A DNA stretch of 30,984 bases. It comes from a virus. Position numbers and translations under genes: made by a program. The stretch spans positions 1 through 30,984 of the IMG/VR virus record IMGVR_UViG_3300046311_000124. One strand, given 5' to 3'. Every line of letters begins with the position of its first letter. Position 1 is the first letter of the stretch. The notes beneath the pieces were generated by a model that worked only from the letters and a program-made list of their open reading frames with translations, searched no databases and was not told the DNA's origin. Shown here one piece after another: positions 1-30,984 of this stretch.

Positions 1-856
1 CATCTTTAGAGAGCTCACTTTTAGCGATGGGCTTGCACATCTGAGGCAGTGTGTGCTCTTTAACAACGTTCTTGAGCTTAATCTGTCCCTTCTTGAGGCC
101 TGTCTTGAAAAGCCCGTCTGGCTCTTTCACTGTTTCCTTAATTGTACCACCATACAAGAAGCATGATAGTTGCTCTTTGCTACCGAAGTTGATGGGCACG
201 TCTTTGTACACACTCTGTAGCTCTTTCATAACACCATCAAGTTCAAGCTGGGCCTCGTCCTTGAGCTTGTCACACAACTCCTTGTCATACACTAGCCCGT
301 TGGCTTCCATCTCCGCAAGGATGAGTAGGTCAATGCATTGTAGCTTAAACAGCTTGTACAGGCCAGGCTCTTTGTCAAACTGCTCCTTCTGCTTGAGGTA
401 CACCATGTAGGTTAGTTCAACGTCATGGTTGGCATACTCTGTCAGGATGTCTCTGGGCACTGCATCGGTGTCTACTCCTTTGTCCCAATACTCAGTCTTG
501 ACAACGTCTAACTTTGCAGGCAGGCCATACTTGATGGCTGTGTTTGCTAGGCTAGGGTAGGCCTTTGTCTGTCTCTCTAGGATGAACTCAGCCAGCTGGC
601 AGTCCCACACCTTAAAGCCTTCGTAGGAAATGCCACAGCGCTTAGCCCAATGCAGGTCAAACTTGAGGTTGAAGCCAATGAGCAAGGCTCCTGGTGGAAA
701 AAACTCATCTGCACTAGAGCTGGGATCGAACCAACAGTAAGCAGGCTCTTCGTCAAACTTTAGCGAAAGACAAACTGCTTTATTTCTTAATGAGAATGGG
801 TTCCCGGTAGCAAGGGTTGTTGTTTCAAAGTCCAGGCATACTGTGTTGCTAGTCAT
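1..856 (-). CDS. DNA polymerase family A, N-terminal 3'-5' exonuclease part (partial)
   Basis: Replicative DNA polymerase of the Pol I/T7 gp5 type; only the first 285 codons are in the window and the gene continues past the left edge. The DnaQ-like proofreading domain is complete: Exo I is LDFET (D9, E11), Exo II is GFNLKFD (N63, D67) and Exo III is YANHD (Y141, D145). The polymerase fingers and palm would lie outside. The ATG at 856 overlaps the stop of the upstream 68-codon gene by 8 bp, so the two are probably translationally coupled. It is the last gene seen of the leftward replication module, after primase and helicase. Identification as family A rests on the exonuclease motifs and the phage context. 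Confidence 0.9.
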   Translation of the reverse strand, partial: MTSNTVCLDFETTTLATGNPFSLRNKAVCLSLKFDEEPAYCWFDPSSSADEFFPPGALLIGFNLKFDLHWAKRCGISYEGFKVWDCQLAEFILERQTKAYPSLANTAIKYGLPAKLDVVKTEYWDKGVDTDAVPRDILTEYANHDVELTYMVYLKQKEQFDKEPGLYKLFKLQCIDLLILAEMEANGLVYDKELCDKLKDEAQLELDGVMKELQSVYKDVPINFGSKEQLSCFLYGGTIKETVKEPDGLFKTGLKKGQIKLKNVVKEHTLPQMCKPIAKSELSKD

Positions 857-1055
857 AGTAGTAGTTGACAAAGGTTTTGAAAGTAAAGCCAAACACTTCC
901 TTCTCACTTAGCTCCTGCTGGTAAACATCGCACATCTCATCAGCTTTCTCTAGGTTGCTAAAGCTGTCTTTGACATGGGGCTCTATGCCTGAGCCCTTGG
1001 GCGCAAGTCTAACAACAGTGTAGATGGCGGTGCGGTTTTTAGGTGGCTTTTTCAT
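849..1055 (-). CDS. Hypothetical small protein, 68 aa
   Basis: Unrecognised. An N-terminal basic segment is followed by a YTVV strand, a charged region and a predicted helix containing FSNLEKADEM. The strand plus (F)S-x-EKA helix pattern resembles several other tiny proteins of this arm (1681-1857, 4831-4992, 6204-6374). The start overlaps the upstream gene by 17 bp and the stop overlaps the polymerase start by 8 bp. Confidence 0.65.
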   Translation of the reverse strand: MKKPPKNRTAIYTVVRLAPKGSGIEPHVKDSFSNLEKADEMCDVYQQELSEKEVFGFTFKTFVNYYYD

Positions 1056-1224
1056 TTGATGCCTTGTTGTTAGAGAAAGAGCGTCCTAGACTTCTCGCGG
1101 TGTCTGCTAGGCAGTACACTTCTCGTCTTTCAAACATATTAAGATTGTTGCCTCTGGTATACCAAGTCATGAAAGCTGCAATCTGATGAAAGAAAGAACT
1201 AAGCTCTTCGTCTGTAGGTTTCAT
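1039..1224 (-). CDS. Hypothetical small protein, 61 aa
   Basis: Unrecognised, probably helical, no membrane segment. The ATG at 1224 shares an ATGA with the stop of the upstream 57-codon gene, and the 3' end overlaps the next gene by 17 bp. Its place in an unbroken chain of overlapping genes is the main support for it being real. Confidence 0.6.
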   Translation of the reverse strand: MKPTDEELSSFFHQIAAFMTWYTRGNNLNMFERREVYCLADTARSLGRSFSNNKASNEKAT

Positions 1225-1394
1225 TTCGGCGCCTCCACTTTTTCATTAGCATACTGAACACCCGCCATGAAACACGCATATAAACTGATGCGCACATTAA
1301 CCTCTGTTAAATTAGCAAGACGGTTATGGAAAAGATCATGGATACCAGATGACCTTATGAAAGCGTTAAAGTAATTGTTATCGATCATAGTCAT
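1221..1394 (-). CDS. Hypothetical small protein, 57 aa
   Basis: An open frame from the ATG at 1394 to the TGA at 1221 fills the gap between two neighbours exactly. It overlaps both by the tetranucleotide ATGA, the junction type used throughout this operon. The product starts MTMIDNNYFNAF and has a helical C-terminal half (YACFMAGVQYANEKVEAPK). No family recognised. Confidence 0.65.
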   Translation of the reverse strand: MTMIDNNYFNAFIRSSGIHDLFHNRLANLTEVNVRISLYACFMAGVQYANEKVEAPK

Positions 1395-1684
1395 TTCATT
1401 GCCTCTTTGTCAATGTGGTCGCTTAGTTCTTTAGCTGCTTTAATGTACACTTCATCAGGTACCCCGAAAGACACCGGCTCTCCATACTTCAAATCGATCC
1501 CTTTAACAGGCTCCACGTCTGCATCTACTCGAAGGTGATAAATCTCATCAATGCCACTAGGCAATGGGCGAAAGCATCGGGCGTAAAGTCCCTCAACTCT
1601 GTCAAAGGTAAACTCTTCACCAACTCCCCAATCATTTCCTGTGAGGATAAACCTTGTGTCTTTCTGTAGTTGATAAAGCTTCAT
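1391..1684 (-). CDS. Hypothetical protein, 97 aa
   Basis: Unrecognised soluble protein starting MKLYQLQKDTRF, with mixed beta strands followed by a C-terminal helix. A good Shine-Dalgarno (GGAGG) lies just upstream of the ATG at 1684. The start and stop each overlap the neighbouring gene by ATGA. Confidence 0.7.
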   Translation of the reverse strand: MKLYQLQKDTRFILTGNDWGVGEEFTFDRVEGLYARCFRPLPSGIDEIYHLRVDADVEPVKGIDLKYGEPVSFGVPDEVYIKAAKELSDHIDKEAMK

Positions 1685-1857
1685 TCTACCTCCGCGCTAA
1701 CTAATGTAAAGTATTCGAAGCGACTTAACACGGGATCGTCCTGTAGGCGCTGTTTCAGAAGGACTAAGTCAGATTCAGCTTTCTCCTGAGAGAGGTAGGC
1801 CCCATATATTTGGGTGTTTTCACCTTCATCATGATCTAAAATGACATAAATCTTCAT
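1681..1857 (-). CDS. Hypothetical small protein, 58 aa (MKxYxV mini-protein family)
   Basis: Frame from the ATG at 1857 to the TGA at 1681, overlapping the next gene by ATGA. The product starts MKIYVILDHDEGEN, then has a strand, a helix with SQEKAES, and ends in strand-like FTLVSAEVE. This pattern (MKxYxV, acidic turn, EKA helix, C-terminal xxEV) is shared with the products of 4831-4992 and 6204-6374, suggesting paralogy. Function unknown. Confidence 0.65.
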   Translation of the reverse strand: MKIYVILDHDEGENTQIYGAYLSQEKAESDLVLLKQRLQDDPVLSRFEYFTLVSAEVE

Positions 1858-1878
1858 GTTTGTTCCTTATTCGCGAAT

Positions 1879-3102
1879 TCAGTTGATGTCGTGATACCTA
1901 CTAATTTCGGGAAATATATTGACGGTGTGTTTAGAATGTCTCTGCTTGGGGTCCGTGATGCCAAGATCTCCGGCCAGTTTGTTCTTAACAACGTTGAGGT
2001 AGCGCACATTCTCAAATCCATCCTTAAAGTTTTTACCAATGCCTAAGATCCAATCTGCCTCGGCTTGCTTAGCCACCTTAGCACCTGCAACTTCGTCCAT
2101 AGACAGCCATTGCTTGTGTGCTCCGTTAGCGTCTGCCTGGGTAACACCAATGACGGGTGCATAGGTCTTAGCAATCTCTCGAGCCCATCTAAACTTCTCT
2201 CCTAGCCGTAGGTCATCTCGGTCTGCCTTATCTCCTACACCTTTGATCTTATCGAGCTGGTCGAAAACAATCAAGCCCGGTTTGTACTTGGCACATGTCT
2301 TTTCAACCAAAGATGTGGAAATGTTGGCAGAATCTTTCATGATCCATCGGCCCTGGGTGGCCTCTTCAAAGAGCCTCTCGTAGTGTGGTACGTTGCTGTA
2401 GAGCTGTGATAGTTCTATGCCAAAGTAGGCCTGGTATACCCTAAGCATCACCTCTGAGCCAGCTTGCTCGTTGTTGTACCAATGCAAATACTCATCGGGC
2501 TGTAGCTGAGGAAACATGAAGGTTGTTTCTGAGGCTAACATCGAAGTTTTTCCAGTCTCCACAAAGGCGAAGATAAATCCAAAGTTGTTCTTACGGATAG
2601 AGCCCAGGCTTTTGTTCAAACAGTCAAGCCTCCACGTTAGACCTGGTTTGGTGTAGCTCTCGTTAAGTAGGTCAGAAAGCTTTGTGCTAACGAAATCATC
2701 AGCAGACAATGCCTCTGTCGATCCATCTGGCAGGGCTACAATCGTTTTAAATAGCTCCAAGGTCTCGACATAGCTTCCCTTACCTTCGGAGGCATCATAG
2801 GCCTTTAAAGCGGCTTCTCTAAGTAGCTTGTTGCGTTTGAGAGAGTCGATGTAGGTGGTGGTGGCTTGTGCATTGGGTAGCAGGGGATCCAGTTGCTCAA
2901 ACAGAGCGGTGTAGAACTCTTTGTCCTTCACCGGATTGGCGAAAAACAGAGAGGCGAGGTCGTAAACCGACAGGTCAGCTTTGTCTTCGTTGACACGATG
3001 GAAGGAGTCTAACACCCGGTACACAAGCTGTAGCTCAGAGGGCAAGTCTTGTGCTGAAACAGAGGTGTTGTGCTTAAACCATTGGTCAAAAGATAAAAAC
3101 AA
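1879..3102 (-). CDS. Replicative DNA helicase, DnaB/T7 gp4 helicase-type
   Basis: RecA-fold hexameric replicative helicase. The Walker A-like segment is AFVETGKTS (residues 179-187, with Ala in place of the usual first Gly). Walker B is LIVFDQLD (277-284). A Gln/Thr sensor-like segment, GVTQADANG, and basic residues follow. The 407 aa match the helicase half of T7 gp4; the primase half is the separate gene upstream. No ATG is available: the reading frame opens with TTG at 3102, but coding-like sequence continues upstream to an in-frame TAA at 3154, with an ATT at 3127-3129 as the other candidate start. The true N-terminus is therefore uncertain. Confidence 0.9.
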   Translation of the reverse strand: MFLSFDQWFKHNTSVSAQDLPSELQLVYRVLDSFHRVNEDKADLSVYDLASLFFANPVKDKEFYTALFEQLDPLLPNAQATTTYIDSLKRNKLLREAALKAYDASEGKGSYVETLELFKTIVALPDGSTEALSADDFVSTKLSDLLNESYTKPGLTWRLDCLNKSLGSIRKNNFGFIFAFVETGKTSMLASETTFMFPQLQPDEYLHWYNNEQAGSEVMLRVYQAYFGIELSQLYSNVPHYERLFEEATQGRWIMKDSANISTSLVEKTCAKYKPGLIVFDQLDKIKGVGDKADRDDLRLGEKFRWAREIAKTYAPVIGVTQADANGAHKQWLSMDEVAGAKVAKQAEADWILGIGKNFKDGFENVRYLNVVKNKLAGDLGITDPKQRHSKHTVNIFPEISRYHDIN

Positions 3103-3228
3103 TGCAAGGATGTTAAGTTCTGGTTTAATTTTCTCTTCTCTCTTTCTTTTCTTTTATATATCTCTTATATAAGATATATATTTCTTTAGGGTAGCACAGA
3201 AACGCAGTCTGTGAAGAGGGGTTTGTAC
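3103..3228 (-). promoter_or_regulatory. AT-rich, polypurine intergenic leader between primase and helicase
   Basis: This is the only sizeable gap in the replication cluster (126 bp). On the minus strand it holds an imperfect AT palindrome around TCTTATATAAGA, the 13-mer TAAGAGATATATA (3155-3167) and the 12-mer AGAGAAGAGAAA (3130-3141). Both also occur on the plus strand at 11573-11585 and 11612-11623 in the divergent intergenic region. The purine-rich tract could act as a ribosome-binding leader for the ATG-less helicase gene. A promoter or processing role is inference. Confidence 0.4.
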
Positions 3229-3918
3229 CTAGCTTAGGATGTCTAAAACGTCACAGTATTTGGGGTCTTTCTCGGTGAAGACTACGGAACTACTGCCTCC
3301 GAGCATGCGGATTTGTGTAGCAATGTTCTGAGCACTGCTGAGCATGTTGGAGTCAAGCCAAACGTAGATGTGCTCGTACTTCTTGGTCAGGTAGGGCAGT
3401 TTAGCTTTACTGATGCCACTACCAAGCAACGGCATGGATGATAGTTGTGTGTGCTTGTTTACCTTGATTGCTGACAAACAGTCTTCAACCAAAACAAGGT
3501 CATTGGCACCGTGGTAAATAGGGAACAATTTCTTGATGTCGCCTTTGGTAAACACCTTTGCCTTTGCGTTGGGACTAAAGTTGCGTGCTTGCCATGCAAG
3601 TATTTTGGCGTTTTCGTCATAAAAAGGGAAGATTAGTTGCTGTTTTGCCTCATTCCATAGCAGCCCATGTTTAATCATGTCCTCAACTGTTAGGCTAGCC
3701 TTGGAAACCCAGGCTATTGCTCTCTTGTCAAAGTCTTGGCTGCATTCTGGTGGTAGTACAACTGCATCTTCTTCGGATGCTTCCTCAATTTTAGGTACAA
3801 ACTTGGTAGTGCGGTTTCCTTTGCGGCAGCTAAAGCAGAAGGTAGAGCCATCAGGATAGCAGTACATTGCGTCTGAGCTTGTGCAAAAAGTGCACGCAGT
3901 GTGATGGCCCAGTCCCAT
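3229..3918 (-). CDS. DNA primase, zinc-binding plus TOPRIM (T7 gp4 primase-type)
   Basis: Synthesises RNA primers for lagging-strand replication. It begins with a T7 gp4-like zinc-binding domain, C9-x2-C12 ... C28-x2-C31, with the typical YPDGSTFCFSC arrangement. The TOPRIM domain follows: VLVEDCLSA (E145), then a glycine loop LLGSGIS, then VWLDSN (D189, N191). The usual DxD is DxN here, so the second acidic metal ligand appears substituted. The 229 aa correspond to the primase half of T7 gp4 with no helicase fused. A Shine-Dalgarno GGAGG precedes the ATG at 3918, immediately after the stop of the upstream gene. Confidence 0.9.
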   Translation of the reverse strand: MGLGHHTACTFCTSSDAMYCYPDGSTFCFSCRKGNRTTKFVPKIEEASEEDAVVLPPECSQDFDKRAIAWVSKASLTVEDMIKHGLLWNEAKQQLIFPFYDENAKILAWQARNFSPNAKAKVFTKGDIKKLFPIYHGANDLVLVEDCLSAIKVNKHTQLSSMPLLGSGISKAKLPYLTKKYEHIYVWLDSNMLSSAQNIATQIRMLGGSSSVVFTEKDPKYCDVLDILS

Positions 3919-4104
3919 TTAAACCTCCGAATGTTTTAAAGCATTGACACAAACTGCTTTGTTGGTGCCGCCTTGCTCGACGAAGCCCCTATTGATGAAG
4001 GCAGCCACTGCCTCACAATGACTATTGCTTTTAAAAGTAGCTATAGGCTGTGGAGATACTGAGCCGTTAACACTAAGAACTACAACCAGCACATATTGGA
4101 ACAT
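3919..4104 (-). CDS. Small protein with signal-like hydrophobic N-terminus, 61 aa
   Basis: The first 12 residues (MFQYVLVVVLSV) form a hydrophobic signal or membrane segment. The rest is a small soluble domain with two cysteines (SNSHCEAVAAF and KAVCVNAL) that could form a disulfide in the periplasm. A strong Shine-Dalgarno AAGGAG lies upstream, at the end of the previous gene. The stop is directly adjacent to the primase ATG. No family recognised. Confidence 0.65.
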   Translation of the reverse strand: MFQYVLVVVLSVNGSVSPQPIATFKSNSHCEAVAAFINRGFVEQGGTNKAVCVNALKHSEV

Positions 4105-4108
4105 GTTT

Positions 4109-4321
4109 TTACTCCTTGCCTTGCATAAGAATTATGATTGGGGTTACATACTTCATCACACTAGATATTCTCAGGTTGTAGTCTGCTGTTGACATACTTA
4201 CTATACCTGCCTCACGGTTGACTTGAAGCTGTACAAGCTCTAGTAGCTGCTTGCAAACCTCATGACTAGCTTTAACCTGAGCCACACAACTGCTAACAAT
4301 CATAGCTTCGTTAGGGGTCAT
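4109..4321 (-). CDS. Hypothetical protein, 70 aa
   Basis: Unrecognised. Mostly helical, with a C-terminal hydrophobic stretch (YVTPIIILMQ) that might be membrane-associated. Starts with ATG at 4321 overlapping the preceding gene by ATGA; stops 4 bp before the next start. Confidence 0.6.
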   Translation of the reverse strand: MTPNEAMIVSSCVAQVKASHEVCKQLLELVQLQVNREAGIVSMSTADYNLRISSVMKYVTPIIILMQGKE

Positions 4322-4659
4322 AGCAGCTCCAGGTAAACAGGCGGTACTAGGATGTTCTTAGGGGCTAGTTTAAAAAGGGGTGCAATTTCTTTTGCTTTGT
4401 GGTCTTCAAACACGGGGACAAAGAACGTCTTGTCTGGGGTACGCATTGCATACAAGATGAACTCATGGACAAAGGGCATCAGTCGGTAGAGAGGCAGCTT
4501 CTTGTGATCAAAGTCAAGGGTAGGAATAGCATAGGTCTCACTGGTCGGGCCGAAACATCCATCTGCTGTGTAGTAGTGTATCGCTGCGTGTTTACCGCTA
4601 ATCGTTTGCAGGTGGGCGCCATCCAGGGTTGTTGTAAATACAAAAATAGGCTTACTCAT
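4318..4659 (-). CDS. A1S_2505-like phage protein, 113 aa
   Basis: Resembles the small phage-related proteins often annotated A1S_2505. It has an N-terminal FVF strand, a G-x-H loop with HAA, the signature ETYAIPTLD, LPL, a helix with F-x-x-YA, then FFV, EIAPLF and AP. The biochemical role of that family is not established. The frame is open upstream to 4683, but the ATG at 4659 (MSKPIFVF) fits the family N-terminus and overlaps the upstream stop by 8 bp, as at the polymerase start. The family assignment is from remembered sequence pattern only. Confidence 0.65.
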   Translation of the reverse strand: MSKPIFVFTTTLDGAHLQTISGKHAAIHYYTADGCFGPTSETYAIPTLDFDHKKLPLYRLMPFVHEFILYAMRTPDKTFFVPVFEDHKAKEIAPLFKLAPKNILVPPVYLELL

Positions 4660-4834
4660 AGTAGCTTTCGTAGTTGGCAACATACTTGCTTGTTAAAAGA
4701 TCTTTCCTACCCGTGTACTTGATGCCCAAGCCGTCTAGGCACTTGAGGCATGTGTTGAGGTAGGCCTTGGTTTCTTTGTGCTTTAAACAGCTCTCGTAGT
4801 CTGTAAGCTCCGCATCACAGCAATCGCACCTCAT
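4652..4834 (-). CDS. Small zinc-ribbon-like protein, 60 aa
   Basis: Contains paired cysteines near both ends of the first half (MRCDCC at the N-terminus and CLKCL near residue 29), with an intervening Cys-x-x-His, consistent with one bound zinc. Function unknown; small phage zinc ribbons often bind host transcription or nucleic-acid proteins, but nothing here shows that. Overlaps its neighbours by ATGA (5') and 8 bp (3'). Confidence 0.6.
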   Translation of the reverse strand: MRCDCCDAELTDYESCLKHKETKAYLNTCLKCLDGLGIKYTGRKDLLTSKYVANYESYYE

Positions 4835-4992
4835 GGTAGCACCTCGTGTGCTTCCACTTCAACCCAGTATGATGCTGCCAATTTTGACTCCACATTCCTT
4901 TGATGAGCCACTGCCGACTCCAAGCTAAGAAATATACGGTCAATTTGGCTGGGCTCATCGTCTCGACCAAAAGAAACACTATAGACTTTCAT
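4831..4992 (-). CDS. Hypothetical small protein, 53 aa (MKxYxV mini-protein family)
   Basis: Frame from the ATG at 4992 to the TGA at 4831, joined at both ends by ATGA overlaps and preceded by a GGAGG-like site. The product starts MKVYSVSFGRDDEP, has a helix with SLESAVAHQ and ends WVEVEAHEVLP. It shares layout and ends with the product of 6204-6374 (MKVYVV ... HEVIS), so the two are probable paralogues. Function unknown. Confidence 0.65.
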   Translation of the reverse strand: MKVYSVSFGRDDEPSQIDRIFLSLESAVAHQRNVESKLAASYWVEVEAHEVLP

Positions 4993-5219
4993 TCTACATC
5001 CTCCAGACTATCAAACATACCATTTGTGTACGCTGTGGCTTCAGCAAACTGCAGGTCGCTCTCTGTGTACAGGTCGCCGTTCTCTTCCTTCCAAATATCA
5101 AAGCTTTCTTCTACAAAGCGGCAAAACTCGTCGTGGGTGATGTTCACTGAGTCGCCGTACGTGTCATAGAACAGGTCTTTGAGCATTGCCTTGAGGTAGT
5201 TTTGGCTGATGTCTTTCAT
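4989..5219 (-). CDS. Hypothetical acidic protein, 76 aa
   Basis: Unrecognised, rich in Asp/Glu and aromatic residues, mainly helical, no signal. A clear Shine-Dalgarno (AAGGA) sits in the junction cassette just upstream of the ATG at 5219. Overlaps both neighbours by ATGA or similar. Confidence 0.65.
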   Translation of the reverse strand: MKDISQNYLKAMLKDLFYDTYGDSVNITHDEFCRFVEESFDIWKEENGDLYTESDLQFAEATAYTNGMFDSLEDVE

Positions 5220-5353
5220 GATAGTTCCTTAAAGAGTGGGTAGAGAATTCCGTTATATCGTACCGCGAAGTCTTCAGCAACAAACCGATCTAGAGCTACG
5301 TACTTATCTTCTTTTCCAAGTCTTTGGTAGATCACAAGCCATGCGTCAGGCAT
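5216..5353 (-). CDS. Hypothetical small protein, 45 aa
   Basis: Frame from the ATG at 5353 to the TGA at 5216. The product starts MPDAWLVIYQRLGKED and ends LFKELS. The last codons form the repeated junction AAG GAA CTA TCA TGA, which also provides the Shine-Dalgarno and start of the next gene. The 5' end overlaps the upstream gene by 8 bp. Confidence 0.6.
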   Translation of the reverse strand: MPDAWLVIYQRLGKEDKYVALDRFVAEDFAVRYNGILYPLFKELS

Positions 5354-5471
5354 TTTCGTCTCCTTTACTCTCTGTGTATCGAAGGACTTCTTCGTAAACT
5401 TCCCATGTGGTGTAGCTTACATCAGGCAACAAGTCGTTGTCAAGCGGGAGAAGCTTTCTTTTTTGGTTCAT
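5346..5471 (-). CDS. Hypothetical small protein, 41 aa
   Basis: Frame from the ATG at 5471 to the TGA at 5346, with an ATGA overlap at its start and an 8-bp overlap at its end. Product MNQKRKLLPLDNDLLPDVSY... continuing into an acidic helix. No recognised family. Support is positional: it fills the gap and uses the same junction types as its neighbours. Confidence 0.55.
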   Translation of the reverse strand: MNQKRKLLPLDNDLLPDVSYTTWEVYEEVLRYTESKGDENA

Positions 5472-5731
5472 TGCGCGGACCTCTTGTTGGCATGTACAAC
5501 GTAGCACTCAGCAAAGGCTCTCTGTAGGTCGGTGGCTAGATCAACCATACCACTGTCTTCGGCTTGTTTGTGTAAAACTTTAAGCACAAGCATTGTGTCG
5601 ACCTCGGGGTATTCATTGTCAGCTATGGCCCGGCATGCTGCTGCAGCCCATAAACCATTGGGGGAGATAGAGCCAGCACAAGCGTCCATCTGGGCGGTCA
5701 TACAGTCGTTAAGCATGTAGTTGCCGAGCAT
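5468..5731 (-). CDS. Hypothetical protein, 87 aa
   Basis: Unrecognised, helical, with several Cys and Met in an Ala-rich central segment (LWAAAACRAIA). The frame could begin at a TTG at 5743, but the ATG at 5731 is preferred: it follows the upstream stop by one base and is preceded by GGAG at suitable spacing. Ends with an ATGA overlap. Confidence 0.65.
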   Translation of the reverse strand: MLGNYMLNDCMTAQMDACAGSISPNGLWAAAACRAIADNEYPEVDTMLVLKVLHKQAEDSGMVDLATDLQRAFAECYVVHANKRSAQ

Positions 5732-5732
5732 A

Positions 5733-5846
5733 TCAGGCTCCAAAGAGTAGGTACGTCACTGTAAACGCATACAAGTAAACTGTCAACCACACAACGTCAC
5801 TATGTAGGTCATCTAATGGGCTAAGGTCAAGGCTAGGCTTGTTCAT
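5733..5846 (-). CDS. Small predicted membrane protein, 37 aa
   Basis: Frame from the ATG at 5846 to the TGA at 5733. The C-terminal half (VVWLTVYLYAFTVTYLLFGA) is a single strong hydrophobic segment, so the product is probably a one-pass inner-membrane peptide with its N-terminus MNKPSLDLSPLDD outside the bilayer. Its start lies in the AAGGAACTATCATGA junction. Confidence 0.6.
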   Translation of the reverse strand: MNKPSLDLSPLDDLHSDVVWLTVYLYAFTVTYLLFGA

Positions 5847-6073
5847 GATAGTTCCTTGCGGTGTGGCTGATTAATTATCACATGTTTTCTTATCTTTTTC
5901 GCCATATGTCTAATGGTTTTTGTACGCTCTCGTATGCCCTCTAGGACGCGCTCTAATTTATATAGGTCATGTTTATCTTTACCCTTACAATAAACATCAA
6001 CGACCCAAGCAGAGATGTTACGAAGTTCGAAGACTGCGTCATCCATGACGCGCAATTCATAATTTATGTCCAT
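5843..6073 (-). CDS. Hypothetical basic helical protein, 76 aa
   Basis: Unrecognised; long helices with many Lys/Arg (a segment around KLERVLEGIRERTKTIRHM) and a C-terminal PHRKELS. Two adjacent ATGs at 6076 and 6073 are possible. The second is chosen because it lines up with the start in the repeated AAGGAACTATxATG junction at the two other sites. A nucleic-acid-binding role is only suggested by charge. Confidence 0.6.
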   Translation of the reverse strand: MDINYELRVMDDAVFELRNISAWVVDVYCKGKDKHDLYKLERVLEGIRERTKTIRHMAKKIRKHVIINQPHRKELS

Positions 6074-6207
6074 CATAGTTCCTTGTTGAGGGACTGGAAG
6101 TACGCCATCGCTGCGCGCTCGTAGGTGTCCCGTATCATCGCTAGGTCATCCTGTGCACCCAGGTAGTTCTGATAGGCCCGCATGTATTCCAATTCTTCGG
6201 GGGTCAT
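6073..6207 (-). CDS. Hypothetical small protein, 44 aa
   Basis: Frame from the ATG at 6207 to the TGA at 6073, overlapping both neighbours. The product starts MTPEELEYMRAYQNYLG, is helical throughout and ends SLNKEL, the ending encoded by the repeated junction cassette. Function unknown. Confidence 0.6.
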   Translation of the reverse strand: MTPEELEYMRAYQNYLGAQDDLAMIRDTYERAAMAYFQSLNKEL

Positions 6208-6374
6208 GATATCACCTCGTGCTCATTAACAAAACACCAGCGTAGGCCGCGCCCGTCAATGCCTTCCTCACGATCTAGGCGATTCCTTAGTTCCTGTGCC
6301 TTGTCATAGTTTGCGAATATGGCTTTTATAATTTCACCATCGTGAGCAATTTGCGTGACTACGTAGACTTTCAT
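6204..6374 (-). CDS. Hypothetical small protein, 56 aa (MKxYxV mini-protein family)
   Basis: Frame from the ATG at 6374 to the TGA at 6204, joined by ATGA at both ends. The product starts MKVYVVTQIAHDGEI, has a helix (NYDKAQELRNRLDREEG) and ends WCFVNEHEVIS. The N-terminal MKVYxV and C-terminal hEV match 4831-4992, and the overall strand-strand-helix-strand layout matches 1681-1857. Likely members of one expanded mini-protein family. Confidence 0.65.
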   Translation of the reverse strand: MKVYVVTQIAHDGEIIKAIFANYDKAQELRNRLDREEGIDGRGLRWCFVNEHEVIS

Positions 6375-6736
6375 GATGTCTCCTTAATCCCGTTATTGTT
6401 CAGCCATTTCAAGGATTGAATCTGTGCGTCTGCCGATCTCAACTCCGACTGTAGTAATCTAATACGTTCCATAAGTTTTTCAGTGCGCCCCTGCTCCTTA
6501 AAAAAGTCACCAATCCTAAGCGACGCCTCAAAAGACACATGACCATTACTAGACTTTTCCTGGTTGATTGCACAGTAATCTATTAACTTGTGTGCCAATT
6601 GGTCAGCCATCATGCGTTTAATATGGGCGCCGTGATCAAACTTTGTATTTTCCAACTCAAACGTAGATACTGCAATTCTCAATTGCATGACTTTATCAAG
6701 CTCGGGGTATTGGGTTGCGGGTATATTAAGTTTCAT
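6371..6736 (-). CDS. Hypothetical protein with C-terminal coiled coil, 121 aa
   Basis: Unrecognised. The last ~45 residues (EKLMERIRLLQSELRSADAQ and on) have the heptad pattern of a coiled coil, so it may dimerise. Starts at the ATG at 6736, 9 bp after the upstream stop; ends with ATGA into the next gene. Confidence 0.65.
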   Translation of the reverse strand: MKLNIPATQYPELDKVMQLRIAVSTFELENTKFDHGAHIKRMMADQLAHKLIDYCAINQEKSSNGHVSFEASLRIGDFFKEQGRTEKLMERIRLLQSELRSADAQIQSLKWLNNNGIKETS

Positions 6737-6744
6737 GATTGAAC

Positions 6745-6891
6745 CTATAGTTGTGTGAGTGTTGACTCATATGTGATAAATTCCCTATTGGGGTGATCTA
6801 AAAGGAATCTACGCGCATCAAGTGGAGTTGGAAATACTCCAAGCGAAATTTCCCCGCTTTGGTTCTTAATTACTAATTCCCAAATCATCAT
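6745..6891 (-). CDS. Hypothetical small protein, 48 aa
   Basis: Frame from the ATG at 6891 (or the adjacent ATG at 6888) to the TAG at 6745. Product MMIWELVIKNQSGEISLGVF, then a short helix (DARRFLLDHP) and a final strand. Its strand-turn-strand-helix-strand order is like the MKxYxV mini-proteins though the sequence is less similar. The start overlaps the stop of the barrel-protein gene. Confidence 0.55.
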   Translation of the reverse strand: MMIWELVIKNQSGEISLGVFPTPLDARRFLLDHPNREFITYESTLTQL

Positions 6892-7364
6892 AAGATTCTC
6901 CATTTAAATTGAACCACAACTGCACCATCAACGTGCTGCTTGGGGATGTTAGGTATCACCCCAACGTTGAAGCCGAAGGTCTTGCCCTCCCAAGTAGCCA
7001 TCGGGATCGCCGCGAAGAACGCACCACCATCCTTCTTGAGCGGGTACCCGTCTAACAGGCCAGCCGACACGCCAAACTTGATTCCGGCGATGTGTAGTGG
7101 CTGGTACTGAACTGAGGCATAGCGGCTTCTTAAATTGAGACTGTTTTTATGAAAGCCTGCCATCACTGACAGGTCCTCATTGGCGCGCCACTCAACACCT
7201 AAGCCAGGATGAACTTCATTGAATTGCTTAGCACGGTCGAAATGTCTAGACACAGCACCTGTATTGATCCAAAGCTCGCTAGCTTCACAAGAGTTCTGTA
7301 CAAACAAGGTGACAAACAAGATTAACCATGTAAGCATGATAGTAAGTACTTTGCCAACACTCAT
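6888..7364 (-). CDS. Putative outer-membrane beta-barrel protein with signal peptide, 158 aa
   Basis: Has a typical Sec signal peptide (residues 1-29, hydrophobic core LTIMLTWLILFVTLFV ending near CEA). The mature part alternates hydrophobic and polar residues with aromatic girdles (LWINTGAVSRHF, YASVQYQPL, FGFNVGVIPN) and ends in a strand VVVQFKWRIL. That architecture fits a small 8-stranded outer-membrane barrel, and it resembles uncharacterised proteobacterial barrel-like proteins. Its start overlaps the glycosyltransferase stop by ATGA, so it is the distal gene of the envelope cassette. A role such as receptor masking, lipid-A modification or superinfection exclusion is inference. Confidence 0.6.
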   Translation of the reverse strand: MSVGKVLTIMLTWLILFVTLFVQNSCEASELWINTGAVSRHFDRAKQFNEVHPGLGVEWRANEDLSVMAGFHKNSLNLRSRYASVQYQPLHIAGIKFGVSAGLLDGYPLKKDGGAFFAAIPMATWEGKTFGFNVGVIPNIPKQHVDGAVVVQFKWRIL

Positions 7365-8374
7365 TTTGTATCTCCTATAGGTGTTAGGTTGTTAATAAAA
7401 GTGTCCGCTGCTTTTAACCAACTGTACTTTGCTGCATTTTCTAACACAGACTTTCTACCTTTGAGCTTGAAGGCCCTCTCAACTGCCTTGCTTAGATCAT
7501 CATCAAGAGCACCGCCCATTCCCTCTACAACCACATCTCTAGGGCCCTCTACATTGTAAGCCGCCACCGGGGTGCCACATGCCATTGCTTCGATGCTCAC
7601 GATGCCTAGTGTATCAGTTTTTGAGGGGAACACAAACACATCGGCGCTAGCGTAGTACTTAGCCAACTCAACGCCAGTTTTGAAGCCAACAAAGGTAGCA
7701 TCACCTAGCTGCTCCAGGCGTGCTCTGTCTGGACCATCGCCAACCACCCACAAGCGACAGTCAAAGATCTCACTCAAGGCTAAGAAGGCGTCTATATTCT
7801 TTTCTTTGGAAAGTCTACCAACATATAGCAAATTGATCTTGTTTCTAGGCATTTGCAAAGATGACGGACGTCTGGTCTTGAAGATCTGAGCATCAAAACC
7901 CCTACTCCACACAACCAGGTTCTTAAAGCCCTGCTCGGTTAGTCTGTCGGCTGTTGTTTTGCTTGGTGCGAAGACAGCAGATGAGCCACGATGAAACCAC
8001 TTGAAGAACGTTCGTGTAAGTATCTTTGGTATGCCGTATGTGCTGCTTAGGTACTCGGGGAAGTTGGTGTGGTAGTCTGTTGTGTAGTTCCAACCTTTAG
8101 CCATACACAGCAGCTTGGCTGCAATGCCTAAAGGGCCCTCAGTAACAATGTGTATTGAGTCTGGCTTACCCACAAGCTTAGCTATTTTCCATGGGTTGAT
8201 GGCTACGCGTATTTCTTTGTACGTGGGCAGTGCCATTGTCTTGAACATGCCTGGATGTATAACGCGTACACAATAGCCACGCTGCTCTAGTTGGCTCTTC
8301 ATCTCACGCATGGTGGTGACCACACCATTAATCTGTGGCATCCACGCATCAGTCACTATGAGTATTTGTTTCAT
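7361..8374 (-). CDS. Glycosyltransferase family 4 (GT-B), MgtA/SQDG-synthase-like
   Basis: Predicted nucleotide-sugar-dependent glycosyltransferase acting on a membrane lipid. Its N-terminal Rossmann domain starts MKQILIVTDAWMPQINGVV, the glycine-loop acceptor motif of lipid glycosyltransferases, followed by VTEGPLG and DYHTNFPEY. The C-terminal donor domain has YVGRLSKEKNI, VVGDGP, and SKTDTLGIVSIEAMACGTPV, the E-x7-E motif with Asp254 in place of the first Glu and E262. The 337 aa are full length. The frame opens with GTG at 8404, but the ATG at 8374 fits the family and overlaps the upstream hydrolase gene by 26 bp. The same hydrolase/GT4 pair is familiar from bacterial chromosomes, pointing to acquisition from a host. 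Confidence 0.88.
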   Translation of the reverse strand: MKQILIVTDAWMPQINGVVTTMREMKSQLEQRGYCVRVIHPGMFKTMALPTYKEIRVAINPWKIAKLVGKPDSIHIVTEGPLGIAAKLLCMAKGWNYTTDYHTNFPEYLSSTYGIPKILTRTFFKWFHRGSSAVFAPSKTTADRLTEQGFKNLVVWSRGFDAQIFKTRRPSSLQMPRNKINLLYVGRLSKEKNIDAFLALSEIFDCRLWVVGDGPDRARLEQLGDATFVGFKTGVELAKYYASADVFVFPSKTDTLGIVSIEAMACGTPVAAYNVEGPRDVVVEGMGGALDDDLSKAVERAFKLKGRKSVLENAAKYSWLKAADTFINNLTPIGDTK

Positions 8375-9095
8375 GTTTGGCCCAATAGATAATGTTAAAC
8401 TCACCTGTTGTATGTTCGACTAGGGCAGAGCAATTGTCTACCCAGTCACCGCAGTTCATGTACACAACATCATCAATCGTCTTGATTTCAGGGTGGTGGA
8501 TGTGCCCGCATATCACCCCATGATAGTTCTTTCTCTTGCAGTGTTGTGCTAGTGCATCCTCGAATGCAAAGATGTAGCTTACCGCACTCTTGACTCTGTG
8601 CTTAAGATATTTACTTAGGCTCCAGTATTTAAATCCCATCTTGTGGCGTAATGCATTGAGCTTACCATTGAGGTATAGCACTAGGTCATACAGGCTATCA
8701 CCTAGCATGACAAGCCACTTACCTACGCTAATTACACCATCAAACGCATCGCCGTGCGTCACTAGGTAGCGCTTACCATCAACACCAATGTGCTCATACT
8801 TGTGATGTACCTGCAAACCACCAAGCACTAGCTTACCTTTGAGCTGTCTTAGAAACTCGTCATGATTGCCAGATATGTATACAACATTAGGTAGGCCTAG
8901 TATGTGGTTTACTACCGCAGTGTGGCTTTTCTTCCACTTCCACTTGTTCCGCAACACTTTCCACCCGTCAATAATATCTCCAACAAGATACAACGTATCG
9001 CAGGTGTGGTGTTGTAAGAAGTTTAAAAGCACCTTGGCTTGTGCGCTTCCTGCACCAAGGTGTGTGTCAGAGATAAAGATTGATCGGTAGTGCAT
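8349..9095 (-). CDS. LpxH-like metallophosphoesterase (UDP-2,3-diacylglucosamine diphosphatase-type)
   Basis: Calcineurin-like phosphoesterase related to LpxH (COG2908), whose known reaction cleaves UDP-2,3-diacylglucosamine in lipid A synthesis. All metal-ligand motifs are present: D10-x-H12 (ISDTHLG), G39-D40 (VGDIIDG), G76-NHDE, H114 (VTHGD) and GHIHH (H198, H200). The 248 aa is normal length. This subgroup (WSLSKYLKHRVK, GDWVDNCSALVEH) usually sits beside a GT4 glycosyltransferase, as here, so the substrate may be a related glycolipid precursor rather than the LpxH substrate itself. The ATG at 9095 is preferred over the TTG at 9116; AGGA precedes it. Confidence 0.88.
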   Translation of the reverse strand: MHYRSIFISDTHLGAGSAQAKVLLNFLQHHTCDTLYLVGDIIDGWKVLRNKWKWKKSHTAVVNHILGLPNVVYISGNHDEFLRQLKGKLVLGGLQVHHKYEHIGVDGKRYLVTHGDAFDGVISVGKWLVMLGDSLYDLVLYLNGKLNALRHKMGFKYWSLSKYLKHRVKSAVSYIFAFEDALAQHCKRKNYHGVICGHIHHPEIKTIDDVVYMNCGDWVDNCSALVEHTTGEFNIIYWAKHETNTHSD

Positions 9096-9096
9096 G

Positions 9097-9243
9097 TTAT
9101 GTCCTATGTATTTCAAGAGCCTTTAGTTTATACTCAAGATCTATTATCTTCAGTGTTAGCTCCAACTCTCTCTTAATGCGCTGTTGAATCTTATCCTCTA
9201 GCTTCTTAATGTAGCTTGTTAGTAGTTCTTCAGTTGCATTCAT
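9097..9243 (-). CDS. Small coiled-coil protein, 48 aa
   Basis: Frame from the ATG at 9243 to the TAA at 9097, one base before the metallophosphoesterase start. The whole product (MNATEELLTSYIKKLEDKIQ... LEYKLKALEIHRT) has a leucine/isoleucine heptad pattern of a single coiled coil. It is the leader gene of the envelope cassette. Function unknown. Confidence 0.65.
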   Translation of the reverse strand: MNATEELLTSYIKKLEDKIQQRIKRELELTLKIIDLEYKLKALEIHRT

Positions 9244-9252
9244 TTCAGGTCC

Positions 9253-9360
9253 CTAAAAAGGTGCATCGGGTAGGGTGCGTGTATCTAGCTTGGGTTCAGG
9301 TACAAACTTAGATTTCACCATAACACCATTGCGCCAGATTGGAAATGGCCAGAGTGTCAT
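9253..9360 (-). CDS. Hypothetical peptide, 35 aa
   Basis: Frame from the ATG at 9360 to the TAG at 9253; product MTLWPFPIWRNGVMVKSKFV, then PEPKLDTRTLPDAPF. GGAG precedes the start at suitable spacing. Proline-rich, no family. Support is the ribosome-binding site and fit between neighbours. Confidence 0.5.
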   Translation of the reverse strand: MTLWPFPIWRNGVMVKSKFVPEPKLDTRTLPDAPF

Positions 9361-9364
9361 TGTT

Positions 9365-9547
9365 TTATCTCCAAAAAATATGCCCTGAGTGCCGGGCATA
9401 GTTGTTTTTAAAATGATTATAGGCTATCTTCGGTGTATCTCCTAGATATCCGTAAGTATCTCCAGGCATACTACAAAACCACATTCTTTTGGCTGGCCTG
9501 TTGCTACCTTTGAGTGTGTGCATCTCAACTTTTATGTGTGGCTTCAT
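9365..9547 (-). CDS. Hypothetical protein, 60 aa
   Basis: Unrecognised. The frame opens at 9631, but the ATG at 9547 (MKPHIKVEMHTL) forms an ATGA with the upstream stop and is preferred. Contains a KRMWFCSMPGDTYGYLGDTP segment and a C-terminal helix ending in GHIFWR. Probably soluble. Confidence 0.6.
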   Translation of the reverse strand: MKPHIKVEMHTLKGSNRPAKRMWFCSMPGDTYGYLGDTPKIAYNHFKNNYARHSGHIFWR

Positions 9548-9723
9548 GATGTCAATCCCCTGATGAGCTTGACTAGCTGACCGAAGATGCTTGGCTTTTG
9601 TATCTGACGTTTGGGAGCTGGCTTTTCCCAAGAGCTAATCGTTTGGTTAGCGGCGGCCTCAATTTCATCAAACCATGCTAAATCACTGTAGCGCCCATGG
9701 GCGCAAACTCTGTCTTTGTTCAT
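9544..9723 (-). CDS. Hypothetical protein, 59 aa
   Basis: Unrecognised; starts MNKDRVCAHGRYSDLAWFDE and has a basic proline-rich C-terminal part. The ATG at 9723 is chosen over a longer frame because AAGGAG lies 7-8 bases upstream. It overlaps the upstream gene by 41 bp in another frame and the downstream gene by ATGA. Confidence 0.55.
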   Translation of the reverse strand: MNKDRVCAHGRYSDLAWFDEIEAAANQTISSWEKPAPKRQIQKPSIFGQLVKLIRGLTS

Positions 9724-9841
9724 CTTGTGCTCCTTGTTGTTGAGTTGCTGGTATGTAGTATAGACCACCTTCGCTCTCAGCAGCAACAGCTTCTTCACGT
9801 GCCTTGTTGATGTTGATTCGTACTTGTGTGAGGGTTGTCAT
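9683..9841 (-). CDS. Hypothetical small protein, 52 aa
   Basis: Frame from the ATG at 9841 to the TGA at 9683, with AAGGA at good spacing in the 3' end of the previous gene. The product starts MTTLTQVRININKAREEAV. The last third overlaps the next gene, so either this end or the next gene's start may be misplaced. Confidence 0.5.
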   Translation of the reverse strand: MTTLTQVRININKAREEAVAAESEGGLYYIPATQQQGAQDEQRQSLRPWALQ

Positions 9842-9850
9842 ACAATGTCC

Positions 9851-9985
9851 TTAGTTGACAAGGTAAAAGCTAGTCCAGAAAGCATCTGCAAGGGCTTCGT
9901 GGTGAGCAAGAATGCCAGCCTCTTGAGCTGCTTGTGCAGTGTCTTTAATGGTGATGATGACGTCAATGAGTGCGAAGATGTCCAC
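9851..9985 (-). CDS. Hypothetical small protein with GTG start, 44 aa
   Basis: Frame from the GTG at 9985 to the TAA at 9851; AGGAG lies 7-8 bases upstream. The product begins (M)DIFALIDVIITIKDTAQ and ends WTSFYLVN, an amphipathic helical peptide with a hydrophobic N-terminus. No ATG is present in this frame, so the good Shine-Dalgarno is the main evidence. Confidence 0.5.
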   Translation of the reverse strand: MDIFALIDVIITIKDTAQAAQEAGILAHHEALADAFWTSFYLVN

Positions 9986-10033
9986 AGTAGTTCTCCTAAA
10001 GGATGATAGTAGTTGGTTGAATGCAGCACTAGG

Positions 10034-10153
10034 TTAGATAAAAACGTAACGAACAACACAGCCCTGTGGGCATGCTTGCTCTGCCAAACTTTTATTTCTG
10101 AAGACAAGACCAGCAACAGGCTTGTTGTCTTTAAACACAATGTAGCGACTCAT
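10034..10153 (-). CDS. Hypothetical small protein, 39 aa
   Basis: Frame from the ATG at 10153 to the TAA at 10034, preceded by GGAG. Product MSRYIVFKDNKPVAGLVF, a short helix (KSLAEQACPQG) and a final strand VVRYVFI. A two-strand, helix, strand mini-fold like the MKxYxV proteins further downstream in the operon. Contains two cysteines. Confidence 0.55.
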   Translation of the reverse strand: MSRYIVFKDNKPVAGLVFRNKSLAEQACPQGCVVRYVFI

Positions 10154-10451
10154 GTTGATCTCCAAGGATTGTGTCTTCGCTGTTGCTCCAGACACGGGTT
10201 AATGACACAACAAAACATTGAGGTTGCTTTGCTTTGTCATCGAGAGTTGTTAACGCAACGCAGAGTTCACAGCCCCTGCTTGGCTTCCACCCCCGGCATC
10301 GAGACTCGCAGACCTTGGCAGCTGCTCGGTACTTAGCTTGGTGCTGTTCCCTGTCTCTCACTTGCTTGGCCGCCACCTTCGCTTGTTGCTCCAGGTGGCC
10401 CCTGGTCTTTGGGGTAGATGCTTGAGATGTTGCCATCTCGTGTTGCTGCAT
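10131..10451 (-). CDS. Hypothetical Cys-containing protein, first gene of the leftward arm
   Basis: Unrecognised. A basic N-terminal helix (RGHLEQQAKVAAKQVRD) is followed by a cysteine cluster, CESRCRGWKPSRGCELC, that could bind zinc. The start is uncertain: ATG at 10451 or 10436, neither with a good Shine-Dalgarno, and the frame is open up to 10538. Both starts lie within about 20 bases of the predicted transcription start near 10455, so initiation may be on a very short leader. A 46-codon frame overlaps its 5' half. Confidence 0.4.
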   Translation of the reverse strand: MQQHEMATSQASTPKTRGHLEQQAKVAAKQVRDREQHQAKYRAAAKVCESRCRGWKPSRGCELCVALTTLDDKAKQPQCFVVSLTRVWSNSEDTILGDQHESLHCV

Positions 10452-10461
10452 CCATGACTGT

Positions 10462-10490
10462 AGTATCGGACATGCTGAGCATGAAGTCAA
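10462..10490 (-). promoter_or_regulatory. sigma70-like promoter for the leftward arm
   Basis: On the minus strand TTGACT (-35, 10490-10485), a 17-bp spacer and GATACT (-10, 10467-10462). The -35 matches 5 of 6 and the -10 4 of 6 consensus bases at ideal spacing. It lies directly before the first leftward gene. Initiation would be expected near 10455. It could serve host RNA polymerase early in infection. Confidence 0.5.
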
Positions 10491-10638
10491 GCGGTATTTT
10501 GAAGAAAGATGAAAAGAAATGTGCGATTGTTCACACATGCTGTACTTGTTGTGGGCTGTACGTTCCAGGTCTCCTTCGTATGAAACTACTGTATGTTTGT
10601 ACAGGTCTGATGTGACGCATGTTCTTGACTTTTAATTG

Positions 10639-10971
10639 TGTGCTTAAAAAAGAGGCACATCCCTTGTCGCCTTTTCACGACACGTACTAACCCTTACATC
10701 AGGTTTTACCATAGCAATTGGGGCAGATACCCATGGTTTTACAGAACATTCCTAGTCGTTTCAAGATTGTCCCATTTTGCAACACTGTTCCAGGTGAGTT
10801 CCTAAAAATCCTAGGGCTCCAGGAAAAAAGACTTTCTTTCTGACTAGGGGGTGGGGGGAAACTTCCTAAGTAGGGTTTTCTGGGGTAGACACCTTCCTAA
10901 ATTTTTTATAATTTTAGAAAACTAGGGGTGCTAGGGGTTTCTACCTATGGTATGTGCTTAAAAATAAGGCA
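10639..10971 (+). repeat. 19-bp direct repeat pair (10639-10657 and 10953-10971)
   Basis: TGTGCTTAAAAAAGAGGCA at 10639-10657 recurs at 10953-10971 as TGTGCTTAAAAATAAGGCA, 17 of 19 identical, about 314 bp apart. Nothing coding explains it. Purpose unknown. Confidence 0.5.
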
Positions 10972-11540
10972 ATAGATTTATAGCCTGTTTAAGGCTTTCT
11001 AGGGGGTGTAAGCTACTAGGGTAGCTCCCTGGTTGTTTCAAGGGCTTCTATGGGCTTTAAAACGCGTTTAAACCGCATTGGGATGGGTGGGGTAGGTCCG
11101 CACTAAGTTCAACCATCAGGGTACACAGGGAGTTTTGGCGTGGAAGGCTTTAGAGGCTATAGAATCGATTTAATGGGTTTACCCTAGTCTAGGTAGCTTG
11201 GCATGCCTTTAAGAGCCTTCTAGGTACCTTAAAATGCTTTTAAATGCTATCTATGCTGCCTCCCCCAGGTCGGCATTGCCTTCGATTGGGTACAGGGGAG
11301 GACACAAGGGGGGAAAGCATAGGACGTCGTCTACGGGCTTTCTCCGCTTACGCTAGCCCTACGCCTCAAGGAAAAGAAGCTCATGTCTGTTCCCTGGAGG
11401 GGCATGAAAGGAACATGCTCGACCTCTTCGGCTTGGTGCCTACGAGCTCGGCATTCTCTTGTCATCGCTCTCGCGTGCGCATACGCGATAGAAGAGCTTT
11501 TCTATTAAAAGAAATAAAAGATAAAAGAAATATAAAAGAT

Positions 11541-11580
11541 ATAGTTTACTATTAAAAGAAATAGTTTACTAGTAAGAGAT
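11541..11580 (+). repeat. 20-bp tandem repeat in AT-rich tract
   Basis: ATAGTTTACT begins each of two adjacent 20-bp units at 11541-11560 and 11561-11580; the second halves are related. The surrounding 11505-11623 is nearly all A, T and purine-strand G, with repeated AAAAGAAATA. An easily melted element. Confidence 0.6.
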
Positions 11581-11625
11581 ATATATTTAATAGTAAAATA
11601 GCATAAAGAGAAGAGAAGAGAAACA

Positions 11626-11930
11626 CTGTGTAAAAGAGACTAAACCACGCTGTAACCCGCATGAATGCTGGTTCCATCGTGTCAAGTAGGTATTTCTACC
11701 TATCTTTGTTTACAATAAAAACACTGTGGGTCACTCAGGGAAAACCCTTCGTGTCAGACACTATCGTGTCAAAGAACAAAGAATGTCGTGTACGAGGCTA
11801 GGGCCTCTACCACTCATGTAAAAAGAAAAGACTTCCTGTAAAGAAAGAAACCACTCGTCGCTGTCGCTCCTCATGTCAAAGAAAGAAAGTATCGTGTTAC
11901 AAAGAGCACTATTTTGTGTTAAAAGTGTAA
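11626..11930 (+). repeat. Iteron-like repeats, core TCGTGTCAAAGAAAGAAAG
   Basis: About ten imperfect copies, for example near 11626, 11676, 11748, 11762, 11784, 11814, 11834, 11871, 11890 and 11912. The best copies are TCGTGTCAAAGAACAAAG (11764) and TCATGTCAAAGAAAGAAAG (11871). Several are spaced 19-22 bp, about two helical turns. They end just before the rightward promoter. Protein-binding iterons are the simplest reading. Confidence 0.5.
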
Positions 11931-11936
11931 TATTTC

Positions 11937-11965
11937 TTGACTTTCTGTATTTCGTATGATACAAT
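11937..11965 (+). promoter_or_regulatory. sigma70 promoter for the packaging/structural arm
   Basis: TTGACT (-35, 11937-11942), a 17-bp spacer and TACAAT (-10, 11960-11965; 5 of 6 consensus), with a TGA directly before the -10 giving an extended -10. Predicted start near 11972 coincides with the 5' end of the tRNA-like element. The strongest promoter-like sequence seen in the window. Confidence 0.65.
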
Positions 11966-11972
11966 GCTTGTG

Positions 11973-12041
11973 TGCCTACTTGGTGTAGTGGAAGTACATG
12001 GCGTTAAAGCCGTGGGGAGGTTCGAATCCTGTCGGCAACCA
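11973..12041 (+). tRNA. tRNA-like element, atypical (possible Leu-UAA-like anticodon loop)
   Basis: It has the hallmark T-loop AGGTTCGAATCCT, an encoded 3' ACCA, and acceptor-like ends TGCCTAC (11973-11979) and GTCGGCA (12031-12037) that pair with one mismatch. A D-like arm (GTGTA/TACAT with GG in the loop) and an anticodon-like hairpin (CATGGC-GTTAAA-GCCGTG) are present. It is only 69 nt: the T-stem and acceptor stem compete for bases and the anticodon loop is 6 or 8 nt. It is therefore either a degenerate tRNA or a tRNA mimic, not a canonical tRNA. It sits exactly at the predicted transcription start of the late operon. Confidence 0.45.
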
Positions 12042-12065
12042 AACAAACTTTCTGCAGGAGATGCA

Positions 12066-12638
12066 ATGGCTTTGTCAGACAACCCAAGAATGAAGGAAAT
12101 ACGCTCTACGCGTAAACGCTCGCTGAAGGTGGATAAGGCAGGTAAGAGTTGGTCAGACAGTCAGAAGATTGAAGCTGTCACAACCTACCTCAAGCTCGGC
12201 AACATCACACGCACGTCAGAGGTGCTGAAGATTCCACGTCCAACCATCGTGAGTTGGAGAGCTACAGAGTGGTGGAAGGACTTGGAGAAAGATCTTCGTG
12301 CTGAGGAAAACCTCGTGTTGTCTTCAACGATGAAAGGTCTTGTTGACAAAAGCTTGCTTGCTGTGGAAGACCGCCTTGACAAAGGCGATTGGGTTTATGA
12401 CAACAAGCAGGGTAAGGCTGTACGCAAACCAGTGTCGATGAAGGATGCGTTGTCAGTGTCTACAAACCTCATTGACAAGAGAATGGCTATTGCCTCTACC
12501 GAGAGCTACACTGTTGCAAATGATTCAATTGCTGAGAAGCTTTCCAAGCTGGCCAAGAGCTTTGAGGAGTTTGCTTCTGCCAAGCCTGTGGTGAACGTCA
12601 CCGATGTTATCTTTGTCGAAGAAAAGAAGGAACCATAA
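12066..12638 (+). CDS. Terminase small subunit (DNA recognition)
   Basis: Packaging initiator that binds phage DNA and loads the large terminase. Near residues 29-70 there is a helix-turn-helix domain (QKIEAVTTYLKLGNITRTSE followed by IPRPTIVSWRATEWW), then a long helical oligomerisation region and an acidic C-terminus. The 190 aa fit the family. AGGAG lies 5 bases before the ATG at 12066. It lies two genes ahead of holin and large terminase, as usual in podoviruses. The stop overlaps the next start as TAATG. Assigned from HTH, size and position rather than a diagnostic motif. Confidence 0.7.
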   Translation: MALSDNPRMKEIRSTRKRSLKVDKAGKSWSDSQKIEAVTTYLKLGNITRTSEVLKIPRPTIVSWRATEWWKDLEKDLRAEENLVLSSTMKGLVDKSLLAVEDRLDKGDWVYDNKQGKAVRKPVSMKDALSVSTNLIDKRMAIASTESYTVANDSIAEKLSKLAKSFEEFASAKPVVNVTDVIFVEEKKEP

Positions 12639-13174
12639 TGGCTGACAAAAATAAGTTCCCAGGTACCCCGTATACGGATACTCCTGTAAACTTAAGAAAA
12701 AAGAAAATATGTCATACGTGTCTCAATGAATTCGTTCCAAGGTGTGGTCAACAAAAATTCTGCTCAGACTACTGCAGAAATTCTTGGAAATATCTAATCG
12801 GTGTTGTCACAAACGAAACACAATACAAAAGCATTTCTGGTAATTGGAATCGCTATTTTGATAGGCTGCTAGGACGTAAAGAAAGACGTGGTCTTTTGAC
12901 CAGGCAAGATTTACTAAGAATATTAGAAGATCAAAAAGGTCTATGTGCTCTGTCAGGCTTAAAACTAACATGTCAACTTGAGGTTGGTAAAAAATTCCAT
13001 ACAAACGTTTCCGTAGACAGAATTGAAGCCGGTGGTACTTACAAACCTCACAACGTGCAGCTTGTATGTGCTGCGTTAAATGGATTTAGACGTGAGACTC
13101 CACTAAAAGAATTTATTTGGTTTTGTGAACAAGTAGCAAATCATCAAAGAAAGGAGGTCACCTGTGGCAACTAA
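12638..13174 (+). CDS. HNH endonuclease, probable free-standing homing nuclease
   Basis: An N-terminal zinc-finger-like segment (CHTC ... CGQQKFCSDYC) is followed by a C-terminal HNH-like part: CALSGLKL, then VSVDRIEAGGTYKPHNVQLV and a helix. The D-R-I, H-N and V-C order resembles phage HNH homing endonucleases that cut at conserved sites. The coding sequence is visibly more A/T-rich than terminase small subunit before it, suggesting separate transfer. It overlaps the previous stop by one base and carries the Shine-Dalgarno of the next gene near its 3' end. Confidence 0.75.
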   Translation: MADKNKFPGTPYTDTPVNLRKKKICHTCLNEFVPRCGQQKFCSDYCRNSWKYLIGVVTNETQYKSISGNWNRYFDRLLGRKERRGLLTRQDLLRILEDQKGLCALSGLKLTCQLEVGKKFHTNVSVDRIEAGGTYKPHNVQLVCAALNGFRRETPLKEFIWFCEQVANHQRKEVTCGN

Positions 13175-13431
13175 AGCAACGCGTGATTATCGGGCGTGAG
13201 TATGACAAGTACCAAGGTACGGAAGAGCAAAAGAAAAACAGAGCCAAGCGCAACGCTGCTCGTGCTCAAGCCGTCAAGGATGGTAGGGTTTCGAAGGGAT
13301 CAGGTAAGGATGTTGACCACGTGAAGCCATTGAGCAAAGGTGGAAGCAACGCCAAGAGCAACACTCGTGTGATTTCTGCTTCAAGTAATCGCTCATTCGC
13401 GAGAAATAGTGATGGGTCGATGAAGAAATAA
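13164..13431 (+). pseudogene. Small HNH-type protein, +1 frameshifted
   Basis: A perfect Shine-Dalgarno AAGGAGGT (13151-13158) precedes GTG at 13164, which reads MATKATRDYRA and then meets TGA at 13197. One base over, the frame continues as REYDKYQGTEEQKKNRAKRN and on to 13431. Removing a single G from the GGG at about 13191 joins the two as ...TRDYRREYDKYQG..., the usual N-terminus of this small phage family. The C-terminal part has the DVDHVKPLSKGGSNAKSN segment typical of compact HNH-like phage proteins. It is either an inactivated gene, a sequence error, or a programmed +1 frameshift. Restarting at the GTG at 13183 is also possible. Confidence 0.65.
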
Positions 13432-13497
13432 GTTTATTGGCATCCACTCTACGCCACGACTTGTAGTTGTGGTTGCCACTTTGTACAAGGAAATACC

Positions 13498-13920
13498 ATG
13501 ACACCACTTGTAGGCATTTTAACGGGCCTAGGAGACACGCTAATCAAGCGCCTGTGGCCTGACCCCGCCGACCAAGCAAAAGCGCAGCTAGAGCTGTTTA
13601 AGCTTCAGCAAAGCGGGGAGCTTGCTCTACTGGCTGCAGACACTCAGCTTGCTACCAAACAACTCGATGTAAATGCTGTTGAAGCAGCAAATCCAAACCT
13701 GTTTGTCTCAGGGTGGCGCCCCTCGGTTGGTTGGGTAAGCGCTGCTGGCTTTGCCATACAGTTTATCGTGGGCCCCTTGTGTGAGTGGGGCTCCGCTTTG
13801 TACGGACACCCAATACCTTTTCCAAAGCTTGACCTTTCTGAGATGATGCCAATATTGCTTGGGATGCTCGGGATTGGCGGACTCCGCAGCTATGAGAAGA
13901 TCAAAGGCGTCACCAAATGA
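13498..13920 (+). CDS. Holin, 3-TM (GTA-holin-like), 140 aa
   Basis: Inner-membrane lysis protein that permeabilises the membrane at the end of infection. It resembles the 3-TM holin family: a short hydrophobic N-terminus (PLVGILTGLGDTLI), a charged helical middle, then FVSGWRPSVGWVSAAGFAIQ and a final segment MMPILLGMLGIGGLRSYEKIK. The GWRP-x-x-GW motif and the LGxGGLRxYEK end are characteristic. AAGGA precedes the ATG. The stop overlaps the terminase start as ATGA. No endolysin or spanin is recognised nearby. Confidence 0.75.
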   Translation: MTPLVGILTGLGDTLIKRLWPDPADQAKAQLELFKLQQSGELALLAADTQLATKQLDVNAVEAANPNLFVSGWRPSVGWVSAAGFAIQFIVGPLCEWGSALYGHPIPFPKLDLSEMMPILLGMLGIGGLRSYEKIKGVTK

Positions 13921-15290
13921 CTAAACTAAACTCAAATCTAATTGCAGGCTTTGTAAGAACTGTACTTGCCTCTGGGTTTGAGGGAGCTACAGAAACTCCA
14001 GATTTCCACAAAGAGATTTGGGAAGACTGCTGTAGTCCACATCAATTGGTAGCAATTGCTGCTCCACGTAATCATGCAAAAACCACAGCAGTGACAACTT
14101 CTTACGGATTGACATCAATTCTTTTTAGAGAAAGTCGCTATTTACTCATACTTTCTGCTACAATATCACAAGCAAACGGTATGCTGCTGACGATTAAAAG
14201 TCAACTACAACATAACAAAAATATTGCTGAGTTGTTTGGACTTGCACGAGATGAGAGGGGTGAAGTTAAGTTTGTCAAGGATACTGAGGATGATTTAATT
14301 GTAAAGCTTGAAGACGGACATATGTTCAGAATTGCGGCACGTGGTGCAGAGCAAAAGCTTCGAGGTTTAAATTGGGAAGGCACTAGGCCAGACCTCATCA
14401 TCATAGATGACTTGGAAGAAGATGAGGCTGTTGCAAGCAAAGAGCGTAGAGAGAAGCTGAGAAACTGGTTTAACAAGGCTGTGTTTCCAATGAGAAGCAG
14501 CAATGGTAAAATCAGAGCTGTAGGTACAATATTGCATATGGACAGTTGGCTTGAGCGTAAAATGCCAAAGCCACATGATAAAAATACCATTACAACACCA
14601 TTAAAAATAACAAGCAGGGTAAACATTGGTGGATGGCGTTCTGTGAAGTATAGAGCCCATAGCGATGGTTATGAGCATATCTTGTGGCCTACCAGATGGC
14701 CCAAAGAGAAGCTTTTAGAATATTACGAGACATTGTCCGCAGACGGTAGCTCAGATAGCTACAGCCAGGAAATGCTGAACATCCCCCTGGATGAGGCAAA
14801 CACGTTGTTCAAGCGCAACAACTTTGGTGAAATAACCGAAGAGATGCGCAAGCTGAAACTCAACTACTACATTGTAGCTGACTTAGCTGTCGATCAGCAC
14901 AGCCGGGCAGACTACACGGCCATTATCATTGCCGGTATGGACGAATTTAAAAGAATACACATTAAGAACGTAATACGCGAGAGACTAGATGGTAAGGAAA
15001 TCGTTGATATACTTATTGACTTACAGCGCGTGTACAATCCTGAAATAGTCGGTATTGAAGAAATGCAAGTATCAAAAGCCATTGGGCCATTTCTTAATGA
15101 AGAGATGGTAAATACTGGTGTTTATTTAAACCTGCTTAAACTAAAGCATGGCGGTAGAGACAAAATACAGCGCAGCACATCGATTAGAGCCCGCATGCAA
15201 TGCAACACTATTTTCTTTGATAAGCAAGCCGACTGGTATCCCGGTCTTGAAGAAGAATGCCTACGCTTCCCTAGAGACACTCACGACGAT
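13917..15290 (+). CDS. Terminase large subunit, exon 1 (ATPase and most of nuclease)
   Basis: DNA-packaging motor. Residues 1-458 of 510: the Walker A-like loop is AAPRNHAKTT (49-58), Walker B is LIIIDDLEED (160-169), and the RNase H-like nuclease starts at YIVADLAVD (D322). The exon ends at ...FPRDTHDD, and exon 2 begins QVDALSYLG, together rebuilding the conserved HDDQxDA nuclease motif. The unspliced frame stops immediately after HDD, so splicing of the intron at 15291-16038 is needed for a complete protein. Confidence 0.9.
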
Positions 15291-16038
15291 TAACATACTG
15301 GTCGTCTTTAAATCCATTGAATTCGGTGGATCTCTATAACGAATGTTATAGACAATACCGAGCCAAGCCTCGTAAGAGGAAGGTGTAACGACTAGCCGAA
15401 AGGCGTAGAGATCATGTGATCTCGAAGTGGTGGACACCTAGAAATAGGTGAAGATATAGTCTGCTCTGCATGGTGACATGCAGCATCAATTAACATAGGA
15501 GAATTTCTATGCAAACATATTATTCAAATTCCGGTTGTGAGTATACAATTCTCTCTAAAGATAAAAAGGATTGTATTATTCAATTCACAAAAACTGGTTC
15601 TGTACGTAGAGCTAACATAGACAACATAAAAGTTGGTAAAGTTAGAGACTTGTATGCCACTAGTTGTTACGGAGTTGGTTATTTAGGAGTTTACAAACGA
15701 ACCGGATATCATGTTCAAGCTAACCAGCTATGGAGAAACATGATAAAACGGTGTTATACTGATGACCCAAGAGGTTATAAGTCTAAAAAAACTACTGTAG
15801 ATCCTAGATGGCACTGCCTTTCTAATTTCATTGACGACCTACCGAAGCTTAAGAACTTTAATAGGTGGCTTGCTAATGAAAATTACCAGCTAGACAAAGA
15901 CCTGTTAGTACCAGGCTCAAACGTCTATAGCTTAGAGACATGCCAATTTATCTCTGAGGCTGAGAACAAAAGTGCAGGCAAAAAGAATAAAAAGTTGATT
16001 GATGGGCAGTGGGTAACAGCCACTGTTTAACACTAACG
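15291..16038 (+). ncRNA. Group I intron in large terminase gene (748 nt)
   Basis: Self-splicing ribozyme. P1 forms between exon end GACGAT and the internal guide GTCGTC near 15301-15307, with the required U-G pair at the 5' splice site after T15290. Core elements are in order: P (GAATTCGGTGG, ~15319), Q (AATACCGAGCC) pairing as P4, R (TAACGACTAG, ends 15395) and S (AAGATATAGTCTG, 15451-15463). The intron ends in G16038 and splicing restores the terminase frame exactly. The nuclease ORF lies 3' of S, in the P9 region, leaving the core free. Confidence 0.88.
15509..16030 (+). CDS. Intron-encoded HNH-like homing endonuclease
   Basis: 173 aa. The central and C-terminal parts match intron-borne HNH-type phage endonucleases: QLWRNMIKRCY, a basic stretch, a W-x-x-F-x-F like LSNFIDDLPKLKNFNRWL, then YQLDKDLLVPGSNVYSLETC and FISEAENKS. 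The Cys/Asn/Asp-rich second half would carry the metal site. An AGGAG is well placed before the ATG. It would cut intronless terminase genes so the intron spreads; target specificity is not shown by the sequence. Confidence 0.75.
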   Translation: MQTYYSNSGCEYTILSKDKKDCIIQFTKTGSVRRANIDNIKVGKVRDLYATSCYGVGYLGVYKRTGYHVQANQLWRNMIKRCYTDDPRGYKSKKTTVDPRWHCLSNFIDDLPKLKNFNRWLANENYQLDKDLLVPGSNVYSLETCQFISEAENKSAGKKNKKLIDGQWVTATV

Positions 16039-16197
16039 CAAGTTGATGCCCTATCTTACCTAGGGATGTTACTTAACAACCTCGTGGAGGCCAACAGCCC
16101 TGAGGAACAAGATGAAGAGGACTACCTAGATGAATTACGAGAATCCAGAAAGTCAAATGCCGGAGGAGATGGACGAAGTCGATACACCGGCTATTAG
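16039..16197 (+). CDS. Terminase large subunit, exon 2
   Basis: Encodes QVDALSYLGMLLNNLVEANS and a charged tail ending SRYTGY, 52 residues, stop TAG at 16195. QVDA completes the conserved nuclease motif begun by HDD in exon 1. The tail overlaps the start of the portal gene by 68 bp in another frame, so the two are probably coupled. Confidence 0.88.
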   Translation, partial: QVDALSYLGMLLNNLVEANSPEEQDEEDYLDELRESRKSNAGGDGRSRYTGY

Positions 16198-18151
16198 CAA
16201 CGAAACCCCCGAGGAAGAGAACCTAGAGCGTGAGATGTTCACTCTCAACATGGCTGAAGGCCTAGAAGATAAAAAGCTTCTTGAAATTGGTCGTGAGTGC
16301 TTGGAGGGTTTTGAGGCTGATTTGTCAACAAGGGAAGATTGGGCTCAAGACCTGGAGGAATATCTCAAGCTTGCCATGCAGATTCGTGAAGAGAAGAGCT
16401 TTCCTTGGGCAGGCTGTTCCAACGTCAAGTATCCCCTGCTTGCCACAGCAGCCATGCAGTTTGCTGCCCGCGCCTATCCAGCTCTGGTTCCATCTAACGG
16501 CAAGATTGTTAAAACTGTCGTTGTTGGAAAAGACAAGACGGGTGAGAAGAAAGAACAAGCTGATAGGGTGTCAACCTACATGTCATGGCAAATCCTGAAG
16601 GACATGGAGCATTGGGAGGAGGACATGGATAAGCTTCTCATCATGCTTCCAATTGCTGGCTGTATGTTTAAGAAGACGTTCTGGGATGCCAACTCTGAGA
16701 AAGTATCCTCAAGACTCATCCTACCTAAGAACTTTGTTGTTGACAACTGGACACGTAGCCTTGAAGAGGCAGAGCGCCAAAGCGAAATATTTACGCTAAC
16801 CCCCAGGCAGCTTAAAGAACGTCAACTTCAAGGGATATATCTTGACATTGATCTGGGAACGCAGAATGCTCCACTTGATGATAGGGATCATCCTAGGCAC
16901 GATGATGCCACGCCATACACATTTGTTGAGCAGCATACATTCATTGATATGGATGATGATGGTTATTCAGAGCCCTACATTGTTACCTTTCATAGGAACA
17001 CTGGTAAGGTACTTAGAATTGCAATGAGATTTGACACAGACGGAGTGCAACTAAACAAAGATGGTAAAATATCCAAAATCTCTCCAATACAATACTACAC
17101 CAAGTTTAGCTTTGTACCTAACCCTGATGGTAGTTTCTATGACATCGGCTTTGGTAGTTTGCTTGGTCCATTAAACGAATCAATTAACACACTGATAAAC
17201 CAGCTTATTGACGCAGGCACTGTTAACACCCTGTCAGGTGGTTTTATAGGTAAAGGGTTGCGTATTAAGAGTGGCGACTATGAGTTTAGGCCAAATGAGT
17301 GGAAGCCTGTAAATGCAACTGGCGACGACTTGCGCAAGCAAATAGTTCCACTACCGACTAAAGAACCTAGCCCAGTTTTATTCCAGCTTATGCAGGCAAT
17401 GATAACATCTGGTAAGGAACTGGCTTCGGTTGCCGAGATATTTGTTGGTAAGAGCCCAGGACAGAACACACCAGCTACTACGACAATGGCTACGATTGAG
17501 CAGGGCATGAAGGTGTTTACTGCTGTTTACAAGCGTATCTTTAGAGCACTGCAGAAAGAGTTTGACAAGATTTACAAGCTTAATGAGACCTACATCAATC
17601 CCAATACCTACATGTCTATTCTTGACGAGGCTATTGGACCATCAGACTTTAACAACGAAAACTACGACATTTGCCCAGGAGCAGATCCAAACGCAATGTC
17701 TGACACCGAGAAGCTGATGAAAGCACAAGGCCTGATGGAGCTTATGCCCATGGGTATTCTTGATCCCGTTAAGGTTGGTTTGCGTATTCTTGAGACCCAA
17801 GAGCAGCCCAACTACGAGGAGCTACTTGTTCAGTCGGTACGCGAGTCCGGGCAACCCCCAGCTCCTCCGCCTGATCCTAAGATGCTTGAGCTGGAGATGA
17901 AGGGTAAGCTTAAGGAGCAAGAAATGGCTCTGAAGGCCGACATGGCAGAAAAGAAGAACCAGCTAGAGATGATGTCTACATCAGCCAAGCTGGCTATGGA
18001 CCAGATGAGCAAAGCACAAGAGTCTGAAGATCGCAAGAGGATTGCCGTTGTGCAAGCAGCTACTGAAGAGCGCAAGCAAAACATTGATGTTCTTAAAGCT
18101 CAGAGTGACTTTGTTTCTAAGATGATGAAAAACAAACCAGGCAGCAACTAG
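16130..18151 (+). CDS. Portal protein
   Basis: Dodecameric ring at the head vertex through which DNA enters. 673 aa, the length of P22-like portals (P22 gp1 is 725). It has an acidic N-terminus, FPWAG (91-95) with CSNVKYPLLATAA after it, PALVPSNGKIVK, a central stem and wing region, PGQNTPATTTMATIEQG, and a Gln/Lys-rich helical C-terminal coil (LEMKGKLKEQEMALKADMAE) like the P22 barrel. It lies between large terminase and scaffold/capsid. ATG at 16130 is used; later in-frame ATGs at 16157 and 16169 are possible. Part of it (about 17030-17420) looks more A/T-rich. Confidence 0.85.
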   Translation: MNYENPESQMPEEMDEVDTPAISNETPEEENLEREMFTLNMAEGLEDKKLLEIGRECLEGFEADLSTREDWAQDLEEYLKLAMQIREEKSFPWAGCSNVKYPLLATAAMQFAARAYPALVPSNGKIVKTVVVGKDKTGEKKEQADRVSTYMSWQILKDMEHWEEDMDKLLIMLPIAGCMFKKTFWDANSEKVSSRLILPKNFVVDNWTRSLEEAERQSEIFTLTPRQLKERQLQGIYLDIDLGTQNAPLDDRDHPRHDDATPYTFVEQHTFIDMDDDGYSEPYIVTFHRNTGKVLRIAMRFDTDGVQLNKDGKISKISPIQYYTKFSFVPNPDGSFYDIGFGSLLGPLNESINTLINQLIDAGTVNTLSGGFIGKGLRIKSGDYEFRPNEWKPVNATGDDLRKQIVPLPTKEPSPVLFQLMQAMITSGKELASVAEIFVGKSPGQNTPATTTMATIEQGMKVFTAVYKRIFRALQKEFDKIYKLNETYINPNTYMSILDEAIGPSDFNNENYDICPGADPNAMSDTEKLMKAQGLMELMPMGILDPVKVGLRILETQEQPNYEELLVQSVRESGQPPAPPPDPKMLELEMKGKLKEQEMALKADMAEKKNQLEMMSTSAKLAMDQMSKAQESEDRKRIAVVQAATEERKQNIDVLKAQSDFVSKMMKNKPGSN

Positions 18152-18176
18152 CTCCAATAGTGGGGCGATAAGGAGA

Positions 18177-18377
18177 ATGCAAATTATAACACCAGCCGAT
18201 TTTAAAGAATGGAAAAACTCACAAGTAACCATAGCCTTTATGAACTCATTGCTAGAGCGCATTGAGGACACAAAGGATTTTTTGGTAGGGTGCCCACTAG
18301 AGGATGTTGTAAAACATCAGGGCTACATTATGGCAATTAAAGACATTATGCAACTTGACTTTGCAGGAGAGCAATAA
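18177..18377 (+). CDS. Hypothetical protein between portal and GroES, 66 aa
   Basis: Unrecognised helical protein (ITPADFKEWKNSQVTIAFMN and on). An AAGGAG lies unusually close to the ATG, one base away, so the true start might be slightly different. Located one base before the co-chaperonin gene, so probably a head-assembly accessory, by position only. Confidence 0.6.
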   Translation: MQIITPADFKEWKNSQVTIAFMNSLLERIEDTKDFLVGCPLEDVVKHQGYIMAIKDIMQLDFAGEQ

Positions 18378-18378
18378 A

Positions 18379-18714
18379 ATGGCAATCACACCAACCGGGC
18401 ATCACATCCTTGTCAAACCACAAAAACTTGAGGATGTAGACACCGCTTACAAGAAAGCTTCAGTGATGGGTATTATCATCCCAGAGGACGCAACCAAGAA
18501 GAAACAAGTTGGCGTGTCTACTGGAGTTGTAGTTGCTATGGGCTCAACAGCCTACAAAGAATATACAGACGGAACACCTTGGTGTAAAGTCGGTGATTTA
18601 GTTGCATATGTTAGGCATGGTGGAATGTTTATCGACGATCCAGAGAATGACGAGATTTTTCTTCTGTTGAACGATGGTGACATTGCTGCAATTTTAACTG
18701 GCTCCAAGGAATAA
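18379..18714 (+). CDS. GroES-like co-chaperonin (Cpn10 family)
   Basis: Partner lid for host GroEL, likely used to fold the capsid protein. 111 aa. GroES features: N-terminal HILVKPQKLE, a mobile-loop region (KKASVMGIIIPEDATKK), GVVVAMGS, VGDLVAYVRHGG, and a final strand EIFLLLNDGDIAAIL. The loop segment with hydrophobic GIIIP is the GroEL-binding motif. The ATG at 18379 fits the domain and has AGGAG upstream. It sits directly before scaffold in the head module, as T4 gp31 and other phage co-chaperonins serve capsid folding. Confidence 0.85.
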   Translation: MAITPTGHHILVKPQKLEDVDTAYKKASVMGIIIPEDATKKKQVGVSTGVVVAMGSTAYKEYTDGTPWCKVGDLVAYVRHGGMFIDDPENDEIFLLLNDGDIAAILTGSKE

Positions 18715-18716
18715 AT

Positions 18717-19526
18717 ATGACTGAAGAGATTGTTAACAGCCCATCAGAGGGCTCTGGAGAGTCTGCTCCAGCTCGTGAATTCACAGCGGTTGAGAACCAG
18801 GCTATGGAGCTTGGTTGGAGGCCCCTAGAGGAGTTCCACGGTGATGAGAGCATGTTCATTGATGCTAAAGAGTTTGTAGGGCGCAAGTCGCTGTACGACA
18901 AAATCGAAGCACAGAAAAATGAACTAAAAACCATCAAGCAGGGCGTAGACGCTCTTAAAGAGCACTATTCTCACGTTGAAACAAGGGCTTTTGAGAAGGC
19001 CCTTAAAGAGCTGGAAAAGCAGCAAAAACAAGCCGTGCGCGACGGCGATGCTGATAGCTTTGAGTCTATTGAAAGTGAAAAGAAAGCTCTGGAAGCAGAG
19101 CGTCAGGAATTCATTGATGCTACGGAAAAGATTAAAACCGAAGCTCCTCAAGTAGATCCTGAATTGCAATCTTGGGTAAACCGCAATCCTTGGTATAACA
19201 ACCAGCCACACATGAAAGTCTTTGCAGACCAGTTGGGCAACCGCCTTGCTGCTGACGTTCGTGCAGGATCGATGACCCAAAAAGAAGCCCTCGTGAAAAT
19301 TGAGGCCGCTGTTAAGGAAGAGTTTCCTAATAAGTTTAGAAATCCCAACAGAGATAAACCTGCTGCTGTAGAAGCAACTAGCAAACACACAAGTCCTAAA
19401 GGTAGCAATTCGTCATTCAAGATGACCGCAGACCAAGAGAGGGTTTGGAAAAGTCTTGAGAGAGCCTCTGGTATAAAATATACCAAAGAGGAATACATTG
19501 CGGATTTGAAGAAAATGGAGAACTGA
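18717..19526 (+). CDS. Capsid scaffolding protein
   Basis: Internal assembly template. 269 aa, acidic N-terminus with ELGWRPLEEFHGDESMFIDA, then a long coiled coil (residues ~60-140, heptads around KALKELEKQQKQAVRDGDAD), a Trp-containing PELQSWVNRNPWYN segment, and a basic C-terminal helix-loop that in such proteins contacts coat protein. AAGGA precedes the ATG. Position between co-chaperonin and capsid supports it. Assigned by architecture, N-terminal pattern and order. Confidence 0.78.
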   Translation: MTEEIVNSPSEGSGESAPAREFTAVENQAMELGWRPLEEFHGDESMFIDAKEFVGRKSLYDKIEAQKNELKTIKQGVDALKEHYSHVETRAFEKALKELEKQQKQAVRDGDADSFESIESEKKALEAERQEFIDATEKIKTEAPQVDPELQSWVNRNPWYNNQPHMKVFADQLGNRLAADVRAGSMTQKEALVKIEAAVKEEFPNKFRNPNRDKPAAVEATSKHTSPKGSNSSFKMTADQERVWKSLERASGIKYTKEEYIADLKKMEN

Positions 19527-19527
19527 A

Positions 19528-19908
19528 ATGTCTGAACGTACACTCGTTACAAAAGAGCCAGCAAAGCGTCCCGTTAGATCCAGCACGGGTACCCGCAATC
19601 GCCTTTCGATTGCCAACATGGATCCCAACTATAAATATCGTATAGTTGCTGTTGATAATGAATCGCGTATAAACCGCATTCAAGAAATGAAAGACCAAGG
19701 CTACGATGTAGTTCCAGAAGTTCAGATCGGTGACAACCGTGCTGACGTAGGTAAAGGCATTGGCAAGGCTGGTATTATCTCCTTAGGCCAAGGAGTTACT
19801 GGTGTGGCAATGCGCATTCCTAAAGAATGGTACGCTGAATATCAAAAAGAAAAGCATGCTCACGTAGATAGGATATCTGCTGATCTAAAATCTAAACTAG
19901 AGTCTTAG
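19528..19908 (+). CDS. Head-associated hypothetical protein, 126 aa
   Basis: Unrecognised. Basic N-terminal tail (TKEPAKRPVRSSTGTRNRLS), then NMDPNYKYRIVAVDNESRIN, a small folded core and a charged C-terminal helix. It lies between scaffold and structural genes in the same operon, so a minor head or assembly role is likely by context only. Starts 1 bp after the scaffold stop. Confidence 0.65.
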   Translation: MSERTLVTKEPAKRPVRSSTGTRNRLSIANMDPNYKYRIVAVDNESRINRIQEMKDQGYDVVPEVQIGDNRADVGKGIGKAGIISLGQGVTGVAMRIPKEWYAEYQKEKHAHVDRISADLKSKLES

Positions 19909-19929
19909 ACTCATCTATAAGGAAATACT

Positions 19930-20517
19930 ATGGCAACCGTACTCGCAGGCTTTCGTCCTGTTAAACATATATCTGGTGGGGCCTATAACGGTCACGTAAA
20001 CCGTTATGTGGTTCCCGCTGCTGAAACTGGTGCAATTAACGTTGGTGACTTTGTTGTTTTGTCTGACAGCGCTGCTGTTGGTGGTTACCCAGCATGTGAG
20101 CGTTCAACCGTCACTACCGCTGGTAACTTGCTGGGTGTTGTGGTTGGTTTTGAAATTGACCCCTCCAACTTGAACCTGAACAACATCCGTTTGGCTTCTA
20201 CACAGCGTTTTGCTTTGGTTGCAGACAACCCACAACTCATTTTTGCTGCTCCTCAGAATGGCTCAGGTGGTGTTATTGCTGCTGCCTCTGTTGGTTTGAA
20301 CGTGGCTATAGCTGTTGGTACAGCCGCTACTACCGCTCCTGGTGCTTCCACCATGCTGGTTGCTAGCAACACTGTTGCAACGACAAACACCTTGCCTTTG
20401 AAGATTGTTGGTATTACCGATGCTCCTGATACAGACATCACAAGCACCACACGTCCTTCTGAAGTCTTGGTAATAATTAACACACATCAGTATGCTCCTA
20501 GCATAGCTGGCGTATAA
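19930..20517 (+). CDS. Structural protein, probable head decoration, 195 aa
   Basis: No catalytic motifs. An Ala/Gly/Thr/Val-rich all-beta protein starting MATVLAGFRPVKHISGGAYNG. It has VGDFVVLSD, a LLGVVVGFEID strand and a C-terminal NTHQYAPSIAGV. Proteins of this look sit directly before the capsid gene in related phages and are found as virion components. Decoration or minor head protein is the likely role; not certain. Confidence 0.65.
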   Translation: MATVLAGFRPVKHISGGAYNGHVNRYVVPAAETGAINVGDFVVLSDSAAVGGYPACERSTVTTAGNLLGVVVGFEIDPSNLNLNNIRLASTQRFALVADNPQLIFAAPQNGSGGVIAAASVGLNVAIAVGTAATTAPGASTMLVASNTVATTNTLPLKIVGITDAPDTDITSTTRPSEVLVIINTHQYAPSIAGV

Positions 20518-20529
20518 TAGGGGAAGAAT

Positions 20530-20574
20530 ATGAGTTTAATCAACACAGCAAGTTTCGCTAAAGCTCTTTGGCCT
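20530..20574 (+). CDS. Major capsid protein, exon 1
   Basis: Fifteen codons, MSLINTASFAKALWP, with GGGGAAG ahead of the ATG. The unspliced frame then reads FF-like codons to a stop at once. The exon ends in CCT, pairing GGCCT with intron GGGCC. It joins GVNKFWG in exon 2 to give a continuous, capsid-like N-terminus. Confidence 0.82.
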
Positions 20575-21418
20575 TTTTAATAGGGCCCCTATACAGTAAT
20601 GTAAAGGGATAATCTTTCTAATTGCTGGAAACTCCTTAGAGCCTTTAGTACCTATATGGTGACAATCTAAAGGATTGGACAATCAGCAGCTAATACAACT
20701 ACAGATGAATACAATCTATAAAATATCAAATTTAATTAATGGTAAAGTTTATGTTGGTCAAACAATACAAGGACTTCGCCAAAGACAAAAAGAGCATATT
20801 TGTAGATTTAACCGAGGTGAGAGAGATCATCTCCTCTATAAAGCATTTCGTAAGCACGGTCTTGACAATTTCTCATTTGAAGAGATTTGTAGTGTTCTTG
20901 ACGAGCGTGATTTAAACGCCGTTGAGCAAGAGCAAATAGCTTTTTATAATAGCTATGAACGTGGGTACAACATGACAGAGGGTGGTTACTCGGTTTCCCC
21001 AGAGACTCGTGAAAAATTACGTGCAAGTATGCAAGGGCGTAAAATCACATGGTATGACAAGATCAGAGAGTCTAGAGTTAAAAATATCAGTATGGACAGG
21101 ACAATAAAATACCACCTATTAAAACACGGTGAGTCAGAGTTGATTGTACACAATTTAAAACAATTCTGCAAAGACAACAATGTTAATTATAACAGTTTAA
21201 AAACGTCCAAGACTACTGGTAATGCAACTCGGGGATATTTGTTGTTGGAAAGTTCAACGACTAGTTCATTCGAACGTAGGGCCTAAGCAGGCTCGAAATG
21301 GAAGACCTCCTACCTCTCAGTAGGAAGAAGATATAGTCTGTTCTATATAGAGATATATAGCAGTTTTCGTTTGGGCACGGAAACGGAGTAGATTTAGCGA
21401 ATCTATTTGAACATCAAG
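20575..21418 (+). ncRNA. Group I intron in major capsid gene (844 nt)
   Basis: Self-splicing intron. P1: exon GGCCT with guide GGGCC (~20584) and U-G at the splice site after T20574. Core: P (AATTGCTGGAAAC, 20620-20632), Q (AATCAGCAGC, 20681-20690), R (GTTCAACGACTAG, 21252-21264) and S (AAGATATAGTCTG, 21328-21340); P and Q pair as P4 (TTGCTG/CAGCAG). It ends in G21418 and splicing restores the capsid frame. A GIY-YIG ORF lies between Q and R, and its 3' end overlaps R. Confidence 0.88.
20705..21286 (+). CDS. Intron-encoded GIY-YIG homing endonuclease
   Basis: 193 aa. GIY-YIG nuclease domain at the N-terminus: NTIYKISNLINGKVYVGQT (with IYK and YVG in place of GIY/YIG), LRQRQKEH, LLYKAFRKHGLDNFSFEEI and VEQEQIAFYNS. 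A DNA-binding C-terminal part follows (SPETREKLRASMQGR, then LKQFCKDNNVNYNSLKTS, like a nuclease-associated HTH repeat). The frame extends to a TTG at 20675, but the ATG at 20705 begins at the domain. Its last codons overlap the R element of the intron core. Confidence 0.85.
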   Translation: MNTIYKISNLINGKVYVGQTIQGLRQRQKEHICRFNRGERDHLLYKAFRKHGLDNFSFEEICSVLDERDLNAVEQEQIAFYNSYERGYNMTEGGYSVSPETREKLRASMQGRKITWYDKIRESRVKNISMDRTIKYHLLKHGESELIVHNLKQFCKDNNVNYNSLKTSKTTGNATRGYLLLESSTTSSFERRA

Positions 21419-22282
21419 GGAGTCAATAAATTTTGGGGTGCTGCATACGAGGCATGGCCCGTAGAATACACCGCCCTTTTCGATCAATACAAGTCTGACA
21501 AAAACTTCGAAGAAGAAGTTGGTTTCTCTGGTTTTGGTCTGTTTGCAATTAAGCCTGAAGGCGCTACTACTACATATGACTCAGCACGTCAAGGCTACGT
21601 CGCTCGTTATCAACACGACACCTACACCCTTGGCTTCACCATCAGCAAGGAAATGATTGAAGATGACCAATATAGCATCATTGCTTCACGTAAAGCTAAG
21701 GCCTTGGCCGAATCTATGCGCGAAACCAAAGAAGTTGTGCATGCAAACATCATGAATCGTGCTTTTAACAGTGCCTTTGTTGGTGCTGATGGTGTTGAGT
21801 TGCTGTCTACCGTACATCCTTTGTTCTCAGGTGGTACGTTTGCTAACGAATTGCTTGTGTCTGCTGACTTGTCAGAAGCTGCTCTTGAGCAGGCTGCCAT
21901 TGACATTGCCAACTTCACTGATGAGCGTGGCAATCGTAAGAAGTTCATGGCTAAGCGTCTGGTTGTTCCTACTCAACTGATGTTTGAAGCTGAGCGTATC
22001 TTGAAGAGTGATGGCCGTGTTGCTACCGCTAACAACGACCTAAATGCTATGAAAACTCTGGGTATCATTCCTGAGTATAGCGTCAATCACTATCTGACCG
22101 ATCCTGATGCTTTCTTCATCAAGACCAATGCTCCTGATGGCTTGAAGACGTTTGAGCGTGTTGCCGACAGCTTTGATGACACAACCGACTTTGATTCAAC
22201 CAATCTGAAGTACATGGGCCGTATGCGTTTCCGTGCTGGTTGGACTGACCCACGTGGTCTGTTCGGAAGCCCAGGCGCCTAA
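21419..22282 (+). CDS. Major capsid protein, exon 2
   Basis: Main head shell protein, HK97-fold or Mu gpT-like. Exon 2 supplies 287 residues, 302 in all with exon 1. Typical segments: FEEEVGFSGFGLFAIKPEGA, YVARYQHDTYTLGFTISKEM, KEVVHANIMNRAFNS, LEQAAIDIANFTDERGNRKK, VVPTQLMFEAERILKS and FRAGWTDPRGLFGSPGA. G/C at third positions and frequent GCT/GGT codons suit high expression. It follows scaffold and two head-associated genes. Confidence 0.88.
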   Translation, partial: GVNKFWGAAYEAWPVEYTALFDQYKSDKNFEEEVGFSGFGLFAIKPEGATTTYDSARQGYVARYQHDTYTLGFTISKEMIEDDQYSIIASRKAKALAESMRETKEVVHANIMNRAFNSAFVGADGVELLSTVHPLFSGGTFANELLVSADLSEAALEQAAIDIANFTDERGNRKKFMAKRLVVPTQLMFEAERILKSDGRVATANNDLNAMKTLGIIPEYSVNHYLTDPDAFFIKTNAPDGLKTFERVADSFDDTTDFDSTNLKYMGRMRFRAGWTDPRGLFGSPGA

Positions 22283-22318
22283 GTTGTATATTTTTATGTG
22301 TTAGTAGAACATACGGAT

Positions 22319-22336
22319 GGGGTGAGAGGCCCCTTT
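22319..22336 (+). terminator. Weak hairpin after capsid gene
   Basis: GGGG and CCCC (22319-22322 with 22330-22333) around a 7-nt loop, followed by TTTAATTTT. The stem is only 4 bp, so at best a partial terminator or attenuator between capsid and the next structural gene. Confidence 0.3.
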
Positions 22337-22359
22337 AATTTTCTGCTGGAGAGAAAATA

Positions 22360-23088
22360 ATGACTGGTTTAACAAACGTTTTAGCGGCTCCTATTAGCCC
22401 ACAATCTCAATATTCGTACCGCTCAGGTATGGGTTTAGTACCCTCAGCCGAGTTCATGGTTGACTTTGACGACTTCACCCAAACAGGTGCATCTAACGTA
22501 CCTACTGGATGGCAAACTGCCGTTATTGACACAGGCGCTACGTCTACCATACAAACAACTGCAGCTTTAGGTGCTACAGGTGCTTTGCTTCTCTCTGATG
22601 CAACAGCCTCTGAAGGTATTGCAATCCACAAGCCACGTGTTATTCAGCTCACCGCTGGTAAAAGATGTATCATAGAAATGCGTTGCCGCACCGATGACGT
22701 AACTGATAACGCAGTGCAATTTGGCCTTACTGACCTAACTGCTGCAGTAAATCCAGAAGACCTCTGGACAACTGTTGCAGCCAACGTGGTTGCTTTTGGT
22801 ATTCTTGATGGACAGGCTACAACCCGTTTGCTGGTTGACGCTGGTAACAGTGGAACCGCGGTAACTGTTGGTACACGTAGCATGGTTGTCAATACATGGC
22901 ACGTTCTTGCCATTGAGTACACTGGTTCAGCTATTCGTGCCTATGTTGACGGTAAGCTGTCACACACTTGGTCTGGCGTTATTCCTACTGGTGTTGCTCT
23001 TGCTCCATTCTTTGGTGTCTTGAATGGTGACGGTGCTGGTGGCAATGTAAATACCATTGACTACTTCCGTATTATTGTTGAGCGTTAA
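22360..23088 (+). CDS. Structural protein with LamG-like beta-sandwich, 242 aa
   Basis: After a short N-terminal tail (NVLAAPISPQSQYSYRSGMG) the protein looks like a concanavalin A/LamG-type jelly roll. It has DFDDFTQTG, an inner strand GKRCIIEMRCRTDD, WHVLAIEYTGSAIRAYVDGK and a closing FFGVLNGDGAGGN. Such domains bind carbohydrate or sit on virion surfaces. Position right after the capsid suggests a head decoration or fibre base protein. Substrate not shown. Confidence 0.65.
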   Translation: MTGLTNVLAAPISPQSQYSYRSGMGLVPSAEFMVDFDDFTQTGASNVPTGWQTAVIDTGATSTIQTTAALGATGALLLSDATASEGIAIHKPRVIQLTAGKRCIIEMRCRTDDVTDNAVQFGLTDLTAAVNPEDLWTTVAANVVAFGILDGQATTRLLVDAGNSGTAVTVGTRSMVVNTWHVLAIEYTGSAIRAYVDGKLSHTWSGVIPTGVALAPFFGVLNGDGAGGNVNTIDYFRIIVER

Positions 23089-23096
23089 TCAATCTT

Positions 23097-23121
23097 GGGC
23101 TGGTATGGTGCCAGCCCTTTT
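23097..23121 (+). terminator. Rho-independent terminator
   Basis: Perfect 7-bp GC-rich stem GGGCTGG / CCAGCCC (23097-23103 and 23111-23117), 7-nt loop, then TTTT. It begins 8 bases after the stop of the LamG-like gene and ends 15 bases before the next ATG. Likely trims transcription to the distal genes. Confidence 0.75.
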
Positions 23122-23136
23122 CCTTGGAGGAATAAA

Positions 23137-23469
23137 ATGGCTAATGTTCAACTTCAAAGTGGTAAAGTCAGGGACATCTATGCAGGTACTGGTAATGATA
23201 CTGGTTCTTGGCATTTCAAAGATTGCCCCTATTCTGCAATACAAGCCACAGTTACTGGAACTGGTGCTGTAGCCTGTGTAGCAACTATACAAGTTTCAAA
23301 CGATGGTGTAAACGCAGTTGCAACGTCAGCAGGAGTAATAACCTTGTCCGGCACAACTTCATCCAGCGATGGATTTGTTATGTCCGATAGCCCATGGAAA
23401 TACATACGTGCAGTTGTCTCTGGATCTTCTGGTACGATTAGTTCCATTTCAGTGACTGTTGGGGGTTAA
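23137..23469 (+). CDS. Small structural protein, 110 aa
   Basis: Unrecognised all-beta protein, Val/Thr/Ser-rich, starting MANVQLQSGKVRDIYAGTGN, with a C-terminal TISSISVTVGG strand. GGAGG lies before the ATG at 23137. The small Ig-like look and location suggest a head decoration or spike component. Confidence 0.6.
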   Translation: MANVQLQSGKVRDIYAGTGNDTGSWHFKDCPYSAIQATVTGTGAVACVATIQVSNDGVNAVATSAGVITLSGTTSSSDGFVMSDSPWKYIRAVVSGSSGTISSISVTVGG

Positions 23470-23470
23470 C

Positions 23471-24628
23471 ATGGCAATAACAAGAAACACAAGCGTTTCT
23501 GGTGGCGGTGGTGGTTCTGCTACAGTTGGTAAATCACAGCTCTTGTCAGCCATTTCAGCCTACAAGCGTGGTTTGCGCACAAGACCCCCTATTATTCTAG
23601 GCATTGGTGATAGTAACTTCTGCCCGGACGGTCCTGGAGATGGCGCCACTCACTATGTCAATGCCTTTGGTAAAGGCCCAATAGATCGTATTTTAAACAC
23701 AGCTCCTACGTTAGCTGGTTTGCCTCTAAAGAACACAGCCTGGCTTGGTGAAGGTAACATGAGTGTATCAGCATTCTTTGTAGCCGTTAACGTGTTTAAC
23801 CCAAAGCTGTCCTTAGGCTCTGGTTGGAACATGGACAATGCCAGTAGGTTTGGTCTTGGTGGTGGTTGGATGCGTGGGGATGCACCTACTGTTGGTTATT
23901 TGCAATATTCATTTGGTTCAGCTGTTAACAACGTTGAGATTTATATTAGAACGTCGGCAACGGACAGTGCTTCTGTTGGTGTTTACAACAGCTCAAACAC
24001 ACTTATCACCTCGTTCACCTGTGTTGCTGGTGCTCCTGGTGTAACCAAAGTAACGGTAACTGGTACAACGTTCTCTGACGGTATTGTTAAGCTCAAGAAC
24101 AACGGGGCTGCTTTTACACGCATTGCCGGTATGCTTGCTTGGGATTCAACTGTACCGTCGATATTGGTAATGAACGCTGCCTTCTGTGCTGCTAAATGCT
24201 CTGACTTTGCAGCGGTTGTCAATCCTTGGGATGGTATGGGTTTCTACCCTTTCATTGCACCCGATTGCACCATCATTGGCTTGTCAATTAATGACGTCAT
24301 TGCTGCTACAGCTCGTGCAACTTACAACACTGACCTCACCTACATTGCAAACATCTGCAACAACTACGGTGATGTAATTATATCTACAGGTGGTAATGGC
24401 TCTAGTGCCAACTACCTTAACGGAGTTTCAGACGGTATTGCTGCAGAAGCAAAGCTTGTTGCTGCTAAATTTAATGCTCCGTTTGTTGACATGCAAAGAG
24501 AATGGGTAAGCTGGGCGGCTACCAACGCAATTGGCTACGAACTTGATGCTCATCACCGTACAGCTCCAGGCTACACGGATCAAGGCAGGGTTTACGGAGA
24601 GCTTTTGACATCAATCATAGGTAGTTAA
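23471..24628 (+). CDS. SGNH/GDSL-type hydrolase in virion module
   Basis: 385 aa, likely an esterase or deacetylase acting on surface polysaccharide. Conserved blocks: I, LGIGDSNF (nucleophile S48); III, GLSINDV (N274, D275); V, DAHHRTAPGY (D359, H362). A glycine-rich N-terminal linker (SVSGGGGGSATVGKS) and a beta-rich insert between blocks I and III, possibly carbohydrate-binding, are present. A block II Gly is plausible in the GLGGGW region. It lies between head proteins and tail proteins, so it may be a tail- or head-bound enzyme that strips O-acetyl groups during attachment. Substrate is inferred. Confidence 0.72.
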   Translation: MAITRNTSVSGGGGGSATVGKSQLLSAISAYKRGLRTRPPIILGIGDSNFCPDGPGDGATHYVNAFGKGPIDRILNTAPTLAGLPLKNTAWLGEGNMSVSAFFVAVNVFNPKLSLGSGWNMDNASRFGLGGGWMRGDAPTVGYLQYSFGSAVNNVEIYIRTSATDSASVGVYNSSNTLITSFTCVAGAPGVTKVTVTGTTFSDGIVKLKNNGAAFTRIAGMLAWDSTVPSILVMNAAFCAAKCSDFAAVVNPWDGMGFYPFIAPDCTIIGLSINDVIAATARATYNTDLTYIANICNNYGDVIISTGGNGSSANYLNGVSDGIAAEAKLVAAKFNAPFVDMQREWVSWAATNAIGYELDAHHRTAPGYTDQGRVYGELLTSIIGS

Positions 24629-24643
24629 TTGTATGGAGTTACT

Positions 24644-24868
24644 ATGGATATCACAACCGTCTTGTTTATCGTCAATGGACTCACAGGAGTTATTATGTTC
24701 TTTTTAGCTAATACAGTAAATAGTACGCAGGCTAAGTTTAGGGATCTAGAGCAACAACAAAACGAAATCAAGGATCGCGTTCTGTACAAAGACGACTTTC
24801 GTGATTTTAAGTCGGAGCTTTGGGAGCGCTTAGACCAGCTGCTTAAAGTTAGGAGAGATAGTCGATGA
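24644..24868 (+). CDS. Small membrane protein with coiled coil, 74 aa
   Basis: One N-terminal transmembrane helix (TTVLFIVNGLTGVIMFFLAN) followed by a charged heptad coil (FRDLEQQQNEIKDRVLYKDD). This plan is common in small phage membrane proteins of unknown function and in XhlA-type holin helpers. ATG at 24644 has GGAG upstream and fits better than the TTG at 24629. The stop overlaps the next ATG. Confidence 0.6.
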   Translation: MDITTVLFIVNGLTGVIMFFLANTVNSTQAKFRDLEQQQNEIKDRVLYKDDFRDFKSELWERLDQLLKVRRDSR

Positions 24869-25188
24869 GTAAATACCGTGTAGGGACGTGGAGTGTCATC
24901 TGTGATGTCTGTGGCTTCCGTTTCCAAAACACGGAGGTTAAGAAGCGGTGGGATGGCCTTATTGTCTGTAATAAAGACTTTGAAACAAAGCATCCCCAGC
25001 TAACCATTAGAGTGCCTAAAGAGGATACGTCTGTTCCATTCGTTAGAGAGCCCAACGATGTGTTTATTGAGGTATGTACAATCGAGGGTAAAACAAGCAT
25101 TCCTGGGTTTGCTGTTGCTGGCTGCTGGACTGCTGGTTATCTGCCCAGGGCTACCTTTGGTACATACAACTACCGTAATTACATCTAG
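24865..25188 (+). CDS. Zinc-ribbon-like phage protein, 107 aa
   Basis: N-terminal CDVCGF and a later CNKDFETKHPQ segment around a WDGLIVC core, a small zinc-ribbon fold common in phage structural modules next to head-tail connectors. The C-terminal half is not recognised. Role unknown; ATGA overlap with the membrane protein suggests coupling. Confidence 0.6.
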   Translation: MSKYRVGTWSVICDVCGFRFQNTEVKKRWDGLIVCNKDFETKHPQLTIRVPKEDTSVPFVREPNDVFIEVCTIEGKTSIPGFAVAGCWTAGYLPRATFGTYNYRNYI

Positions 25189-25206
25189 ATAAACTAAGGA
25201 CTACCT

Positions 25207-25917
25207 ATGACAACTTCAGGAAGCACTACTTGGGAGTTAACCCGCAATCAACTAATAGCAGCTGCTATCCGTAAGCTGGCTAGGTATGACAAGAATGCCA
25301 CACCAGACGCTGTAGACTACACCAATGGGGCGGAGGCCCTTAACGCAATTATAGCCCAGCTACAGGCCATTGGGATGCCTCTGTGGGCACGTAATGAATA
25401 CACCTTCAGTCTTGTGTCTGGTCAATCTGTGTACAACATTGGGGTAGGGCAGGCTTTAAATACCCCATTTCCTTTAAAGATCTCGCAGGCTGTTTTGGTA
25501 GACTCCACAGGCTCACCAATACCAATTGAAATACAAAGTGTTTACGAATACAATCGTATGTACTCTAGTCAAAGTAGCGGAACTCCTGTACAATTGTACT
25601 ACCAACCAAAGATTAACAAAGGTGAGATTCGTATTTGGCCTACACCTGATGCAACAGCTGCTTCTACCAAGACGGTTAAGCTTGTATATCAGCGTCCTTT
25701 TGAAGACTTTACAGCCTCGGGCGAGACGTTAGACTTTCCAAAGGAGTGGCATCAAACAATCATTTATAAACTAGCTGCGTCTCTTGCTCCTGAGTTCTCA
25801 GTTCCCTTGTCTGACAGGGCAATGCTTATGCAAGAAGCAGCTCAACATGAAGCTACGGCCTTGAGCTTTGGTACAGACGAATCTTCTATTTACTTTGCCC
25901 CTGAGCGGAGGTACTAA
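25207..25917 (+). CDS. Head-to-tail connector / P22 gp4-like adaptor, 236 aa
   Basis: Tail accessory factor closing the portal after packaging. N-terminal helical bundle (TRNQLIAAAIRKLARYDKNA, then ALNAIIAQLQAIGMPLW) followed by a beta-domain with YEYNRMYSSQSSGTPVQLYY, IRIWPTPD and TVKLVYQRPFEDF. This arrangement is that of P22 gp4-like tail accessory proteins. It precedes, by 0-1 bp, the gp10-like gene, the P22 order. AAGGA lies upstream. Confidence 0.72.
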   Translation: MTTSGSTTWELTRNQLIAAAIRKLARYDKNATPDAVDYTNGAEALNAIIAQLQAIGMPLWARNEYTFSLVSGQSVYNIGVGQALNTPFPLKISQAVLVDSTGSPIPIEIQSVYEYNRMYSSQSSGTPVQLYYQPKINKGEIRIWPTPDATAASTKTVKLVYQRPFEDFTASGETLDFPKEWHQTIIYKLAASLAPEFSVPLSDRAMLMQEAAQHEATALSFGTDESSIYFAPERRY

Positions 25918-27377
25918 TGGCTACTAGGAAACCACAAGAAAGCACCTACCAGACAAAGCAAGTGCCTTTGTTCAAGGAGATTAATTCTCGTGGAGTCCAC
26001 GGGAGCAATAAAGATAACAACTATGTTAATGTGTTCCCCAGCTTTCTACAAAACAAAACAACACAAGAAAACTTCATTGACATTATCAAGAGAGCTGGTT
26101 CCTCCACGGTAACGGCTGCCGTAGGCTCTAGTGAAGTTCGTGGCACGTTCAAGTGGGTAGAGCAAACCAAGTACTATGTTTGCATCAACAGGGACATCTA
26201 CATTTACAACTCAACCACAGATGCTCTGATAACCACTCTAACCAACGTCTTTGCTGCTGGTACTTCAGATGTCGGCTTTGATCTTTTCCAGTATGCTGCT
26301 GGTACTCTACGTGTTGTTGCTACTGATGGGACAACCCTAGTTACCATAGATTCAGCCAATGCGGTTGCTGCCAGCTCAGGCTACCCAGTGCATGAGCCTA
26401 CTCCTGTTTACCTAGACGGTTACTTGTTTGTTGTGAAAGCAGGAACAGGAGACATTTACAATAGCAACCTAGACAATCCTTTGTTGGTAACTCCAGGTGA
26501 CTTCATAACGGCTGAGATCTTAGCTGACGAGCTGTACTACCTTACAAGGTTAAACAACTACCTCGTAGCTATGGGCGGAAGCAGCCTCGAGTATTTCTGG
26601 GATGCAGGTGTGGCTACAGGTAGCCCCCTGCAACGTAACGACACGCCGGTTAAGCTTTGTGGCTATCTTGGTGGCTTTGCCCGGCAGGGTAACAAGGTGT
26701 ATTTTGTAGGCAACCAGAACAATGCAGGACCTGAGGTGTTTATGCTTGAGGAAATGAAGATAACTCCTATGGGCCATGAGCCTCTTAGGCAGCACCTAGC
26801 TAGCTTAAATGTTACGTACAAAACAGCCCTTAGAGGTAACATTGTGTCTATGTACGGACGTGAGTTCTACGTCTTGTACACAAGTGCTCAGACTTGGGTT
26901 ATGGAGCTTGAAACTGGTCTTTGGCATAAATGGACGTATGGGGCTTCAACAACTAGCTTTCCTCTACAGCATGCTTTGTCCTTAACAACAAAGTCAACAA
27001 CAAGAACATTGTTCACTTTAGCAGGCGACAGAGCTGTTTACAGGTTCTCTGACACGGTTTATCAAGACAGCGGTGTGAACTTCACATGTACCATAACAAC
27101 ACCTAACGAAGACTTTGGTAGCAACTATGAGAAGGCAATGGGTAGACTCATCCCTATTTGTGACAGGCCATCAGTAGACAGCTTGTTAAACATTAGCTGG
27201 TCAGACGATGATTACCAGACGTTCTCAACAGCTCGTGCAGTTAACATCAACTCGGGTAAGCCCGCCATAGTGCAGCTAGGTGCGTTCAACGACAGGGCTT
27301 TTAAGCTAACCTACACCGACAACCTACCATTCAGAATATCTGCAATAGAGGTTAACATAAACATGGGAGTTTCTTAA
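25917..27377 (+). CDS. Packaged-DNA stabilisation protein, P22 gp10-like tail hub
   Basis: 486 aa. Resembles P22 gp10: a beta-propeller-like body with repeated VNVFPSF, IKRAGSSTV, TKYYVCINRDIYIYN, VATDGTTLV and EYFWDAG strands, and DxxxxxYxxS-type C-terminal strands. It binds the portal/gp4 ring and anchors tailspikes. The start overlaps the adaptor stop. Assignment is from length, strand pattern and neighbours. Confidence 0.75.
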   Translation: MATRKPQESTYQTKQVPLFKEINSRGVHGSNKDNNYVNVFPSFLQNKTTQENFIDIIKRAGSSTVTAAVGSSEVRGTFKWVEQTKYYVCINRDIYIYNSTTDALITTLTNVFAAGTSDVGFDLFQYAAGTLRVVATDGTTLVTIDSANAVAASSGYPVHEPTPVYLDGYLFVVKAGTGDIYNSNLDNPLLVTPGDFITAEILADELYYLTRLNNYLVAMGGSSLEYFWDAGVATGSPLQRNDTPVKLCGYLGGFARQGNKVYFVGNQNNAGPEVFMLEEMKITPMGHEPLRQHLASLNVTYKTALRGNIVSMYGREFYVLYTSAQTWVMELETGLWHKWTYGASTTSFPLQHALSLTTKSTTRTLFTLAGDRAVYRFSDTVYQDSGVNFTCTITTPNEDFGSNYEKAMGRLIPICDRPSVDSLLNISWSDDDYQTFSTARAVNINSGKPAIVQLGAFNDRAFKLTYTDNLPFRISAIEVNINMGVS

Positions 27378-27404
27378 CATGTTTACATTACAAAGGAAAA
27401 CATA

Positions 27405-29174
27405 ATGGCTGATACAACTTTTGTAGACCAACAGACTGTGGTAACAGCCGAATGGCTAAATGATGTTAACGATGCTGTGTATGACGGTAGAGTTTTTAAG
27501 TACATCCCCAGAACCGAGTGGGCAGCGCTTAAGGCTGGAACCTCCACCTATGACTGCACGACAGCAGTACAATCAGCTATTAATGCTTCAATTGCAGATG
27601 GAACCCGCACTGTTTATGTTGAAGGTAAGCTTAATGTTACAGCCCCCTTAACCTACACAGGTAACATTGCTCTGCAAGGTGTTTGTGGAGACAATATATT
27701 CACTAATGACTTTGACAAATACCCAGTACGCATTCGCTGTAATACTGTAACAGGCTACCTGTTTGACCAGCCTGACACAGTTGATGGGTCTGGTGGTTTG
27801 ACTCTTACAAATATCTGTTTTGATGGTAGATCTTCTACGGGTGTGTTTAGTACCACATGGCAGGGAGTAATAAAAGCCTCTACAACTTCAGGTACATCAA
27901 GCTTTTATGCTCGTATGACAAACTGTGCCATCGGCTGCTCAAATACAACTGAGGCAATGCTACAGCTTAGTGGTGAGGTTTTTGCTAGGTTTGAAAACTG
28001 TTTCTTTGTAAACTGGTACTATGGTTATGGTGTTAGAACAGCAGGTAATAACATACTTGGGACCACGATATCATTTGAAAAGTGCTATTTCAATTCTTTA
28101 CGTCAAGTAGGTGAATTCTACGACAACCAAACAGATGTTCAATTTGACAACTGTGTTATTGAGTCATGTAATACCGGTGTGGCGGCTTTAAAAACAAACG
28201 TTGTATTTAATCAGCTCTACTCTGAAAATATGGGTTATGACCCGTCGGGTACGGCAATAGCCACTGGACTCACACCACGCGCTTTCGGTGTCGCAGACGC
28301 CCCAGCAATAGCTGGAAACATGTCTGCAATGTTCTTGTGCCGCTATGGCCAGATGATATTTAATCAGCCTACATTCCTTAACACGACAGGTGGTAGGAAA
28401 TGGTTTGATGGTATTGGCAGGTTCTCCGCTCTAGGCCAAGGTGGCTTGATTGAAATAAACAACCTTAGTTTGGCTGCCGGGACCATCAGTACGTTGCTAA
28501 CTGCAGATGCTGATGCACCCTCAAGTAAAGCTAATTTCGAGTACACGCTTACAGTAAAGAACAGCTCTGCTGTTATTCCAATTGCCGACGTTAGGCTACT
28601 GTCTCGTGGTGTTGTACATGTGCAATACTCAGACGGAAATCTAAGAACTACTGAAGTTGATGGAGGCAACATCACAATACCAAGTGGTACAACCAATGGC
28701 ATTACTGCTATGCCTACCACAATTTACCCAGATAGTGGTGCTTGGCGAATTGGTGACTCCATTATTTTAGCTCAGAGTGTTCTAAAATCTGGATTCCCAA
28801 AGAAATATGCATGTTCCGCTGTAGGGACAACATCTGCTGGGTTTAACATTGTAGAGTATATACCCATATCAAAACAACAATCTGTAGCTGCTGCTGGCAC
28901 CATGACTGTACAAGCAACAATTATGGAAGCCCGTGATTTACACACTTGGGAAGTTCTTGCAAGTACAGGCGCAAACATCAACTCATTCTATCGGGTAACA
29001 ATGCAAGCTTTCAGTGGGGTTGGTCAGTTGTATTCGGAAGGTCTGGTAACAACAAACACCCTTACCTTTACAATGGGCTGGGGTGGGCCTTACACGATAA
29101 CGATAACAAATACAAGTGGTGCTACATTAAACGTCTACGCTCGCCTTGTTTCTGTCACAAGCTGCCACCCATAA
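27405..29174 (+). CDS. Tailspike, beta-helix (pectate-lyase-like) with head-binding N-terminus
   Basis: 589 aa receptor-binding, probably depolymerising, spike. Residues 1-30 carry the phage attachment motif TTFVDQQTVVTAEWLNDVND. A single-stranded right-handed beta-helix follows, starting at DCTTAVQSAINASIADGTRTVYVEGKL with repeating short strands to about residue 310. The C-terminal part is a trimerisation/receptor-binding domain. Catalytic residues cannot be named from this. The host sugar is unknown. Confidence 0.75.
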   Translation: MADTTFVDQQTVVTAEWLNDVNDAVYDGRVFKYIPRTEWAALKAGTSTYDCTTAVQSAINASIADGTRTVYVEGKLNVTAPLTYTGNIALQGVCGDNIFTNDFDKYPVRIRCNTVTGYLFDQPDTVDGSGGLTLTNICFDGRSSTGVFSTTWQGVIKASTTSGTSSFYARMTNCAIGCSNTTEAMLQLSGEVFARFENCFFVNWYYGYGVRTAGNNILGTTISFEKCYFNSLRQVGEFYDNQTDVQFDNCVIESCNTGVAALKTNVVFNQLYSENMGYDPSGTAIATGLTPRAFGVADAPAIAGNMSAMFLCRYGQMIFNQPTFLNTTGGRKWFDGIGRFSALGQGGLIEINNLSLAAGTISTLLTADADAPSSKANFEYTLTVKNSSAVIPIADVRLLSRGVVHVQYSDGNLRTTEVDGGNITIPSGTTNGITAMPTTIYPDSGAWRIGDSIILAQSVLKSGFPKKYACSAVGTTSAGFNIVEYIPISKQQSVAAAGTMTVQATIMEARDLHTWEVLASTGANINSFYRVTMQAFSGVGQLYSEGLVTTNTLTFTMGWGGPYTITITNTSGATLNVYARLVSVTSCHP

Positions 29175-29184
29175 AGGACTTTAC

Positions 29185-30192
29185 ATGGCTCAATTCCTCC
29201 CCCCTGCTCCTTCGGGTATACCTCCAGGTCATGCCTTCTGGAATGACTGGTATGAGAAGCTTAGAACGCTAGTGAACAACACAGTTAACATTGCCTGGTC
29301 TGCCATTACAGGCACACCAACCACCCTAGCTGGTTATGGGATAACTGATGCAGGTACAGTAAAAACTGTTTCAGTGGTAAGCGCAAATGGTGTTTCTGGA
29401 TCAGTTGCTACAGCAACAACAACTCCTGCAATTACACTCTCATTGGGTGCTATTACACCAAGTTCTGTGGTATCAGCTGGTTCCGTCACTGGAACCAACC
29501 ACATTGGTCCTGGGACTGGCCTTACCGGCACAGCTTCCAGCTTGACGGCTGGATCTGTAACCACAAATGCTAATCTAACTGGGCCGATAACATCTGTTGG
29601 TAACGCTACGGCGGTAGCAGCTCAGACAGGAACCGGATCAACGTTTGTCATGAATACCAGCCCAACCCTGGTGACGCCATTACTGGGTGTAGCTACAGGT
29701 ACCAGCCTTGCTACAACACTTCAGGTAGCGTCCACAAGTGCGGGTGCTCTCACCGTACCGTCAATCAGTGCAAGGTTCAACGCCGCCAACCTTCGACTTG
29801 GGTTTGTGGTCGCCAACAGCAATGGTTTTGCTTACGTGGGGATGAACACCAACCCGAAGGCTGCCTCTGATACTGCGACTTATGATATAACTCAAGCGGC
29901 AGCTCAATTGAGAATGGACAATGATCAGTATTTGTTCAATCTGGCAGCATCAGGTACGGCAGGTACAGACATTACCTGGACTACGGCAGCAACCCTGACC
30001 AGAACCGCGCTAACGGTTCCGGGGACACTAACGACATCCGGTGGGGCTAGTTTTCACACAACGAGTACAGCGCTGACCAATGGTGCAGGTGCTGCAGCGG
30101 GGACTTTGTTAAATGCACCAGCCGCCGGTAATCCTACAAAATGGATAGGTATTAATGACAATGGTACCGTAAGATATATACCAGCATGGTAA
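29185..30192 (+). CDS. Tail fibre protein, 335 aa
   Basis: N-terminus MAQFLPPAPSGIPPGHAFWN with DWYEKLRTLVNN, then long Ser/Thr/Gly/Val-rich beta-strand sequence with near-repeats (the SVVSANGVSGSVATATTTPA region and TSVGNATAVAAQTGTGST). It also has a folded C-terminal domain with RFNAANLRLGFVVANSNGFA and ends KWIGINDNGTVRYIPAW. The AAAGGA before the ATG at 29185 and the folded start support that codon over an upstream GTG frame. Likely a second receptor-binding fibre. Confidence 0.68.
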   Translation: MAQFLPPAPSGIPPGHAFWNDWYEKLRTLVNNTVNIAWSAITGTPTTLAGYGITDAGTVKTVSVVSANGVSGSVATATTTPAITLSLGAITPSSVVSAGSVTGTNHIGPGTGLTGTASSLTAGSVTTNANLTGPITSVGNATAVAAQTGTGSTFVMNTSPTLVTPLLGVATGTSLATTLQVASTSAGALTVPSISARFNAANLRLGFVVANSNGFAYVGMNTNPKAASDTATYDITQAAAQLRMDNDQYLFNLAASGTAGTDITWTTAATLTRTALTVPGTLTTSGGASFHTTSTALTNGAGAAAGTLLNAPAAGNPTKWIGINDNGTVRYIPAW

Positions 30193-30206
30193 CTAAAGGA
30201 AATAAC

Positions 30207-30984
30207 ATGGCAACAGAATTTGACAAGAGTAAACTTACAGAGCTAGGAATACTGGGTGGTTTGGGTCTCTACAACGCCAACCAAGCTAGACAAGATGCAA
30301 ACACCCAGATAGGAAACATCAACGCAAGTCAGGCTCAGTTTGGCCCTGACAGCCCATATGCTCAACAACTGAGACAGAAGCTAGAGCGTCAAGATGCTGC
30401 TGGTGGTCGTAGAAGCCAGTATGGCTCTAGAGAAGTAGAGCTGCAGGCTAGGCTAGCAGAAGTTAATGCCAACCAGCAAAGCAGAAATGCTCCAGCTTTA
30501 AGCCAGTTGTACCAACAGCGACAAGGTTCTACAAACAGTGTAGGCAGAGACATTGCTAGTATCCTTGCACGATCTGGTGCAATGAAAGGTCTGTCGCCTA
30601 TGGTAGCTGGTTTGTTTAAACGCAGGCTTCCTTTCGATCAAGGTGATGAGAGAGACATTGGTTTGAATGATGGGTATAGCACCAGTATGGGTCAAACAGA
30701 CTTTAGTGCTGGTAATCAAGGCTATGATAGTTATGACTACCAAGGAGACCAAGGCCCCTACTATGACAACTACGATTTACAGAGCGTTGACACAGGTGGG
30801 TTTGATCTGTATAATGGGGTTGATGCTGGTTCTTATGACAGCTATGATTTCCAGGATGTTGGTGGTGGGTTTGACTTGTACAGTGGTGTAGACGCAGGTA
30901 CGTACGATGCTTACGACTTCCAGAGCCTACCTGGCTTTGCCAAGGGCGGTCCTGTTAACATATTTGATGCAATAAGGCAGAGCA
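30207..30984 (+). CDS. Probable internal virion / ejection protein, N-terminal part (partial)
   Basis: The frame is open from the ATG at 30207 to the right edge; the gene continues outside. The first 100 residues are Gln/Arg-rich and helical (QQLRQKLERQDAAGGRRSQY). The Tyr/Asp/Gly-rich middle has two near-copies of GGFDLYxGVDAGxYDxYDFQ (repeats below), ending FAKGGPVNIFDAIRQS. The KGGPV motif and location after the fibre suit an internal core protein released with DNA. Function inferred from place. Confidence 0.55.
   Translation, partial: MATEFDKSKLTELGILGGLGLYNANQARQDANTQIGNINASQAQFGPDSPYAQQLRQKLERQDAAGGRRSQYGSREVELQARLAEVNANQQSRNAPALSQLYQQRQGSTNSVGRDIASILARSGAMKGLSPMVAGLFKRRLPFDQGDERDIGLNDGYSTSMGQTDFSAGNQGYDSYDYQGDQGPYYDNYDLQSVDTGGFDLYNGVDAGSYDSYDFQDVGGGFDLYSGVDAGTYDAYDFQSLPGFAKGGPVNIFDAIRQS
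30795..30929 (+). repeat. 69-bp tandem repeat in the probable internal virion protein
   Basis: Two units, starting at 30795 and 30864, each encode GGFDLYxGVDAGxYDxYDFQ plus two residues. The amino acids are nearly identical while many codons differ, for example GAT/GAC and GGG/GGT, so the peptide rather than the DNA is conserved. A degenerate earlier YDNYDL stretch lies upstream. Confidence 0.7.

Follow-up and report, generated by a model that had tools for sequence, protein, structure and literature searches.

Analysis of a 30,984-base virus record (the window, meaning the whole stretch of DNA examined) indicated that two overlapping minus-strand genes, at 8349-9095 and 7361-8374, very probably constitute a phage-borne PlcP-Agt pair, predicted from sequence to convert host phospholipid into glycolipid and likely to free phosphorus in the process. 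The three overlapping genes described in a first-pass annotation of this DNA proved to be real, and all four open reading frames of the gene run, including a short leading peptide, were confirmed on the minus strand, where they adjoin one another closely. The features of the region are as follows.

8349..9095, minus strand: predicted PlcP-type metallophosphoesterase; likely start ATG 9095 behind AGGA, the frame also opening at TTG 9116
7361..8374, minus strand: predicted Agt-type GT4 diacylglycerol glycosyltransferase; likely start ATG 8374, the frame also opening at GTG 8404
6888..7364, minus strand: PagP-like eight-stranded outer-membrane barrel with signal sequence, in the same gene run; PHROG 3600
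9097..9243, minus strand: 48-aa leading peptide
9379..9400, minus strand: terminator-like hairpin followed by six T at the upstream edge of the gene run, a weak feature, as shuffled sequences give about an equal number
1879..6903, minus strand: remainder of the leftward, putatively early run, downstream of the cassette and ending in a primase and a DnaB-like helicase
3229-3918, minus strand: primase of the leftward run
1879-3102, minus strand: DnaB-like helicase of the leftward run

The glycosyltransferase gene overlaps the hydrolase gene by 26 nt (ATG 8374 versus the hydrolase end at 8349), while the barrel ATG, preceded by AGGAGA, overlaps the glycosyltransferase stop. Gene ends overlap or abut, and the ribosome-binding sites of the hydrolase and the barrel are good. 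Small genes lie between the barrel and the primase and helicase genes, and the rightward side of the window harbors genes for holin, terminase, portal, capsid and head-connector proteins. A coiled coil is plausible in the 48-aa leading peptide, for which profile and homologue searches detected no family or relative. A nucleotide search of the cassette region against annotated phages gave no match.

Pfam comparison supported Metallophos/Metallophos_2 domains in the hydrolase and a GT4 domain in its neighbor (E 5e-9 to 5e-25). The catalytic motifs had been annotated as intact, correctly so, with DTH, GD, GNHDE and GHIHH present in the hydrolase and D264 and E272 forming the D-x7-E motif of the glycosyltransferase; overall, the hydrolase retains the calcineurin-type metal ligands DxH, GD, GNHD, HGD and GHxH. 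The initial description of this enzyme as LpxH-like, on the other hand, has to be revised. LpxH shares with it the calcineurin-like fold and the metal ligands, but is only 18-21% identical, carries a GNRD motif and occupies its own branch of the tree, whereas PlcP-type proteins of P. aeruginosa, Sinorhizobium and a Pelagibacteraceae genome are 44-48% identical to the window protein (48% for the PA3219-type PlcP of P. aeruginosa). The GNHD motif was found in the window hydrolase, in all 85 bacterial relatives and in 68 of 69 viral ones, versus GNRD in 12/12 LpxH sequences compared. Against the LpxH model the window hydrolase scored 38.1 bits, below the curated cut-off of 134, and in the hydrolase tree the 12 LpxH sequences split off with support 100, leaving the window among PlcP-type rows that include a P. 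aeruginosa locus (L177, a plasmid record). All 11 genomes with a true LpxH also carry a window-type paralogue; in these bacteria, true LpxH reached 280-340 bits on the LpxH model and the window-like paralogue 37-56 bits among the matches listed. Since the LpxH of these bacteria is a separate paralogue, by scores and by tree support, lipid A, proposed earlier as a target, is not expected to be acted upon, and diacylglycerol lipids are the expected substrates.

Two observations favor the earlier reading, in which an LpxH-like enzyme acts on UDP-diacylglucosamine and the GT4 enzyme on lipid A precursors: the closest solved structures to the hydrolase are LpxH, both by sequence (E 0.0013) and by fold, and its homologues are automatically named UDP-2,3-diacylglucosamine diphosphatase. 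PDB searches found no solved PlcP, so LpxH tops the fold comparison as the nearest solved fold, which makes this match uninformative. Given the model score, the low identity, the GNHD motif in place of GNRD, the clean split in the tree and the possession of both genes by bacteria, that reading is very improbable, and the hydrolase is assigned on its sequence to the PlcP-type metallophosphoesterases, the phospholipases C of phosphate-starvation lipid remodelling. At the P. aeruginosa locus mentioned above, the hydrolase gene adjoins genes for a family-1 glycosyltransferase and a cyclase-domain protein, an arrangement that we infer, from gene order and product names, to be that of PA3219 and PA3218, the products of which were experimentally tested and correspond to PlcP and Agt1, respectively (PMC8528852).

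The glycosyltransferase shows a corresponding relationship, with 42% identity to the PA3218-type Agt1. Mutation of 11 residues of the SAR11 diacylglycerol glycosyltransferase GTcp abolishes or nearly abolishes its activity (PMC8231724), and ten of them (GTcp G16, G82, G85, H104, R190, K195, D256, T257, G259 and E264) are retained in the window protein; the remaining one, F258, is Leu in the window and Tyr in the P. aeruginosa protein. The diagnostic Asp (GTcp D256), which replaces the usual GT4 Glu, is present in the window as D264. These features identify the window enzyme as a predicted Agt-type diacylglycerol glycosyltransferase. At the Asp256 position, 45 of 70 viral Agt relatives carry Glu, and their specificity or activity may differ; the window retains Asp. 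Matches to GT4 genes of an Acinetobacter "phage" were set aside, being surrounded by the chromosomal genes prc, nagZ, gcpE and hisS.

The adjacent order of the two genes recurs in both phages and bacteria. The hydrolase was found in the fetched flank of 77/80 viral GT4 loci, with the two genes overlapping or less than 200 nt apart in 66 of the 80 viral pairs measured, and a GT4 gene accompanies the hydrolase at 49/80 bacterial hydrolase loci. Because homologous pairs occur in the same order at more than 120 other loci, the pairing seen in the window is far beyond chance. Marine bacteria, SAR11 among them, often have agt downstream of plcP, and PlcP neighbors a lipid glycosyltransferase or surrogate-lipid gene (PMC4796936). 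With the bacterial PlcP-Agt systems of P. aeruginosa (PA3219/PA3218), SAR11 and Agrobacterium (PMC8528852, PMC4796936, PMC8231724), the window pair has in common the enzyme families, the gene order, the catalytic residues and 41-48% identity; it differs in its location in a phage run that is putatively early, its divergence, the lack of a Pho box found nearby and its membership in a mostly virus-specific lineage. The first-pass annotation had also viewed the genes as a phage-borne, host-type lipid-modifying pair outside the standard gene set of this phage group, and this view was upheld: PlcP was looked for and not found in 16 TerL-related viral records and four other barrel-carrying records, all of them possibly fragments.

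Phylogenetic analyses were consistent with a phage-borne lineage. Virus and bacteria labels changed five times on the hydrolase tree and three times on the GT4 tree, compared with 53 and 39 changes, respectively, in shuffles. In the tree of concatenated hydrolase and GT4 sequences, a split supported at 95/88 sets all 26 bacterial rows apart; the viral row nearest to them is L006, which also adjoins the bacteria in the hydrolase tree. By sequence, the majority of viral copies belong to a lineage distinct from that of the bacteria sampled. Since similarity to the window was the criterion by which both sets were collected, bacterial sampling is incomplete, and bacteria more closely related to the viral rows may exist. 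The window proteins are situated on long branches (0.57 and 0.83 in the single trees and 1.31 in the joint tree), and for this reason their specificity may have shifted.

The viral origin of the wider set of records was supported by hallmark genes. A T4-like capsid protein Gp23 was detected on 7/50 viral records (E below 1e-96) and was absent from 14 control genomes, and a terminase (TerL) domain was detected on 8/50; together, the hallmark families tested mark 10/50 records as phage, the remaining ones being mostly fragments, on which the phage sheath family was too rare to help. Some annotated phages, among them Pelagibacter phage Mosig and Synechococcus phage S-SRM01, carry the hydrolase by itself. 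Given how often bacterial genomes contain the pair, it could in principle be accidental host DNA or a mis-binned bacterial fragment with no role for the phage. For the window this is hardly credible, given the intact frames and catalytic residues, the phage genes flanking both sides, the cassette GC content resembling that of the rest of the contig and the lineage distinct from the sampled bacteria. Contamination as an explanation for all the records was likewise rejected, because capsid and terminase genes share records with the pair and the viral lineage is separate.

Individual records of this set deserve separate mention. The PlcP-like gene of a human faecal phage contig (L008, MT836169.1, 12 kb) has its closest counterpart in a Parabacteroides plasmid record (L179), which sets it apart from all other viral rows, and this contig may be bacterial DNA filed as phage. 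Viral PlcP-Agt loci also harbor genes for a fatty acid desaturase (L066:9151-9870) and for an Mpo1-like enzyme (2-hydroxy fatty acid dioxygenase; L083:7027-7632), hinting at broader lipid editing by PlcP-Agt phages. A second, distinct calcineurin-like phosphoesterase is encoded downstream of the pair at some viral loci, such as L038 (7141-7956); its cluster comprises 13 loci, five of them near the pair.

The third gene of the run had been annotated as a signal-peptide barrel, in agreement with its structural model, which predicts a signal helix and eight strands (pLDDT 78.5). It matches PHROG 3600, named PagP (E 8e-19). The gene overlaps, the top fold matches to PagP structures (Foldseek E 2e-6, VIA Z 15.1) and the alignment, itself weak, of barrel H41 and S75 with the PagP catalytic His and Ser would fit an envelope module of three genes, with lipid A acylation by a PagP-type barrel and a change of the glycerolipids by PlcP-Agt. 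However, OmpA and designed eight-stranded barrels come close behind PagP (Z 13.6-13.7), and profile comparison with E. coli PagP was not significant (E 0.28). The PagP catalytic residues are His33, Asp76 and Ser77; in the same weak alignment, the position of Asp76 is occupied by Asn in all six barrel sequences. With PagP and the phage PHROG 3600 barrels, the window protein has in common a predicted barrel fold and, in this alignment, the His and Ser positions; it departs from PagP in the Asp to Asn replacement and the weak sequence match.

The barrel was, moreover, counted earlier as a member of the cassette, and its distribution argues against this. Its relatives in other phage contigs (80, 61, 55, 52 and 27% identity) occur on records with no PlcP. 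The 52% relative belongs to a sister phage (TerL 76% identical, 45.8-kb record), in which an unrelated 88-aa open reading frame lies upstream of the barrel, where the window has the GT4 gene; this record ends inside the barrel, so that the absence of PlcP covers the record and a complete genome could still carry one. With no co-conservation of barrel and pair, the barrel was rejected as a part of the pair, and the three-gene module is unlikely. By its distribution the barrel would be a separate moron, i.e., an independent accessory gene, and, because its relatives occur without PlcP and the sister phage has another open reading frame at this position, the pair seems to have been inserted, as accessory genes, ahead of a barrel moron already present there.

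The proposed action of the pair follows from the predicted activities. PlcP belongs to the calcineurin-like superfamily and is a metal-dependent phospholipase C; it would split the glycerophospholipids of the host, yielding diacylglycerol and a phosphorylated head group. Agt would then attach glucose or glucuronic acid, supplied as a UDP-sugar, to the diacylglycerol. The resulting glycolipids would keep the bilayer intact, and infected cells would be expected to lose phospholipid and gain glycolipid. The phosphorus freed from the membrane could then serve phage DNA synthesis, the pair being encoded in the same leftward run as the primase and helicase, from which early expression may be presumed.

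The link to phosphorus is provided by the neighborhoods of the viral homologues. A gene for the phosphate-binding protein PstS is present on 21/50 viral records tested and at 25 pair loci, always on the strand of the pair and, at 19 of them, within about 1.3 kb. In Pelagibacter phage Mosig, a phosphate ABC transporter gene adjoins the hydrolase homologue. This company fits bacterial PlcP-Agt, since the bacterial pair is induced by phosphate shortage. Bacterial PlcP operons are usually controlled by PhoB through a Pho box; this control depends on host regulation and is not a defining property of the enzyme. Pho-box-like matches (at least 10 of 14 letters) were found upstream of 21/75 other viral copies, compared with about 5.5/75 in simple shuffles that ignore kinship among the copies. 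Such matches stand upstream of viral pstS or plcP at, for example, L033 and L050, and the motif makes regulation of the phage operon by host PhoB a possibility at these loci. In the window, no pstS was recognised, and a Pho-box scan near the pair gave nothing above chance.

These last two results, together with the PagP-like outer-membrane barrel adjoining the pair and the protection that glycolipids confer on P. aeruginosa against polymyxin B (PMC8528852), leave some room for another purpose of the same enzymes, namely a change in the charge or phospholipid content of the inner or outer host membrane, directed against superinfection or defence, or serving lysis or assembly, with phosphorus as a side effect. 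Such a purpose is possible but the less likely one, considering the PstS genes close to the pair at the 19 other viral loci and the lack of co-conservation between barrel and pair. Because PstS neighbors the pair in other viruses, phosphorus supply is better supported than the superinfection block or the assembly lipid suggested in the first-pass annotation, both of which we regard as possible.

Among the auxiliary metabolic genes of phages are host-derived ones for phosphorus, pstS and phoH. The PlcP-Agt pair resembles them in its host derivation, and PstS is its frequent neighbor; it differs in that it would draw on membrane phospholipid, not on phosphate import. Phospholipase, PlcP and lipid go unmentioned in a survey of phosphorus genes from soil phages (PMC10987575), as do phage-encoded or auxiliary genes in a paper on phage therapy and lipid renovation (PMC9804370). 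No paper on phage-encoded PlcP or viral lipid remodelling was found in a search that lay outside preprints and most subscription journals; as far as this literature shows, the enzymes are known and the phage-borne PlcP-Agt module is apparently undescribed. Two virome surveys list viral lpxH under lipopolysaccharide synthesis (PMC10653327, PMC9611531), the same automatic name that would fall on the window gene. Because window-type homologues are PlcP paralogues, some of these reports, compared here by name, may be misnamed plcP.

Taken more broadly, the balance tips slightly towards a picture in which several unrelated phage groups, T4-like phages and the group of the window phage included, share a virus-specific PlcP-Agt module, with or without PstS, that would digest host phospholipid in the course of infection, replace it with glycolipid and direct the phosphorus to replication, and in which many viral lpxH genes would be plcP. 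If this is true, phages would obtain phosphorus from the host's own membrane, a viral route different from phosphate uptake, and the membrane lipids of infected cells would be altered in lakes, soils and oceans. The GNHD versus GNRD motif, combined with the GT4 neighbor, offers a simple test for virome genes reported as lpxH.

Further genes were noted on the rightward side of the window. A GroES-like co-chaperonin (18355-18714, PHROG 3188) is encoded amid the phage structural genes, and two relatives (L211 and L212) keep one as well. A GIY-YIG homing endonuclease gene (20675-21286) is located immediately ahead of the capsid gene, and an HNH endonuclease gene (15509-16030) has the terminase on one side and the portal on the other; both are likely homing elements in the head module.
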